This document shows, in pieces, positions 1 through 64,000 of a stretch of 64,000 bases of DNA. The notes below the pieces were generated by a model that was not told the DNA's origin, did not search any database, and saw only the letters and a list, made by a program, of their open reading frames with translations. Made by a program: the position numbers and the translations under genes. Within the stretch, counting starts at the first letter, position 1, and every line of letters begins with the position of its first letter. Source of the stretch: Bacillus cereus (lineage in GTDB: Bacteria > Bacillota > Bacilli > Bacillales > Bacillaceae_G). The stretch lies in assembly GCF_002584535.1 (NCBI RefSeq), contig NZ_NUOT01000044.1, forward strand, positions 58,328-122,327, in the 5' to 3' direction.

Positions 1-485
1 TTGAACGTAAAAATTTAATTGATTATGAAGAAGATGAATGGAATGAAATGATACAAGGGAATTTAACAGCAGTGTTTCGTTTATTAAAACTTGTCGTTCC
101 GATCATGAGAAAAGAGCGTTTTGGCCGTATTATCAATTATGGGTTTCAAGGAGCGGATAGTGCACCTGGTTGGATGAACCGTTCCGCATTTGCTGCAGCA
201 AAGGTAGGACTGGTCTCATTAACAAAGACAATTGCTTATGAGGAAGCAGAATACGGAATTACATCAAATATGATTTGTCCAGGAGATATTATTGGTGAAA
301 TGAAAGAGGCAACGATTCAAGAGGCACGTATGATGAAAGATGCCAAGACACCAATTGGTAGATCTGGAACAGGTGAAGATATCGCTCGCACAATTGCATT
401 TCTATGCGAGGAAGATTCTGATATGATTACGGGCACAATCATTGAAGTAACAGGGGCCGTTGATGTTATTCACAGACATCGATAA
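1..485 (+). CDS. Short-chain dehydrogenase/reductase (SDR) family protein, 5'-truncated by the window edge
   Basis: The reading frame is open from base 3, so the gene starts upstream of the window and only the C-terminal part (about 160 codons) is visible. The SDR fold is recognisable: the GRIIN strand, the AAKVGL helix that normally follows the active-site Tyr, the NMICPGDI segment (equivalent to the usual PG motif) and the terminal TGTIIEVTGA strand. Two catalytic positions are unusual: the YxxxK motif reads FAAAK, so the Tyr is Phe, and the Ser normally found just after the IIN strand is missing (IINYGFQG). The Lys is kept. SDR enzymes use these residues to reduce or oxidise carbonyl/hydroxyl groups with NAD(P)H, so this member may be inactive or do something else. 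Substrate unknown. It is followed by the promoter of ald, not by an operon partner. Confidence 0.85.
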   Translation, partial: ERKNLIDYEEDEWNEMIQGNLTAVFRLLKLVVPIMRKERFGRIINYGFQGADSAPGWMNRSAFAAAKVGLVSLTKTIAYEEAEYGITSNMICPGDIIGEMKEATIQEARMMKDAKTPIGRSGTGEDIARTIAFLCEEDSDMITGTIIEVTGAVDVIHRHR

Positions 486-522
486 AAATAGATAAAATCT
501 ATAGGAAAACTCGAGATATTTT

Positions 523-552
523 TTGTCAAATATTGAGATATTATGTTAAAAT
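523..552 (+). promoter_or_regulatory. Probable sigma-A promoter of ald
   Basis: TTGTCA and TAAAAT are separated by 18 bp, about 70 bp upstream of the ald start codon. This is the best -35/-10 pair in the gap. Not verified experimentally. Confidence 0.55.
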
Positions 553-562
553 ATAAGAGCAT

Positions 563-576
563 AGAAAGCGCTTTAA
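563..576 (+). promoter_or_regulatory. Candidate CcpA cre-like operator downstream of the ald promoter
   Basis: The sequence agaaagcgctttaa is a near-perfect palindrome centred on CG and resembles the catabolite-responsive element (cre) consensus. It lies just after the predicted transcription start of ald, a position where CcpA binding would block elongation. The assignment rests on consensus resemblance only. Confidence 0.4.
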
Positions 577-621
577 AAAAATGATTCAGGGGTCATTTCA
601 TAACTCAAGGGGGAATTAAGA

Positions 622-1755
622 ATGCGTATCGGTATTCCAACAGAAATTAAAAACAATGAAAACCGCGTGGCAATGACGCCAGCTGGTGCTGTGCATTTAG
701 TACACAATGGTCATGATGTTTTTGTTCAAAAGGGTGCAGGTTTAGGATCTGGCTTTACAGATGAAGAATACGTACAAGCTGGGGCAAAACTTGTTGAAAC
801 TGCTGAAGAAGCATGGAATCAAGAGATGGTTATGAAGGTAAAAGAGCCAATTGAAAGTGAGTATGGTTATTTCCGTGAAGGTTTAATTTTATTCACATAC
901 TTACACTTAGCTCCAGAACCAGAATTAACAAAAGCTTTAATCGATAATAAAGTAGTAGCAATTGCTTATGAAACAGTACAATTAGACAACCGTTCTTTAC
1001 CACTACTTGCACCTATGAGTGAAGTAGCTGGTCGTATGTCTGCACAAATTGGTGCACAATTCCTTGAGAAAAACAAGGGCGGTAAAGGCATTTTACTTGC
1101 AGGCGTTCCGGGAGTAAAACGTGGTAAAGTAACAGTTATCGGCGGTGGTCAAGCTGGTACAAACGCGGCGAAAATTGCGGTAGGTTTAGGTGCTGATGTA
1201 ACGATTATCGACTTAAGTGCAGAACGCCTTCGTCAATTAGATGATATTTTCGGTAACCAAGTAAAAACTTTAATGTCTAACCCTTATAACATTGCAGAAG
1301 CTGTAAAAGAATCTGATCTTGTAATCGGTGCAGTATTAATTCCAGGTGCAAAAGCGCCAAAACTTGTAACAGAAGAAATGATTAAATCAATGGAAACAGG
1401 TTCTGTTGTAGTAGATATCGCAATTGACCAAGGTGGTATTTTCGAAACAACTGATCGTATTACAACTCATGACAACCCAACTTATGAAAAACACGGCGTT
1501 GTTCACTATGCAGTTGCAAACATGCCTGGTGCGGTTCCGCGTACATCAACTCTTGCGTTAACAAACGTAACAGTACCATATGCAGTACAAATTGCAAACA
1601 AAGGTTACAAAGAAGCTTGCTTAAGTAACTCTGCATTATTAAAAGGTATTAACACGTTAGACGGCTATGTAACATTTGAAGCAGTTGCAGAAGCACACAG
1701 CTTACAATACGCTGATGCGAAAGAGCTTCTTGATAAAGCTCCTGCTTTATCATAA
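622..1755 (+). CDS. ald: Alanine dehydrogenase
   Basis: A 377-residue NAD-dependent alanine dehydrogenase, the usual length for the Bacillus enzyme. It interconverts L-alanine and pyruvate plus ammonia, allowing alanine to serve as carbon and nitrogen source; in B. subtilis it is also needed for efficient sporulation. The N-terminus [20 protein letters not shown] is typical of the AlaDh/PNT family. The Rossmann motif is visible at [11 protein letters not shown] (about residue 174), and the substrate-binding Lys/His region is in the N-terminal domain. The start codon has a strong ribosome binding site (aagggggaatt). It is monocistronic: its own promoter precedes it and a hairpin terminator follows directly. 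Confidence 0.98.
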
Positions 1756-1769
1756 TAAAAAAATTGTGA

Positions 1770-1798
1770 GACCTTCCTTAGATAAGGAGGGTCTTTTT
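1770..1798 (+). terminator. Rho-independent terminator of ald
   Basis: Stem gaccttcc / ggagggtc (one G-U pair) with a short loop, followed by five T residues, 15 bases after the ald stop codon. Confidence 0.9.
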
Positions 1799-2000
1799 GT
1801 ATGTAGTAACTCAAGTGTCTTCTACAAAAAGTTAGACCTCGATTTAACAAAATATTCAATATGTTTTTATAACGTATGATAGACAAAAAAATTTTAAGAA
1901 TGATACGATAGGATTTGGGGAATTATGTTTATTTCATATGTGATTTATAATAAGTAACGAGAATTATAGAATAAAGTAAATTGGTCTAGGGGGGGATCCA

Positions 2001-2435
2001 ATGGGGAGGAAAAGTAGTAAGAAAAAACAGAAGAGACAACCTAAACAACAGCATGTATTGCAACAAAAGGAAGTAGTTATAGAGCAACATGAGAAACCAA
2101 TTGCCATTATACTTAAAGTACTTAGAATCATTACTATTTTTCTGTATTTAGGATTCTGTGTTTACATCTATTTTAAAATGAGTCAGTCACATCTAACTAA
2201 GGGGTTTTTTGGGGAGTTATTAAAGATATTTGTAGGAATAGTAGAAATGGTGTTGTATGGCTTTTTATTTCTATATATATGGACACCAAGTGATAAAGGT
2301 GAACAGGATAAGAGCAAGGCGAGAAGGAGAAAAGGTTCATCAAATTCATCAAGTGGATTTGTAAACTATAGCGATAACGATTGTAGTAGTTCAGGTGATA
2401 GTGGAGGAGGAGATTGCGGAGGCGGTGGAGATTAA
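2001..2435 (+). CDS. Small membrane protein with Gly/Cys-rich tail, copy 1 of a tandem pair
   Basis: A 144-residue protein of unknown function. It has a very basic N-terminus (MGRKSSKKKQKRQ), two predicted hydrophobic segments (about residues 36-55 and 68-90), a basic linker, a Ser-rich stretch and a terminal tail ending SGGGDCGGGGD. The start has a strong ribosome binding site (agggggggatcc). The gene 370 bp downstream is a paralogue of exactly the same length with the same layout, so the two arose by tandem duplication. Similar Gly-rich tails occur on membrane-anchored TPM-type proteins, but no TPM domain is visible here. I do not recognise a named family; it could be a cell-surface or membrane-stress protein. 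Confidence 0.8.
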   Translation: MGRKSSKKKQKRQPKQQHVLQQKEVVIEQHEKPIAIILKVLRIITIFLYLGFCVYIYFKMSQSHLTKGFFGELLKIFVGIVEMVLYGFLFLYIWTPSDKGEQDKSKARRRKGSSNSSSGFVNYSDNDCSSSGDSGGGDCGGGGD

Positions 2436-2515
2436 AAAAGTAGTCCGCCTTAAAATGTTTCATTATTTGGAATGGTACGAGGCGATTTTGAAAGAAGTTG
2501 CCAATAAAATGAAAC

Positions 2516-2640
2516 ATTCAGCGGTGGAGCTTTCTCCATCCACCGCTGAATATTAGCCTTCACCAACTGGACTTTGACAAGCAGTCCATCTCTTACTAAT
2601 TTTTTCTGTCAGGGAGCTTTGAGACGAGGGGTATTACTGC
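2516..2640. repeat. Structured intergenic element, possibly a cereus-group bcr-type repeat
   Basis: It opens with a perfect 13-bp inverted repeat (2516-2528 and 2539-2551; arm attcagcggtgga) and continues with a run of short complementary segments (ggact/agtcc, gagcagt-like blocks) without any reading frame. The overall look matches the short, structured, mobile-looking bcr repeats scattered between genes in the B. cereus group. I am relying on memory of that class and cannot name the family. Confidence 0.4.
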
Positions 2641-2662
2641 TCGTAAATATTAGGATAAAAGG

Positions 2663-2710
2663 GATGCTCTTTAATTTTTACTCGTAATACGAGATAGAGA
2701 GCATCTTTTT
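2663..2710 (+). terminator. Hairpin followed by T-run between the two paralogues
   Basis: Arms gatgctct / agagcatc enclose a smaller inner hairpin (ctcgt/acgag) and are followed by TTTTTG. It probably ends transcription that comes through copy 1 and the structured element. Confidence 0.6.
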
Positions 2711-2809
2711 GTTTTGAAAATCTAAAAATTGGAATTTTTTCTTGTTAATGAGATTCCTCTTATGGTAGTTTGGGATTATATAAATAAGTAGATTTAAAGA
2801 GGGGATGTC

Positions 2810-3244
2810 ATGGGGAGAAAGAGTAGGAAGAAAAAACAGATAAAACGGCAGAAATATATAAAGAAAAAGCAGGAACAGAATATACCATTTCAACAGAAGC
2901 TGGCTTTTCGTATAGAGGGAATTGCTAGGTATATTAGTATGGTTTTATATGTGATTTTGTGTATGTATTTGTTAGGTGTATTTTATCAAATCGAGATAAG
3001 ACCTGAATTTTTGGAAGACATCTTTCAGGGGATTGTTTTTTTGGCACCATTCGGTATGTTTTTTGTATTGTTTGACAAAGTATGGCCAAGCCGTGAAAGT
3101 AAAAATGATAAGAAAAGGCAGCAGAAAAGAAAACGATCTTCCTATGCTTCAAACTCGTCAAGTGGATTTGTAAACTACAGCGATAATAATTGTAGTAGTT
3201 CAAGTGATAGTGGTGGTGGAGATTGCGGGGGCGGTGGAGATTAA
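2810..3244 (+). CDS. Small membrane protein with Gly/Cys-rich tail, copy 2 of a tandem pair
   Basis: A 144-residue paralogue of the gene at 2001-2435. The basic start (MGRKSRKKKQ), two hydrophobic segments (about residues 38-58 and 70-87), basic linker and tail are shared; the tail SSSGFVNYSDN...GGGDCGGGGD is almost identical, while the membrane part has diverged. That pattern suggests selection on the tail or recent gene conversion there. The ribosome binding site is agaggggatgtc. Sequence identity continues about 40 bases past both stop codons. Function unknown; the two conserved Cys residues in the tail might bind metal or form a disulfide, which is speculation. Confidence 0.8.
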   Translation: MGRKSRKKKQIKRQKYIKKKQEQNIPFQQKLAFRIEGIARYISMVLYVILCMYLLGVFYQIEIRPEFLEDIFQGIVFLAPFGMFFVLFDKVWPSRESKNDKKRQQKRKRSSYASNSSSGFVNYSDNNCSSSSDSGGGDCGGGGD

Positions 3245-3329
3245 AAAAGTAATCTATCTTAAAATGTTTCATTATTCAGAATGAAACGTTAGAACTTGAA
3301 AGAGATTACTAGGATGGAATAGTGTATCG

Positions 3330-3540
3330 CAGAAAGGAAGCGCAGTAATAAATTTAACAAAAGAGCCAGAAGAAAGAATACAAAAGAGAAATGATTTGAA
3401 CGAGAGGAGAAGCTATCGTTAGTTTAGAGCAAACTGTACGAGAATTAAAAGAAGAAGTGAAAAAAGTAAGGAAACAGAAATAGAAATGTTTTTTGATCTT
3501 TGCAATTGTAATTGTACTTGGCTGGTTTTTGCGGAAATAA
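3330..3540 (+). pseudogene. Decayed remnant resembling the N-terminus of a TerD/VWA tellurite-resistance-type protein
   Basis: This gap contains a ribosome-binding-like aaagga followed by a frame reading AVINLTKEPEERIQKRN that begins without a start codon and hits a stop at 3420. A second frame (VSLEQTVRELKEEVKKVRKQ) then ends in another stop, and downstream of it lies a short hydrophobic stretch (FAIVIVLGWFLRK). The phrase INLTK at the N-terminus is typical, from memory, of TerD-related and VWA-domain stress proteins. Internal stops, a missing start and the coiled-coil-plus-membrane second half suggest a degraded gene or fusion of remnants. Chance similarity is not excluded. Confidence 0.35.
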
Positions 3541-3564
3541 TAAATAACTTAGGGGATGGGAAGA

Positions 3565-3900
3565 ATGATGGAGAAAGTAAATCTTTTAGAACTCACAAAA
3601 GAGATTACAGAGCAGCACAAAAATTTTGTTGTCTCGAATATAAATAATCATTGTTTGCGGATTGCTGTGTTTATGGGAGAATATGATTGGCACTTTCACT
3701 CGAATTCGGATGAATTATTTATAGTACTCGAGGGAGAATTGCTGATCGATTTTCAGGATAAGGATACAGTTGTTCTAAAACCGAATGATTCTATTTTAAT
3801 TCCAGCAGGTACTATCCACCGCACAAGAGCACTACAGCGAACCGTTAACCTCTGTTTTGAAAATTTAGAAGCGGATACTGTTATTGTGGAGAATGTATGA
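3565..3900 (+). CDS. Cupin-domain protein
   Basis: A single-domain cupin of about 111 residues. Motif 1 is visible as HFHSNSDELFIVLEGEL (two His, one Glu) and motif 2 as IPAGTIHRTRA (one His), giving the usual 3-His/1-Glu metal site of the beta barrel. ATG at 3565 is preferred over the upstream in-frame ATG at 3556, because the ribosome binding site (aggggatggg) would otherwise abut or overlap the start; ATG at 3568 is equally possible. The stop codon overlaps the start of the acetyltransferase gene (ATGA), so the two are translationally coupled. The substrate is unknown; small stand-alone cupins often bind a metabolite or act as isomerases/dioxygenases. Confidence 0.85.
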   Translation: MMEKVNLLELTKEITEQHKNFVVSNINNHCLRIAVFMGEYDWHFHSNSDELFIVLEGELLIDFQDKDTVVLKPNDSILIPAGTIHRTRALQRTVNLCFENLEADTVIVENV

Positions 3901-4691
3901 GAAAGTTAGTGTTACCAGAGTATCATAAGATTCTTCCGGTTTTAGAAGAGAACAAACAGACAGCTACTTTTGCCTATGCAGTATGTGATCAAACGATAGA
4001 TGGTGAAATCTTTGTAAATGATAGATTAACAGCAGGAATGATTGCGACTGCTAATGGTATTTACTATTTGTTTGGAGATACATATGATCAGGAATTTCAA
4101 TGTACTTTGTTTTCTCACATTGAAAGTAATGTTTTAACAACAGAGAAACGATTCACATTATTTGTGTCTAGCTTAGATTGGGAAAACATTATTGAAAATC
4201 ATTTCAAGGATGTATTTCGGAAAATCCCTCGAAAAAAATTTCTATTTCAAAGAGAGTGCTTTGAAGATGGAAAAAGAGAAGTAGATGATTTTACGTACCA
4301 GGTCATACGTGTCGATAAAAATGTAATAGAAAAAAGTACGGAATTTACGGAGCAGTATTATAAAGAGTATTGGGGATCAAAAGAAACGTTTTTGAAGCGT
4401 GGTTTTGGTTTTTGTATTGTACAAGGTCAAAAGGTAGTGGCGGAGTGTATTTCAATTTTTAGAGGTGATGATTTTGCGGAAATTGATATTGCAACACATC
4501 CAGACCATCAACGGAAAGGGCTTGCTGGATTAGTCGCAACTTCTTTCATAGAACATTGCATACAAAATGGAATTACACCGTGTTGGGATTGTAATAGCGA
4601 TAACATTTCTTCACAAAATTTAGCTGGTAAATTAGGTTTTTGTCATCCAATAGAATATGTTTTATATGTACGAAAAAAGATGAGGGAATAA
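3897..4691 (+). CDS. GNAT-family N-acetyltransferase
   Basis: A 264-residue protein with a C-terminal GNAT domain. The acetyl-CoA-binding motif A is seen as IATHPDHQRKGLAG, followed by the helix and the SQNLAGKLGF segment typical of motif B. The N-terminal half is probably the divergent domain of the GNAT_acetyltr_2 type. It overlaps the cupin gene by four bases and is followed two bases later by the DUF6176 gene, so the three form an operon. The substrate cannot be told from sequence; such clusters often modify antibiotics, polyamines or amino acids. Confidence 0.85.
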   Translation: MRKLVLPEYHKILPVLEENKQTATFAYAVCDQTIDGEIFVNDRLTAGMIATANGIYYLFGDTYDQEFQCTLFSHIESNVLTTEKRFTLFVSSLDWENIIENHFKDVFRKIPRKKFLFQRECFEDGKREVDDFTYQVIRVDKNVIEKSTEFTEQYYKEYWGSKETFLKRGFGFCIVQGQKVVAECISIFRGDDFAEIDIATHPDHQRKGLAGLVATSFIEHCIQNGITPCWDCNSDNISSQNLAGKLGFCHPIEYVLYVRKKMRE

Positions 4692-4693
4692 AC

Positions 4694-5038
4694 ATGAAGG
4701 TCGAATTAACAAGATTTAAAGTGAAACCAGGAAAAAGTCATCGTGTGGATGAGTGGATGAAACTTCTCAATAATCATATGAAAGAAGTACTTTTGACATT
4801 AAACGACGAAAAAATGTATGTAGAGACAATTTTCCGGGAAATAAGGGATGAGAAAGAGTATTTGTATTGGTATTCGGTACAAGGAGAAGGCGGAATAGAT
4901 GTCGAAAGTTCTCAGCATGAAATTGATAAAAAGCATTTAGAGTTTTGGTATGAATGTATCGATGAAGAATCGCCTGTTTCCCATATGAAAACAGAAGTTG
5001 TTATGATTCAAGATGTTGTTAAAGAAGCGATGAAATAA
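4694..5038 (+). CDS. DUF6176 family protein
   Basis: A 114-residue protein beginning MKVELTRFKVKPGKSHRVDEW, which I recognise as the DUF6176 type found in Bacillus. A conserved central segment reads KMYVETIFRE ... YLYWYSVQGEGG, and the protein ends in a short acidic helix. An upstream extension of the open frame overlaps the acetyltransferase gene and lacks a good ribosome binding site, so the ATG at 4694 is chosen. It is the third gene of the cupin-GNAT operon. No catalytic motif is known to me; the fold is probably a dimeric alpha/beta-barrel-like small domain, which is a guess. Confidence 0.8.
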   Translation: MKVELTRFKVKPGKSHRVDEWMKLLNNHMKEVLLTLNDEKMYVETIFREIRDEKEYLYWYSVQGEGGIDVESSQHEIDKKHLEFWYECIDEESPVSHMKTEVVMIQDVVKEAMK

Positions 5039-5391
5039 TATTTTTGTAAGTAATAGGAAAAGTTCATCAGAGGAGATGGGTTTTTTGCTTGTAGAAAATT
5101 ACATATTTCAAGCCTTTCTACTCATATAAGAAATATTGTTAGAGCGCTCAACATGGTGATTCCAACTACATGAATTTGAAGGAATAAAAAGCCCCTCTAT
5201 TAATTTTCTGCTATAATAAACACTTATTATTATAATTCTTAATATAGAGAATTATAAATACAACTACAAATGATTATTCAAGTAGAATTAAAGAATAATT
5301 GAAATTAGTTGTGGGGAGTACCATATATAAGAGGGGGAACAGTTGAGAAATATCTATTTCGAAACATTAGTGAGAATAGTTAGAAAATTTA
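5039..5391. other. Non-coding gap with no recognised element
   Basis: About 350 bases of AT-rich sequence. I see several short inverted repeats and TATAAT-like boxes (for example near 5212) but no convincing gene, riboswitch or terminator for the preceding operon. Confidence 0.5.
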
Positions 5392-5400
5392 TGTTATAAT
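5392..5400 (+). promoter_or_regulatory. Extended -10 promoter of the small membrane protein gene
   Basis: TGTTATAAT is a perfect extended -10 element, 20 bases upstream of the next start codon. The -35 region is poor, as often seen with extended -10 promoters. The leader would be only about a dozen bases. Confidence 0.5.
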
Positions 5401-5419
5401 ATGGAAAAAGGGGGCCTAT

Positions 5420-5626
5420 ATGAAGCAAATACATGGAGCAATTTATATCTACATAACAATGTTTTTTGTTGGAGCGTCTTATGGTTTAGGACATTCATAC
5501 TCGCACCCAATTTTAACTTTTTTGAGCGGGACATGTATGGCCATCGCGATTTGTGTACACTTTTTCTCAGTTTGGATTGTTAAATTTCAATTAAATATTA
5601 GTGAAATGGAAGAAGGCACCTTTTGA
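5420..5626 (+). CDS. Small two-helix membrane protein
   Basis: A 68-residue hydrophobic protein starting MKQIHGAIYIYITMFF, with two transmembrane segments (about residues 6-26 and 33-54) separated by a short His/Ser loop (GHSYSHP), then a short acidic tail. Ribosome binding site aaaaaggggg precedes the ATG; a longer frame starting at 5401 in another phase lacks such support. Its own promoter and terminator make it a single-gene unit. Function unknown. Confidence 0.7.
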   Translation: MKQIHGAIYIYITMFFVGASYGLGHSYSHPILTFLSGTCMAIAICVHFFSVWIVKFQLNISEMEEGTF

Positions 5627-5640
5627 GAGGCCTTCTTTTT
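5612..5640 (+). terminator. Terminator overlapping the end of the small membrane protein gene
   Basis: Stem gaaggc / gccttc followed by five T. The left arm lies inside the last codons of the gene, and the T-run abuts the end of the convergent DUF2785 gene. Confidence 0.85.
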
Positions 5641-6472
5641 AATTGTATTGACGAAATCTTTTTAATAAGTTTTCAATCTCGATTTCTGTTTCTTTACATA
5701 TGGAATTTGTTCGTAATCGGAAGAATAAGCTTCGCAAAAATGATTTTATATTTCTGTATAACGCTTCATAAGGTGCGGTAGATAATTTTGTTTTTTGAAC
5801 TTCCATTTGATTTATTAAGGAATGTAAGGATGAGATGAGTTCTTTTTTATTTAAACCGTTTTTAAGCATGGCGATGATAGGAGTGACAATTCTTTCATCT
5901 TCTTCATAGTTGTAATGAGTTGTATGTACACTTACTTTTTTTAATAGAGTTTGCATTATTTCTGGGTAATATGTGGTTTCAAGCTTTGGATTGTTGACAA
6001 GTTCATCGAATGTATCTGAAACATGAGCGATGCTATGAGCCCAACCTTGTTCACTAACATATCCGCGAAAATCATGTTCTTGGTTCATATATATAATTAA
6101 TTTGTCTTTCACATCTAATATGTCAGACGGTGATAAGAAGTTATGTTTTGTATCGGCGTATATGATTAAAGCAATTAATAGTGTTGTAAATGATCGAGTG
6201 AATACTGCATCCTTATCATCTGTAGTGATTTTATAAAATAAATATTGTTCGTTTATACTTTGTGACAATAATTGCGATAATTGTGTGTGTGTAATATGAT
6301 CATTTGTAATAAGATGGAAAAACGTTGTGTAGATTAATGTATCTCGTAAATAACTATCTGGGGTGCCGATATGCTGAAGCATTTTTGAAATTAGTTTATC
6401 GATATCTATCGTGGAATCTATGGTGTAATGATTAGCCTTTATTTCTTCTAATTGTTTTTGAAGTTGTTGCAT
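5639..6472 (-). CDS. DUF2785 domain protein
   Basis: A 277-residue, mostly helical cytoplasmic protein. The segment RGYVSEQGWAHSIAHVSDTFDELV (about residues 135-158) is the hallmark of DUF2785, whose His residues could bind metal. The start ATG has an upstream ribosome binding site (aaggagagattgc on the coding strand). It converges on the small membrane protein gene. No function is known for the family. Confidence 0.85.
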   Translation of the reverse strand: MQQLQKQLEEIKANHYTIDSTIDIDKLISKMLQHIGTPDSYLRDTLIYTTFFHLITNDHITHTQLSQLLSQSINEQYLFYKITTDDKDAVFTRSFTTLLIALIIYADTKHNFLSPSDILDVKDKLIIYMNQEHDFRGYVSEQGWAHSIAHVSDTFDELVNNPKLETTYYPEIMQTLLKKVSVHTTHYNYEEDERIVTPIIAMLKNGLNKKELISSLHSLINQMEVQKTKLSTAPYEALYRNIKSFLRSLFFRLRTNSICKETEIEIENLLKRFRQYN

Positions 6473-6559
6473 GCAATCTCTCCTTTTTTTATGTGTTTAG
6501 AAAATTCTGTATTTAAATATTATAATAGAAATAGAGAATATACAAGAAATACATACTAC

Positions 6560-6864
6560 AGTAAAAAGAAAGTTATTGGACTTTTCACGATAGTAATAGC
6601 ATGTATACGTAATGAGAAAGTTGAGAATGAGCATGTGAATGTGCAACAACAAACAGAAAAAGGTGCTATGGAAGGATACGTTATGATGAGAAATGAGACT
6701 GTATATTTCATCATGAATAAAAAATCCGAAATGATAGAAGTTATATAAATCAACACCTACATATGGGAATCCAAACAGACGTGATTTTAAATTTTGACGA
6801 TGAAGGTGTATATAAAGTTGAAATCAGGATAACTGTTAATAGGTTTGAGATAGTAGAGACATAG
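6560..6864 (+). pseudogene. Decayed small lipoprotein-like gene
   Basis: The frame reads SKKKVIGLFTIVIACIRNEKVENE, which resembles a lipoprotein signal peptide (basic residues, hydrophobic core, Ala-Cys lipobox), followed by a Gln-rich linker and EGYVMMRNETVYFI, similar to the start of secreted Bacillus DUF3221-like domains. There is no start codon or ribosome binding site at the expected place. The frame stops at 6746 and a coherent-looking continuation (TDVILNFDDEGVYKVEIRI) follows in a shifted frame to 6864. I infer a frameshifted, start-less remnant. The family assignment is tentative. Confidence 0.45.
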
Positions 6865-6870
6865 GATATA

Positions 6871-6902
6871 AAAAAAGGTAGCGCAGTCGCTACCTTTTTT
6901 CT
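6871..6902. terminator. Bidirectional terminator at the 3' end of pepQ
   Basis: Perfect 8-bp stem aggtagcg / cgctacct with a four-base loop, flanked by A-run and T-run. It serves the leftward dipeptidase gene and would also stop rightward transcription. Confidence 0.9.
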
Positions 6903-7999
6903 TATTTAACAAACTGTAATTCTTTTGGGAATTTCGTTAAAATTTCTGATCCGTCTTTCGTGATGTAGAGATCATCTTCAATACGAACACCGCCTACGTT
7001 TGGTATGTAAATACCTGGTTCAATTGTGAAGACCATTCCTTCTTTTAATGGAGATGGATTTCCTTCTTTTACATCTGGATACTCGTGTACGCTAATTCCA
7101 AGTCCGTGGCCAAGGCGGTGCGGGAAGAAATCTCCATAACCTGCATCTGCGATAACAGAGCGAGCAGCACGGTCAATTTCGCCAAGTGTAACACCTGGTT
7201 TACAAGCTTCAACCGCTTGTAATTGGCCAGCTAGTACAGTGTTATAAATGCGTGTTTGTTCTTCTGAAATATCGCCAAATGCTACTGTACGTGTAATGTC
7301 AGAGCAGTAACCGTCAATGATGACACCTAGGTCAAATAGTACGAAGTCACCGCGCTTCATTTTGTTTGCTCCTGGAATGCCGTGTGGCAATGCGGAGTTT
7401 GCTCCTGTTAGTACCATTGTGTCAAAGGACATTTTATGAATGCCTTTTTTCTTCATTTCATGTTCGATGATTGCTAACACTTCTAATTCGCTACGATTTT
7501 CTTGAATCGCATTTACACCGATTTCAACAGCGTAGTCAGCCATGGAAGCTGCTTGGCGTAAAATAGAAAGTTCTTTTTCGTCTTTAATTAAACGAAGTTC
7601 GCGTACTTTTTCTTCGGCAGATTGGAAAGATGCTTTCGGGAATAATTTTCTTACTTCTTCATAGCGTTCTACATTTAAATGTTCTTTTTCAATTGCCACT
7701 TTATTTACATCGATGCCACGGTCTTGAATTGCTTTTGTAATCATATCCCACGGTTTGTCTGTATCAGTGAATCCGATAATTTCATGCGCCCAACCAGCGT
7801 TTCTAGCCTGACCTTCTTCCATTTTAGGGCAGATTAAAATTGGTTCTTTTTCTTGGAATACAAATAGACCGAGTAGTCTTTCGTGTGGTTCGCAATGGAA
7901 GTTTGTCATATAGAAGATGTTTGGTGTAGAAGTTAAAAATGCAGCTTCTACGTTCTGTTCTTGTAGCCATTGCATTAAGTTTTCTAATCTAGTATTCAT
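6902..7999 (-). CDS. pepQ: Xaa-Pro dipeptidase (M24 family metallopeptidase)
   Basis: A 365-residue cytoplasmic aminopeptidase-P/prolidase-like enzyme that cleaves Xaa-Pro dipeptides. The N-terminal creatinase-like domain occupies about residues 1-130 and the pita-bread catalytic domain about 140-360. All five metal ligands are visible: Asp223 (FDLG), Asp234 (SDITRT), His298 (LGHGLG), Glu327 (IEPG) and Glu341 (RIEDD), so it should bind two Mn or Co ions. It is divergent from ytkL. The symbol follows the common Bacillus name; B. cereus genomes carry more than one such paralogue. Confidence 0.93.
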   Translation of the reverse strand: MNTRLENLMQWLQEQNVEAAFLTSTPNIFYMTNFHCEPHERLLGLFVFQEKEPILICPKMEEGQARNAGWAHEIIGFTDTDKPWDMITKAIQDRGIDVNKVAIEKEHLNVERYEEVRKLFPKASFQSAEEKVRELRLIKDEKELSILRQAASMADYAVEIGVNAIQENRSELEVLAIIEHEMKKKGIHKMSFDTMVLTGANSALPHGIPGANKMKRGDFVLFDLGVIIDGYCSDITRTVAFGDISEEQTRIYNTVLAGQLQAVEACKPGVTLGEIDRAARSVIADAGYGDFFPHRLGHGLGISVHEYPDVKEGNPSPLKEGMVFTIEPGIYIPNVGGVRIEDDLYITKDGSEILTKFPKELQFVK

Positions 8000-8147
8000 A
8001 AATTCGCACCCCCGAGATTTTAATTACATATATAACTTTACATCGGATGGAAGCGTTATGACAAGCAAATCGATGTTTGAAAAGACAGGGAATTGTGAAA
8101 TCATGTAGAATACAAGGTGTGAATGTAAACAAGGGAGGAATATAATC

Positions 8148-8831
8148 ATGAAAGTATCTTATCATGGCCATTCAGTTGTAAAGATTGAAACGAATGGGAA
8201 GGTTATCTTAATTGATCCATTTTTAACAGGTAATCCCAAAACAGATTTAAAGGCCGAAGATGTTAAGGTAGACGCAATTATTTTATCGCATGGTCATGGT
8301 GATCATGTCGGCGATACAGTAGCGCTTGCGAAGAAAAATAATGCGGTTGTTGTGGCACCATTTGAACTCGCAACATTTTTAGGATGGCAAGGTGTGAATA
8401 CGCACCCAATGCATATCGGTGGCTCGCATGTATTTGATTTTGGGAAAGTGAAATTTACACAAGCATTCCATGGTTCTAGTTATATTGATGAAGAAAATAA
8501 GACGATTACATATACGGGAATGCCGGCTGGAATTTTATTTACGGCAGAAGAGAAAACGATTTATCATGCAGGGGATACTGCATTATTTTCTGATATGAAG
8601 TTAATTGGGTCTCTGAACAAAATTGATATCGCATTTTTACCAATTGGTGATAATTTTACAATGGGACCAGAGGATGCAGTATTAGCTGCGGAATGGATTG
8701 GAGCAAAAACGGTTGTACCAATGCATTATAATACGTTCCCAGTTATTGAACAGGATCCGCATCTTTTTGTGCAAAAATTAACAAGTAGTACAGGTAAGGT
8801 ATTAGAAGCTGGGGAAAGTATTACAATATAA
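8148..8831 (+). CDS. ytkL: Metallo-beta-lactamase-fold hydrolase, UPF0173 family
   Basis: A 227-residue protein of the UPF0173 (YtkL) family. The metal-binding signature [10 protein letters not shown] is at residues 47-56, further ligands are HG at about 113, AGDT at about 141 and PMHY near 199. The start has ribosome binding site agggaggaatataatc. Substrate unknown. The gene is first in the ytkL-ytoI block that is kept in the same order in B. subtilis, although here a small leftward gene is inserted between the two. Confidence 0.95.
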
Positions 8832-8840
8832 AAAGAAGAC

Positions 8841-8873
8841 CCTTCATTTGAAAAGACAAGTGAAGGTTTTTTT
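8841..8873 (+). terminator. Terminator of ytkL
   Basis: Arms ccttcatttg / caagtgaagg followed by seven T. Confidence 0.9.
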
Positions 8874-9036
8874 ATGTGTGCAAAATAGGTTTGAAAGCCG
8901 ATGCTTGTTTTGGTGTTTCTTTTACTTCTGGTGATGTTTGTTCTGGTGCTTCATTTAATTCCATTGCAACTTTTTTGCCATCAACGAAAGCTAAAAATAT
9001 AGCACCTACAACTTCTAAAAATTTTTTCATTTTCAT
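8872..9036 (-). CDS. 54-residue protein with hydrophobic N-terminus
   Basis: A short gene on the reverse strand encoding 54 residues: MKMKKFLEVVGAIFLAFVDG, then a hydrophilic tail rich in Glu, Pro and Lys (NEAPEQTSPEVKETPKQAS). It has a proper ribosome binding site (gaaggagcga) five bases before ATG; the ATG two codons in is an alternative. Lys/Glu codon use and clean termination support a real gene. It overlaps the ytkL terminator by two bases. It may be a small membrane-associated peptide; function unknown. Confidence 0.65.
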   Translation of the reverse strand: MKMKKFLEVVGAIFLAFVDGKKVAMELNEAPEQTSPEVKETPKQASAFKPILHT

Positions 9037-9277
9037 TCGCTCCTTCGTTTGACTTCTTGTCTTTATTGTATCTTGGAACGAGAAGACAAACTATCGAATG
9101 AGGTGACAGTAGCATTACACTGTTGTAAGAATGTGACTGATAGAATATAAGGGTCATTTTTGTTATAAAAAAAATAGTACAGATACATAAAAGTACAGTG
9201 TAACAGTTTCGGAAATATAGTATACTAAAAATACAACACATGAAGAATTTAGGGAAAAGAAAGTATGGTGAAACCAT

Positions 9278-10591
9278 TTGGCTACCAAGCATAATCAAAT
9301 TTTAGAACATATTAATAGCCTGCCGGTAGGGCATAAAATTTCTGTACGTCAAATTGCAAAAGATTTGAGTGTAAGTGAAGGAACAGCCTATCGTGCGATT
9401 AAAGATGCAGAGAATAAAGGATATGTCAGTACAATTGAACGTGTCGGAACGATCCGAATTGAACAAAAGAAAAAGGAAAATATTGAAAAACTAACATATG
9501 CCGAAGTGGTCAATATTGTCGATGGCCAAGTACTTGGTGGAAGAGAAGGATTACATAAAACATTAAATAAATTCGTGATTGGGGCCATGAAATTAGAGGC
9601 GATGATGCGCTATACAGAAGCTGGGAACTTGCTGATTATCGGTAACCGTACGAATGCCCATCAACTAGCGTTAGAAGCAGGCGCTGCAGTCTTAATTACA
9701 GGTGGATTTGATACAGAAGACCGTGTGAAAAAATTAGCGGATGAATTAAAGCTACCGATTATTTCAAGTAGCTATGATACGTTCACTGTGGCAACGTTAA
9801 TTAACCGCGCCATTTATGATCAGCTTATCAAAAAGGAAATTGTACTTGTTGAAGATATTTTAACACCAATTGAAGAGACGCTATATTTAAAACCTAGTGA
9901 TAGAGTAGAACAATGGCATGCGTATAATGAAGAAACGATGCATGGGCGTTATCCAATTGTGGATGAAAATAAAAAGGTATTAGGGATTGTTACTTCAAAA
10001 GATATGATTGGTATCGCGAAAGAAACACCAATTGAAAAAGTAATGACAAAGCAGCCGATTACAGTAAATGGGAAAATGTCTGTTGCAGCGGCAGCCCGCA
10101 TGATGGTATGGGAAGGAATTGAACTTCTTCCTGTTGTTGATGAAAACAATCGCTTGCAAGGAATTATTAGTCGTCAAGACGTACTACAAGCGCTGCAAAT
10201 GATTCAACGTCAACCGCAAGTTGGGGAGACGATTGAAGATATCGTTACAAATCAATTTGTGACACCGAAAGAAGCAAAGCACGAACACAGTTATCAATTT
10301 TCTGTGACGCCACAAATGACGAGTTCATTTGGAACATTATCATATGGAGTATTTACAACTGTTGTCACAGAAGCAACGAATCGTGCCATTCGTGCGCAGA
10401 AAAAAAGCGATTCGATTGTTGAGAATTTAACAATCTACTTTGTAAAGCCTGTTCAAATCGACAATGTTGTTTCTGTACATCCGCAGGTGTTAGAAATTGG
10501 GCGTAAATTTGGAAAGGTAGATGTAGAAGTGCGGCACGGAGGAGAAGTTGTTGGAAAAGCACTATTAATGGTGCAGCTCATTGATCGATAA
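9278..10591 (+). CDS. ytoI: CBS/DRTGG/hotdog-domain transcription factor-like protein
   Basis: A 437-residue protein with a four-part architecture: a winged-helix DNA-binding domain (about residues 1-70, VSEGTAYRAIKDAENKGYV recognition region), a DRTGG domain (about 75-185), a pair of CBS domains (about 190-315, which bind adenosyl ligands) and a C-terminal hotdog/thioesterase-like domain (about 325-435). The start is TTG at 9278, which matches the MATKHNQIL N-terminus of YtoI orthologues; the ribosome binding site is weak. It probably senses nucleotide and acyl-CoA ligands to control genes, but its regulon is not known to me. Confidence 0.92.
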   Translation: MATKHNQILEHINSLPVGHKISVRQIAKDLSVSEGTAYRAIKDAENKGYVSTIERVGTIRIEQKKKENIEKLTYAEVVNIVDGQVLGGREGLHKTLNKFVIGAMKLEAMMRYTEAGNLLIIGNRTNAHQLALEAGAAVLITGGFDTEDRVKKLADELKLPIISSSYDTFTVATLINRAIYDQLIKKEIVLVEDILTPIEETLYLKPSDRVEQWHAYNEETMHGRYPIVDENKKVLGIVTSKDMIGIAKETPIEKVMTKQPITVNGKMSVAAAARMMVWEGIELLPVVDENNRLQGIISRQDVLQALQMIQRQPQVGETIEDIVTNQFVTPKEAKHEHSYQFSVTPQMTSSFGTLSYGVFTTVVTEATNRAIRAQKKSDSIVENLTIYFVKPVQIDNVVSVHPQVLEIGRKFGKVDVEVRHGGEVVGKALLMVQLIDR

Positions 10592-10596
10592 ACATG

Positions 10597-10654
10597 AAAA
10601 AGAGCTGAATGGAGAATCCCTTTTATGACAGGGATATTCATTCAGCTCTTTTTT
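10597..10654 (+). terminator. Terminator of ytoI
   Basis: Long stem (aaaagagctgaatg / cattcagctctttt) enclosing an inner hairpin tccc/ggga, ending in T residues. Confidence 0.88.
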
Positions 10655-10674
10655 GTAAAAGGGTATGAATACAG

Positions 10675-10872
10675 CTAATAGTAACGAAATAGTGGGAAGA
10701 TTATATTCCATGAAGTAAAGGTGATAGGAGAATCGGGATAGTAATGTTTCGTATACCCAATTTCGTATAGAGCGTTTAGAATGAGTGTGATGATAGGAAC
10801 TAAGAACATTTTCTTCATGATTACGGAAACACATAAACCTAAATCAATGACGATAAAAAGAACAATGAACAA
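10675..10872 (-). CDS. Possible small membrane protein or truncated DUF2651-like remnant
   Basis: A 65-codon frame: MFIVLFIVIDLGLCVSVIMK KMFLVPIITLILNALYEIGY then a short tail. It has two hydrophobic stretches and the VPIITLIL pattern seen in small Bacillus DUF2651-type proteins. The only start is TTG right after a stop codon, without a nearby ribosome binding site, so it may be 5'-truncated and dead. The rest of the gap between ytoI and the next gene shows nothing further. Confidence 0.3.
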   Translation of the reverse strand: MFIVLFIVIDLGLCVSVIMKKMFLVPIITLILNALYEIGYTKHYYPDSPITFTSWNIIFPLFRYY

Positions 10873-10997
10873 TTACATAAGAACCGGGTCAATTTGGTCA
10901 ATCAATGAGATTGCGGCTCCTTTTGTTTGGCAGTTTATGGTATAATTGAATTATCAGATAATTGATATATATAAAGAAAAAAAGGATGGTGCTTGAT

Positions 10998-11258
10998 ATG
11001 TCATCAGAGTTACTCTTTTTTGGTGGTGTTGCATTGTTTTATTTTCTTATGATGATACCGATTCAGTATCTTTACATTAAAGGATTAAACGAGCAAAGAC
11101 AACTAACAAAACTTTCACAACAAGAACTGTATAAAAATATGTCTTTTGAAGAAGAACAATTACATTTTCATGTGCAAGGCAATCCTTTTAATATTCCACC
11201 TGCTTTTGTTGCCTATCTAATTTTGAAAATAAAGAATCACAAAAAAGCATCAGCATGA
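10998..11258 (+). CDS. Small single-span membrane protein (DUF3949-like)
   Basis: An 86-residue protein starting MSSELLFFGGVALFYFLMMI with one N-terminal transmembrane helix (about residues 5-25) followed by a basic, then acidic cytoplasmic segment containing MSFEEEQLHFHVQGNPFNIP and a short amphipathic C-terminal helix. The ATG at 10998 is preferred because aaaggatgg lies at proper spacing; the upstream in-frame ATG (10986) lacks a site. From memory it resembles the DUF3949 family. Function unknown. Confidence 0.75.
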   Translation: MSSELLFFGGVALFYFLMMIPIQYLYIKGLNEQRQLTKLSQQELYKNMSFEEEQLHFHVQGNPFNIPPAFVAYLILKIKNHKKASA

Positions 11259-11274
11259 ATAGCTGATGCTTTTT
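11243..11274. terminator. Bidirectional terminator between converging small genes
   Basis: Perfect stem aaaagcatcagc / gctgatgctttt with a seven-base loop; the left arm is inside the end of the upstream gene, and the T-run abuts the end of ytpI. Confidence 0.9.
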
Positions 11275-11578
11275 ACATTTTTTTATATGCTTCTGCTTCT
11301 TCGATTGCAAGAGGCGAGAAGTGTTTATACTGGCGGAATCCATTAAAAACGCTTGCACTGCCAAATAAGATAAATAAGACACCGACGATGATACGTGCAG
11401 TCGAGATGTCTAAGAAAAATTGATTTGCACCGAATAATGCAACGAATACACCAAGTGCCATCGCAGATTTTCCAGCAAGCCACCCTTTTTCCATCTGACG
11501 ATTTGTACGAAAATATTTTGTTTTATAGAAGAGATACAACATAAATGAAATGATAATACAAAAGACTAATACTGGCAT
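11273..11578 (-). CDS. ytpI: YtpI-like membrane protein
   Basis: A 101-residue protein of the YtpI family: MPVLVFCIIISFMLYLFYKT, then a basic loop (RTNRQMEKGW) and two further hydrophobic helices (about residues 37-55 and 62-80). ATG at 11578 has ribosome binding site ggaggatt; the longer upstream frame has none. Its position between ytoI and nrnA agrees with the B. subtilis order. Function unknown. Confidence 0.88.
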   Translation of the reverse strand: MPVLVFCIIISFMLYLFYKTKYFRTNRQMEKGWLAGKSAMALGVFVALFGANQFFLDISTARIIVGVLFILFGSASVFNGFRQYKHFSPLAIEEAEAYKKM

Positions 11579-11603
11579 AATGTAATCCTCCATTATTTTG
11601 TAT

Positions 11604-11712
11604 GTAGATAAATTAAAAACATGAAATATCAAGTCCCTCTTTTTTAGGTGGAAGAGAGGATCGAAGCGGTCAGTGCCTATTTTAGCCCCGTGCCGAGAGA
11701 AAACACAGGTAG
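11604..11712. repeat. Intergenic repeat, copy A
   Basis: About 110 bases that share ordered blocks with copy B: gataaat, aaaaac, tgaaat, an exact 21-base block beginning ttttaggtgg (ttttaggtggaagagaggat), then gaagcg, agtgcc, attt, tgcc and gagaaaac/aagaaaac. It lacks a 13-base insertion that copy B has (ccgctcaagcata). It sits in the ytpI leader on the reverse strand and upstream of nrnA on the forward strand. Confidence 0.7.
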
Positions 11713-11771
11713 GAAATGAGTAGAGAATCCTTTTTGTTTACAAAGTCGTGATTGATAGGGTGATAAAACCC

Positions 11772-11897
11772 TGGATAAATCTAAATAAAAAACCTGAAAT
11801 AAAATCCTTTCTTTTAGGTGGAAGAGAGGATCCGCTCAAGCATAGAAGCGATTAGTGCCCATTTCATATTCATGCCAAAAGAAAACAAAAGACATTA
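11772..11897. repeat. Intergenic repeat, copy B
   Basis: Second copy of the element at 11604-11712, in direct orientation about 170 bases further on. Block order and spacing are the same apart from the small insertion, which could form a helix with neighbouring bases (cgctc ... gcg). No reading frame is shared, so it looks like a duplicated RNA element, binding site or short mobile repeat. Confidence 0.7.
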
Positions 11898-12023
11898 TCT
11901 AAACTTTCTAACTATTATTATAAAGCAATTGTCCACATGAATAAATTATTTTCAGTTATAATGAAGGATAAAGTAAGAAAATTGATGACAGAGGTAGAAA
12001 TTAATAAAAAGGAGATTATACAT

Positions 12024-12956
12024 ATGCATGAACAAATTTTAGCGATGATTAAAGAGTTTGATACGATTATCATTCACCGTCATGTCCGTCCAGACCCAGA
12101 TGCATTAGGTTCTCAGTGTGGTCTTGGGACAATTCTTCAAGAATCGTTTCCAGAGAAAAAGGTTTATATGGTCGGATACAATGAACCAACCTTATCTTAT
12201 TTACGAGTAATGGATGAAATTGATGATGAGACTTATGCGAATGCACTTGTTATCGTTTGTGATACAGCGAATCAAGAACGCGTTTGTGATCAGCGTTATA
12301 CAAAAGGAAAGATGCTCATTAAAATCGATCATCATCCAAATGAAGATCCATACGGAGACATTACGTGGGTGGACACGACATCAAGTTCTACAAGCGAGCT
12401 TATTTATGAATTGTATTCTTATGGAAAAGATAAAGGTCTAAAACTATCGAAAGAATCTGCACGTCTTATTCTAGCTGGTATTGTTGGAGATACAGGGCGT
12501 TTCTTATTCCCAAATACATCGGCAAGAACACTTCGCTATGCAGGTGAGCTTGTTGAAATGGGTGTAGATTTTCCAGAGTTATATAACGAAATGTATAAAA
12601 CGAAAGAGAAAATCGCTCGTTTAAATGGATTCATTTTACAAAACTTTACGATGACAGAAGAGGGAGCGGCTTATATTAAGCTGACAAAAGAAGTGCTAGA
12701 AGAGTTCGATGTCCTTCCTTCTGAAGCATCTGGCGTTGTTGGAGCACTTGGTAATGTTGACGGACTAAAAGCTTGGGTTTTATTTTTAGAGGAAGAAGAT
12801 GTAATTCGCGTTCGCCTTCGTTCAAAAGGACCGGTTATTAATAAGCTAGCGATGAAGTATAATGGCGGAGGTCATCCGATGGCTTCGGGTGCAAAAGCGT
12901 CTTCTTGGGAAGAAGCAGATCGTCTTTTTGCAGACTTGCGTGAGATTTGTAAATAA
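12024..12956 (+). CDS. nrnA: Bifunctional oligoribonuclease / pAp phosphatase NrnA
   Basis: A 310-residue DHH/DHHA1 phosphoesterase. NrnA degrades 2-5 nt RNAs (nanoRNAs) to mononucleotides and removes the 3' phosphate from pAp, a by-product of sulfate assimilation. Visible motifs: HRHVRPDPDALGSQ (motif I, about residue 19), VCDTAN (motif II, about 77), DHHPNED (motif III, about 102) and the DHHA1 substrate-binding GGGHPMASGA near the C-terminus. ATG at 12024 follows aaaaaggagatt; the upstream in-frame extension is not supported by a site or homology. A TATAAT box is at 11957. Same neighbourhood as B. subtilis ytqI. Confidence 0.96.
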   Translation: MHEQILAMIKEFDTIIIHRHVRPDPDALGSQCGLGTILQESFPEKKVYMVGYNEPTLSYLRVMDEIDDETYANALVIVCDTANQERVCDQRYTKGKMLIKIDHHPNEDPYGDITWVDTTSSSTSELIYELYSYGKDKGLKLSKESARLILAGIVGDTGRFLFPNTSARTLRYAGELVEMGVDFPELYNEMYKTKEKIARLNGFILQNFTMTEEGAAYIKLTKEVLEEFDVLPSEASGVVGALGNVDGLKAWVLFLEEEDVIRVRLRSKGPVINKLAMKYNGGGHPMASGAKASSWEEADRLFADLREICK

Positions 12957-12966
12957 GAATACTCTT

Positions 12967-13019
12967 ATATAAAACAAGAAAAAGTAGGGACGCTGCGTTC
13001 CTACTTTTCTTGTTTTATA
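12967..13019. terminator. Bidirectional terminator between nrnA and ytrI
   Basis: Very long, nearly perfect stem (about 20 bp, tataaaacaagaaaaagtag and its complement) with a short gacgctgcg loop. It includes the last codons of ytrI on the other strand. Confidence 0.92.
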
Positions 13020-13504
13020 TTGATGTCAATTTCGAGCACGGTATCAAAAGAGAGTGAGGAAACTTTGAAGCGATAGGTTCGATCATAGTGTTTATATACT
13101 TTATTTTCAATTACTTTTTTTAGGAGTTCTTTATTTTTCGCAATGCTTTGTATATTTTTCGTTAAGAGATGCTGTAGGTCATTGTGAATGGATGTTGTCA
13201 TGTTTTCGAGAGTAAGGTTGTCTAAGTCGTATTTATCATGGTTTGAAATTTTAATTTTAATTTCTTGAATAGTTAAGAGCTGCTTGTTTTCTTCATTTAG
13301 TTTATCGTGATCTTCAAGAAGAACATGAAGCTTTTCTTCTTGTTTCTTAATGATTTGTTTTTGTTTTTCGATTGTACTGGCTTGTTCTTGTTGAAAAACA
13401 CCATATATGTACAAAAAAATAAACCAGCTAAAAATACCACCAACCGCAGCGCCACCCAAAAATAAATACCATCGTTTAGCGGTAGAATCGCTTGGTACTC
13501 TCAT
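13001..13504 (-). CDS. ytrI: Sporulation membrane protein YtrI
   Basis: A 167-residue protein with one N-terminal transmembrane helix (about residues 20-42, GGAAVGGIFSWFIFLYIYG), a long coiled-coil (about 45-90) and a C-terminal beta-rich domain. In B. subtilis, ytrH and ytrI are sigma-E genes required for efficient sporulation. The ATG at 13504 overlaps the stop of ytrH (ATGA), and gives the same 167-residue length as the B. subtilis protein; the longer in-frame start lies inside ytrH. Confidence 0.92.
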   Translation of the reverse strand: MRVPSDSTAKRWYLFLGGAAVGGIFSWFIFLYIYGVFQQEQASTIEKQKQIIKKQEEKLHVLLEDHDKLNEENKQLLTIQEIKIKISNHDKYDLDNLTLENMTTSIHNDLQHLLTKNIQSIAKNKELLKKVIENKVYKHYDRTYRFKVSSLSFDTVLEIDINIKQEK

Positions 13505-13839
13505 ACATGATCCTGCGTAATCCATTTAATAATAATAAGACCGGTTTGCATGCCGCCTGTTGCGAAAAAGATAAGTAAAATTTGTTTCACAATGTCTCTC
13601 ATATCTCCTTCGAAAAAACTTCTTTCAAAGCTATAAAATGTGTCAAAAGTCCCGCCGATTGCTGCGACGAGTGCCCAAATTCGTAAATTTTGTGCGAATT
13701 GATTAATGGAAGTAAGGGCAGGCTGTCCAATCAGAAATGCCCCAACTCCTCCAATTAAAGAACCACCAAGTATAACCCCAAAGGCAATAAAATAACTAAT
13801 AATAAGAAGAGAGAAAAAAGTATATTGTCTTACATCCAT
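13501..13839 (-). CDS. ytrH: Sporulation membrane protein YtrH
   Basis: A 112-residue hydrophobic protein with about three transmembrane segments (GGSLIGGVGAFLIG and LRIWALVAAIGG among them). It is first in the ytrH-ytrI operon. The ATG at 13839 has the best spacing from aaaggaga; an ATG two codons earlier lies too close to the site. Sporulation role is inferred from the B. subtilis orthologue. Confidence 0.92.
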   Translation of the reverse strand: MDVRQYTFFSLLIISYFIAFGVILGGSLIGGVGAFLIGQPALTSINQFAQNLRIWALVAAIGGTFDTFYSFERSFFEGDMRDIVKQILLIFFATGGMQTGLIIIKWITQDHV

Positions 13840-13860
13840 CGTCATTCTCCTTTCTCTTTC

Positions 13861-13891
13861 ATATATATGGACAAAGTATAAGAAGTATGTT
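13861..13891 (-). promoter_or_regulatory. Candidate sigma-E promoter of ytrHI
   Basis: On the reverse strand, aacatac and catatatat are separated by about 15 bases, resembling the sigma-E -35 (ATA core) and -10 (CATACAnT) elements, 20-50 bases upstream of ytrH. It is back-to-back with the dnaE promoter. Confidence 0.4.
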
Positions 13892-13921
13892 TTGATTTCC
13901 GCTTTCCGCATCACCTATAAT
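13892..13921 (+). promoter_or_regulatory. Probable sigma-A promoter of dnaE
   Basis: TTGATT and TATAAT separated by 18 bp, about 36 bases before the GTG start. Confidence 0.6.
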
Positions 13922-13956
13922 GAGAGTAGTCAAATAGGTAAAGAGAGGGTACAACA

Positions 13957-16900
13957 GTGAAGTTTGCGCATTTACAATGTCAAACCGTTTATAGTTTGTT
14001 AAAAAGTGCTTGTAAAATTGATGAACTCATCGTTCGGGCGAAAGAGCTTGGCTTTTCATCGCTTGCGATTACAGATGAAAATGTGATGTATGGAGTCATT
14101 CCGTTTTATAAAGCATGTAAGAAGAATGGTATACAGCCGATTATCGGATTAACAGCTTCTGTGTTTAGTGAGGAGGAGGAGCGAGCTTATCCACTTGTAT
14201 TACTTGCAGAAAATGAAATAGGTTATCAAAACTTATTAAAAATTTCTAGTACGATCATGACTAAGTCTAAAGATGGGATCCCAAAAAAGTGGCTTTCTCA
14301 TTATGCAAAAGGGTTGATTGCAATTTCACCAGGAAAAGACGGGGAAATTGAACAGCTATTGTTAGAAGGAAGAGACGAGATCGCTGAAGAAGTAGCTCGT
14401 TCGTATCAAAATATGTTTGGAAGCTTTTACATGAGTTTGCAGCATCATGCGATTCAAGATGAACTGTTTTTACAAGAGAAAATACCACAATTTATAAACG
14501 AGATGAATATTCCAGTCGTCGCGACAAATGATGTCCGTTATGTGAATCAAAGCGATGCACTTGTGCAGGAGTGCTTGCTATCAGTTCAGAGCGGAACAAA
14601 GATGACTGATCCAGATAGACCAAGACTCAAAACAGATCAGTATTATTTAAAATCAGCAGTTGAAATGCAGGCTTTATTTTCTCATGAAGAAGAAGCCGTT
14701 CAGAATACAGTTCATATAGCTGAGCGTTGCCGCGTAGAAATTCCTTTCCACGTTAATCAATTGCCGAAGTTTTCTGTTCCATCTAATGAAACATCAGATG
14801 CTTATTTGCGCCGTATTTGTAATGAGGGTCTAAAACAGCGATATAGAACGGTTCAAGATGTACATAGGAAACGTTTAGAACATGAACTTGAAGTTATCTC
14901 TCGCATGGGATTTAGTGATTATTTCCTCATTGTTTGGGATTTTATGAAATACGCACATGAACATGACATTTTAACAGGGCCGGGTCGTGGTTCAGCAGCA
15001 GGTTCACTTGTTTCTTATGTGTTAGAAATCACAGACATCGATCCAATTGAGTACGACTTGCTGTTTGAACGATTTCTAAATCCTGAACGTGTTACGCTGC
15101 CAGATATTGATATTGATTTTCCGGATATTAGACGTGATGAGATGATTCGTTATGTGAAAGATAAATATGGTCAGCTTCGTGTTGCTCAAATAGTTACGTT
15201 CGGAACGCTTGCTGCAAAAGCAGCGATTCGAGATATCGCCCGCGTAATGGGGCTTCCACCAAGGGATATCGATATATTTTCAAAACTTATTCCGTCAAAG
15301 CTTGGAATCACATTAAAAGAAGCGTATGAAGAATCTAGGTCTCTTCGTGAATTTGTACAAGGAAATCTCTTGCATGAGCGTGTTTTTGAAATTGCGAAGC
15401 GCGTCGAAGGTTTACCACGTCATACGTCTATTCATGCGGCGGGAGTCATAATGAGTCAGGAGCCGTTAACGGGGAGTGTTGCGATTCAAGAAGGGCATAA
15501 CGATGTATATGTAACGCAATATCCCGCAGAAGTGTTAGAAGAACTGGGCCTGTTAAAAATGGACTTTTTAGGTTTACGTAATTTAACGTTACTCGAAAAC
15601 ATTCTTAATTTTATTGTGACTAAAACTGGTAAACAAATTGATATACGGAATTTACCACTTGAGGATGAAAAGACATTCCAGTTACTTGGAAAAGGAGATA
15701 CAACAGGCGTGTTCCAGCTTGAATCCGGAGGAATGCGGAATGTATTACGTAGCTTAAAACCAAATGAGTTTGAAGATATTGTTGCTGTTAACGCATTATA
15801 TCGCCCAGGACCAATGGAGCAAATTCCAACCTTTATTGAATCAAAGCACGGAAAGCGTCAAATTCATTATTTACATGCGGATTTAAAGCCGATTTTAAAA
15901 AGCACATATGGTGTCATTGTATACCAAGAACAAATTATGCAAATCGCCTCGCAGTTAGCAGGGTTTTCACTCGGGGAAGCTGATTTGCTTCGCCGTGCAG
16001 TGAGTAAGAAAAAACGTGAGATTTTAGATCAAGAAAGAATGCATTTTGTACAAGGGTGTTTACGAAATGGATACGATAAGACATCAGCAGAACAAATTTA
16101 TGATTTAATTGTGAGATTTGCGAATTACGGTTTTAACCGAAGTCATGCTGTAGCCTACAGTATGATTGGATATCAGCTTGCTTATTTAAAAGCGAACTAT
16201 CCTTTAGAGTTTATGACTGCGCTGTTATCTAGTGCGATAGGTAATGAAGATAAGATTGTGCAATATATACGCGAAACGAAGCGCAAAGGTTTTCGTGTTT
16301 TATCGCCGTCTCTTCATAGAAGTAGTTACAATTTCCAAATAGAAGGGAACGCAATCCGTTATAGCTTGCTGTCAATTCGAAATATAGGGATGGCTACAGT
16401 GAATGCGGTGATAGAGGAAAGAGAAAGAAATCCATTCCAAGATTTATTTGAATTTTGTCTTCGTATGCCAGCAAAGTTTGTTACGGAGCGTAATTTAGAG
16501 GCTTTTGTTTGGGCAGGCTGTTTCGATGATTTTCAAGTTTCGCGAACAACGTTGTTTAACAGTATTAAGGGGGCTCTAGAGTACGCAAGCCTTGCTCGTG
16601 AATTAGGGGAAGAAAGTGTCCCAAAATCAGTATATGTACAAGGAGAAGAGCTATCTTTTATTGAACAATTAAATAATGAAAAAGAAGCGCTTGGCTTTTA
16701 TTTATCCAGTTATCCAACGGCGCAGTACGCAAAGCTTGTAAAAGAACTAGAAATTCCATCGCTTGCGCAAGCGATGAGGCAAAAGCGAAAAGTACAACGT
16801 GCAATTGTTTATGTAACAGGTGTAAAAGTCATTCGGACGAAAAAATTGCAAAAAATGGCGTTCGTCACTTTTTGTGATCAAAATGATGAAATGGAGGCAG

Positions 16901-17286
16901 TTGTTTTTCCTGAGACGTATATTCATTTTGCGGAGAGGTTACAAGAAGGTGCAATTGTTTTAGTGGAGGGGACGATTGAACAGCGAAATCATAAATTGCA
17001 ATGGATTGTGAACGGTCTTTATCCATTGGAACAAATGGATGTTTACAATGAAATGAAAGAAGCATCGATTTATGTAAAACTACCCTCGCAGTATGAAAAG
17101 AGGCTGTTAAATCAAGTTACAAAAATATTGTTTCACTATTCAGGTTTTGTGAAAGTACTAATTTATTATGAAAAGGAACATAAAATGGTACAATTATCTC
17201 GTAGTTTATCAATTCATCCAAGTGAAGAATGTTTAGGAGCACTTCGTGAAATAGTCGGTGAGGAAAATGTCGTAGTGAAAATATAA
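13957..17286 (+). CDS. dnaE: DNA polymerase III alpha subunit DnaE (lagging-strand/error-prone type)
   Basis: A 1109-residue C-family polymerase. In Bacillus, DnaE extends RNA primers before handing over to PolC and can do error-prone synthesis. Order: PHP domain (1-270), palm with the catalytic PDIDIDFPD (Asp383, 385, 387), thumb and fingers (to about 780, including GPGRGSAAGS at about 345), a helix-hairpin-helix region and a C-terminal OB fold (about 950-1050). The GTG start follows agagaggg. The PHP metal motif is degenerate: HLQCQTVYSLL lacks the second His of the usual HxHSxYS pattern. Divergent from ytrHI. Confidence 0.97.
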   Translation: MKFAHLQCQTVYSLLKSACKIDELIVRAKELGFSSLAITDENVMYGVIPFYKACKKNGIQPIIGLTASVFSEEEERAYPLVLLAENEIGYQNLLKISSTIMTKSKDGIPKKWLSHYAKGLIAISPGKDGEIEQLLLEGRDEIAEEVARSYQNMFGSFYMSLQHHAIQDELFLQEKIPQFINEMNIPVVATNDVRYVNQSDALVQECLLSVQSGTKMTDPDRPRLKTDQYYLKSAVEMQALFSHEEEAVQNTVHIAERCRVEIPFHVNQLPKFSVPSNETSDAYLRRICNEGLKQRYRTVQDVHRKRLEHELEVISRMGFSDYFLIVWDFMKYAHEHDILTGPGRGSAAGSLVSYVLEITDIDPIEYDLLFERFLNPERVTLPDIDIDFPDIRRDEMIRYVKDKYGQLRVAQIVTFGTLAAKAAIRDIARVMGLPPRDIDIFSKLIPSKLGITLKEAYEESRSLREFVQGNLLHERVFEIAKRVEGLPRHTSIHAAGVIMSQEPLTGSVAIQEGHNDVYVTQYPAEVLEELGLLKMDFLGLRNLTLLENILNFIVTKTGKQIDIRNLPLEDEKTFQLLGKGDTTGVFQLESGGMRNVLRSLKPNEFEDIVAVNALYRPGPMEQIPTFIESKHGKRQIHYLHADLKPILKSTYGVIVYQEQIMQIASQLAGFSLGEADLLRRAVSKKKREILDQERMHFVQGCLRNGYDKTSAEQIYDLIVRFANYGFNRSHAVAYSMIGYQLAYLKANYPLEFMTALLSSAIGNEDKIVQYIRETKRKGFRVLSPSLHRSSYNFQIEGNAIRYSLLSIRNIGMATVNAVIEERERNPFQDLFEFCLRMPAKFVTERNLEAFVWAGCFDDFQVSRTTLFNSIKGALEYASLARELGEESVPKSVYVQGEELSFIEQLNNEKEALGFYLSSYPTAQYAKLVKELEIPSLAQAMRQKRKVQRAIVYVTGVKVIRTKKLQKMAFVTFCDQNDEMEAVVFPETYIHFAERLQEGAIVLVEGTIEQRNHKLQWIVNGLYPLEQMDVYNEMKEASIYVKLPSQYEKRLLNQVTKILFHYSGFVKVLIYYEKEHKMVQLSRSLSIHPSEECLGALREIVGEENVVVKI

Positions 17287-17389
17287 TGGACAATTTCCCT
17301 ATAGTTCGATTATTATAGTAATTGTGTTCGTGGTCAGACCACTTGGAGAGAATAATATCAGCAAGAATAATTTGAGGAGAGTGGATAGT

Positions 17390-18628
17390 TTGTCAACACT
17401 TCGTGAAGAAGCACTTCACATGCATAAAGTGCATCAAGGAAAATTAGAAACTGTATCAAAAGTAAAAGTAGAAAATGCTAAAGATTTAAGTCTTGCGTAT
17501 TCTCCAGGGGTTGCAGAACCTTGTAAAGAAATTTATGACGATAAAAGTAAGGTATATGAATATACGATGAAGGGAAACATGGTAGCAGTTGTGACGGATG
17601 GAACAGCTGTACTTGGCCTTGGTAATATCGGACCAGAAGCATCTCTTCCAGTAATGGAAGGTAAAGCAGTATTATTCAAGAGTTTTGCTGGCGTAGATGC
17701 ATTCCCAATTGCTTTAAATACAAACGATGTAGATAAGATTATTGAAACTGTAAAATTAATGGAGCCAACATTTGGCGGTGTAAACTTAGAGGATATTGCA
17801 GCACCAAACTGCTTTATCATTGAAGAACGTCTGAAAAAAGAAACAAATATTCCTGTATTCCATGATGATCAACACGGTACAGCTATCGTAACAGTAGCGG
17901 GTCTTGTAAATGCACTTAAGCTAGTTGGAAAGAAAATGTCTGACATTAAAGTTGTAGCAAATGGTGCAGGTGCAGCAGGGATTGCAATCATTAAACTTTT
18001 ATATCGCTATGGTGTACGCGACATTATTATGTGTGACCGAAAAGGCGCAATTTATGAAGGTCGCTCTGTTGGGATGAACCCAGTGAAAGATGAAGTTGCA
18101 AAATATACAAATAAAAATCGTGTAGAAGGTTCATTAGCAGATGTCCTGCAAGGTGCGGATGTATTTATCGGTGTATCTGTAGCGGGTGCGTTAACTGAGG
18201 AAATGGTTCGTACAATGAATGACGATGCAATTATTTTTGCAATGGCAAATCCGGTTCCAGAAATTATGCCGGAAATTGCAAAAGCAGCAGGCGCAGCTGT
18301 TGTTGGGACTGGTCGCTCTGACTTCCCGAACCAAGTAAATAATGTACTAGCATTCCCTGGTATTTTCCGTGGTGCACTTGATGTACATGCTACGCAAATT
18401 AATGAAGAAATGAAAATGGCAGCTGTACAAGCCATTGCAGAGCTTGTAACGGCAGATGAGTTAAATGCGGATTATATCATTCCGGCACCGTTTGACGCGC
18501 GTGTAGCGCCTCAGGTAGCGGCTTACGTTGCGAAAGCGGCGATGGAGACAGGAGTAGCTCGCCGTCAAGTAGATCCAAATGAAGTTGCTGAGAAAACAAA
18601 AAAATTAGCGCTGATTGGTAAAGAGTAA
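17390..18628 (+). CDS. ytsJ: Malic enzyme (malate to pyruvate, NADP-dependent YtsJ type)
   Basis: A 412-residue short-form malic enzyme. It oxidatively decarboxylates malate to pyruvate; in B. subtilis YtsJ is the main NADPH-forming isoform. N-terminal malic domain with the Tyr/Lys region (SLAYSPGVAEP) and metal site FHDDQHGTA; Rossmann domain with NGAGAAGIA (about residue 193). The TTG start at 17390 is supported by gaggagag and by the STLREEALHMH N-terminus; a longer GTG-initiated frame lacks a site. Cofactor preference is inferred from orthology, and no sequence residue was checked for it. Followed 14 bases later by a GntR regulator. Confidence 0.94.
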   Translation: MSTLREEALHMHKVHQGKLETVSKVKVENAKDLSLAYSPGVAEPCKEIYDDKSKVYEYTMKGNMVAVVTDGTAVLGLGNIGPEASLPVMEGKAVLFKSFAGVDAFPIALNTNDVDKIIETVKLMEPTFGGVNLEDIAAPNCFIIEERLKKETNIPVFHDDQHGTAIVTVAGLVNALKLVGKKMSDIKVVANGAGAAGIAIIKLLYRYGVRDIIMCDRKGAIYEGRSVGMNPVKDEVAKYTNKNRVEGSLADVLQGADVFIGVSVAGALTEEMVRTMNDDAIIFAMANPVPEIMPEIAKAAGAAVVGTGRSDFPNQVNNVLAFPGIFRGALDVHATQINEEMKMAAVQAIAELVTADELNADYIIPAPFDARVAPQVAAYVAKAAMETGVARRQVDPNEVAEKTKKLALIGKE

Positions 18629-18642
18629 GCGAGGAATTTCCA

Positions 18643-19287
18643 TTGACATCATCAAATACAAAAGTATATCTCGAAATTGTAAAGAAAATCCGTTCCATTA
18701 TGGAAGAGGATGGTTTAGTAGCAGGTGATCGATTACCATCTGAGCGTGAGTTAAGTGCACGTTTAAATGCCGGGCGTTCATCTGTACGGGAAGCATTGCG
18801 AGCTTTAGAACTCGTAGGATTAATTGAAACAAGACGCGGAGAAGGGACGTTTATTCGAAACTTTTATGATAACGGTCTTGTTCAACTAATCGCACCATTT
18901 TTATTACAAGATGAGAAAACAATTCGTGATTTGTTACAGATGAAACGATTACTTGAAAAAGATATTCTTCGAATCGTATGTGATTTACCGAAAGAAACGT
19001 TTTCTAATGTATTAGGTATGTTGCGACAAGTTCTTAAAAAGGACGAAAGTTCAATCCAGGAGTTCCATCAAACGTTTTTTAAAACACTTATTGAACAAGT
19101 GGACAATTATTTACTGTATCGTGTTTGGAGAATTGTAAATGATTACGTTGCGACTCTTTCTTATGAAATTTCATTAGAATCTATAGAAACTTATAGAAAG
19201 CTTTATGAAGCGCTATACGAGAAAAAAGAAGAAGAGGCGCTAAAAATATATGATGAATTAATGGGAAACATGCAGTTTCACTCGTAA
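18643..19287 (+). CDS. GntR/FadR-family transcriptional regulator
   Basis: A 214-residue regulator with an N-terminal winged helix (about residues 8-72; RLPSERELSARLNAGRSSVREALRAL is the recognition unit, shown here in part) and a C-terminal helical FCD-type ligand domain. TTG start with aggaa upstream. It is inserted between malic enzyme and accDA and is probably cotranscribed with the former. FadR-like proteins sense organic acids or acyl-CoA, so control of malate use or fatty-acid initiation is a reasonable guess, not shown by sequence. Confidence 0.88.
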   Translation: MTSSNTKVYLEIVKKIRSIMEEDGLVAGDRLPSERELSARLNAGRSSVREALRALELVGLIETRRGEGTFIRNFYDNGLVQLIAPFLLQDEKTIRDLLQMKRLLEKDILRIVCDLPKETFSNVLGMLRQVLKKDESSIQEFHQTFFKTLIEQVDNYLLYRVWRIVNDYVATLSYEISLESIETYRKLYEALYEKKEEEALKIYDELMGNMQFHS

Positions 19288-19374
19288 TGTATAAAATTTG
19301 TCGAAATGACCATGACACGTTATGACAAACAATCTATCGCATAGCGGTTAAAGTTAAACGTAAAGAGAGAGGTT

Positions 19375-19490
19375 ATGAGTGCGTGTTCAAAAAGGAGCGA
19401 TCTTTACCGGACTTTTTGAACATCCTCTATTAGACAGATTGAGAAGACAAGGCTAACATCGAATTTTGGTGTTAGCCCAGTTTTCTTCTT
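19375..19490 (+). promoter_or_regulatory. Two-hairpin leader upstream of accDA
   Basis: Hairpin 1 has perfect 11-bp arms (tgttcaaaaag 19384-19394; ctttttgaaca 19412-19422) whose loop carries gagcgatctttaccgga. Hairpin 2 has arms ggctaaca / tgttagcc around 19451-19478, extended by gaaga/tcttc. A 14-codon open frame (ATG 19375, MSACSKRSDLYRTF) ends within the 3' arm of hairpin 1. There is no FapR-like site. This looks like a structured 5' leader or attenuator; no known family recognised. Confidence 0.4.
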
Positions 19491-19526
19491 ACCCTAACCT
19501 TAGCTCTCAACAAAGGGGGTCAAATT

Positions 19527-20396
19527 GTGCTAAGAGATTTATTCGTAAAAAAGAAAAAGTATGCTGCAATTCCTTCAGAACAAGTACGAAGAGATGTGCC
19601 GGACGGTGTTATGACAAAATGTCCGAAATGTAAGAAAATCATGTATACAAAAGAGCTTCTGAAAAATTTAAAAGTATGTGTGAACTGTGGTTATCATCAT
19701 CCGATGAATGCGTGGGAGCGCCTTGACAGTGTATTGGACGAAGGTTCATTTCGTGAGTACGACAAAGAGATGGTTTCGGTAAATCCACTTGGGTTCCCAA
19801 ATTATGAAGAGAAGCTAGAGAGTGATCGCAAGAAAACAGAATTAAACGAAGCGGTTGTGACAGGTGAAGGAACAATTGATGAAATGCTTGTTGTGATTGC
19901 AGTAATGGATTCTCGTTTTCGAATGGGCAGCATGGGCTCTGTTGTAGGCGAAAAAATTGCACGTGCAGTTGAAAAAGCATACGAGTTACAAGTTCCATTT
20001 ATTATCTTTACTGCATCGGGCGGCGCGCGCATGCAAGAAGGTATTTTAAGTTTAATGCAAATGGCAAAAACGAGCGTAGCTTTGAAAAAACATAGCAATG
20101 CTGGAGGATTATTTATTTCTGTTATGACTCATCCGACAACAGGCGGTGTTTCGGCAAGTTTTGCTTCACTTGGTGATTATAATCTTGCAGAGCCAGGTGC
20201 ACTTATCGGCTTTGCTGGTAGACGTGTAATTGAACAAACGGTGCGTGAGAAACTGCCAGAAGACTTTCAAACGGCAGAATTTTTATTAGAGCACGGTCAA
20301 TTGGATGCGGTTGTGCATCGCAATGATATGAGAGAATCGCTCCGTAAGATTTTAGAAGTTCATCAAGGAGGGGAAACGGCTGTATGGCAGAGTTAG
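19527..20396 (+). CDS. accD: Acetyl-CoA carboxylase carboxyltransferase subunit beta
   Basis: A 289-residue subunit that together with AccA transfers CO2 from biotin-BCCP to acetyl-CoA, making malonyl-CoA for fatty-acid synthesis. The Cys4 zinc ribbon is clear (Cys32, Cys35, Cys51, Cys54), followed by the crotonase-fold carboxyltransferase domain with GGARMQEG and TTGGVSAS. The start is GTG after aaagggggtc. It overlaps accA by 13 bases, so the two subunits are coupled in translation. Confidence 0.97.
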
Positions 20397-21358
20397 AATT
20401 TGAAAAACCAGTTGTTGAGCTAAGAAATAAGATTCGTGAACTAAAAGACTATACGAACAACAGCCAGATGGACTTCAGTGAGGAGATTCGTATTTTGGAA
20501 GGGAAGCTAGAAAATCTAGAGGAAGAAATATACGGCAATATGAAAGTATGGGATCGCGTTCAAATTGCTCGTCATGCAGAACGACCGACAACGCTCGATT
20601 ATATTGAGCACTTATTTACTGATTTTTTTGAATGTCATGGAGATCGTCTATATGGCGATGATGCAGCGATTGTCGGCGGCATTGCGAAATATGATGGGAT
20701 GCCTGTAACGGTAATTGGGCACCAGCGCGGGAAAGATACGAAAGAAAATATTCGTCGTAATTTTGGAATGCCTCATCCAGAAGGATATCGAAAGGCGCTA
20801 CGTTTAATGAAGCAAGCTGAGAAATTTAATCGCCCGATTATTTGCTTTATTGATACGAAAGGTGCGTATCCTGGTAAAGCTGCTGAAGAACGTGGTCAAA
20901 GTGAAGCGATTGCCCGTAATTTATTTGAAATGGCAGGGCTTACTGTACCAGTTATTTGTATCGTTATTGGTGAAGGTGGCAGCGGTGGTGCACTAGGTCT
21001 TGGAGTAGGGGATTACATTCATATGCTAGAAAATTCCACTTATTCTGTTATTACACCAGAGGGAGCGGCAGCGATTCTTTGGAAAGATGCAGGAAAAGCG
21101 AGGGAAGCTGCTGAAGCGATGAGAATTACGGCAGCGGATTTGAAAGAATTAGGTGTAATTGACGAAATTATTCCAGAAGCGCGTGGCGGTGCGCATCGTA
21201 ACATTTTAAAACAATCAGAAAACATCGACCTAATGCTCAGAAAAACATTCCAGCAATTAAACGGTATCTCGAAAGAGGAATTAGTCGAAAAACGTTATGA
21301 AAAATATATGAAAATTGGGCAAGTTTCGTTTTCAAACGCTTCCATTTGGATAAAATAA
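20384..21358 (+). CDS. accA: Acetyl-CoA carboxylase carboxyltransferase subunit alpha
   Basis: A 324-residue partner of AccD in the alpha2beta2 carboxyltransferase. N-terminal helical part (1-80), then the crotonase-fold domain with [20 protein letters not shown] (partly shown) and [15 protein letters not shown] that form the oxyanion holes. The ribosome binding site (aaggagggg) lies within accD. A terminator follows, ending the operon. Confidence 0.97.
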
Positions 21359-21364
21359 GAAAAG

Positions 21365-21396
21365 CGTGCGTTCCACTTCGCGAATGCACGTTTTTA
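21365..21396 (+). terminator. Terminator of accDA
   Basis: Arms cgtgcgttc / gaatgcacg followed by TTTTT. Confidence 0.85.
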
Positions 21397-21480
21397 TTGT
21401 GAAAAGACACATCTTCTCCATTGTATTTTTATATTTCTTCATGTTATTTTATTATAAGGCAAATAATCTTTATGAGGTGA

Positions 21481-22446
<966 letters not shown>

Positions 22447-22499
22447 TCGGCGTAATGTCAAATACTTGGGAACGGTTTCATAATTTTCGGAGGTGCAAT

Positions 22500-24257
22500 A
22501 TGCGTAAAACAAAAATTGTATGTACTATAGGTCCTGCTAGTGAAAGTATTGAAAAATTAGAGCAATTAATCGGAGCGGGTATGAACGTTGCTCGTTTAAA
22601 CTTCTCTCATGGTAGCCATGAAGAGCATGGAGCGCGTATTAAAAACATTCGCGAAGCTTCAAAGAAAACTGGTAAAACAGTTGCAATCTTACTTGATACA
22701 AAAGGTCCAGAAATCCGTACACATGATTTCGTAGACGGACAAGCTGAACTAGTAACAGGTGCAGAAGTAGTTATCTCTACAGAGCAAGTATTAGGAACTG
22801 CAGAGAAGTTCTCTGTATCTTATGCTGGTCTTTATGATGATGTAGACCCAGGTTCTCGCATTCTAATTGATGACGGTCTTATCGAACTAGAAGTGATCGA
22901 GAAAGCTGCCGGAAACATCCGTACAAAAGTATTAAACAGCGGAACTGTAAAAAATAAAAAAGGTGTTAACGTACCAAACGTAAGCATTAAGCTTCCTGGT
23001 ATCACTGAAAAAGACGTACAAGATATCATATTTGGTATCGAGCAAAAAGTTGATTTCATTGCAGCATCTTTCGTACGTAAAGCAGCTGACGTATTAGAAA
23101 TCCGTGAATTATTAGAAGCACATAATGCAGGGTTCATCCAAATCGTACCAAAAATTGAGAACCAAGAAGGTATCGATAACATCGATTCAATCTTAGAAGT
23201 TTCTGACGGTTTAATGGTAGCTCGTGGTGATATGGGTGTGGAAATTCCGCCAGAAGAAGTACCATTAGTACAAAAGCGTCTAATCAAAAAATGTAACGTA
23301 TTAGGTAAACCGGTTATTACAGCAACACAAATGTTAGATTCTATGCAACGTAACCCACGTCCAACTCGTGCGGAAGCGAGTGACGTAGCGAACGCAATCT
23401 TCGACGGTACAGATGCAATCATGCTTTCTGGTGAAACTGCAGCGGGTCAATATCCAGTAGAAGCAGTAACAATGATGGCGAACATCGCAGTACGTGTTGA
23501 AAAATCATTGCAATATGAAGATATGTTCAAAAAACGTATTAAAGAGTTCACTCCAACAATTACAGATGCGATTAGTCAATCTGTTGCACATACAGCGCTT
23601 GCTCTTGATGTAGCTGCAATTGTAGCTCCAACAGAAAGTGGATACACTGCAAAAATGATCTCTAAATATCGTCCGAAATCTCCAATCGTAGCTGTAACAT
23701 CTGACGAGCAAGTGGGTCGTCGTCTTGCACTTGTTTGGGGTGTGCAAGCATTTATGGCTGGAAAACGTGCAGCATCTACTGATGAAATGTTAGATACTGC
23801 GATTCAAACGGTTATGGATGCAGGTCTAATCGAACTTGGAGATACTGTTGTAATTACTGCTGGTGTTCCAGTTGCTGAAACTGGTACAACAAACTTAATG
23901 AAAATCCATGTTGTTGGCGAAGAGATCGCTAAGGGACAAGGGATTGGTCGTAAAGCAGCAAAAGGTAAAGTAGTTGTAGCGAAAACAGCTGCAGAAGCTG
24001 TAGCGAACGTAACAGAAGGTGACATCCTTGTTACAACAAGTACGGATAAAGATATGATTCCTGCAATTGAAAAAGCGGCAGCTCTAGTTGTAGAAGAAGG
24101 CGGCTTAACAAGCCATGCAGCTGTTGTAGGTGTATCAATCGGCATTCCAGTTATCGTTGGTGTAAATGGTGTAACAGCAACTCTAAAAAATGGCCAAGAA
24201 GTAACAGTTGATGCAGCGCGCGGAATTGTTTATAATGGACATGCGGAAGTGCTATAA
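22500..24257 (+). CDS. pyk: Pyruvate kinase with C-terminal PEP-utilising-like domain
   Basis: A 585-residue pyruvate kinase that makes ATP and pyruvate from PEP. The catalytic barrel has CTIGPASES at the N-terminus, NFSHG and the active-site region [10 protein letters not shown] (Lys). The extra C-terminal domain of about 110 residues ([10 protein letters not shown] to the end) resembles the mobile phosphohistidine domain of PEP synthase ([11 protein letters not shown] retains the His). This extension is typical of Bacillus/Geobacillus. ATG at 22500 follows cggaggtgc; the longer frame is discarded. Confidence 0.98.
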
Positions 24258-24268
24258 GAAGTAATATG

Positions 24269-24301
24269 GAGAGAAGGATAGGAGTCCTTCTCTTTTTTTT
24301 T
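24269..24301 (+). terminator. Terminator of pfkA-pyk
   Basis: Arms gagaagga / tccttctc with a short loop, followed by nine T. Confidence 0.92.
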
Positions 24302-24571
24302 ACAATTTAAAGATAAAAATCATTCTGAAAAAGTGGGGCTTTCATTAGTCGAAAAGGATTACCCCTTAGATAGGTGTTGTTTGAAGTCTTAAAACCTTGT
24401 AAGAAGGAATTGTTTTGTGATTAGTAAGGGAAAGTCTAATGTACTTCTTGGAGGGAATTAAGGGCTATCTCGACGTTGTGAGCGCATTTTATTAGCTCAG
24501 TGCCTTGTTTTTATTTGAATGAAATGAGGGGTATTGTGCTTTAAATATAACGAAGGAAAAGGTGTGAGAGT
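24302..24571. other. Unassigned 270-base gap with possible RNA structure
   Basis: It holds G-rich and C-rich blocks that can pair (gtgggg/cccc, ggagggaattaa, gagcgc...gctc) and a short repeat-like tail, but no open frame. It is unusually GC-structured for an intergenic region of this genome. It may be a bcr-type repeat or an RNA; no family recognised. Confidence 0.3.
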
Positions 24572-24961
24572 ATGAAGTGGCTTCTGTTTCTTTTTATTTT
24601 AATTCCTACAGTTGAAGTGACAGTGCTCATTGGTTCTAGTCATTTAATTGGCATGTGGCCAACTTTCGCTATGATTGTGTTTACGGCTGCCCTTGGTGCT
24701 TATTTAGCAAAACAACAAGGGTTTATGGTGCTAAGAGAAATTCAGTCAAGATTGAATAGAGGGGAAATGCCAGGTGATGCCGTATTAGATGGGATCTTTG
24801 TCTTTATAGGTGGAGTCCTTCTGTTAGTACCTGGATATGTAACGGATATAATAGGGTTTGTTTTTATATTTCCACTAACAAGAAAGCTATTTAAGCCTGT
24901 TGTAATGAAATGGTTAGAGTGGAAATTAAGAAGGAACACAACCGTTATCGTGCAAAAATAA
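24572..24961 (+). CDS. fxsA: FxsA family membrane protein
   Basis: A 129-residue inner-membrane protein with hydrophobic segments at about residues 1-17, 25-45 and 72-95 and a basic C-terminus. It matches the FxsA family (YtzA of Bacillus), whose E. coli founder, when overproduced, relieves F-plasmid exclusion of phage T7. Ribosome binding site aaggaaaaggtg. It lies between pyk and ytvI as in B. subtilis. Confidence 0.92.
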   Translation: MKWLLFLFILIPTVEVTVLIGSSHLIGMWPTFAMIVFTAALGAYLAKQQGFMVLREIQSRLNRGEMPGDAVLDGIFVFIGGVLLLVPGYVTDIIGFVFIFPLTRKLFKPVVMKWLEWKLRRNTTVIVQK

Positions 24962-24997
24962 CACTTAGAACGCGATTTGTTCTAAGTGTTATTTTTT
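24957..24997 (+). terminator. Terminator of fxsA
   Basis: Perfect 15-bp arms (aataacacttagaac) with a seven-base loop and T-run; the left arm includes the stop codon. Confidence 0.93.
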
Positions 24998-25118
24998 GTC
25001 GAATTACAAAATGTATAATTATTCATTTGTAGAAAAAGGAAGAAATACCAATAATAATTATGTGTAAAACAGAATAAAAATGTAAAACGGTGTTTAAAAG
25101 GGTGTTTTTATGCAAAAA

Positions 25119-25155
25119 CAAGGGAATTACCCATAACATATGGATAATTCCCTTG
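25119..25155. terminator. Hairpin terminator downstream of ytvI
   Basis: Arms caagggaattaccca / tggataattcccttg (one mismatch) followed on the reverse strand by TTTTTG. It lies about 100 bases beyond the ytvI stop. Between it and ytvI there is an unassigned 100-base stretch with GC-rich pairing blocks. Confidence 0.65.
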
Positions 25156-25254
25156 TTCTATTTGTGAGTAGTAAGACCCCGTCTCAAGGTTCAGAGGGAA
25201 ACGAGGAAGAGAAGGTGGGCTGATGAAGAAAACCCCACGGATTAAAGTTTTACT

Positions 25255-26373
25255 TTATTTTAATGGTGACCCTTTAATAAATTTCCATAAATCATGAAAT
25301 ACATGGGCCTTGTGCAATGTGTTTAATAGTACTAATGTAACTGGACCGATGATTAATCCTAAAAAACCATATAGTTTAAATCCGACGAACAATGCAATAA
25401 GCGTCGATAATGGATCGAGTCCGATGTTGGATGATAACACTTTTGGTTCCATGATTTGTCTTTGAACAATGACAACAATATATAAAATAAGTAGGCCGAT
25501 TGCGAAGGCTGTATCTCCTGTGAAAAATACATAGATAACCCAAGGAACAAAGACTGCTCCTGTTCCTAAATAAGGAAGTAAGTCTACAATTCCTGTAATG
25601 ATTGCAATTGTGATAGCATACGGTACACGTAAAATTAATAATCCGATTAGTACGATGACGGTTGTCATAGACACAAGTGTGAGTTGTGCCTTTACAAACC
25701 CAAATAGTGCTTTTCGTAAATCGACAAAAATAGTTTTTCCGTATCCGTGTAGGCGATTTGGCAGCAAGCGTTTTCCTTTATGAGCAAGTGCATGCCAATC
25801 AAAACTAATAAAGAAAGTTGCTAATAAGATAAAGACAAGAACTGTTAAAGTTGTTGGGAGTGCACTAATGAAGTTTGTTAATCCGCTTATAATAGCAGTC
25901 AACAAGTCCTTCATCTGCTTTGTTGCGTCCGTTCCTAGATTTTGAATGTTTTGTGTAATGGTATATTGTTGTGATTCACCAAGATGATTAAATTTAGAAA
26001 TTAAATCATCATATAAAGGCATAATATTATTGAGTGCAAATTGCTGTGCATACTGTACAATTGCTGGAAACTTCTCTGTGACGATTTGTAGTAAGTAAGT
26101 TGTGGCGGAAATCGCTTCTGTTACAAGATACGTAACGAGTCCGACTAAGGCGCCAAACACGAGAACTAAGCTGACGAGTACCGCTAAGGCACGGGGAAAT
26201 TGTAATTTTTGATTGAGAAAATTTACGACTGGATTAATCAAGTAAGCAAAAGCTAATGCGATGATAAAAGGGTATATAAGACCTGAAACATACAAAAGCG
26301 CATAAAACCCAATTATTGTTGCTAGAATGACAAATATAAGTCGCAATATCATATACAGTGAGTTTCGATTCAA
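25255..26373 (-). CDS. ytvI: Sporulation integral membrane protein YtvI (AI-2E transporter superfamily)
   Basis: A 372-residue polytopic protein of the AI-2E exporter superfamily: about seven to eight transmembrane helices, a soluble helical insertion (about residues 95-150) and the conserved LLPYLGTGAVFVPW and GPVTLVLL segments near the end. TTG start preceded by gggaggtaaacacc. The sporulation assignment comes from the orthologue; substrate unknown. Confidence 0.9.
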   Translation of the reverse strand: MNRNSLYMILRLIFVILATIIGFYALLYVSGLIYPFIIALAFAYLINPVVNFLNQKLQFPRALAVLVSLVLVFGALVGLVTYLVTEAISATTYLLQIVTEKFPAIVQYAQQFALNNIMPLYDDLISKFNHLGESQQYTITQNIQNLGTDATKQMKDLLTAIISGLTNFISALPTTLTVLVFILLATFFISFDWHALAHKGKRLLPNRLHGYGKTIFVDLRKALFGFVKAQLTLVSMTTVIVLIGLLILRVPYAITIAIITGIVDLLPYLGTGAVFVPWVIYVFFTGDTAFAIGLLILYIVVIVQRQIMEPKVLSSNIGLDPLSTLIALFVGFKLYGFLGLIIGPVTLVLLNTLHKAHVFHDLWKFIKGSPLK

Positions 26374-26427
26374 AGGTGTTTACCTCCCATTCCAAATCGT
26401 ATTTATGTTATAGTGGAATGATGGATT

Positions 26428-26565
26428 TATCCCGCTATTTACGGGCGGTGTAAAGCAATTTGCTCGTAAAAGCCTGACGGCGAGGGCTAATTGACAGTAA
26501 AAAATCCCCTATACTGATTGACAAGAGCCTCATTTAATCTACTTTTTATTTTACCTGTTTCTTAT
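26428..26565. repeat. Structured intergenic element, probably a cereus-group bcr-type repeat
   Basis: Sequence beginning tttatcccgctatttacggg carries successive small hairpins (cccg/cggg, gc...gc) and ends near gattgacaagagcctcattt. I recall very similar text scattered between genes of B. cereus-group chromosomes. No reading frame. It fills most of the gap between ytvI and ytwI. Confidence 0.45.
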
Positions 26566-26751
26566 AAGAAAAGAAAGGAGAGTGCTTGTCTTTCTTGGTA
26601 AATGTAAACATCGTATTTAAGGGGTTGAAGGTCTGTATATATCATCTATATTGATTAATAAATATTTATCATTTATAGCATGTATAACGATGTGTTTAAC
26701 AGAATTTTTTTTTGTAAACAGGTTCATTATTTTCAGAAAGGAAGTGTAATC

Positions 26752-27213
26752 ATGATTAGTCAATCCACGTTATTTTTATTCATACTTCTTATTATTGGAC
26801 TTATTGCTAAAAATCAATCACTCACTGTAGCAGTTGGTGTTTTATTTTTATTAAAGTGGACGTTTTTAGGAGATAAGATTCTACCATATCTACAAACAAA
26901 AGGAATTAATCTTGGTGTAACGGTAATTACGATTGCGGTTCTTGTTCCAATAGCTACGGGTGAAATCGGATTTAAGCAGTTGAGTGAAGCGGCTAAATCT
27001 TATTACGCATGGATTGCTTTAGCGTCAGGAATAGCGGTCGCTCTCTTGGCAAAAGGAGGAGTACAGTTATTAACGAGTGATCCTCATATTACAACTGCGC
27101 TCGTATTTGGAACAATTATAGCAGTTGCGTTGTTTAATGGAGTCGCTGTAGGACCATTAATTGGAGCGGGAATTGCGTATGCGGTGATGAACATTATACA
27201 AATGTTTAAGTGA
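26752..27213 (+). CDS. ytwI: DUF441/UPF0756 membrane protein
   Basis: A 153-residue protein with four to five transmembrane segments, matching YtwI/UPF0756. The ATG at 26752 follows aaaggaagtg; the longer frame from 26680 has no site. Gly/Ala/Val-rich helices (ITIAVLVPIATGEIG, TTALVFGTIIAVALFNG) suggest a compact membrane bundle. Function unknown; gene order matches B. subtilis upstream of citZ. Confidence 0.9.
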   Translation: MISQSTLFLFILLIIGLIAKNQSLTVAVGVLFLLKWTFLGDKILPYLQTKGINLGVTVITIAVLVPIATGEIGFKQLSEAAKSYYAWIALASGIAVALLAKGGVQLLTSDPHITTALVFGTIIAVALFNGVAVGPLIGAGIAYAVMNIIQMFK

Positions 27214-27336
27214 AAAATTTTATTGTAATATAAATTTTTTGAATTCTTTCCATTCACAAAAGTCAGATAATTGTTTATAATGTAATTAGAAAACTTTTCA
27301 AAGGTTACATAGCAGCGAAGACTTACACCAGATAAA

Positions 27337-27388
27337 ATAAAAACAACATAAAACAATTTTTACTGATGTTGTTTTATGTTGTTTTTAT
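27337..27388. terminator. Strong bidirectional terminator upstream of citZ
   Basis: Perfect 20-bp arms (ataaaaacaacataaaacaa) with a 12-base loop. It is about 125 bases after the ytwI stop and insulates citZ. Confidence 0.85.
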
Positions 27389-27408
27389 CATAAACTCTTC
27401 GAAACTAG

Positions 27409-27549
27409 TTTTCCTCACCATCTGTTGTTCTAAGCGTGAGGATTCGAGGAGAAACTCACGCTCATGCTTTACAACAAGCAATGGAACTACAAGATGGGAA
27501 CATCACAGCAAATTTGCATGATCGTGCATTTTGCTTGCCTAAAGAGTGA
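27409..27549 (+). pseudogene. Possible coding relic between ytwI and citZ
   Basis: A 46-codon frame open from 27409 to a stop at 27547 reads VVLSVRIRGETHAHALQQAM then ELQDGNITANLHDRAFCLPK E. Its composition (Gly, His, Ala, Gln) is unlike the AT-rich random frames around it, yet there is no start codon with ribosome binding site. It may be the 3' end of a lost gene. Family unknown. Confidence 0.25.
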
Positions 27550-27633
27550 ACGGGCGTTCATAATTTATATGGGGAAGCAAACAAATATAAGGGAGCAAGG
27601 TTGGGAGAATTTTCAGAAAAAGGAGAGAGTGTA

Positions 27634-28749
27634 ATGACTGTTATTCGAGGTTTAGAAGGGGTAGTAGCAACAACATCATCCGTGAGTTCTATTATTGACG
27701 ATACATTAACGTATGTTGGGTATAATATTGATGATTTAGCGGAAAACGCTACGTTTGAAGAAGTGGTATACTTACTGTGGCATCGTAAACTTCCTAATGA
27801 AGAGGAATTAAATGAGTTAAAAGAATCTTTATCGGAATATTCTAAAGTTCCAAGTGAGATTTTATCATATTTAAAACAAGTAGATTTAAAGATTGCACAT
27901 CCGATGTCAGTTTTACGAACAGCGATTTCCATGTTATCATTATACGATGAGAGTGCTGAATTAATGGATGAGAAGTCCAATTATTTGAAAGCGGTTAAAT
28001 TACAGGCTCAAGTAGGTACTCTTGTTGCAGCATATGCAAGAATTCGTAAAGGTTTAGAAGTTGTTGAGCCACGAAAAGATCTATCATTAGCTGCAAACTT
28101 TATCTATATGTTAAATGACCGCGAACCAAATGAAGTAGAAATCGAAGCTTTTGATAAGGCGCTTGTGCTTCATGCGGATCATGAATTAAATGCTTCTACA
28201 TTTACAGCACGTGTTTGTGTTGCGACGCTTTCAGATGTATATTCTGGAATTACAGCAGCAATTGGTGCTTTAAAAGGACCTCTTCATGGCGGTGCGAACG
28301 AAAATGTAATGAAGATGTTAAAAGAGATTGGTGAAGAAGAAAATGTAGAGTCCTATATTCATAACGCACTTCAAAATAAAGTTAAGATTATGGGATTTGG
28401 CCATCGCGTATATGAAAATGGTGACCCACGTGCGAAACATTTACGTGAAATGTCTAAGAGATTATGCGTGCTTTTAGGAGAAGAGAAATGGTATAATATG
28501 TCTATCAAAATCGAAGACATTGTCACAAAAGAAAAAGGTCTTCCACCAAATGTCGATTTCTATTCTGCTTCTGTTTACCATTGTTTAGGAATTGATCATG
28601 ATTTATTTACACCAATCTTTGCGATTAGTCGTATGTCAGGTTGGTTAGCTCATATTTTAGAGCAATATGAAAACAACCGTTTAATCCGTCCGCGTGCTGA
28701 TTATAATGGACCAACGCATCAACGTTATATCCCATTAGCGCAACGATAA
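27634..28749 (+). CDS. citZ: Citrate synthase
   Basis: A 371-residue type I short citrate synthase that condenses oxaloacetate and acetyl-CoA. Catalytic segments visible: LHGGANE (His), GFGHRVYENGDPRAK (His) and NVDFYSASVYH (Asp). ATG at 27634 after aaaggagagagtg is preferred over the longer TTG-led frame. It opens the citZ-icd-mdh TCA cluster. Confidence 0.97.
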   Translation: MTVIRGLEGVVATTSSVSSIIDDTLTYVGYNIDDLAENATFEEVVYLLWHRKLPNEEELNELKESLSEYSKVPSEILSYLKQVDLKIAHPMSVLRTAISMLSLYDESAELMDEKSNYLKAVKLQAQVGTLVAAYARIRKGLEVVEPRKDLSLAANFIYMLNDREPNEVEIEAFDKALVLHADHELNASTFTARVCVATLSDVYSGITAAIGALKGPLHGGANENVMKMLKEIGEEENVESYIHNALQNKVKIMGFGHRVYENGDPRAKHLREMSKRLCVLLGEEKWYNMSIKIEDIVTKEKGLPPNVDFYSASVYHCLGIDHDLFTPIFAISRMSGWLAHILEQYENNRLIRPRADYNGPTHQRYIPLAQR

Positions 28750-28848
28750 TTTAAAAACACTATTTTGATAGTGTAAATACACTTTCAAAAGTCTGATTTT
28801 TTTGCAAAGATGTAATGATTGGAATATTTTAATTTGACTAACGGTTTG

Positions 28849-28873
28849 AACTGAGGGTTTTATTCCCTCAGTT
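28849..28873 (+). terminator. Hairpin between citZ and icd
   Basis: Perfect 9-bp arms aactgaggg / ccctcagtt with a seven-base loop. The T-run after it is weak, so it may only attenuate transcription or stabilise the citZ mRNA end. Confidence 0.5.
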
Positions 28874-28910
28874 TCATACATATGAAATTTCAAACATGGG
28901 GGTTATCACA

Positions 28911-30203
28911 GTGACGACAGGAGAAAAAATTACTGTAACGAATGGTGTTATGAATGTACCGAACAATCCAATTATTCCTTTTATTGAAGGAGATGGAATT
29001 GGACCAGATATTTGGGCAGCAGCATCTCGTGTATTAGAAGCGGCTGTTGAAAAAGCTTATGATGGTGAGAAGAAAATCGTTTGGAAAGAAGTGCTTGCAG
29101 GGGAAAAAGCATTCAACCAAACAGGTGAATGGTTACCAGAAGAGACGTTAAATGAGATCCGTGAATACTTGATTGCAATTAAAGGCCCACTTACAACTCC
29201 TGTTGGTGGTGGTATCCGTTCTCTAAACGTAGCACTTCGTCAAGAATTAGATTTATACGTATGTTTACGTCCAGTTCGTTATTTTGAAGGTGTTCCTTCA
29301 CCTGTAAAACGTCCGGAAGATACTGATATGGTAATTTTCCGTGAAAATACAGAAGACATTTATGCTGGTATTGAATATGCACAAGGATCTCCAGAAGCGC
29401 AAAAAGTGCTTGAGTTCTTAAAAGAAACAATGGGTGTAAATAAAATTCGCTTCCCAGAAACATCAGGAATTGGTATTAAACCAATTTCAGAAGAAGGGAC
29501 AAAGCGTCTTGTTCGTGCTGCGATTCAATATGCAATTAACGAAAAACGCTCTTCTGTTACATTAGTTCATAAAGGAAACATTATGAAATTTACAGAAGGT
29601 GCTTTCAAAAACTGGGGTTATGAAGTAGCGGAACAAGAATTCAGTGATAAAGTATTTACTTGGGCTGAATATGACCGCATTGTTGAAAAAGATGGTAAAG
29701 ATGCAGCGAATAAAGCGATGGCAGCAGCTGAAGAAGCTGGCAAAATCATCGTTAAAGATTCTATTGCAGATATCTTCTTACAACAAATTTTAACACGTCC
29801 ACGTGAGTTCGATGTTGTTGCAACAATGAACTTAAATGGCGATTATATTTCTGATGCACTTGCAGCACAAGTAGGTGGCATTGGTATTGCACCTGGTGCA
29901 AACATTAACTATGTTACTGGGCATGCTATTTTTGAAGCTACACATGGTACAGCTCCAAAATATGCAGGTTTAGATAAAGTAAATCCATCTTCTGTCCTTC
30001 TTTCAGGAGTATTATTATTAGAGCATTTAGGATGGAATGAAGCTGCGAAATTAGTAACTGCTTCAGTAGAAAAAACAATTGCTTCAAAAGTGGTAACATA
30101 TGACTTCGCACGTCTTATGGATGGTGCAACTGAAGTGAAATGTTCTGAATTTGCTGATGCCCTTATTAATAATATGGACTTAGCGGTAATCAAAAACGCA
30201 TAA
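28911..30203 (+). CDS. icd: Isocitrate dehydrogenase, NADP-dependent
   Basis: A 430-residue NADP-isocitrate dehydrogenase that makes 2-oxoglutarate. It carries [11 protein letters not shown] near the N-terminus, the substrate-binding Ser/Arg region [13 protein letters not shown], the nucleotide/metal segment [15 protein letters not shown] and [12 protein letters not shown] start at 28911 is consistent with ggggttatcac and with the MTTGEKI N-terminus of orthologues. Followed 20 bases later by mdh. Confidence 0.97.
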
Positions 30204-30223
30204 TTTAAAGTGAGGGAGAAATT

Positions 30224-31162
30224 ATGACAATCAAACGCAAAAAAGTATCAGTCATCGGTGCAGGATTTACAGGAGCAACAACAGCATTCTTATTAGGACA
30301 AAAAGAGCTTGCAGATGTTGTATTGGTGGACATTCCACAACTGGAAAATCCAACAAAAGGGAAAGCGTTAGATATGTTAGAAGCAAGCCCTATACAAGGT
30401 TTTGACGCTAACATTATCGGCACGTCTGATTACGCAGATACTGCTGATTCTGACGTTGTTGTTATTACAGCGGGTATTGCACGTAAACCAGGTATGAGCC
30501 GTGATGATTTAGTAGCGACAAACTCTAAAATTATGAAAAGTATTACACAAGATATCGTAAAACATTCACCAAACGCAATTATTGTTGTGTTAACAAATCC
30601 AGTTGACGCAATGACATATTCTGTATTTAAAGAAGCTGGATTCCCGAAAGAGCGCGTTATCGGTCAATCTGGTGTATTAGATACAGCTCGTTTTCGTACA
30701 TTCATCGCACAAGAATTAAATCTTTCTGTTAAAGACATTACAGGATTCGTTCTTGGTGGTCACGGTGATGATATGGTACCTCTTGTACGTTATTCTTATG
30801 CAGGCGGTATTCCGTTAGAAACATTAATTCCAAAAGAGCGCTTAGATGCAATCGTAGAACGTACGCGTAAAGGCGGCGGTGAAATTGTAAGTTTACTAGG
30901 AAACGGTAGTGCATACTACGCACCAGCTGCTTCTTTAGTTGAAATGACTGAAGCGATCTTAAAAGATCAACGCCGCGTATTACCGGCTATCGCATACCTT
31001 GAAGGTGAATATGGATATAGTGACCTTTACCTAGGTGTACCAGTAATTCTAGGTGGTAACGGAATTGAAAAAATTATCGAATTAGAACTTCGTGAAGAAG
31101 AAAAAGAAGCGTTAGATCGTTCAGTAGAATCTGTACGTAACGTTATGAAAGTTCTTGTTTAA
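30224..31162 (+). CDS. mdh: Malate dehydrogenase
   Basis: A 312-residue LDH-like malate dehydrogenase that oxidises malate to oxaloacetate. The Rossmann motif [10 protein letters not shown], the Asp of the NAD ribose site (VVLVDIP), mobile-loop arginines ([11 protein letters not shown]), VLDTARFR and catalytic His in GGHGDDMVP are present. Ribosome binding site gtgagggagaaatt. Last gene of the citZ-icd-mdh cluster. Confidence 0.98.
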
Positions 31163-31175
31163 TACAAAATATATG

Positions 31176-31212
31176 GTAGAAAAAGATTCGGACTCCGAAT
31201 CTTTTTCTACTA
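31176..31212 (+). terminator. Terminator of citZ-icd-mdh
   Basis: Arms gtagaaaaagattcgg / ccgaatctttttctac, nearly perfect. Confidence 0.92.
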
Positions 31213-31377
31213 TTTAGAGTATTATTTTTTTAAAATAACATGAAAACGCTATCATTAATTGTATCCTACAATGGAAACATAGACTTATAATATACAGTGC
31301 CCTCATTATAGTAGCGCTTCGGATAATATATTGCTTTTGGTAGGATAATAAAATAAAACTTGGAGGGGGATTGTAAC

Positions 31378-31851
31378 ATGTTAAAGAAAAAAATTCAAAT
31401 TGGTCGTCGAATGGATGAGATTACAGTAGGAGAAAAGTTATCTATCACTGAAAAAATTGAGGATAAAGATCTATTATTGTATTTAGGATTAACAAATGAT
31501 TCCAATCCGTTATATATCCAGCATGATTATGCATCCCAAACTCCGTATGAAAAGCCAATTGTACCAAGCATTATGTTAACGGGTATAATTACAACGGCAG
31601 TTACAAAATATTTACCAGGTCCAGGTAGTCATGTTGTTAGGAAAGATCTAACTTTTGTGAAACCAGTTCATCATTATGAAACATTGCAAATTCATTTTGA
31701 AGTTGTAGCGGTTTCGGAGGAAGAACATACAATTGATATGCGTGTATTCGCTTATGATGAAAATGAAGAAGTAGTTGTAAAGGGTGTATTAACGGTAGCA
31801 CCGCCTTACAAATCGGCTTCTATTTTAGAAAAAGCATTAGATAATTTTTAA
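31378..31851 (+). CDS. MaoC-like hotdog-fold protein
   Basis: A 157-residue single-hotdog protein of the MaoC/R-specific enoyl-CoA hydratase group. The hydratase signature region reads LTNDSNPLYIQHDYA: Asp and Asn are kept but the catalytic His (NPxH) is Tyr. The C-terminal beta strands (TFVKPVHHYETLQIHFEV) resemble the acyl-CoA-binding part. ATG at 31378 follows ggagggggattg. It may hydrate or bind acyl chains or work as a non-catalytic partner. It is a separate unit between mdh and phoP. Confidence 0.85.
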   Translation: MLKKKIQIGRRMDEITVGEKLSITEKIEDKDLLLYLGLTNDSNPLYIQHDYASQTPYEKPIVPSIMLTGIITTAVTKYLPGPGSHVVRKDLTFVKPVHHYETLQIHFEVVAVSEEEHTIDMRVFAYDENEEVVVKGVLTVAPPYKSASILEKALDNF

Positions 31852-31872
31852 TAATGAGTTCGTGTGTAATAA

Positions 31873-31914
31873 AAAATCGTACTAATCTATCATATGATAG
31901 ATTAGTACGATTTT
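31873..31914. terminator. Perfect 42-base palindrome, bidirectional terminator
   Basis: Arms of 21 bp (aaaatcgtactaatctatcat) with no loop bases beyond the centre, flanked by A- and T-rich ends. It separates the MaoC-like gene from the converging 46-residue gene. Confidence 0.85.
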
Positions 31915-31923
31915 AAGTATAAC

Positions 31924-32064
31924 TTAACTGAAAAAACCTTCTACAAACCCTTCTGAGAAATCAACGATGCTAGTTTGTAATGTTCCCCAGTTTGAAAAGC
32001 AGACAGTAAAACCAACTACAAATAATAAAGTGAAGCCAAGTAGTACCCATTTTTTGCGATTCAT
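31924..32064 (-). CDS. 46-residue single-span membrane peptide
   Basis: A short reverse-strand gene: MNRKKWVLLGFTLLFVVGFT then a 26-residue tail containing NWGTLQTSIVDFSEGFVEGF. It has a typical basic-plus-hydrophobic N-terminus (one membrane helix) and a clear ribosome binding site (agaggggaatt) eight bases before ATG. Its stop lies ten bases from a strong terminator. Function unknown. Confidence 0.7.
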   Translation of the reverse strand: MNRKKWVLLGFTLLFVVGFTVCFSNWGTLQTSIVDFSEGFVEGFFS

Positions 32065-32161
32065 TTTGAATTCCCCTCTTAATTTATGAATCTTTATGTC
32101 CGAATTTAATAATGTTAATTGTTACATTTTAAGGAGAGAGAAGTCAAGTGGGTATCTGTCT

Positions 32162-32485
32162 TTAACCACGTGGCCAAAGAATAATAAACACACCAATAAG
32201 GCAAACCGCTGCACCAGCCCAATCGAACAAATCAGGTGTTTTCTTATCAATCATCCATCCCCATAGTAAACTCATTACAATAAACACGCCGCCGTAAGCT
32301 GCGTATATACGGCCGAAACTAGAAAATACTTGGAATGTTGCAATTACGCCGTATAAGCATAAAATGATCCCGCCAATTAGGCCAAACCAAATGGAACCGC
32401 CTTCTCTTATCCATTTCCAGATGAGGTATCCACCACCAATTTCAGCTAGTCCGGCAAGAATGAAAATAACAGCTGCTTTAAACAT
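32162..32485 (-). CDS. YnfA/UPF0060 family membrane protein
   Basis: A 107-residue protein with four transmembrane helices, matching the UPF0060 (YnfA) family of small multidrug-resistance-like proteins: [16 protein letters not shown] in helix 1, [12 protein letters not shown] in helix 3 and the terminal VFIILWPRG. The family's transport role is not established. Divergent from phoP. Confidence 0.93.
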
Positions 32486-32656
32486 GAATATGTACCATCG
32501 CTTTCTATTAGATATATTTTCCTGTATAACTATAGTACAATCAAACTTAGTGAATAGACAATTCTATTGAGAGGGGAATTGTTTTCTAGTATGATGAGAA
32601 TAACGGGGAAATACTAGGATGAAGAAGGTTTCAAGTCTATAACTTGGAGGAAGAGA

Positions 32657-33373
32657 ATGAGTAATAGAATTTTAGTTGTTGATGATGAGGAGTTTATTTT
32701 AACTTTAATTGAATTTAATTTGCAGCAAGCAGGATTTGAAGTCATAACAGCAATGGATGGCGAAGTGGCACTGCATAAAGCGACAACTGAACGTCCAGAC
32801 CTGATCATATTAGATTTAATGCTTCCGAAAATGGATGGTATGGAAGTGTGTAAAGAATTACGTTTACAGCGTATTATGACACCTATTTTAATGTTAACAG
32901 CGAAAGATGATGAATTTGATAAGGTGTTAGGTCTTGAGCTTGGGGCAGATGATTATATGACAAAGCCGTTTAGTCCGAGGGAAGTTGTTGCTCGTGTGAA
33001 GGCAATTTTACGTCGTACGAAATTGCAAGAAGAACAAGTTCCAGAAGTGCAGGATGAAAATAGCATTATGATTACTGATTTAAAAATTTTACCTGAGTTT
33101 TACGAGGCGTATTTCCAGGGGGAAAAGCTAGAGCTAACGCCGAAAGAATTTGAGCTACTTGTATATTTAGCAAAAAATAAGGGCCGTGTGTTAACACGTG
33201 ATCAGTTACTAAGTGCTGTATGGAACTATGATTTTGCTGGAGATACAAGAATCGTCGATGTTCATATTAGTCATTTACGAGATAAAATTGAAAAGAATAC
33301 GAAAAAGCCAGCATACATTAAAACAATTCGTGGATTAGGTTATAAATTAGAGGAGCCAAAGGGGGATGAATAA
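32657..33373 (+). CDS. phoP: Phosphate-regulon response regulator PhoP
   Basis: A 238-residue OmpR-family regulator with a receiver domain (1-120; phosphorylated Asp53 in ILDLMLP, Lys103 in TKPF) and a C-terminal winged helix (about 140-233). In Bacillus it activates phosphate uptake and represses teichoic-acid synthesis under phosphate starvation. Ribosome binding site cttggagg. It overlaps phoR by eight bases. Confidence 0.96.
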   Translation: MSNRILVVDDEEFILTLIEFNLQQAGFEVITAMDGEVALHKATTERPDLIILDLMLPKMDGMEVCKELRLQRIMTPILMLTAKDDEFDKVLGLELGADDYMTKPFSPREVVARVKAILRRTKLQEEQVPEVQDENSIMITDLKILPEFYEAYFQGEKLELTPKEFELLVYLAKNKGRVLTRDQLLSAVWNYDFAGDTRIVDVHISHLRDKIEKNTKKPAYIKTIRGLGYKLEEPKGDE

Positions 33374-35129
33374 ATTCCGCTCGAGGCTTCTCTTTACATT
33401 TGTTTCTCTGATTATTCTTATTTTAGTTGGACTAGGGGTACTGCTCGAAACGGTGTTTGAGAACTACTATATTGATCACGCGAAAGAAAGAACAGTAAAA
33501 GAGACAAGATATGTTGCTTCATTGGTAGAGGTAGAAGGCATTGATCGCGTTTTAAAAAAGCCAAACATATTTGAGCAATTTGAAGAGCAAGTTCCTGTTT
33601 CAATTATATTTGTTGATGAAGAGAAGAAGGTCAAATATAGTAACAGCAAAGAATCTGTATTTAGTCAAGCAACAATTGAGGAACTTTCCTCTGAAACAGC
33701 AAAACAAAAAAATAGAGTGATTACGAAGGAAACAAGTGATAACAATGTATTTTATCATGCAGTGTTTGTTCAAGATACAGAGGGGAAACAAGGGTATATC
33801 ATTATAAAGAGTACAATAGCTCCTTTGCAAGATGTTCACCAAAAAACGTGGGGATTATTAATTATAGGATTTGTGATTGCTTGTCTTGTTGTTGTTTTTC
33901 TTGGTGTGAAAATTACAGGTCAATATATTCGTCCGATAGAGTCTGTTACGAAAGTAGCGATTGAATTAGCGAAGGGGAATTATAAGGCACGTGCTTATGA
34001 AAGTCATTCAGATGAAACTGGGATGTTAAGTAAGGCAATTAATATTTTAGCGCGTAATTTACAAGAAATGACGTTAGAGCAAGAAATGCAACAAGATCGT
34101 TTACATACACTGATTGAAAATATGGGAAGCGGTATGATTTTAATTGATAGCCGCGGCTATATAAGTCTTGTGAACCGCTCGTATAAAGAGATTTTTCATG
34201 TAACGGATGAAGAATATTTAGATCGCTTATACTATGAAGCGTTTCTTCATGCAGAAATCATTGAACTTGTGGAAGAAATTTTTATGACAGAAGTAAAAGT
34301 GCGGAAGCAAATGCTGCTGCCACTTAGTATTGAAAGAAAACATTTTGAAGTATATGGCGCGCCGATTATCGGGACGAATCATGAGTGGAAAGGGATTGTT
34401 CTTGTATTCCACGATATAACAGAACTAAAGAAACTAGAGCAAATGCGAAAAGACTTTTTAGCGAATGTTTCCCATGAACTAAAAACGCCAATTACTTCTA
34501 TTAAAGGATTTTCTGAAACACTACTTGATGGAGCGATGGAAAATCAACAGTTTTGTGAGCATTTTTTACACATTATTTTAAAGGAAAGCGAACGTATGCA
34601 AGGCTTAATCGAAGACTTGTTGGATCTATCAAAGATTGAACAACAAGGCTTTAAGCTAAATATGGGTACCGTTGATATAAAAGGATTACTGGAAGAAATT
34701 CAAATGGTACTAGATAAAAAGTCACAAGATAAAGATATTATTTTACAAGTGGACATTAACAAGTCAGTTTTTGTTATTGGGGATTCTAGTCGGTTGAAGC
34801 AAATCTTTATCAATTTAATTAACAATGCAATTCTGTATACACCTTCTGGAGGTACTGTATCTGTTAAGTTGTTTGAAGATGATCATAGTGTATATATCAA
34901 AGTGTCTGATACAGGAATTGGGATTAGTAAAGAGGAAATTCCACGTATTTTTGAACGTTTTTATCGGGTAGATAAAGCAAGAAGTCGAAACACAGGCGGG
35001 ACAGGGCTTGGATTATCGATTGTAAAACATTTAGTAGAAGCGCATCATGGGACAGTTACTGTAGAGAGTGAAGTAGGAGAAGGAACAACATTTACAGTAA
35101 CCTTGCAAAAAGTCGCTTTAGGGAAATGA
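33366..35129 (+). CDS. phoR: Phosphate-regulon sensor histidine kinase PhoR
   Basis: A 587-residue sensor kinase with transmembrane helices at about 8-28 and 158-180, an extracytoplasmic PAS-like domain between them, HAMP (about 180-235), cytoplasmic PAS (about 240-350), HisKA with phosphorylated His370 (NVSHELKTP) and HATPase (about 475-585). It phosphorylates PhoP. ATG overlaps the end of phoP (gatgaataa), typical of a two-component operon. Confidence 0.96.
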   Translation: MNKFRSRLLFTFVSLIILILVGLGVLLETVFENYYIDHAKERTVKETRYVASLVEVEGIDRVLKKPNIFEQFEEQVPVSIIFVDEEKKVKYSNSKESVFSQATIEELSSETAKQKNRVITKETSDNNVFYHAVFVQDTEGKQGYIIIKSTIAPLQDVHQKTWGLLIIGFVIACLVVVFLGVKITGQYIRPIESVTKVAIELAKGNYKARAYESHSDETGMLSKAINILARNLQEMTLEQEMQQDRLHTLIENMGSGMILIDSRGYISLVNRSYKEIFHVTDEEYLDRLYYEAFLHAEIIELVEEIFMTEVKVRKQMLLPLSIERKHFEVYGAPIIGTNHEWKGIVLVFHDITELKKLEQMRKDFLANVSHELKTPITSIKGFSETLLDGAMENQQFCEHFLHIILKESERMQGLIEDLLDLSKIEQQGFKLNMGTVDIKGLLEEIQMVLDKKSQDKDIILQVDINKSVFVIGDSSRLKQIFINLINNAILYTPSGGTVSVKLFEDDHSVYIKVSDTGIGISKEEIPRIFERFYRVDKARSRNTGGTGLGLSIVKHLVEAHHGTVTVESEVGEGTTFTVTLQKVALGK

Positions 35130-35247
35130 GTTTCACATTCCCTTAGATGATGGACATTTACATTATATTAACAATAGCTTCATTAAACATTAATAAAGTC
35201 CTGTTAATATAATAGATGAAAACCCCTTCATCCAAGGAGTAATTTTG

Positions 35248-35274
35248 GACGAGAATAGGTGCTCTATTCTCGTC
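35248..35274 (+). terminator. Hairpin, probable terminator of phoPR
   Basis: Perfect 11-bp arms gacgagaatag / ctattctcgtc with a five-base loop, followed by acttccctttttg. The T-run is imperfect. Confidence 0.65.
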
Positions 35275-35402
35275 ACTTCCCTTTTTGTGAAATTGCTTTA
35301 TGTAACTTTTGTCAAAGTGTTATACGAATAGGATACGGAGATTTCATTCATGAGATATTGTGAAAACATCTCCATTGTATATTAAATATATGTAGTAGGA
35401 AG

Positions 35403-35466
35403 AACCGTTGTTTTTCTTCTCTCTGTTAGTCGTGTTAATATAGAGAGAAGGAAAAGACGGTTTTTT
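35403..35466 (+). terminator. Terminator-like hairpin immediately before polA
   Basis: Arms of about 20 bases (aaccgt..tttttcttctctct and agagagaaggaaaagacggtt, one bulge) around a 16-base loop, followed by six T. It ends 45 bases before the polA start, so polA must be transcribed through it or from a promoter inside/after it; it might be an attenuator. Confidence 0.6.
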
Positions 35467-35510
35467 CTATATAAAAACTCGTTGAAAATTTGTATGAGGA
35501 GGTTTTCGAT

Positions 35511-38144
35511 TTGGAAAAAAAGGTTGTATTAGTCGATGGAAATAATATCGCGTATCGTGCTTTCTTTGCACTGCCGCTTTTAAATAATGACAAAGGTATA
35601 CATACGAACGCAATTTATGGTTTTACGATGATGTTAATGAGAATATTAGAAGAGGAAAAACCAACGCATATGCTTGTTGCGTTTGATGCGGGGAAAACAA
35701 CATTTCGTCACAAAACATTTAGTGAATATAAAGGAGGGCGTCAAAAAACGCCGCCTGAATTGTCAGAGCAATTCCCATTTATTCGTGAGCTACTAGACGC
35801 GTTTCATGTGCCACGTTATGAGTTAGAGAACTATGAAGCAGATGACATTATGGGTACACTGGCAAAAGAAGCGAGTGAACAAGGTGCCCACGTAAAAGTT
35901 ATTTCTGGAGATAAAGATTTACTGCAGCTTGTTTCTGATAACACGCTTGTATGTATTCCGCGTAAAGGAATTACAGAAGTAGATGAATATACGAAAGAAG
36001 CTTTATTTGAAAAATATAGTTTATCACCACAGCAAATTATCGATATGAAGGGTCTCATGGGAGATCAATCTGATAATATTCCAGGTGTGCCAGGTGTTGG
36101 TGAGAAGACGGCAATTAAATTGTTAACGCAATTTGAAACAGTAGAAGCCGTATATGAGAACATAGACAAAGTAAGCGGAAAGAAACTAAAAGAAAAATTA
36201 GAAGCAAATAAAGAGCAAGCGCTCATGAGTAAAGAACTTGCGACGATTATTACGGATGCTCCGATTACAGTACATGTGGATGATATCGAATATAAAGGAT
36301 ATGAAGCGAGTGACGTCATTCCGATGTTCGAGAATTTAGGCTTTACTTCCTTATTAAATAAGCTTGGTGCGTCTTCTGAAGAAACGGCGCCAGCTGAATT
36401 AGATGATATTTTGTTTGATATTGTAGAAGAAGTAACAGAAGAGATGCTACAGCAAGATAGTGCGATTATTGTGGAAGTACAAGAAGATAATTACCATAGA
36501 GCCGACATTCAAGGGTTTGGTATTCAAAATGAAAATGGTTGCTATTTCATTCCGAGTGATATTGCGCTCAAATCTGAAGCTTTTATGAAGTGGCTTGCAG
36601 ATGATGAAATGAAAAAGTATACGTTTGATGCGAAACGTGCCATTGTTGCACTTAAGTGGAAAGGTGTAGAAATTAGAGGGGTCGATTTTGACTTGCTAAT
36701 TGCCGCTTATTTACTTGATCCAGCTGATACAGATAAAGATTTCCGTGCCGTAGCGAAAATGAAAGAAACACATGCTGTTCAATCTGATGAAGAGGTATAT
36801 GGAAAAGGTGCAAAACGTACGGTTCCTGAGCAAGAGGTAGTGGCAGAACACGTAGCTCGAAAAGTACATGTACTATACGATGTGCACAAAAAATTTGTAG
36901 AAGAACTACAGAACAATGAACAATATGAACTGTTTACGGAGCTAGAAATGCCGCTTGCCCGTGTGTTAGCTGAAATGGAAGTAAAAGGCGTCAAGGTTGA
37001 TACAGAGCGCTTACGTAATATGGGAGTTGAGCTTGCTGGAAGGCTTAAGGAAATGGAACGAGAAATTTATGAGCTTGCTGGAACAGAGTTTAACATTAAC
37101 TCACCGAAGCAGCTCGGCGTAGTTTTATTTGAAAACTTAAATTTACCGGTTATTAAAAAGACAAAAACAGGATATTCTACATCGGCTGATGTATTGGACA
37201 AATTAATGGGGCATCATGAAATTATCCCTAATATCTTACATTATCGTCAATTAGGGAAATTGAATTCTACCTACATTGAAGGATTATTAAAGGTAGTTCA
37301 TGAAGATTCTTCTAAAATTCATACCCGTTTTAACCAAGTACTGACGCAAACGGGCCGACTAAGCTCTACAGAACCAAATTTACAAAATATCCCGATTCGC
37401 TTAGAGGAAGGAAGAAAGATTCGCCAAGCATTCATTCCTTCAAAAGAAGGATGGGTTATGTATGCAGCCGATTATTCACAAATTGAACTGCGTGTCTTGG
37501 CGCATATTGCAAACGACAAAGGGTTAGTGGAAGCGTTCCAGCATGATATGGATATTCATACGAAAACAGCAATGGACGTATTTGGCGTTGGAAAAGATGA
37601 AGTAACATCGAATATGAGACGTCAGGCAAAAGCTGTTAACTTTGGAATTGTATATGGTATTAGCGATTATGGACTTTCGCAAAACTTAGGAATTACACGA
37701 AAAGCGGCAGGGGAATTTATTGAAAAGTATTTTGCGAGTTTCCCTGGAGTAAAAGAATATATGGATGAGATTGTACAAGAAGCAAAGCAAAAAGGGTATG
37801 TTTCTACATTATTAAATCGCCGTCGTTATATTCCAGAAATTACGAGTCGCAATTTTAATTTACGCGGCTTTGCTGAGCGTACTGCGATGAATACTCCAAT
37901 TCAAGGTAGTGCAGCTGATATTATAAAAAAAGCGATGATTATTATGGCAGACCGCCTAGAAGAAGAAGGTTTACAAGCGCGTCTTCTTCTTCAAGTACAC
38001 GATGAATTAATTTTTGAAGTGCCAAAAGAAGAAGTAGAAAAGTTAGAGAAGCTTGTACCTGAAGTAATGGAGCATGCAATTGAACTTGCAGTTCCGCTAA
38101 AAGTTGATTACTCTTACGGTCCAACTTGGTATGACGCAAAATAA
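35511..38144 (+). CDS. polA: DNA polymerase I
   Basis: An 877-residue Pol I for gap filling, Okazaki fragment processing and repair. The 5'-3' exonuclease domain (1-290) begins KKVVLVDGNNIAYRAFF. The middle 3'-5' exonuclease-like domain (about 300-460) lacks the DxE motif (the expected place reads VEVQEDN), so proofreading is absent, as in other Bacillus Pol I. The polymerase domain (460-877) has DYSQIELR (motif A), RRQAKAVNFGIVYG (motif B) and VHDEL (motif C). TTG start after gaggaggttttcgat. It is followed by mutM, 12 bases away. Confidence 0.98.
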   Translation: MEKKVVLVDGNNIAYRAFFALPLLNNDKGIHTNAIYGFTMMLMRILEEEKPTHMLVAFDAGKTTFRHKTFSEYKGGRQKTPPELSEQFPFIRELLDAFHVPRYELENYEADDIMGTLAKEASEQGAHVKVISGDKDLLQLVSDNTLVCIPRKGITEVDEYTKEALFEKYSLSPQQIIDMKGLMGDQSDNIPGVPGVGEKTAIKLLTQFETVEAVYENIDKVSGKKLKEKLEANKEQALMSKELATIITDAPITVHVDDIEYKGYEASDVIPMFENLGFTSLLNKLGASSEETAPAELDDILFDIVEEVTEEMLQQDSAIIVEVQEDNYHRADIQGFGIQNENGCYFIPSDIALKSEAFMKWLADDEMKKYTFDAKRAIVALKWKGVEIRGVDFDLLIAAYLLDPADTDKDFRAVAKMKETHAVQSDEEVYGKGAKRTVPEQEVVAEHVARKVHVLYDVHKKFVEELQNNEQYELFTELEMPLARVLAEMEVKGVKVDTERLRNMGVELAGRLKEMEREIYELAGTEFNINSPKQLGVVLFENLNLPVIKKTKTGYSTSADVLDKLMGHHEIIPNILHYRQLGKLNSTYIEGLLKVVHEDSSKIHTRFNQVLTQTGRLSSTEPNLQNIPIRLEEGRKIRQAFIPSKEGWVMYAADYSQIELRVLAHIANDKGLVEAFQHDMDIHTKTAMDVFGVGKDEVTSNMRRQAKAVNFGIVYGISDYGLSQNLGITRKAAGEFIEKYFASFPGVKEYMDEIVQEAKQKGYVSTLLNRRRYIPEITSRNFNLRGFAERTAMNTPIQGSAADIIKKAMIIMADRLEEEGLQARLLLQVHDELIFEVPKEEVEKLEKLVPEVMEHAIELAVPLKVDYSYGPTWYDAK

Positions 38145-38156
38145 GGAAGTGATTGA

Positions 38157-38987
38157 ATGCCTGAATTACCAGAGGTTGAAAATGTTAGAAGGACACTTGA
38201 AAACCTTGTAACGGGAAAAATAATTAAAGATGTGATTGTAACATATCCAAAATTAGTAAAGCGACCAGATGACGCTGAGCTCTTTAAAGAAATGTTACGC
38301 GGTGAAACGATTGAACGGATTGAACGAAGAGGTAAGTTTTTACTTCTTTATGTAACAAAGTACGTTATTGTTTCACACTTGCGTATGGAGGGGAAATATT
38401 TACTTCATAAAGAGGACGAACCAATTGATAAACATACGCACGTGCGTTTTCAGTTTACAGATGGTACAGAGTTACACTATAAAGATGTGAGAAAGTTTGG
38501 TACGATGCACCTCTTTAAAAAAGGTGAAGAATTCGACAAAATGCCACTTGCTGATTTAGGGCCTGAGCCATTTGACGCTGAACTGACACCAGGATATTTG
38601 CAGGAGAGATTGAAAAAGACAAACCGCAAAATAAAAGTTGTACTATTAGATCAACGTCTTTTAGTTGGGCTTGGGAATATATATGTAGATGAAGTTTTAT
38701 TCCGTTCCGGGATTCACCCAGAACGAGAAGCTTCATCTTTAACGAAAGCCGAAATAGAAAAAATTCATGAGGCAACTGTCGCAACATTAGCGGAGGCTGT
38801 TGAGCGCGGAGGAAGTACAATCAGAACGTATATCAATTCGCAAGGACAAATCGGCTCGTTCCAAGAGCTTCTAAATGTGTATGGAAGAAAAGGTGAACCA
38901 TGCGTAACGTGTGGGAGTGTGATTGAAAAGACAGTGGTTGGTGGACGAGGAACGCATTATTGCCCTATGTGCCAGCCAAAAAGCTAA
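38157..38987 (+). CDS. mutM: Formamidopyrimidine-DNA glycosylase (Fpg)
   Basis: A 276-residue DNA repair glycosylase/AP lyase that removes oxidised purines such as 8-oxoguanine. N-terminal catalytic MPELPEVE (Pro2 nucleophile after Met removal, Glu3), the helix-two-turn-helix with VGLGNIYVDE and a C-terminal zinc finger CVTCG...CPMC. Ribosome binding site aaggaagtg. Likely in an operon with polA and the downstream ytaF and coaE. Confidence 0.97.
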   Translation: MPELPEVENVRRTLENLVTGKIIKDVIVTYPKLVKRPDDAELFKEMLRGETIERIERRGKFLLLYVTKYVIVSHLRMEGKYLLHKEDEPIDKHTHVRFQFTDGTELHYKDVRKFGTMHLFKKGEEFDKMPLADLGPEPFDAELTPGYLQERLKKTNRKIKVVLLDQRLLVGLGNIYVDEVLFRSGIHPEREASSLTKAEIEKIHEATVATLAEAVERGGSTIRTYINSQGQIGSFQELLNVYGRKGEPCVTCGSVIEKTVVGGRGTHYCPMCQPKS

Positions 38988-39070
38988 GAAAGATATTGTT
39001 TTCTAATAACATCGGATAGGTATTTGTCATATACATACAGCAAAGCTATGTATAGGGAAGGAGCTTACCG

Positions 39071-39703
39071 ATGTATCATTATTTCTCTCTTGTTTTATTA
39101 GCTTTTACATTAAGTTTAGACAGCTGTAGTGTAGGGCTTACGTATGGTTTGCGGAGCGTGAGGATTCCGTTAAAATCGATACTTATCATTGGAATGTGTT
39201 CAGCGGCTGTCATGCTTGTTTCGATGGGAATTGGACATATGATTGCTAAGGTGTTTTCTCCAGTGATTGCAACGCGCATTGGCGGAATCGTTTTAGTGGC
39301 TATTGGTGCATGGGTGTTGTATCAGTTTTTTCGGAGTGAGAAAAAAGACGAACCGCAGCAAGAAGAGAAAGTTTGGAAGTTAGAAATTGCTTCGCTTGGA
39401 TTAGTCATTCAAATTTTACGGAAGCCGACTGTTGCCGATTTTGATAAATCAGGCACAATTTCTGGTGGAGAAGCCTTGCTTTTGGGGATCGCTCTTTCAG
39501 TAGACTCGTTTGGAGCAGGAATTGGTGCATCCTTACTGGGATATACGCCTGCTATGATGGCGGTGTTAGTTGCCGTTATGAGCTCTCTGTTTTTATTTAT
39601 TGGAATGAGGCTAGGAACGGTTTTATCGAATATGCGATGGTTACAAAAATTTACGTTTCTACCTGGGATTTTACTTATTATTATTGGAATTTGGAAAATG
39701 TAA
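39071..39703 (+). CDS. ytaF: Sporulation membrane protein YtaF (MntP-like)
   Basis: A 210-residue membrane protein with six helices in two repeated halves; the signature SLDSCSVGLTYG (about 17-28) recurs as SVDSFGAGIGA (about 143-153). It belongs to the same superfamily as MntP manganese exporters. The central loop carries DFDKSGTISGGE (Asp123 to Glu134), a textbook EF-hand-like Ca-binding loop. The sporulation assignment comes from its B. subtilis orthologue. Ribosome binding site gggaaggag. It sits between mutM and coaE. Confidence 0.92.
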   Translation: MYHYFSLVLLAFTLSLDSCSVGLTYGLRSVRIPLKSILIIGMCSAAVMLVSMGIGHMIAKVFSPVIATRIGGIVLVAIGAWVLYQFFRSEKKDEPQQEEKVWKLEIASLGLVIQILRKPTVADFDKSGTISGGEALLLGIALSVDSFGAGIGASLLGYTPAMMAVLVAVMSSLFLFIGMRLGTVLSNMRWLQKFTFLPGILLIIIGIWKM

Positions 39704-39754
39704 GTGGGAGCGTGGAACATAAGTTTCACGCTTCTATTTGTAAGGAGGAGAATG

Positions 39755-40357
39755 ATGACAATTGTAATTGGATTAACAGGAGGCATTGCAAGTGGGAAAA
39801 GCACTGTTTCGCAAATGTTTCGTGAGTTAAACATTCCTGTTATAGATGCGGATATTATTGCTAGGGAAGTTGTAGAACAAGGTAAAGAAGCATATAAAGA
39901 AATTGTAGAGGTATTTGGTGAAGAAATACTGCAAGCAAATGGGGAGCTAGATCGTCAAAAGCTTGGAAGTATTGTATTTCATAATGAAGAAAAACGATTG
40001 CATTTAAACAAAATCGTTCATCCTGCTGTTCGGAAAGAAATGAATGCTCAGAAGGATATGTACATAAAGGAAGGCGTGCAAGCGGTTGTACTAGATATTC
40101 CACTTTTATTTGAAAGTAAGCTAACGAGTCTTGTTGATCAAATTTTAGTTGTAGCTGTATCACCTAGTACGCAGTTAGAGCGTTTAATGAAGCGGAATGG
40201 TTTTATAGAAGAGGAAGCGAAAGCACGCATTCATTCACAAATGTCTTTAGCAGAGAAAGTAACATTAGCTAATAAAGTTATTTATAATGATGGCACAATT
40301 GCCGAGACAAAAGCACAATTACAGCTCATTTTAAAAGAGTGGAACATCATTAATTAA
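39755..40357 (+). CDS. coaE: Dephospho-CoA kinase
   Basis: A 200-residue enzyme that performs the last step of CoA biosynthesis, phosphorylating the 3'-OH of dephospho-CoA. P-loop [12 protein letters not shown] near residues 6-17, DADIIAREV and the conserved [11 protein letters not shown] at 39755 (second of two) is six bases after aaggagg; the first ATG is too close. It lies downstream of ytaF. Confidence 0.96.
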
Positions 40358-40385
40358 AAAAATGTAAAATTAGTGAAAATGCTTA

Positions 40386-40446
40386 GTGACATATCTCCTT
40401 TTTGTGTTATACTATTATTGGGATTAGAGATAAATAGTATAACGCA
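40386..40446 (+). promoter_or_regulatory. gapB promoter with two candidate CcpN operator boxes
   Basis: GTGACA (40386) and TATACT (40408) are spaced 16 bp. TGTGTTATACT (40403-40413) is an exact match to the CcpN consensus TRTGHYATAYW, overlapping the -10; the reverse complement of 40436-40446 matches with one mismatch. CcpN represses gapB and pckA in B. subtilis when glucose is present. Direct match; regulation is inferred. Confidence 0.65.
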
Positions 40447-40466
40447 TTCAAGGGGGATAACATATT

Positions 40467-41495
40467 ATGATTCGTGTGGCAATTAATGGATTTGGACGTA
40501 TTGGGAGAATGGTATTTCGTCAAGCAATAAAAGAAAGCGCATTCGAAATTGTAGCAATCAACGCAAGCTATCCATCAGAAACATTAGCGCATTTAATCAA
40601 GTATGATACAGTTCATGGCAAGTTTGACGGAACAGTAGAAGCATTTGAAGATCATTTATTAGTGGATGGGAAAATGATTCGCCTTCTAAACAACCGCGAT
40701 CCAAAAGAATTGCCTTGGAAAGACTTAGGTGTTGAAGTTGTAATCGAAGCAACGGGTAAATTTAATGCAAAAGAAAAAGCGATTCTTCACGTAGAAGCTG
40801 GGGCGAAGAAGGTTATTTTAACGGCACCTGGTAAAAATGAAGATATAACAGTTGTAGTTGGTGTAAACGAAGAACAATTAGATATTACAAAACATACTGT
40901 TATTTCAAATGCATCTTGTACAACAAACTGTTTAGCGCCTGTTGTTAAGGTGTTAGATGAACAGTTCGGAATTGAAAACGGTTTAATGACAACTGTTCAC
41001 GCTTATACAAATGACCAAAAAAATATTGATAACCCACATAAAGATTTACGAAGAGCACGTGCTTGTGGACAGTCTATTATTCCTACAACAACAGGTGCTG
41101 CGAAAGCATTAGCGAAAGTTCTTCCGCACTTAAATGGAAAACTTCACGGAATGGCACTTCGCGTTCCAACACCAAACGTGTCTCTTGTTGATTTAGTAGT
41201 AGATGTAAAACGTGATGTAACAGTTGAAGAAATTAATGAAGCGTTTAAAACTGTTGCAAACGGTGCGCTGAAAGGAATTGTAGAGTTCAGCGAAGAACCT
41301 CTTGTTTCTATTGATTTTAATACAAATACACATTCTGCTATCATTGATGGCCTATCTACAATGGTAATGGGAGAGCGTAAAGTTAAAGTGCTTGCTTGGT
41401 ATGATAACGAGTGGGGTTACTCTCGCCGTGTTGTAGATCTTGTGAAGTTAGTTGTCACTGAACTAGCAAAACAAGAAAATGTACAACACATTTAA
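40467..41495 (+). CDS. gapB: Glyceraldehyde-3-phosphate dehydrogenase, gluconeogenic (NADP-preferring) type
   Basis: A 342-residue GAPDH. Catalytic Cys151 is in SNASCTTNC and the Rossmann motif is NGFGRIGR. The residue following the second strand that selects NAD (Asp in NDLTD of GapA) is absent: the sequence reads INASYPS, as in the NADP-preferring gluconeogenic GapB. It works in the 1,3-bisphosphoglycerate to glyceraldehyde-3-phosphate direction. Ribosome binding site caaggggg. Own promoter and terminator. Confidence 0.96.
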   Translation: MIRVAINGFGRIGRMVFRQAIKESAFEIVAINASYPSETLAHLIKYDTVHGKFDGTVEAFEDHLLVDGKMIRLLNNRDPKELPWKDLGVEVVIEATGKFNAKEKAILHVEAGAKKVILTAPGKNEDITVVVGVNEEQLDITKHTVISNASCTTNCLAPVVKVLDEQFGIENGLMTTVHAYTNDQKNIDNPHKDLRRARACGQSIIPTTTGAAKALAKVLPHLNGKLHGMALRVPTPNVSLVDLVVDVKRDVTVEEINEAFKTVANGALKGIVEFSEEPLVSIDFNTNTHSAIIDGLSTMVMGERKVKVLAWYDNEWGYSRRVVDLVKLVVTELAKQENVQHI

Positions 41496-41502
41496 TGATA
41501 GA

Positions 41503-41537
41503 AAAGGAGGCAAGCGATTGCTTGTCTTCTTTTTTTG
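41503..41537 (+). terminator. Terminator of gapB
   Basis: Arms gaaaaggaggcaagc / gcttgtcttctttttttt, one mismatch, ending in T-run. Confidence 0.85.
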
Positions 41538-41688
41538 TACTTTTTTTGAAAAGGAAAAATATTATTCAAGTATATCTTTGTGAATGGTACATATGAAAAA
41601 ACATTGTGATTGCTGTATTTGTGAATTAAATATTCTTTTTGGGAAAAAGTAAAGAAGAGAATATGACAAAAAAACGAAAAAACTGTTG

Positions 41689-41717
41689 TTGCAAAATGAA
41701 AATAAACAAAGTATACT
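41689..41717 (+). promoter_or_regulatory. Strong promoter of the speD leader
   Basis: TTGCAA and TATACT with the ideal 17-bp spacing. Predicted transcription start near 41724, giving a leader of about 150 nt before speD. Confidence 0.75.
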
Positions 41718-41723
41718 AACACT

Positions 41724-41873
41724 CGTAAACTTAAGAGCTGAGGTACGTAGTCACTACTTAAAGGGTTAGGACCTCTCTGGACTAACTTTCCCCCGTGGTA
41801 GTGGAGCAAGCCAAATTGCAAATTAGTTTTCAATTCGAACAGTTAGATTAAATTTACAAGGGGGAACTGTAGA
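41724..41873 (+). promoter_or_regulatory. Structured speD leader, candidate cis-regulatory RNA of unknown family
   Basis: Helix P1: cactac (41752-41757) with gtagtg (41798-41803). Nested helix P2: gttag (41765-41769) with ctaac (41782-41786), extended by aaa (41760-41762) with ttt (41787-41789), loop gacctctctgga. A possible pseudoknot pairs gaggt (41740-41744) with acctc (41771-41775) in the P2 loop. The 3' portion carries ccccc and later the speD site gggggaa, which could pair. No T-box, SAM, preQ1 or guanidine consensus recognised. Regulation by polyamine or SAM would be logical but is inference. Confidence 0.5.
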
Positions 41874-42266
41874 ATGGATACTATGGACACGATGGGCCGT
41901 CACGTAATCGCTGAACTTTGGGATTGCGATTTTGACAAGCTTAATGATATGCCGTTTATTGAACAATTATTTGTGGATGCAGCACTAAGAGCAGGTGCTG
42001 AAGTACGTGAGGTTGCTTTTCATAAGTTTGCACCGCAGGGTGTAAGTGGAGTGGTAATCATTTCGGAATCACACTTAACAATTCATAGCTTTCCAGAGCA
42101 CGGTTATGCAAGTATTGATGTTTATACTTGTGGGGATCGTATTGATCCAAATGTTGCTGCAGAGTATATTGCAGAAGGTTTAAATGCGAAAACGCGAGAG
42201 AGCATCGAGCTTCCTCGAGGCACAGGTAGCTTCGAAATTAAGCATAGAGAAACAAAAGCTCTTTAA
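41874..42266 (+). CDS. speD: S-adenosylmethionine decarboxylase proenzyme
   Basis: A 130-residue bacterial class 1B AdoMetDC. It supplies decarboxylated SAM for spermidine synthesis. The proenzyme cleaves itself between Glu65 and Ser66 ([14 protein letters not shown]), turning Ser66 into the pyruvoyl group; His71 (HSFPEHG) and Cys86 (VYTCGD) complete the active site. ATG at 41874 is nine bases after ggggg; the ATG at 41883 is also possible because B. subtilis SpeD starts at the equivalent MDTMGRHV. Confidence 0.96.
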
Positions 42267-42292
42267 AAAAAAACATAATTGATTTAAAATGT

Positions 42293-42321
42293 AAAGAGGT
42301 GTATAATGCACCTCTTTTTTT
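42293..42321 (+). terminator. Terminator of speD
   Basis: Arms aaagaggtg / cacctcttt, then T-run. Confidence 0.9.
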
Positions 42322-42572
42322 AGTTTATATAAGGTGGAATTTCTGTTAGTAAGAGAACCATACCAATTAAATTTTTATGAGGAAACGAATCTCCTGTCTA
42401 ATTATGTTGTTTTTAATGGATTTTGAGTTGGGAGTATTACTACCCATGAAAGTAGGGTAAGTGTGAAGTTGAAGTGGTAAGCATAGATAAATAGGTTATA
42501 TAATGTTGTATATATTTTCACGTGTAAGTAAAGTAAGAAAAATAAAGATTAAATTGCAAGGGAGTGAATGAG
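42322..42572. other. Non-coding gap upstream of nrdR with no recognised element
   Basis: About 250 AT-rich bases. I see tacccat/atgggta-like short complementary blocks and no open frame. A promoter for nrdR must be here but no -35/-10 pair is convincing. Confidence 0.4.
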
Positions 42573-43034
42573 TTGCGTTGTCCATCCTGTTTTCATAATG
42601 GTACAAGAGTATTGGATTCACGTCCGGTAGATGAGGGGCGCTCCATTCGAAGAAGAAGAGAGTGTGAAAGTTGTTTAAATCGATTTACGACATTTGAACG
42701 AGTAGAAGAACCACCTCTTATTGTTGTAAAAAAAGAGGGAACAAGAGAAGAGTTTAATAAAGAAAAGATTTTGCGTGGATTAATTAAAGCGTGTGAAAAA
42801 AGACCTGTATCATTAAAACAATTAGAAGAAGTAACGCAAAATGTAGAGCGTGAACTTCGAAATTTAGGAATATCAGAAGTGAAAAGCGATATGATCGGCG
42901 AAATCGTCATGGAAGCACTTCGAGATATTGATGATGTTGCTTATGTACGATTTGCTTCTGTATATCGTCAATTTAAAGATTTAAATGTATTTATTGAAGA
43001 ATTAAAAGATATACTGCAAAAAGAACGAGAATAA
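42573..43034 (+). CDS. nrdR: Transcriptional repressor NrdR
   Basis: A 153-residue repressor of ribonucleotide reductase genes. Cys4 zinc ribbon (Cys3, Cys6, Cys31, Cys34) followed by an ATP-cone (about 45-135) that senses ATP/dATP. TTG at 42573 is preferred: it is eight bases after gggag and gives the same length as known Bacillus NrdR. The longer GTG-led frame adds three codons. Confidence 0.95.
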
Positions 43035-43065
43035 AGTGGAACTTGGAGCCTACAAATAGTGGGGG

Positions 43066-43099
43066 AAAGAGCTAGAAGCGTAAGCTATTAGCTCTTTTT
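43066..43099 (+). terminator. Hairpin between nrdR and dnaB
   Basis: Arms aaagagcta / tagctcttt with inner loop, then TTTC. Possibly partial termination, as dnaB follows 50 bases later. Confidence 0.6.
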
Positions 43100-43148
43100 C
43101 ACTAAGGAGTTATATACGTAGAATGGGCGAAAGAAAGGAATTGCAAGG

Positions 43149-44555
43149 ATGGAAAAACAGTCATGGATGGAGCTATTGCCAATTGATCGTTATAAAGTAA
43201 GTGCAAAAGGGTTGCTGCATAGTTACGATCGCAAGGTATTAACGATGTTATATCAACCATTAGTAGGTAGCAAGGCTTTTAGCCTATACATGACGATGTG
43301 GGGAGAGTTAGAGCAGGATCGTGTATTTGGAAAAGAGAATACACATCACTCTCTTATGGTAACGATGCAAATGCAGCTTCCAGAAGTGTATGAAGAACGG
43401 GTGAAATTAGAAGCGATTGGGCTTTTAAACGTATATATAAAAAAAGAAAAAGATATTCGAATGTTTATATACGAGCTTCAGTCGCCGTTATCACCAAAAC
43501 AATTTTTTGATGATATTGTCCTGAGCATCTTCTTGTATAATCGATTGAGTCGTGCAAAATATAATCAAGTTAAGCAATATTTCTTAGAAGAAGAGTTTGA
43601 TTTTACTTCTTATGAAAATGTTACGCATTCCTTTAATGATGTATTTGGGTCTTTTAATCCAGGTCAATTTGAACATGCACAAGAGGAACTTCGAATTCCG
43701 AGTAACGCAGTTATGCCTGGCAATGCGAAAGGAACGGCTCCTAATCTTTGGAACGATTTCTTTGATTTTTCTTTATTTGTGGAAGGGTTATCGACTCTTG
43801 TGCCGCGAAAAGCGATTACGGATCAAGTGCGGGAATGTGTGGTTACACTTTCCTATGTGTATGGTGTGGATGTGCTATCGATGCAAAACATTGTGCTTGG
43901 AGCAATGACAGAACTGCAAACGATTGATATGGAAAGGCTTCGCAAAGGAGCGCGTGATTGGTATCAATTCGAAAATGGTCAAGCGCTTCCAGTGTTAAGT
44001 GAACGAGTGCAGCCTCATTCTTCACGTACGATGAAAGAGAAAGAGCCGTCTACCCAAGAAGAGATGCTCATTAAACAGCTGGAAGAGATTCCACCAAAAC
44101 AATTGTTAAAAGAAATCTCAGGCGGTGCAGAAGCGACAAAAGCAGATTTGCAAATTGTAGAAGAAGTAATGATGAATCAAAAATTAACGCCAGGTGTTGT
44201 CAATGTACTGATTTATTATGTAATGCTGCGTTCAGATATGAAGCTTTCCAAAACATATGTTGAGAAAATCGCAGGGCATTGGGCACGAAAAAAGGTCGGT
44301 ACCGTATCAGAAGCAATGGCATTGGCGAAAGAAGAGAATCGCCAATATCAAGAGTGGGCTGAGACGAAGAAGAAGGGCCGTACATCGAAAAAAACAGTAC
44401 GGAAAGAAATGGTGCCAGATTGGCTGAAAGAACAAGCGAAGGAACAACCAAAAGAACAGTCTAAAGATCTTGCAAATGTGCCGGAAAAACCGAGCAAGTT
44501 AGAAGAAGAAAGAAAGAGATTGGAAGAAGAGTTAAAAAAATATAAGCGTGATTAA
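43149..44555 (+). CDS. dnaB: Replication initiation and membrane attachment protein DnaB
   Basis: A 468-residue Firmicutes-specific helicase-loading protein (not the E. coli DnaB helicase). It contains the two winged-helix/DDBH-type domains seen in DnaB/DnaD and a C-terminal Lys/Glu-rich coiled tail (about residues 420-468). With DnaD and DnaI it loads the replicative helicase at oriC and restart sites. Ribosome binding site gaaaggaatt. It is 33 bases upstream of dnaI. Confidence 0.94.
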   Translation: MEKQSWMELLPIDRYKVSAKGLLHSYDRKVLTMLYQPLVGSKAFSLYMTMWGELEQDRVFGKENTHHSLMVTMQMQLPEVYEERVKLEAIGLLNVYIKKEKDIRMFIYELQSPLSPKQFFDDIVLSIFLYNRLSRAKYNQVKQYFLEEEFDFTSYENVTHSFNDVFGSFNPGQFEHAQEELRIPSNAVMPGNAKGTAPNLWNDFFDFSLFVEGLSTLVPRKAITDQVRECVVTLSYVYGVDVLSMQNIVLGAMTELQTIDMERLRKGARDWYQFENGQALPVLSERVQPHSSRTMKEKEPSTQEEMLIKQLEEIPPKQLLKEISGGAEATKADLQIVEEVMMNQKLTPGVVNVLIYYVMLRSDMKLSKTYVEKIAGHWARKKVGTVSEAMALAKEENRQYQEWAETKKKGRTSKKTVRKEMVPDWLKEQAKEQPKEQSKDLANVPEKPSKLEEERKRLEEELKKYKRD

Positions 44556-44588
44556 TAGAGGAGAATGAACGCTCTTTGAGGTGAAAGA

Positions 44589-45524
44589 ATGGAGCATATT
44601 CAAAATTCATTTGCAAAGTTAATGCAAAATGAAAATTTTAAAAATAGATATGAAGTGTTAAAAGCAGAAGTTATGGCTCATCCGCGTATAAAAGAGTTTG
44701 TAGAAGAACATAAAGGTGAAGTCACGACTTCCATGATAGAGCGAAGTCTTGTGAAGCTATATGAATACATTGGACAAAGCGTTGGATGCGCAGATTGCCC
44801 AAACTTAGAATCCTGTAAAAATATGATTCAAGGGTATGAACCGAAATTGATTATTCAAGGTAAGATGATTGATATTCAATATGATCGCTGCGTAAGAAAA
44901 GTGGCTTATGATGAGAGGAAGAAACAAGAGAAGCTCATTCAAAGTGTATATATGCCGAAGGATATATTGCAGGCGTCTATGTCTTCTCTCGATTTATCTG
45001 ATGGAAATCGCTTTGAAGCAATTCGTGCTGCGAATGAATTTTTAAGTGAGTATGAGCCAGGGAAGAAAGTACAGGCATTGTACTTCTATGGACCGTTTGG
45101 TGTTGGGAAAACATTTGTTTTGGGAGCAATTGCTAATGAGTTGGCTCAGAGGAAGGTCAGTTCAATGATTGTATATTTGCCTGAATTTTTACGTGAAATA
45201 AAAAGTTCGCTGCAAAATAATACGATTAGCGAAAAAATTGACGCAGTAAAATATGTGCCGGTATTAATGTTAGATGATATTGGAGCAGAAGCGATGTCAA
45301 GCTTTGTCCGTGATGATGTACTAGGTGCCATTTTACAATTCCGTATGCTTGAAAACTTACCAACGTTCTTTACGTCTAATTTTGATTTTAAACAGTTAGA
45401 ACATCATTTAACGTATACACAGCGCGGAGAAGCAGAAGAAATGAAGGCGGCTCGGATTATGGAGCGCATTAAATATTTAGCGAAGCCGGTTCCGATTGGC
45501 GGGAAAAACCGTCGTCATACGTAA
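44589..45524 (+). CDS. dnaI: Primosomal protein DnaI (helicase loader)
   Basis: A 311-residue AAA+ ATPase loader. The N-terminal helicase-binding domain has a Cys cluster (CADCPNLESC, about 75-84), and the C-terminal AAA+ domain has Walker A GPFGVGKT (168-175), Walker B VLMLDDIGAE and sensor regions. It partners with DnaB and DnaD. Ribosome binding site ttgaggtgaaag. Terminator follows. Confidence 0.97.
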   Translation: MEHIQNSFAKLMQNENFKNRYEVLKAEVMAHPRIKEFVEEHKGEVTTSMIERSLVKLYEYIGQSVGCADCPNLESCKNMIQGYEPKLIIQGKMIDIQYDRCVRKVAYDERKKQEKLIQSVYMPKDILQASMSSLDLSDGNRFEAIRAANEFLSEYEPGKKVQALYFYGPFGVGKTFVLGAIANELAQRKVSSMIVYLPEFLREIKSSLQNNTISEKIDAVKYVPVLMLDDIGAEAMSSFVRDDVLGAILQFRMLENLPTFFTSNFDFKQLEHHLTYTQRGEAEEMKAARIMERIKYLAKPVPIGGKNRRHT

Positions 45525-45551
45525 AGAGCGAGCATAATGCTTGCTCTTTTT
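45523..45551 (+). terminator. Terminator of dnaB-dnaI
   Basis: Arms aagagcgagcat / atgcttgctctt (one mismatch) followed by T-run. Confidence 0.88.
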
Positions 45552-45758
45552 ATTTATCTATACGTTTGAAAATTCATACGAGCTTGTATCATTTTTTTTC
45601 TACTCCCTTAATATATATAAAATTAGCAAGGATTATAGGATGAAGCTTTCATCAGTATGGAGAAGTTATTTCTACATAGAGCCCAGCTTACACGAACTGA
45701 ACTCTTATGGGGCTTGAGAGAAAGCAACTCTGTAAGCGGGATAAAAGGGGGGGCAAGA

Positions 45759-46640
45759 GTGATTGAAATTTGTTTCGAAGAAAAAAATGATGCTGCGCAC
45801 GTATATCAACAACTGATAAAGAGAACGGAAAAGCTATATAAAGAAACGAGTGTTTATTTATATGAACAAAAGGTAACAATTCATATTCCAATATGCGAAT
45901 CGAATTATATTGAGAAAGTTTTAATACCAGTACTCCTTTATTTTATTGTTAATATAAAACAAAATGAATGGATTCGTGCCATTTTAAAAGAAAAGTTTTT
46001 TTACGAAGAACAAGAAGAATGCCATCAAATTTTACATATGGCACATGCTATTTTAAATGGAAAACGAAAAGGGCTTGCTTCGGATTTAACACGTAATCAA
46101 ATTGAAGATCGTATTATGTCTTCTTTAAAAGGGTGGATCTGTGACCCGCTTTCGTTTTCTTTTTCATCTTATATTCGTTTTCGTCTCCGCGCATATAGGG
46201 AGATGATTCATCGACTTGCGGAAGTAGCGATTGATGAATATAAAATGGAACAAGAATATCAAATGTTTGTAGAAATGCTACGGCAACAGGTGAGTAGCCG
46301 TAAATCACGGTTATCTTGCATACATCTTGTATTTGATGAAAGCTTTATTTTTTATGATGAAAAAGGAATACGTTTAAAGCAGGAGAAATTGGTTCAATAT
46401 ATAGATGAGGAGTTACTAACTAAGCAGAGTGTATATATTGACACGAAGGTAATTGCACCGCTTCTTTCTATTGCACCGAAAACGATTTATTTGTATACGA
46501 AAGAGCAAGATCACAATATGATCGTTACCCTTCAAAATGTATTTCAAGAACGAGTTCAATTATGTGCACTACATGAATTTGAGCGCAACGTGAAAAATTT
46601 AAAAAATAAGGGGAACGCCCTTGATTTTCTAAGTTTTTGA
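45759..46640 (+). CDS. ytxC: Putative sporulation protein YtxC
   Basis: A 293-residue protein matching the YtxC family (starts MIEICFEEKN, C-terminal IYLYTKEQDH). Helical, no membrane segment. GTG at 45759 follows a strong ggggggcaaga; the longer ATG-led frame (45657) adds 34 residues without homology and has a poor site. Function is poorly known; the name derives from B. subtilis, where it lies between dnaI and thrS. Confidence 0.88.
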   Translation: MIEICFEEKNDAAHVYQQLIKRTEKLYKETSVYLYEQKVTIHIPICESNYIEKVLIPVLLYFIVNIKQNEWIRAILKEKFFYEEQEECHQILHMAHAILNGKRKGLASDLTRNQIEDRIMSSLKGWICDPLSFSFSSYIRFRLRAYREMIHRLAEVAIDEYKMEQEYQMFVEMLRQQVSSRKSRLSCIHLVFDESFIFYDEKGIRLKQEKLVQYIDEELLTKQSVYIDTKVIAPLLSIAPKTIYLYTKEQDHNMIVTLQNVFQERVQLCALHEFERNVKNLKNKGNALDFLSF

Positions 46641-46649
46641 GCATATAAT
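46621..46649 (+). promoter_or_regulatory. Promoter of the thrS T-box transcript
   Basis: TTGATT and TATAAT with 17-bp spacing, overlapping the 3' end of ytxC. The transcript would begin near 46656, just before stem I. Confidence 0.7.
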
Positions 46650-46659
46650 TACCTACATA

Positions 46660-46920
46660 AATGAAATATATTGAAATGTCACGATGAGGACAAGAGTAAT
46701 TTGCTACGATTCTCAGAGAGGGAAGCCTTAGGGTGTGAGCTTCCTAGTACGAGTTTATTACTTACCACCTCTAAACTTTAGCAGTGAACGTTTTTCTAGT
46801 AATTGCTAACGGTCAACACCGTTATGTTGTACTTGAGCAATTAACAATTTGGTTAATTGAAACAAGGGTGGAACCACGAATTCAACACTCGTCCCTTTTT
46901 ACGGGATGAGTGTTTTTTAT
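46660..46920 (+). promoter_or_regulatory. T-box riboswitch upstream of thrS (threonine)
   Basis: The T-box core AGGGTGGAACCACG is at 46865-46878. The specifier loop of stem I carries ACC (46764-46766), the threonine codon. The terminator helix is cactcgtccc / gggatgagtg at 46887-46912 followed by T-run. Uncharged tRNA-Thr pairs with the specifier and T-box to stabilise the antiterminator and switch on thrS. Confidence 0.96.
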
Positions 46921-46946
46921 TTTGAGAAAAAGAGGAGTGACCAGTG

Positions 46947-48878
46947 ATGGCAGATGTAGTTAAAATTACTTTCCCTGATGGAGCTGTGAAGGAGTTTCCA
47001 AAAGGAACAACAACTGAAGAAATCGCAGCTTCTATTAGCCCAGGCTTAAAGAAAAAGGCTGTGGCTGGAAAATTAAATGATGAGATGATTGATCTTCGTA
47101 CACCAATCGAAGAAGATGGTGCAGTTTCAATCATTACATTAGACTCTGAAGATGGCTTGTACATTTTACGTCATTCAACAGCTCATCTTTTAGCGCAAGC
47201 GTTAAAACGTTTATATAAAGATGTGAAACTTGGTATTGGTCCAGTAATTGAAAATGGCTTCTACTACGATATCGATATGGAAGAGGCAATTACAGTTGAG
47301 GACTTCCCAAAAATCGAAAAAGAAATGCAAAAAATTGTGAACGAGAACTTAGAAATCGTTCGTCATGAAGTACCACGTGCTGAAGCACTTCGCCGTTATG
47401 AGGAAATTGGAGATGAGCTAAAATTAGAATTAATTAACGATCTTCCTGAAGATGCTGTTATTTCAATCTATGAACAAGGTGAATTTTTCGACCTTTGCCG
47501 CGGTGTTCATCTTCCATCTACAGGGAAAATTAAAGTATTTAAATTGTTAAGCGTTGCGGGTGCTTACTGGCGCGGCGATAGCAATAATAAAATGCTACAA
47601 CGTATTTACGGTACTGGATTCGTGAAAAAAGCAGAATTAGATGAGCATTTACGTATGCTTGAAGAAGCGAAAGAGCGTGACCACCGTAAATTAGGTAAAG
47701 AGTTAAAATTATTTACAAATAGCCAAAAAGTAGGACAAGGTTTACCACTTTGGTTACCAAAAGGTGCAACAATCCGTCGTATCATTGAGCGTTACATCGT
47801 TGATAAAGAAGCAAGCTTAGGATATGACCACGTATACACTCCAGTTCTAGGAAGCAGAGAGCTTTATGAAACTTCTGGTCACTGGAATCACTACCGTGAT
47901 GGTATGTTCCCATCAATGGAAATGGACAATGAAGAATTAGTGCTTCGTCCAATGAACTGCCCTCACCATATGATGGTGTATAAAAATGATATTCACAGCT
48001 ATCGTGAATTACCAATCCGTATTGCGGAGCTTGGAACAATGCATCGTTATGAAATGTCTGGAGCATTATCTGGATTGCAACGTGTACGTGGAATGACTTT
48101 AAATGATGCGCACATTTTCGTTCGCCCAGATCAAATTAAAGAAGAGTTAAAACGTGTTGTAAACCTAACTTTAGAGGTATACAAAGACTTCGGTTTAGAA
48201 AACTATTCATTCCGCTTATCTTATCGTGACCCAGAAGATACTAAAAAGTACTATGCTGACGATGAAATGTGGGAAAAAGCACAAGGTATGTTGAAAGAAG
48301 CGATGGATGAAATGGGTCTTGAGTACTATGAAGCTGAAGGTGAAGCGGCATTCTATGGTCCAAAGCTCGATGTTCAAGTTCGTACTGCACTTGGAAAAGA
48401 CGAAACACTTTCAACTGTACAATTAGACTTCTTACTTCCAGAACGCTTTGAATTAACTTACGTTGGAGAAGATGGTAAACCTCATCGTCCAGTTGTTATT
48501 CACCGAGGTGTTGTATCAACTATGGAACGTTTCGTTGCCTTCTTAATTGAAGAGTACAAAGGTGCATTCCCAACATGGTTAGCGCCAGTTCAAGTACAAG
48601 TAATCCCAGTTTCTCCGCAAGTACATTTAGACTACGCGAAGAAAGTACAGGAAGACTTACAACGCGCTGGTATCCGTGTTGAAGTAGATACTCGTGAAGA
48701 GAAAATTGGTTACAAAATTCGTGAAGCACAAATGCAAAAAATTCCGTATATGCTTGTAGTAGGTGACAATGAAGTGGCTGAAAACGGCGTAAACGTACGT
48801 AAATACGGTGAACAAAAATCAGAAACAATTGCATTAGATGCATTTGTTGATATGATTAAAGTTGAAGGAAAACGCTAA
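46947..48878 (+). CDS. thrS: Threonine-tRNA ligase
   Basis: A 643-residue class II synthetase. Order: TGS domain (1-63), editing domain (about 70-240, with the HxxxH-like [11 protein letters not shown]), catalytic core (about 270-540) with the zinc-site MNCPHHM and class II motifs, and anticodon-binding domain (about 545-643). ATG at 46947 is nine bases from aggag; the GTG one codon upstream is less likely. It is preceded by the T-box. Confidence 0.98.
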
Positions 48879-48910
48879 GAAAGAGCCGCGGTATGCCGCG
48901 GCTTTCTTTT
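48879..48910 (+). terminator. Terminator of thrS
   Basis: Arms gaaagagccgcgg / ccgcggctttc, T-run. GC-rich and perfect. Confidence 0.95.
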
Positions 48911-48969
48911 ATGTTGCTAAGGATAAAAACTAGAAATAATAACCAAACAACACTTATCATAAAAAAGTA

Positions 48970-48998
48970 TTGCATGTATTCGTGTTGTTTGTTACAAT
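48970..48998 (+). promoter_or_regulatory. Promoter of the infC operon
   Basis: TTGCAT and TACAAT with 17-bp spacing, about 250 bases upstream of infC. Confidence 0.7.
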
Positions 48999-49079
48999 AT
49001 TTCTTGTTGTTAGTAAAACGCGTCTTCTTGACAGACGTTATATCCTATGATAAACTCATCAAGGATAATAGAATATTGT

Positions 49080-49200
49080 TTTGTAGAACAAGTAGAAGCA
49101 CCCGCTTCTCACCTGATTGACGCATATGCAGTTAGCAGGTAAATGTCTTTCTTACTTAAGATCGTACAAGTGTGGGTGTTCGTATGCCCACACTTTTTTG
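49080..49200 (+). promoter_or_regulatory. L20 leader (ribosomal protein autoregulation) with terminator
   Basis: The sequence from agaagcacccgcttctcacc to the perfect hairpin aagtgtggg / cccacactt plus six T (49168-49199) matches the L20 leader of Bacillus, which attenuates infC-rpmI-rplT when excess L20 binds. The pattern gaagcacccgcttctcacc and caggtaaatgt is characteristic. Recognised from memory. Confidence 0.93.
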
Positions 49201-49254
49201 TTTGGGTTCTACGACTACAAACGTATTCTAAGAAAACCTTGGAGGTGGCTTACT

Positions 49255-49770
49255 ATTAGCAAGGATATGATGATTAACGAGCAAATTCGTGCACGTGAAG
49301 TACGTTTAGTTGGTGCGAATGGTGATCAACTTGGCATCAAGTCTCGTAATGACGCTTTAGACTTAGCTGCAAATCTTAATCTTGATTTAGTATTGGTTGC
49401 TCCAAATGCGAAACCGCCAGTATGCCGCATTATGGACTACGGTAAATTCCGCTTTGAGCAACAAAAGAAAGAAAAAGAACAGCGCAAAAATCAAAAAGTA
49501 ATTAGCATGAAAGAAGTTCGTTTAAGTCCAACAATTGATGAACACGACTTTAACACAAAACTTCGTAATGCTATCAAGTTTTTAGAGAAAGGCGACAAGG
49601 TTAAAGCGTCAATTCGCTTTAAAGGACGTGCCATTACTCATAAAGAAATCGGTCAACGTGTCTTAGATCGCTTCTCAGAAGCTTGTGCTGAAGTTAGTAC
49701 AATTGAATCTAAGCCTAAAATGGAAGGACGTAGTATGTTCTTAGTTTTAGCACCGAAAAACGATAAGTAA
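49255..49770 (+). CDS. infC: Translation initiation factor IF-3
   Basis: A 171-residue IF-3 that binds the 30S subunit and checks the start codon. The start is ATT at 49255, six bases after the strong ggaggtgg, with [15 protein letters not shown] following; no ATG/GTG/TTG fits so well. IF-3 discriminates against AUU, so this start permits autoregulation, as in E. coli and other bacteria. N-domain about 1-75, basic linker ([13 protein letters not shown]), C-domain 85-171. First gene of the L20 operon. Confidence 0.96.
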
Positions 49771-49791
49771 TAGATAGAGGAGGAAATACCT

Positions 49792-49992
49792 ATGCCTAAA
49801 CAAAAAACTCATCGCGGCGCTGCAAAGCGTTTCAAAAAAACTGGATCTGGTAAACTTAAGCGTGACCACGCTTATACTAGCCATTTATTCGCTAACAAAT
49901 CTACAAAAGCTAAACGTAAACTACGTAAAGCTGGTCTAGTAAGCGCTGGTGACTACAAACGTATTCGTCAAATGCTTGACAACTTAAAATAA
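49792..49992 (+). CDS. rpmI: 50S ribosomal protein L35
   Basis: A 66-residue basic ribosomal protein with the typical start [20 protein letters not shown]. Ribosome binding site agaggagg. Middle gene of infC-rpmI-rplT. Confidence 0.98.
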
Positions 49993-50030
49993 GTTCGGTT
50001 GATATATAGAACACACTAGGAGGTAATATT

Positions 50031-50387
50031 ATGCCAAGAGTAAAAGGTGGTACAGTTACTCGTAAACGTCGTAAAAAAATGATTAAACTAGCGAAAGGTT
50101 ACTACGGTTCTAAAAATACTTTATTCAAAGTTGCTAACCAACAAGTAATGAAGTCTTTATTATATGCGTTCCGTGACCGTCGTCAAAAGAAACGTGACTT
50201 CCGTAAATTATGGATCACTCGTATTAACGCAGCTGCTCGCATGAATGGTCTTTCTTATAGCCGTTTAATGCACGGTTTAAAACTTGCTGGTATCGAAGTT
50301 AACCGCAAGATGCTTGCTGACTTAGCTGTTCATGACGAAAAAGCTTTCGCTGAATTAGCAACAGTTGCAAAAAGCAACTTAAAATAA
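50031..50387 (+). CDS. rplT: 50S ribosomal protein L20
   Basis: A 118-residue early-assembly 50S protein with a long basic N-terminal tail ([20 protein letters not shown]) and a globular domain. It also binds the L20 leader to repress its own operon. Ribosome binding site aggaggtaa. Confidence 0.98.
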
Positions 50388-50393
50388 TTGTTT

Positions 50394-50428
50394 AAAAACC
50401 TTAGAAGATTTTCTTCTAAGGTTTTTTT
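50394..50428 (+). terminator. Terminator of infC-rpmI-rplT
   Basis: Arms aaaaaccttagaag / cttctaaggttttt followed by T-run. Confidence 0.93.
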
Positions 50429-50526
50429 ATTTTTAATCATTCCATAATTAGAATCGTTTTCTTTTCTTCTATTGTATTAATATGAATTTGTAAGAACTTT
50501 TTGTACCTATAACGAGAGGCGTTTAC

Positions 50527-50663
50527 ATGAAGGAAAGGAAAATTAACGGACGTGTTATGCTTAATATGAGAAAATCAGTATGAAAGTTGTAACAACATAG
50601 AAGAATATAGTAGAACATACAGTAAAAAAGTCAGAGGAGATTCCTCTGGCTTTTTTACTGTAG
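50527..50663 (+). other. Orphan small transcription-unit-like segment ending in a terminator hairpin
   Basis: A 18-codon frame (50527-50583, MKERKINGRVMLNMRKSV) with gagagg upstream is followed by a strong hairpin at 50619-50663 (arms acagtaaaaaagtcagagg / cctctggcttttttactgt, one mismatch). rplT already has its own terminator at 50394, so this hairpin must end some other transcript. No good promoter could be found. It may be an sRNA or peptide gene. Confidence 0.35.
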
Positions 50664-50889
50664 TTTTTATTATAAAGAAAGGAATCTTTCCTAGTGGAAA
50701 TGACACTGTTATAATGGAAAGATGATATGGAAGTTTCATCATATGTAGATAATGTTTAGATGATTTAGGGACAAGCTATTTCATAAAGGGATAGGAAGCT
50801 AATTAGATAGTAAGGGGTAGGATTTTTTAGCTTACAATAAATATGAGATGAAACAACATTGTTTTATGCGATGTTGGAGGAGGAATAGA

Positions 50890-51381
50890 ATGGACTTACT
50901 ACAACTATTTAAATTACAAAAAGAATTAGATGATCGTATTGTAAAAGGGCATGACTTACAACCGAAGAAGCTATTAAAGGAAAAGATGTTAGCACTTCTT
51001 GTTGAAATTGGAGAACTTGCAAATGAAACACGTTGTTTTAAATATTGGAGCACCAAGCCAGCAGCTGAGCGTGAAGTTATACTTGAAGAATATGTAGATG
51101 GTTTGCACTTTATTTTATCGATTGGAATTGACTTAGGAATTGATAAAAACTTCTTGTTTTATAAATGTGCACAAACGAACAAAACACAAGTTGAAATTTT
51201 CTTAGACACATATGCAAAAGTGATTCGTTTTACGGACCAACCATCTATTACAAATTATATTGAACTATTTACAAGCTATCTTCGCCTTGGACAAGCTCTT
51301 GATTTTGGACAAGAAGAAATTGAAAAAGCATATTTAGATAAGAACGAAGTAAATCATCAGCGCCAAACACAAGGATATTGA
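50890..51381 (+). CDS. Dimeric all-alpha dUTPase
   Basis: A 163-residue helical dUTP diphosphatase of the MazG-like dimeric type (dUTPase_2), which removes dUTP and makes dUMP for thymidylate synthesis. The metal-binding EIGELANE (about residues 39-46) and EEYVDGLHF (about 66-74) provide the ExxE...ExxD ligands. ATG at 50890 follows tggaggagg; the longer frame is rejected. Next to the ribosomal operon and ysdC. Confidence 0.9.
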   Translation: MDLLQLFKLQKELDDRIVKGHDLQPKKLLKEKMLALLVEIGELANETRCFKYWSTKPAAEREVILEEYVDGLHFILSIGIDLGIDKNFLFYKCAQTNKTQVEIFLDTYAKVIRFTDQPSITNYIELFTSYLRLGQALDFGQEEIEKAYLDKNEVNHQRQTQGY

Positions 51382-51451
51382 TTTGATTTTTGAATATTTC
51401 GATTTAATTATTGTATAATTAATTTATTGAAGAAAAAGGAGGGTATTGGTA

Positions 51452-52537
51452 ATGACAAAATTAGACGCGACATTGACAATGTTAAAAGAATTAACAGATG
51501 CACGTGGGATCGCAGGGAATGAACGCGAACCACGTGAAGTAATGAAAAAGTATATCGAACCGTTTGCAGATGAACTTTCTACAGATAATTTAGGAAGTTT
51601 AGTTGCGAAAAAAGTTGGGGAAGAAAACGGTCCGAAAATTATGGTAGCTGGTCACTTAGATGAAGTTGGTTTCATGATTACGCAAATTGATGACAAAGGT
51701 TTCCTTCGTTTTCAAACAGTTGGTGGCTGGTGGTCACAAGTTATGCTTGCGCAGCGTGTAACAATCGTAACGCGTAAAGGTGATGTGACAGGTGTGATTG
51801 GTTCAAAACCACCGCACATTTTACCAGCGGAAGCTCGTAAAAAACCAGTTGAAATTAAAGATATGTTCATTGATATTGGTGCTTCTAGCAAAGAAGAAGC
51901 AATGGAATGGGGCGTACGACCAGGAGATCAAGTTGTACCATACTTTGAATTCCAAGTGATGAAAAATGAAAAGATGCTGCTTGCAAAAGCATGGGATAAC
52001 CGCATTGGTTGTGCAATTGCAATTGATGTGTTAAAACAATTAAAAGATGAAAAGCATCCAAACGTTGTATACGGTGTTGGAACTGTTCAAGAAGAAGTAG
52101 GTCTTCGCGGTGCGAAAACATCTGCACATTATATTAAACCAGATATCGCATTTGCGGTAGATGTTGGTATTGCTGGTGATACACCAGGAGTAACAGAGAA
52201 AGAAGCGCAAAGTAAAATGGGTGACGGACCACAAATCATTTTATATGATGCATCAGTCATTGGACATACTGGGCTTCGCAATTTCGTAGTTGATGTGGCG
52301 GATGAATTAGACATTCCTTATCAATATGATTCTGTAGCTGGTGGCGGGACTGACGCAGGTGCAATTCATGTTTCAGTCAATGGTATTCCATCTATGGCAA
52401 TTACGATTGCAACTCGTTATATTCATTCTCACGCAGCAATGTTACATCGTGATGATTATGAGAATGCAGTGAAGTTAATTGTAGAAGTTATCAAACGTCT
52501 TGATAAAGAGACTGTACATAATATTACATTTAACTAA
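51452..52537 (+). CDS. ysdC: M42 family metallopeptidase (glutamyl aminopeptidase/deblocking type)
   Basis: A 361-residue M42 aminopeptidase that forms large dodecameric particles. Metal ligands visible: His68 and Asp70 (AGHLDEVGF), Asp in AWDNRIGC, Glu-Glu in QEEVGLRGA, Asp in VDVGIAGDT and His in SHAAML. ATG at 51452 follows aaggaggg. YsdC lies near infC-rpmI-rplT in B. subtilis also. Confidence 0.93.
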
Positions 52538-52540
52538 TAA

Positions 52541-52569
52541 AAAAAGCGAAGACATCTCTTCGCTTTTTT
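52541..52569. terminator. Bidirectional terminator between ysdC and the tetR-like gene
   Basis: Arms aaaaagcgaaga / tcttcgctttttt with four-base loop, A-run and T-run on opposite sides. Confidence 0.92.
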
Positions 52570-53191
52570 ATATTTCAAAAGGTTTTTCTAATCCAGCGGC
52601 AGCGTGGGCTCCTAAAATAATTAACCTTGTTAGTTGCATTGCCATAAAGTGCGGCGAGTAAATCATACCTTTTTTTAGCCATGATATAATCATTCCAAGA
52701 TGAGCTCCTGTTACATAACTAATCAGAATATCGCGTGGGATCATGAGTTCTTCATCATTTGGCTGTGAAATGGATAAGCTTAACGTTAAATGTGTTTGAA
52801 TTGTTTTCATCATTTTATAAAAAAAGTTTCCTGCTGCTTTTTCACCAAGCATGACGTTATAAAAGGTAGCATTTTCAGCGATGTGCTCAAATAGGGCTAG
52901 AAAAGTTGGATGAGGGGAGTTAAATATAAGCTGAAAATCTTCCTTATTATGCCTTTTGGGCCTAATTATTTCGGTAAGCTTTACTAACATTTCCTCGATA
53001 CTTTTATCTAATAAGTCATATTTGTCATGATAATGGCTATAAAAGGTAGCGCGATTGACAGGAGCACGTTCAGCAATATGCTGAACTGTTACATTTTCAA
53101 ATCCTTTTTCGCCTACTAAAGCGACAAAAGCATCCTGTATTAATTGTCTCGTTCGTTTCACACGTGGATCGTTTGTATTTTTAATAGACAT
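52568..53191 (-). CDS. TetR/AcrR-family transcriptional regulator
   Basis: A 207-residue repressor with an N-terminal TetR helix-turn-helix (about residues 12-60; VTVQHIAERAPVNRATFYSHY is the recognition part, partly shown) and a C-terminal ligand-binding bundle. Divergent from the efflux genes at 53488-55910, so it probably represses them and itself. Ribosome binding site aaggagaaat. Confidence 0.93.
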   Translation of the reverse strand: MSIKNTNDPRVKRTRQLIQDAFVALVGEKGFENVTVQHIAERAPVNRATFYSHYHDKYDLLDKSIEEMLVKLTEIIRPKRHNKEDFQLIFNSPHPTFLALFEHIAENATFYNVMLGEKAAGNFFYKMMKTIQTHLTLSLSISQPNDEELMIPRDILISYVTGAHLGMIISWLKKGMIYSPHFMAMQLTRLIILGAHAAAGLEKPFEI

Positions 53192-53279
53192 TTTATTTCT
53201 CCTTGCTGAATTTTAACCACTTAAACAACAAATAGATAGTGAAATGTTGGATAACCAACATATATGCTCAAATTGTCGG

Positions 53280-53388
53280 TTGTAGATTCAAAATAATTAT
53301 TTATAATTATAAACGATATTCCTTTAGAAAACAGCACCGCAAGCATGCAAACAAAGGATTGTTTTGCATAGCGAAAGGTGTGCTTTTT
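53280..53388 (+). promoter_or_regulatory. Promoter followed by attenuator-like hairpin upstream of the efflux operon
   Basis: TTGTAG and TATAAT (53280, 53302) have 16-bp spacing. About 25-85 bases later a hairpin with arms around agcac..atgcaaa and ttttgcat..gtgct ends in seven T (53331-53388). It would end a rightward transcript before the operator and the efflux genes. There is no gene between promoter and hairpin. Confidence 0.4.
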
Positions 53389-53390
53389 TT

Positions 53391-53421
53391 GTTTAATTGT
53401 TAATATAATTAACAATTAAAC
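53391..53421. promoter_or_regulatory. Candidate TetR-family operator
   Basis: A perfect inverted repeat: 14-bp arms gtttaattgttaat and attaacaattaaac with a three-base centre (ata). TATAAT (53404) lies inside it, so a bound repressor would block RNA polymerase. Position between the divergent repressor and the efflux operon fits the usual design. Confidence 0.75.
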
Positions 53422-53487
53422 AGTATAAACAAAAGGAGTAAAAATAGTTTAGGAAAAAATTATATTCGATATAAGGAGAGGAATGCA

Positions 53488-54141
53488 ATGAATCAGTTTC
53501 GAAGAATGGTGATTATCAACATCATCACATTAATTGTATTAGTTGGCGGCGGTATTGGCGCTTATTACTATTACAACCAAGCGGAAAACTATTTAAAAAC
53601 AGATAATGCAAAGATCGATGGCAAAGTAATCCCGATTGCATCGCCAGTAGCAGGTAAGTTAACAGAATGGAAAGCTGAAGTAGGTAAGAATTACAATGAA
53701 AACGATAAATTAGGTGCTGTTTCTGTAGCGGGTCCAAATGGTGAGCAAACGGTAGATGTAACAATTCCAAAAAATGCAACAGTTGTTCAATCAAATGCAA
53801 CGACAAATGCGTTTGTTGGGGCAGGTAGTCCAATTGCCTATGCATACGATATGAATGATTTATGGGTAACAGCAAATATTGAGGAAACAGATATTGATGA
53901 TGTGCAAAAAGGTCAAGAAGTGGATGTGTATGTAGACGCATATCCTGATACAACATTAACAGGAAAAGTAGAGCAAGTTGGATTAACAACAGCAAATACA
54001 TTCTCTATGCTTCCATCAAGTAACGCAACAGCGAACTATACAAAAGTAACACAAGTTGTACCAGTTAAAGTTTCATTAGATCATAGCAAATCAGTTAATA
54101 TTGTTCCTGGAATGAATGTGACAGTTCGTATTCATAAGTAA
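53488..54141 (+). CDS. HlyD/EmrA-like efflux adaptor
   Basis: A 217-residue membrane-fusion protein with one N-terminal membrane anchor (residues 8-29), a biotinyl/lipoyl-like domain starting at KTDNAKIDGKVIPIASPVAG and a beta-barrel part (NDLWVTANIEETDIDDV). It lacks the long coiled-coil hairpin of Gram-negative EmrA, consistent with a Gram-positive type. Ribosome binding site ataaggagagg. Cotranscribed with the EmrB-type transporter. Confidence 0.9.
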   Translation: MNQFRRMVIINIITLIVLVGGGIGAYYYYNQAENYLKTDNAKIDGKVIPIASPVAGKLTEWKAEVGKNYNENDKLGAVSVAGPNGEQTVDVTIPKNATVVQSNATTNAFVGAGSPIAYAYDMNDLWVTANIEETDIDDVQKGQEVDVYVDAYPDTTLTGKVEQVGLTTANTFSMLPSSNATANYTKVTQVVPVKVSLDHSKSVNIVPGMNVTVRIHK

Positions 54142-54155
54142 GGGGGGAAGATAAA

Positions 54156-55910
54156 ATGTCCTCAGGTTTAATTGTAGGATATGCAGTATTTTGTATCATC
54201 GTCTTCTTCCTTGTAAATCGTCTTTTAAGAAAGAAAAAACCGAACGTGGGAGAAGAACAAGTCCCAGCCGTAAATAAGATAGAAACAAAGCAATTAGAGC
54301 AAGAACCTTCTAATGTAGTCGAATTAGAAGCATCGAAACAAGAAGCACCAAAGCAAGAAAGAGCGAAACAGCAAATGCCGATAGCAGATGTTAATGTAAA
54401 AGCAGTGGTAGCGGTATTAATTCTTGGTATGTTCGTGTCTATTTTAAATCAAACGATCATTAATGTTGCATTGCCTCCATTAATGAATGAGTTCAATGTA
54501 TCAACTTCAACAGCTCAGTGGTTAATCACAGGATTTATGCTTGTGAACGGGATTTTAGTGCCAATTAGTGCATTTTTAGTTTCTCGGTTCACGTATCGCA
54601 AGCTATTTGTAGCAGCGATGTTGTTCTTTACGGTAGGATCTATCATTTGCGCTACATCTGGAAACTTCACAATGATGATGACCGGACGCGTAATCCAAGC
54701 AGTGGGTGCAGGGATTTTAATGCCAGTTGGTATGAACATTTTCATGACGCTATTCCCGCCTCATAAACGTGGAGCCGCGATGGGATTACTTGGAGTGGCA
54801 ATGATTTTAGCACCAGCTATCGGACCAACTGTAACAGGTTGGGTGATTGAAAATTATAGCTGGAACTTAATGTTCTATGCGATGTTTGCCATTGGTTTAA
54901 TCATTACATTCCTATCTTTAAAATTCTTTACATTAGCTCAGCCAGTTTCTAAAACGAAGCTAGATGTATTTGGTGTTATTAGTTCAAGTATCGGGCTGGG
55001 TAGCTTACTGTATGGATTCAGTGAAGCTGGAAATAACAGCTGGAGCAGTGCAGAAGTTGTTATTTCACTTATTATCGGTGTCATTGGTATAGTGGTATTT
55101 ATTTGGAGAGAGATGACAACGGATAATAAGATGCTTGATTTACAAGTGTTTAAATATCCAACATTCACTTTCACATTATTAATTAATGCAATCGTAACGA
55201 TGGCACTATTCGGAGGTATGTTATTACTTCCAGTCTACTTGCAAAACATTCGTGGCTTTACGCCAATCGAATCGGGTTTATTACTTCTTCCAGGATCATT
55301 AATTATGGGGATTATGGGACCAGTTGCAGGGAAGTTATTTGATAAATACGGCATTCGTCCCCTGGCGATTGTTGGATTAGCGATTACGACATTCGCGACA
55401 TATGAATTTACAAAGTTATCGATGGATACACCATATAGCGTTATTATGATGGATTATATTATACGTTCAATTGGTATGTCATTCATTATGATGCCGATTA
55501 TGACAGCGGGTATGAACGCACTGCCGATGAAATTAATTTCTCACGGTACAGCAACGCAAAATACATCAAGACAAGTAGCGGGTTCAATTGGTACAGCAAT
55601 CTTAATTACAATTATGACGCAACAAACAACGAATCACGTTGCAGATTACGGAAATATGATAACAAAAACAAATCCAATTTTAGTTGATAAAGTACATGGA
55701 ATGGGACAGAGCTTAGCATCCGTGGCTGGATCAGCACAAGCAGGAGATGCGATGAGCTCGCAACTATTATTTGGACAAATTTCGAAGTTGTCTGCGATTA
55801 ACGGCATTAATGACGCTTTCTTAATCGCAACAATATTAGCGGGTATTGCCTGGGTGTTATCACTATTCTTACCATCAGGAAATAAACCAAATCGAAAAGC
55901 AGAGAATTAA
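54156..55910 (+). CDS. MFS drug efflux transporter, EmrB/QacA (DHA2) type, with extra N-terminal helix
   Basis: A 584-residue proton antiporter of the 14-helix DHA2 family. TM1 begins at about residue 78, VAVLILGMFVSILNQTIINVALP; motif C-like GAGILMPVG and ALGPTVTGW follow. Unusual is an added hydrophobic helix (residues 4-23) and a 50-residue Glu/Gln/Lys-rich linker (24-76) before the transporter. It is 14 bases after the adaptor gene. Substrates unknown; TetR control suggests a drug or toxic metabolite. Confidence 0.9.
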   Translation: MSSGLIVGYAVFCIIVFFLVNRLLRKKKPNVGEEQVPAVNKIETKQLEQEPSNVVELEASKQEAPKQERAKQQMPIADVNVKAVVAVLILGMFVSILNQTIINVALPPLMNEFNVSTSTAQWLITGFMLVNGILVPISAFLVSRFTYRKLFVAAMLFFTVGSIICATSGNFTMMMTGRVIQAVGAGILMPVGMNIFMTLFPPHKRGAAMGLLGVAMILAPAIGPTVTGWVIENYSWNLMFYAMFAIGLIITFLSLKFFTLAQPVSKTKLDVFGVISSSIGLGSLLYGFSEAGNNSWSSAEVVISLIIGVIGIVVFIWREMTTDNKMLDLQVFKYPTFTFTLLINAIVTMALFGGMLLLPVYLQNIRGFTPIESGLLLLPGSLIMGIMGPVAGKLFDKYGIRPLAIVGLAITTFATYEFTKLSMDTPYSVIMMDYIIRSIGMSFIMMPIMTAGMNALPMKLISHGTATQNTSRQVAGSIGTAILITIMTQQTTNHVADYGNMITKTNPILVDKVHGMGQSLASVAGSAQAGDAMSSQLLFGQISKLSAINGINDAFLIATILAGIAWVLSLFLPSGNKPNRKAEN

Positions 55911-55927
55911 TTTTCTCTGCTTTTTTT
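55896..55927 (+). terminator. Terminator of the efflux operon
   Basis: Arms aaagcagagaa / ttctctgcttt with six-base loop and T-run. Confidence 0.92.
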
Positions 55928-56188
55928 CGTTGCATGGGCATGGACATATGCCCATCAATGTAAGAAAAATTAAATCCCCTATACGTATTAGCTGAAGAAA
56001 TTACGTGTTCCCTAAAACGAAAAAATAAACTGAAAAATGGCTGTAAATCTATTGAAGTCAAATGATAAACTAAAAATATATTTTTACATACAAATTTTTA
56101 ATAGAATGATCCGACTTAATTTAACTCTAAAAAATCGGGAAATATATTTCTGCTTCATCCACAATGTATTTGAAGGGAATGATGAAAT

Positions 56189-57040
56189 TTGGATTGGTTA
56201 GACAGAATCAATAGGGCAATGAATTATATCGAACAAAATTTATCAAGTGAAATAAATGCTAAAGAAGTAGCAAAGTTGGCTTGCTGCTCTGAGTATCATT
56301 TTCCAAGGATGTTTTCATCTATAACAGGTTTAACTTTATCAGAATATATCAGGCGGAGACGTCTATCGCAGGCGGCATTTGAACTGCAAAATAACACAGT
56401 TGTTCGCATCATTGATCTTGCACTTAAGTATGGGTATGATTCTCCAGATGCTTTTAGTCGCGCTTTTAAGAGTCTTCATGGGGTCACTCCGACAGAGGCG
56501 CGTAGTAACGGGATCGAATTAAAGGCCTTTCCGAGAATTTCCTTTCAAATTACGATTAAAGGGGATGTAGAAATGGATTATAGAATTGAAGTGCTAGATT
56601 TTGAGATTGAGATCGTAGGAGTGAAACAAAAAGTCGTTACAAAGAATGCTTCCAATATAATTCCTACATTATGGGAAGAAGCGAATAAGAATGGATTACT
56701 GCAACGACTCGTAGACATGTCATGGGAAAATCCACAATGCAAATTAGAAGGGATTTTAGGTGTATGTGGAAAACAAGCCGCCATTACAGATGAAGAATTT
56801 GATTATTTTATGGGATGTCGTTATAAGGGGGAATTCACTGGCGATATGGAGAAAATAGTGATGCCGAAAAGTACATGGGTTGTTTTTCCAAATGTTGCTG
56901 CTGCTTGGGAGCGTCTATACACGGAATGGTTACCTACTTCAGGATACGAATTGGCAGACTTTCCTTGCATTGAAAATTATTTAGCACCTGATAGAGAGCC
57001 AAATAGTGAGCTTTGGGTTCCTATACTTAAGAATGAATAA
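56189..57040 (+). CDS. AraC-family regulator with GyrI-like effector domain
   Basis: A 283-residue regulator with the AraC helix-turn-helix pair at the N-terminus (about residues 8-105; SEYIRRRRLSQAAFEL and YGYDSPDAFSRAFKSLHGVTP) and a C-terminal GyrI/Rob-like effector domain (about 120-283), the order seen in Rob and BmrR-type multidrug sensors. TTG start with gaagggaatg upstream. It lies 280 bases after the efflux genes and could respond to drugs, but no binding site was recognised. Confidence 0.9.
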   Translation: MDWLDRINRAMNYIEQNLSSEINAKEVAKLACCSEYHFPRMFSSITGLTLSEYIRRRRLSQAAFELQNNTVVRIIDLALKYGYDSPDAFSRAFKSLHGVTPTEARSNGIELKAFPRISFQITIKGDVEMDYRIEVLDFEIEIVGVKQKVVTKNASNIIPTLWEEANKNGLLQRLVDMSWENPQCKLEGILGVCGKQAAITDEEFDYFMGCRYKGEFTGDMEKIVMPKSTWVVFPNVAAAWERLYTEWLPTSGYELADFPCIENYLAPDREPNSELWVPILKNE

Positions 57041-57138
57041 ATTTTAGGGATATGATGATTGAATTGCTTAATACCAGTTGTCTATTTTCTATTATTTTAT
57101 AATTGATGCGTATATCATATATAGAGTAACGAAACCGT

Positions 57139-57177
57139 CCAATTTCTCAGCGTTTAAATTGAGAGATTGGGCTTTTT
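57139..57177 (+). terminator. Terminator of the AraC-type gene
   Basis: Arms ccaatttctca / tgagagattgg (one mismatch), followed by gcttttt. Confidence 0.8.
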
Positions 57178-57287
57178 ATCATGGCATTTCTTAACTCATG
57201 TAAATGCAGTGTAATACAAGAACAGGCAGAAAATAGATTGTCGAAAAGTGTTAAAAGATGAGGTGTTTGAACTTGTTGTAAAATAAC

Positions 57288-57317
57288 AAAAGAGGTATCG
57301 CTGAGCAGCGATACCGT
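57288..57317. terminator. Terminator of the CPBP protease gene
   Basis: Arms ggtatcgct / agcgatacc with four-base loop; on the reverse strand it is followed by tcttttg. Confidence 0.85.
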
Positions 57318-57321
57318 TTCT

Positions 57322-58035
57322 TTATAAAAGTGCCAGTGTATTGTTCATCATATGAAACAAAATAGCTGGAATGATTGAATTCGTCTTCTTACATAAAACA
57401 GCCATGAATAGTCCCATAATGAATGTAGTAACCATAACACCTAATGAATATGTATGGCCTATTCCAAAGAGGAAACTAGAGCCGATTGCAGCTACCCAAA
57501 ATGGGAAACGCTGCTGAAAGAAATGAAGGATAATGCCGCGGCAGATGAGCTCTTCGAAAATGGGGATAAATACAGCACTTCCTAGCAGTAATAAGAGTTT
57601 ATACTGTTTTAACACCTCCAAATTTAAAGCGGAGGATTGTTCCTTTGTTGCATCAGGAAATAGGTGCATAAGTATAAATGAATTAATAACAATACTTAGT
57701 CCAAAGAAAAGAAATAAGTATATATATGTACTAACCTTTTTGAGTGCTTTGAAGTTAATCGCTGGAACAATCAAGTTTCTTAGCGGTTCGTATTTGTAAA
57801 TAAATAACAATAAAATTCCTAATAGTAATAATGAGTTTCCGGTATCTTGAATGGATGTGATTAAGGTGATTTGTTTTTGATCAGTAACCCCTTCGGAATA
57901 AATAAGAACTGGAAGGCCTATGAAAAGTTCGGATATGAGCCTTGTCCCATAGAAAGCAAACAAAAAAGACCCAATAAATTGTCCCCATGACATGGAGTAT
58001 TGCTGATTGTACGTAAGCTGTGTTGTTGATTGCAT
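57322..58035 (-). CDS. CPBP family intramembrane glutamic/metalloprotease (Abi-like)
   Basis: A 237-residue polytopic protein with about six helices. The three CPBP motifs are present: EELICRG (EExxxR-like, with Arg), FLFGIGHT (FxxxH) and LFHMMNN (HxxxN). The family includes Rce1-like CAAX proteases and bacteriocin-immunity proteins. Monocistronic on the reverse strand. Substrate unknown. Confidence 0.9.
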   Translation of the reverse strand: MQSTTQLTYNQQYSMSWGQFIGSFLFAFYGTRLISELFIGLPVLIYSEGVTDQKQITLITSIQDTGNSLLLLGILLLFIYKYEPLRNLIVPAINFKALKKVSTYIYLFLFFGLSIVINSFILMHLFPDATKEQSSALNLEVLKQYKLLLLLGSAVFIPIFEELICRGIILHFFQQRFPFWVAAIGSSFLFGIGHTYSLGVMVTTFIMGLFMAVLCKKTNSIIPAILFHMMNNTLALL

Positions 58036-58227
58036 ATATCGAATCCTCTCTTTTATTTATATATATGATTATACACACATAATATAAAACTGTCATTTCT
58101 GAATATTACATATATATAAGTGTTGAGTTAAATATTAGTAAGAAATATATAAATTTTGATAGAAATAGATAATGAGAAAACGAATGAATAAGTGTAGGGT
58201 GTATGAGAAAGGAGATATAAAATAATA

Positions 58228-58262
58228 AAAAGAGGTATCGCCACGTAGTGATACCTCTTTTG
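58228..58262. terminator. Terminator of the HD-domain gene
   Basis: Arms aaaagaggtatc / gatacctctttt, flanked by A- and T-runs. It shares the word aaaagaggtatcgc with the terminator at 57288. Confidence 0.85.
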
Positions 58263-58280
58263 TGAGTTCATTCACTTTGA

Positions 58281-58853
58281 TTAACAAATGTGTTCACCTC
58301 TTTTATTTACAGTAATATGAGCAGAGGATGTCGATTGTTGAGTTTGTAATTCGCGATCTACCATTTTGTCTAATTGCTGAATTGCTTTCAATGCTTTTTC
58401 ATAAGAAATTGTCCGGTAGTGATGCGCTCCGCCTGGCTCTTCATCTGCTTCGTCCGCCCACTTAATAATATTTTGTAGAGGTGTTCTTTCAATTGTTTGT
58501 TCTACTAGAAAAGAATCGGTATGCAGGAGAATAGCAACAGAAATTTCCTTTGCTTGCTTCGGGTGTTCCCCTAATCGGATTAATAATTTATGAGCTCTTT
58601 CTGCTCCTTTAATCGCATGTATATCATTCTTTTTATACAATTCATAGTCCCATTCTCCGCCTGTGTACCATGTATGATGTCCTATGTCATGAAGAAAACC
58701 AGCCTTTGTTGCCGCATCGACTGAGGCGTGGTGCTTTTTGGCTAAGTGAAACGCATGGTAAGCGACGGCAATCGCATGGACCATTCCAGAACGGTTTACG
58801 TATTTTTGTGTAATATGATGTTTGAAAATTTGTTCAAGCGTAATACGGTGCAT
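58281..58853 (-). CDS. HD-domain phosphohydrolase
   Basis: A 190-residue HD-superfamily protein. Metal ligands: His26 (MVHAIAV region), the HD pair in GFLHDIGHHTW (about 53-63), LLHTDS (about 109-114) and Asp in ADEADEEPG. The last 40 residues are polar and Ser/Gln-rich, probably flexible. Such proteins hydrolyse nucleotides or cyclic nucleotides; the substrate is not known. Start ATG after aaaggagtga. Confidence 0.88.
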   Translation of the reverse strand: MHRITLEQIFKHHITQKYVNRSGMVHAIAVAYHAFHLAKKHHASVDAATKAGFLHDIGHHTWYTGGEWDYELYKKNDIHAIKGAERAHKLLIRLGEHPKQAKEISVAILLHTDSFLVEQTIERTPLQNIIKWADEADEEPGGAHHYRTISYEKALKAIQQLDKMVDRELQTQQSTSSAHITVNKRGEHIC

Positions 58854-58990
58854 AAAACATTCACTCCTTTTATCTATTGATGTATATAAAGAAAATCGAT
58901 AGGTTTAAATGTATTTTGAACATTGTACTCCATCACGTTATGTTAGTAAAGTAGAAATGTTTAGGAGAGGAGAATTTATTGTGAACATAA

Positions 58991-59020
58991 AAGTCACCTT
59001 AGATGATGCTAAGGTGACTT
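58991..59020. terminator. Hairpin downstream of sspI
   Basis: Perfect 12-bp arms aagtcaccttag / ctaaggtgactt, six-base loop. T-run on the reverse side is short. Confidence 0.7.
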
Positions 59021-59028
59021 CCTACTGC

Positions 59029-59238
59029 TTATTTTTTTAATCCTTGCTCAAGTGTTTCTAACATCTCATGTTTTCCATTTTCGTCAGCATTTTGCCAAAT
59101 GACTTCAAATAAAACCCCAAGACCTGGAAGCATTTTTTCTTCACCACTTTGAATTGCTTCTACAATTGTCTCTTGTAACTCGCCTTGCGTATTTCCTGCA
59201 ACGTTTGCTAATACGGCACCGCGTAGATTAAAGTTCAT
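59029..59238 (-). CDS. sspI: Small acid-soluble spore protein I
   Basis: A 69-residue SspI-type minor spore protein starting [20 protein letters not shown], expressed in the forespore in B. subtilis. ATG at 59238 follows gaggtgaaaag; an in-frame GTG three codons upstream is less likely. It lies divergent from the methyltransferase gene, as ysfA/sspI and ysgA do in B. subtilis. Confidence 0.95.
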
Positions 59239-59352
59239 TCTTTTCACCTCTTCTTCTGAATTGAAACTGACGTTAGTTTTTGTTCTTTTTTATGTAAATA
59301 TGTATGAAAAATAGGCTATAATGAGAAGACAAGAAGAGAGGGAATACATAGA

Positions 59353-60117
59353 ATGAAAAACATTGATTCAGTACAAAATCCGCGTGTAAAGCAGTGGAAA
59401 AAGCTGCAGACGAAAAAAGAGCGCGATAAAAAAGGGTTATTCTTTGTAGAAGGATTCCACTTAGTGGAGGAAGCTTTAAAGGCAGGAATTATTACAGAAC
59501 TTATTGTTTCAGATCAAACAGACCTTCCGAAAGATTGGACGGTTACTGACGTTGAAATGTATATTGTACCTGAAGCGATTGTAAAGGTACTTCGCGAGAC
59601 AGAAACGACACAAGGTGTATTTGCGGTTTGTGAGAAGCATGAGAAAGAAGTAGATCTTACAGATGGGAAATTTCTATTATTAGATAGCTTGCAAGACCCA
59701 GGTAATTTAGGAACGATTATTCGTACAGCAGATGCAGCTGGTATTCATGCCGTTGTACTTGGAGAAGGCTGTGTGGATGCCTATAATAGTAAAGTGCTTC
59801 GTTCTACACAAGGTTCTATTTTCCATTTACCGATTGTAAAAGGAAACTTAGAAGAATGGATAGATAAGCTAAAAGAGAAGAATGTTCCTGTATACGGAAC
59901 AGCTCTGGAAAATGGAGTTCCTTATGGAGAAGTGACACCGACAGGAAGTTTTGCATTAATTGTAGGAAACGAAGGAAATGGTGTACGCCAAGAAATTCTT
60001 ACAAAATGTGATCAAAACTTGTATATTCCAATTTACGGCGGGGCAGAATCATTAAATGTTGCGGTTGCTGCGGGGATTTTAACGTATTATTTACAAAGCC
60101 CGGTTGCGAATCGATAA
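59353..60117 (+). CDS. ysgA: TrmH/SpoU-family RNA 2'-O-methyltransferase
   Basis: A 254-residue SPOUT enzyme, likely rRNA 2'-O-methyltransferase. N-terminal RNA-binding domain about 1-95; SpoU knot with LLLDSLQDPGNLGTIIRTADA (partly shown, motif 1), IVGNEGNGV (motif 2) and IYGGAESLNVAVAAGI (motif 3). A TATAAT box is at 59317. Substrate not determined by sequence. Confidence 0.94.
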   Translation: MKNIDSVQNPRVKQWKKLQTKKERDKKGLFFVEGFHLVEEALKAGIITELIVSDQTDLPKDWTVTDVEMYIVPEAIVKVLRETETTQGVFAVCEKHEKEVDLTDGKFLLLDSLQDPGNLGTIIRTADAAGIHAVVLGEGCVDAYNSKVLRSTQGSIFHLPIVKGNLEEWIDKLKEKNVPVYGTALENGVPYGEVTPTGSFALIVGNEGNGVRQEILTKCDQNLYIPIYGGAESLNVAVAAGILTYYLQSPVANR

Positions 60118-60144
60118 AAAACTTCTTATAATAAATTGAAGTAC

Positions 60145-60161
60145 ATGTTCATGATGAACAT
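60145..60161. promoter_or_regulatory. Palindrome in the pheS promoter region
   Basis: ATGTTCAT-g-ATGAACAT is perfectly symmetric and lies between TTGAAG (60136) and TATAAT (60161). The -35/-10 spacing (19 bp) is long, so the site may be a repressor or activator operator or just a chance palindrome. Confidence 0.3.
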
Positions 60162-60180
60162 ATAATAAAAGTAAAATAAT

Positions 60181-60428
60181 GAAAAACGTTGATAGAGAAG
60201 AGTAGCTTGCAAAATCGCCATATAGGGAGAGAGTGCCGTAGACTGAAAGCATTCTTATGGTAGACGGAAGTGAATTCACCTCTGGAGTTGACGCCAGGAC
60301 CATTGATATGTAAAGGCGTTCCGGTCAAAGCTGACCGTTATAACAATTAAGTGGGCAGACTTGTTCTGTCAATTTAGGGTGGTACCGCGAATTTACCTCG
60401 TCCCTTTTTGGGAGCGAGGTTTTTTTAT
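60181..60428 (+). promoter_or_regulatory. T-box riboswitch upstream of pheST (phenylalanine)
   Basis: T-box core AGGGTGGTACCGCG at 60376-60389. The specifier loop holds TTC (60275-60277), a phenylalanine codon. The terminator is acctcgtccc / gggagcgaggt at 60395-60421 with T-run. Uncharged tRNA-Phe turns on pheS and pheT. Confidence 0.96.
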
Positions 60429-60451
60429 TTTTAACATTAGGAGGGTTCCAA

Positions 60452-61486
60452 ATGGAAGCACGTTTAAAAGAGCTAAAGCAAAAAGCGTTAGAGCTGATTG
60501 AAGAAGCGAAAGAGCTAAAGGGCTTAAATGATGTACGCGTAGCGTATTTAGGAAAAAAAGGTCCAATTACAGAAGTATTACGCGGCATGGGGAAATTATC
60601 TCCAGAAGAGCGTCCACGTATGGGAGCATTAGTAAATGAAGTGCGTGAAGCAATTCAAACACGTTTAGAAGACAAAATTAACCACTTAGAAAAAGCAGTA
60701 ATTGAAGCAAAATTAGCATCTGAAACAATTGATGTTACATTACCAGGTCGTCCTGTAGAAACAGGTTGTCATCATCCATTAACAGCTGTTGTTGAACAAA
60801 TTGAAGATGTATTTATCGGTATGGGTTATGAAGTAGCAGAAGGAACAGAAGTAGAGAAAGATTACTACAATTTCGAAGCATTAAACTTACCGAAAGATCA
60901 CCCAGCTCGTGATATGCAAGATACATTCTACATTACAGAAGAAACGTTACTACGTACACATACATCTTCTGTGCAAGCAAGAACGATGGAAAACAATACA
61001 GAAAAAGGTCCAATTAAAATTATTTGCCCTGGTAAAGTGTATCGCCGCGATGATGATGATGCGACGCATTCTCATCAGTTCATGCAAATTGAAGGTCTTG
61101 TAATTGATAAAAATATTCGTATGAGTGATTTAAAAGGTACACTGCAAGTATTTGTGAAAAAGATGTTCGGTGAAGATCGTGAAATTCGTCTTCGTCCAAG
61201 TTTCTTCCCGTTCACAGAACCATCTGTTGAGATGGATATTTCTTGTATGATGTGTCATGGTAAAGGTTGCGGCACTTGTAAGGGAACTGGCTGGATTGAA
61301 ATTTTAGGTGCAGGTATGGTTCATCCAAACGTGCTTGAAATGGCTGGCTATGATTCAAAAGAATATCAAGGATTCGCATTCGGTATGGGTGCAGAGCGTA
61401 TCGCAATGTTAAAATACGGCGTTGATGACATTCGTCATTTCTATACAAACGATGTACGTTTCTTACAACAATTCAAACGAGCGTAA
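60452..61486 (+). CDS. pheS: Phenylalanine-tRNA ligase alpha subunit
   Basis: A 344-residue catalytic subunit of the alpha2beta2 enzyme. N-terminal coiled coil (1-85), then the class II core with [19 protein letters not shown], motif 2 ([20 protein letters not shown] partly shown) and motif 3 ([17 protein letters not shown]). The Cys-rich [15 protein letters not shown] loop is typical of Gram-positive PheS. Ribosome binding site aggagg. Confidence 0.98.
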
Positions 61487-61504
61487 GGGAAGGAGAGGAT
61501 AAAT

Positions 61505-63925
61505 ATGTTCGTATCATATCGTTGGTTACAAGAGTATGTAGATATTAAAGATGTAACAGCACAAGAACTAGCAGACAAAATCACGAAAAGTGGTATTGAA
61601 GTAGAAGGCGTTGAAGTATTAAATAAAGGTGTAAAAGGTGTTGTAGTTGGTCACGTATTAGAATGTGAAAAGCACCCAGAAGCTGATAAGTTAAGCAAAT
61701 GTCTTATTGACATCGGTGAAGAAGAGCCAGTACAAATCATTTGCGGTGCTCCTAACATTGCAAAAGGTTTAAAAGTACCAGTTGCAAAAGTTGGCGCTGT
61801 TCTTCCTGGTAACTTCAAAATTAAAAAGGCAAAACTACGCGGTGAAGCTTCTCACGGTATGGTTTGTGCATTGCAAGAACTTGGCATTGACGGGAAACTA
61901 GTTGCGAAAGAATATGCAGACGGTATCTTCATCTTCCCAAGTGACGCTGAAGTTGGCGCAGATGCACTTGAAATCTTAAACTTACATGATGAAGTATTAG
62001 AACTTGGTTTAACGCCAAACCGTGCTGATTGCTTAAATATGTTAGGTGTTGCATATGAAGTGGCTGCTATTTATGGCCGTGAAGTGAAACTTCCAGCTAT
62101 CAACTTACAAGAATCAACTGAAAAAACAGCTGATTACATTTCTGTAAGTGTAGAAGCGAAAGAAGAAAATCCATTATACATTGCGAAAATGGTTAAGAAC
62201 GTAAAGATTGGTCCATCACCAATGTGGATGCAAACTCGCCTTATGGCAGCTGGCATTCGTCCAATTAGTAATGTAGTTGATATTACAAACTACATTTTAA
62301 TGGAATACGGTCAACCATTACACGCGTTTGACTATGATAAATTAGGTTCAAAAGAAATCGTTGTTCGTCTTGCGAAAGAAAGCGAAAAGATTCAAACATT
62401 AGATGATCAAGAGCGTATATTACAGAACCACCACCTTGTTATTACAAATGGTGAAAAAGCTTTAGCTGTTGCTGGTGTAATGGGTGGAGCTGATTCTGAG
62501 GTTACAAATGATACAGTAAACGTTCTAATTGAGTCTGCATACTTTGCAGGTCAAACAGTGCGCCGTACATCAAAAGATTTAGGTCTACGTAGTGAATCAA
62601 GTGCACGTTTCGAAAAAGGAATCGATCCAACACGTACATTTGAAGCAATTCAACATGCAGCAGCTTTAATGGCGAAATATGCTAGTGGCGAAGCGCTTGA
62701 AGGTGTAGTAGAAGTTGATAACTTACAAGTGCAAGAACGTACGGTATCAGTTACAACTGAAAAAGTAAACCGTGTATTAGGAACAGAAATCACTGCTAGT
62801 GAAATGGGTACAATCTTTACAAACTTGAAGTTCCCATTTACAGAAGTAGAAGGAACATTCCATGTGAACGTACCAGTACGTCGCCCTGATATTACAATTG
62901 CAGAAGACTTAGTAGAAGAAGTAGGTCGTCTGTACGGTTATGATCATATTCCAGTTACATTACCAACTGGTACAATGACACGTGGTAAATTAACAGTAGC
63001 ACAAACAAAACGTCGTAAAGCACGTCGTTACTTAGAAGGTGCTGGTTTATATGAAGCAATTACGTATTCATTAACAAGTGCCGATAAAGCGAAACAATAT
63101 ATGGTTGAGCCAAACGAACAATCTCCTGTAAATCTTGCACTTCCAATGAGTGAAGAGCGCAGTCAACTTCGTTTAAGCTTAGTACCACAATTGTTAGAAG
63201 CAGTTTCATATAATAACGCTCGTAAAAATGACAGTGTTGCATTATATGAAGTAGGTTCTATTTTCTTACCAACAGCAGAAGGCGAGCTTCCGAAAGAAGA
63301 ACAACATCTTGCTGGTGTTATGACAGGTCTTGCTCTTCATCATGCATGGCAAGGTGAGAAGAAAGTTGTAGACTTCTTCGTTGCAAAAGGTGTGTTAGAA
63401 GGATTATTCGACGTACTTGGCGTTGCAAGCAGCATCACATATGCTCCTGCAAAACGTGAAGGCATGCACCCAGGACGTACAGCTGATATCTTACTAGATG
63501 GAGAAGTGATTGGTTTCATCGGTCAATTACACCCAGAAACGCAAAAACAATTAGATGTGAAAGATACATTCGTATTTGAATTATCTCTTGTAAAAGTATT
63601 CGGTGCAGACGTAGAAGAAACTTACTACTCAGCAATTCCACGTTTCCCATCTATGACACGTGATATGGCGGTTGTAGTGGCTAAGGAAGTAAAAGCTGGC
63701 GAAATGAAGCAAGTAATTGCGGAAGTAGGCGGAGAACTTCTAAAAGAAGTAACACTATTCGACTTATACGAAGGTGAAAAAATGGAAGAAGGCAAGAAAT
63801 CACTTGCATTCTCTATGAACTACTTTGATCCAGAACGTACATTAACAGACGAAGAAGTAACAGAAGCACATAACCATGTATTAACAGCGGTAGAAGAGAA
63901 ATTTGGTGCGGAGTTACGTAAGTAA
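61505..63925 (+). CDS. pheT: Phenylalanine-tRNA ligase beta subunit
   Basis: An 806-residue tRNA-recognition and editing subunit. N-terminal EMAP-like tRNA-binding domain (about 40-150), B3/B4 editing domain (about 200-400), B5 (about 405-480), core-like domain and C-terminal FDX-ACB anticodon domain (about 710-806). Ribosome binding site gggaaggagagg. No convincing terminator is seen in the 75 bases left in the window. Confidence 0.98.
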
Positions 63926-64000
63926 AAAAGCAGCCTTGTGGCTCATAGCCATCAAGTTAAAGTTATGTATAATTTTTACCAAAAACAGCTACCCTTTCAT

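Follow-up and report, generated by a model that had tools for sequence, protein, structure and literature searches.

What role does the leader of approximately 150 nucleotides (nt) between promoter and coding sequence play in the expression of speD? The question touches a subject that is largely open, the sensing of polyamines in bacteria. The RNA described here precedes the enzyme that commits S-adenosylmethionine (SAM) to polyamines and is also present in close relatives of Bacillus subtilis, so that feedback on the pathway could be put to a direct test in a model organism. In the window, by which we mean the whole stretch of 64,000 nucleotides that was analysed, speD occupies positions 41874-42266 of the forward strand, starts with the ATG at 41874 and encodes 130 aa that we take, from knowledge of the protein family, to be the S-adenosylmethionine decarboxylase proenzyme SpeD. 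The gene upstream (40467-41495) is presumably gapB on the same ground. A sigma-A-type promoter, TTGCAA-17-TATACT (41689-41717, forward strand), places the predicted transcript start at about 41724. The original prediction called this promoter near-ideal; it is indeed present, but is better described as good, with 9 of 12 consensus positions matched, and a TATA(A/C)T box with TTG at the -35 distance recurs in 78 of 81 speD leaders. Given this promoter of its own, and given that gapB and speD each end in a terminator-like hairpin (41500-41535 and 42293-42317, respectively), speD looks like a single-gene transcript. Between promoter and speD the window leader contains no terminator-like site, and a transcription attenuator was rejected for the window because it lacks an intrinsic terminator there.

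Our comparisons show that the speD-leader finding is real and larger than first described, and we are nearly certain that the leader harbors a conserved, structured RNA dedicated to speD. Among close SpeD relatives (the best 80 of 577 loci, which together with the window give 81 leaders), a core of 37 bases, AAAGGGUUAGGACCUCnnnGGACUAACUUUCCCCCGU (41760-41796, forward strand), is found in 81/81 speD leaders at no more than 5 edits and in 15 versions. The core is exact outside three loop bases (written n) in 73 of the 81, but in only 1 of the 30 divergent leaders L148-L177. At one Ectobacillus antri locus, SpeD is 94% identical to the SpeD of the window. A covariance model of helix P1 and the core, termed R1, finds one strong copy per genome in 30 genomes, two of which have one more marginal match. 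Among sampled genomes, R1 matches 191 of 398 from the class, 92 of 261 from one order and 9 of 398 from across the phylum, with one match each. A weak match to the core model was seen in one genome of the phylum-wide sample (G983, C1:456702-456760, E 2.8e-5), and when we looked for other genes bearing this RNA, the extra matches to R1, or to the model R2 introduced below, were marginal (G011, E 0.043; G026, E 0.061; G174, E 0.005).

The tie of this RNA to speD is equally close. We fetched 97 loci found with R1 (L081-L177), comprising 30 from the class, 27 from the order, 30 from genomes picked by eye for weak E-values in the class sample, and ten re-finds (L081-L090) that are the same places as ten loci of the SpeD-relative set. 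In 97/97 of these loci, 10 being re-finds, speD lies directly downstream of the RNA, and the distance from the 3′ strand of P1 to the SpeD match is 47-85 bases throughout, at SpeD identities down to 39%. We also took 40 genomes listed among the 207 of the class and the 169 of the order without an R1 match; at E<=1e-6, SpeD is present in 13 of them and absent from the other 27. At these 13 speD loci, seven (L182-L186, L188 and L189) carry a related leader that R1 missed, L187 is an apparently degenerate member, at three (L179-L181) speD directly follows another reading frame, in what was judged by eye to be an operon, and two (L178 and L190) have no recognisable leader upstream of speD. When 59 genomes of one family were searched both ways, the RNA was present in 50 of 50 genomes with SpeD, 9 of which had supplied leaders for building R2, and in 0 of 9 without SpeD. 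Two genomes, G1054 and G1062, have a second speD match, yet one leader RNA match each.

The two nested helices foreseen in the original prediction, CACTAC/GTAGTG and GTTAG/CTAAC in DNA letters, were recovered on the forward strand. The outer one, P1, pairs CACUAC (41752-41757) with GUAGUG (41798-41803), and the inner one, P2, pairs GUUAG (41765-41769), a strand invariant in the close set, with CUAAC (41782-41786). Covariation argues for P1. In the close set of 58 distinct sequences, two-sided changes occur at 5 of 6 P1 pairs, and 26 cells are changed on both sides versus 5.8 in shuffles. The alignment behind this count works against P1, since L008, L043 and L069 are misregistered by one base in the P1 3′ strand. 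When divergent members are included, 107 cells are changed on both sides versus 40.5 in shuffles, in an alignment that was fitted to the model and is hence biased towards it. We also placed 113 distinct P1 flanks on a SpeD protein tree, with column histories re-thrown on the tree as the null. Here, P1 pairs 3, 4 and 5 covary (p = 0.002, 0.002 and 0.018, respectively), pair 1 is borderline (p 0.07), and pairs 2, 6, 7 and 8 do not reach significance by G. Across pairs 1-5, 14 branches of the tree carry a joint compensatory change. For four leaders in this test (L154, L166, L170 and L171), the P1 register was adjusted manually onto the evident complement, which favours P1 there. Pairs 2-7 are paired at a mean of 86% in register versus 21-36% in slid registers. 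The original prediction had staked itself on covariation across orthologous leaders, and P1 covaries, also on the tree.

P2 varies far less. In the close set it shows no variation except one change from C-G to U-G, and with divergent members one pair changes from U-A to G-C in 4 sequences and is unpaired in 4 others. The P2 loop, GACCUCnnnGGA (41770-41781, forward strand), may form tandem G-A pairs. In L063 an A-to-G and a G-to-A change occur together at these presumed pairs, a joint exchange that is consistent with a non-canonical pair. In L159 and L160 the variable part of the P2 loop is enlarged by an insertion of approximately 50 bases, while the remaining core and an outer domain, described below, stay recognisable. 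Other candidate elements did not hold. A pseudoknot between GAGGT (41740-41744) and ACCTC (41771-41775) had been suggested and was dropped: the letters are present, but of the 81 leaders only that of the window has GAGGT or GAGGC within 60 nt upstream. The transcript has a conserved 5′ end, GUAAACUUAA (41725-41734, forward strand; GUGAACUUCU in many relatives), which could form a long-range helix, P0, with the bases before the Shine-Dalgarno (SD) sequence at 41848-41857. The P0 duplex is weakly suggestive, with p<=0.05 in 33 of 66 leaders, and was rejected for the window, where p is 0.535. Folding energy, computed for pseudoknot-free forms, was set aside as evidence for structure, as the window leader gives no signal by energy alone (z +0.81 against shuffles, with 160 of 200 shuffles folding as well).

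The original prediction further held that a C-run, CCCCC (41790-41794, forward strand), could pair with the SD sequence of speD, and this potential recurs well beyond the window. The SD sequence, AAGGGGG (41858-41864, forward strand), lies nine bases before the ATG, and five or more consecutive G, most often as AAGGGGG, stand just before speD at 219 of 224 loci; the five loci that lack them (L178-L181 and L190) are all without the leader. SD sequences with GGGGG are not unique to speD, as in a crude scan 25 of the 379 neighbouring genes and 9 of the 53 window ORFs are also preceded by GGGGG. We could place 217 of the 224 loci (leaving out L178-L181, L187, L190 and L222), which yield 169 distinct leaders. 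In 169/169 of these, which are related and so do not count as 169 independent trials, the strongest partner of the SD sequence lies in the apical region of P1, a region making up 34% of the stretch searched. This position holds also for leaders whose inner sequence does not resemble the Bacillus core. The partner reads CCCCC, CCCUC or CCCCU, and in L185 and L188, where the SD region is GAGGGG, it reads CUCCUC. L184 is a weak case, at -5.8 kcal/mol. This positional test is stronger than a dinucleotide-shuffle test of the same pairing, which gives p<=0.05 in 52% of 186 leaders and is weak because dinucleotide shuffles preserve C-runs. As neither partner changes much, covariation between the two is low.

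The C-run has a second partner closer at hand. When the hairpin is folded in isolation, the C-run is paired locally in 153 of 169 leaders, whereas minimum-energy folds of the whole leader place it on the SD sequence in 91, locally in 62 and elsewhere in 16 (n=169). The window leader displays both arrangements, with the C-run on the SD sequence in the whole-leader fold and paired with GGG (41763-41765, forward strand), a putative anti-anti-SD segment, in the isolated hairpin. Two near-balanced and mutually exclusive computed folds, together with the lack of a terminator, point to control of translation initiation. It is likely that the RNA works by hiding and exposing the SD sequence of speD. 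In the mechanism we propose, the P1 hairpin, with the conserved P2 core as its cap in Bacillus, would carry the C-rich anti-SD segment. With speD on, this segment would pair inside the hairpin with the nearby G-run and leave the SD sequence free; with speD off, it would pair with the G-rich SD sequence beyond the hairpin and hide it. Conservation, the link to speD, P1 covariation, SD/anti-SD complementarity and the two competing folds are all computed observations, and from them we infer that the folds interconvert in cells.

What would tip the balance between the two folds is presumably a ligand. Judging from the gene association and the architecture of the RNA, a small molecule probably drives the switch; on the same ground, and more tentatively, we suggest spermidine or decarboxylated SAM as the ligand, with repression as its effect. 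In the favoured form of the mechanism, either product of the pathway would stabilise the state in which the SD sequence is hidden, and thereby exert feedback on speD. The leader has what riboswitches have in general, a conserved and covarying structured domain upstream of a metabolic gene. On balance, we regard it as a probable case of an undescribed and widespread cis-regulatory RNA that controls speD translation, most likely a riboswitch. If this reading is true, Rfam 15 has no entry for a highly conserved regulatory RNA from a bacterial group that is among those best studied for riboswitches.

Searches for known RNA families agree with the original prediction that the leader fits no known riboswitch family. 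With the 4227 models of Rfam 15 at gathering score, no match to the speD leader was obtained in the window, in 8 relatives or at the 13 speD loci without an R1 match, and short leader stretches from the window and from Bacillus tequilensis gave nothing beyond noise at E<=10. Weak hits to caiA, ST7-OT4_2, cHP, psbNH and TB10Cs1H1 were rejected as far under their gathering scores, and hits to RNase P and Bacillaceae-1 in L188 as lying outside the speD leader. The SAM-I (S-box) model RF00162 matches the window neither at gathering score nor at E<=10, and the Bacillus tequilensis leader not at E<=10. The known SAM riboswitch classes, SAM-I to SAM-VI and SAM/SAH, would sense a related metabolite, and the compact ones among them also hide the SD sequence, but the speD-leader RNA matches none in Rfam. 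Among translational riboswitches, preQ1-II, SAM-II and the SMK box are compact and pair aptamer bases with the SD sequence. The speD-leader RNA is like them in that a loop segment pairs with a downstream SD sequence across a hairpin; it differs in sequence and helices, in the long variable spacer before the SD sequence and in its association with speD only.

The nearest system in biological terms is the published spermidine riboswitch. This four-stem SAM-I variant was described from 13 examples and precedes polyamine-synthesis genes in Oceanobacillus, Bacillus, Lysinibacillus and others (PMC10853860). The passages of that report on the class describe an off switch, and call the evidence for earlier claimed polyamine riboswitches unconvincing (PMC10853860). 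As described in these passages, both RNAs stand before polyamine-synthesis genes including speD in Gram-positive bacteria, and feedback on polyamine synthesis, the logic of the spermidine riboswitch, is also the logic we propose here. The spermidine riboswitch, however, is there described as controlling transcription termination with a SAM-I architecture, whereas the speD-leader RNA has a different fold, no terminator and no match to RF00162. Likewise, 13 examples are given in that account, versus 191 of 398 genomes sampled from one class for the speD-leader RNA. The speD-leader RNA is thus not the published spermidine riboswitch.

More distant leaders suggest that the RNA is built from two parts. 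In divergent leaders, an outer domain, UAGGAACCAGGAUUCAC ... GUGAAUGACGYAGGUCCUAGC ... GCUAGGAAGGGGG, surrounds the P1 hairpin. By a loose pattern, this domain is present in 26 of 30 leaders of L148-L177, in 7 of 7 placed leaders of L182-L189 and in 32 of 32 placed leaders of L191-L223, and is rare elsewhere, with a single case among 81 Bacillaceae-type leaders and none among the 67 of L081-L147. A model of this outer, or sister, form, R2, matches 111 of 148 genomes of one family. We call the outer-domain leaders Paenibacillus-like from the look of their sequences. Leaders of the Paenibacillus type lack the Bacillus core and have the outer domain instead; in L191-L219 the outer domain is kept and the inner loop is different; and in some lineages of L148-L171 the outer domain coexists with a close version of the Bacillus core. 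The outer helix, P1b, shows almost no covariation within its own group, because it is nearly invariant there. L187 and L222 are high-GC leaders that resemble degenerate outer-domain members and contain a strong GGGGAGCUGCUCCCC hairpin.

The RNA would then have two separable domains, an inner core in Bacillus and an outer domain in the Paenibacillus-like forms, with both in some lineages, and the sensing part may have moved in evolution while the SD switch stayed. It is conceivable, though we advance it with some reserve, that such an RNA with two separable domains represents a new and widespread riboswitch class for a metabolite of the polyamine pathway. Decarboxylated SAM would then have its first known natural sensor, or else spermidine would have a second class, unrelated to the SAM-I variant and far commoner.

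Other readings of the same switch differ in what works it. A protein could do so at the level of translation, for example SpeD binding its own leader. All fetched RNA matches precede speD, and the joint presence and absence of RNA and SpeD in one family is the pattern of autogenous control. However, the core or the outer domain remains recognisable before SpeD homologues near 40% identity, so that a protein partner would have needed to preserve its contact with the leader throughout this divergence, and we know of no RNA-binding role for the SpeD enzyme family. We consider a protein switch unlikely.

An improbable variant of the ligand model would have SAM itself as an activating signal, stabilising the P1 hairpin with the C-run in its local pairing, freeing the SD sequence and turning speD on. 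The local pairing of the C-run in the isolated hairpin of 153/169 leaders would suit such a switch, as would the finding that only speD, whose product consumes SAM, occurs with this RNA. End-product repression is the commoner logic, which argues the other way, and the RNA has no resemblance to any SAM family of Rfam. The published spermidine riboswitch is moreover described as an off switch (PMC10853860). A switch that a pathway product turns off, as outlined above, remains the reading that we prefer to activation by SAM.

The leader might also be a fixed structure that senses no signal and serves in RNA stability, in docking of Hfq or sRNA or in constitutive tuning of the SpeD level. Pairing with SD regions is what one may expect of a C-run, and an RNA from the leader of the same gene in B. 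subtilis co-purifies with Hfq as a 79-nt peak at 2966841-2966919, listed as unknown or speD leader region (PMC3574147, Table 2). The passages of that study on speD give no motif, structure, phylogeny or mechanism (PMC3574147). According to the same source, aptamers account for nearly all peaks on leaders known to respond to signals, several uncharacterised leaders in the table co-purify like known riboswitches, and structured RNAs may, as its authors suggest, simply resist degradation and associate nonspecifically (PMC3574147). With its aptamer-bound peaks, this experiment by others also counts in favour of the riboswitch reading. A core that is exact outside three loop bases in 73/81 leaders exceeds the needs of constant tuning, as do two near-balanced folds, and we therefore hold a fixed leader to be doubtful. 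In the open-licence PMC literature, to which our search was directed, no speD motif or riboswitch appeared beyond the Hfq table, and the relevant passages of PMC4448311 and PMC5519356 have no bearing on the speD leader.

Finally, it is very improbable that the leader encodes a ribosome-stalling regulatory peptide with the core frame LLKGLGP-x-x-TNFPPW-stop: although the frame through the core is open in 81/81 leaders, some ORF overlaps the core in 36/81, and several species, including the B. subtilis group, have an in-frame upstream GTG or TTG and a peptide ending in PPW, the upstream starts are spread over the frames (28 in the core frame, 32 in the next and 8 in the other, of 81), which shows no preference for the core frame, the window has no upstream start in that frame, the loop of L053 and L057 is one base shorter, and P1 varies by compensatory base change. 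Leader-peptide attenuation or an arrest peptide is disfavoured accordingly, as no frame with a start codon is conserved. In leaders of the B. subtilis group, such as L019, a frame opening with GTG close to where transcription is predicted to begin encodes VNFLLETVSELLKGLGPLRTNFPPW-stop; this frame with its start is not conserved across the 81 leaders.

Two further observations concern other RNA families. In three genomes with speD behind another reading frame (L224-L226), we examined the fetched upstream sequence for SAM-I-like elements. L224 and L225 have no such match in the 4-5 kb fetched, and L226 has one at 1340-1461, approximately 2.8 kb upstream of speD, scoring 42.8 bits versus a gathering score of 44.4 bits. 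This match possibly belongs to the published class of spermidine riboswitches and, as a sample of one, would be in keeping with two different RNAs serving the same task. Elsewhere in the window, two T-box leaders (46672-46899 and 60180-60408) are found at gathering score with 107.6 and 115.2 bits, respectively, and a ribosomal protein L20 leader lies at 49084-49205 with 87.9 bits.
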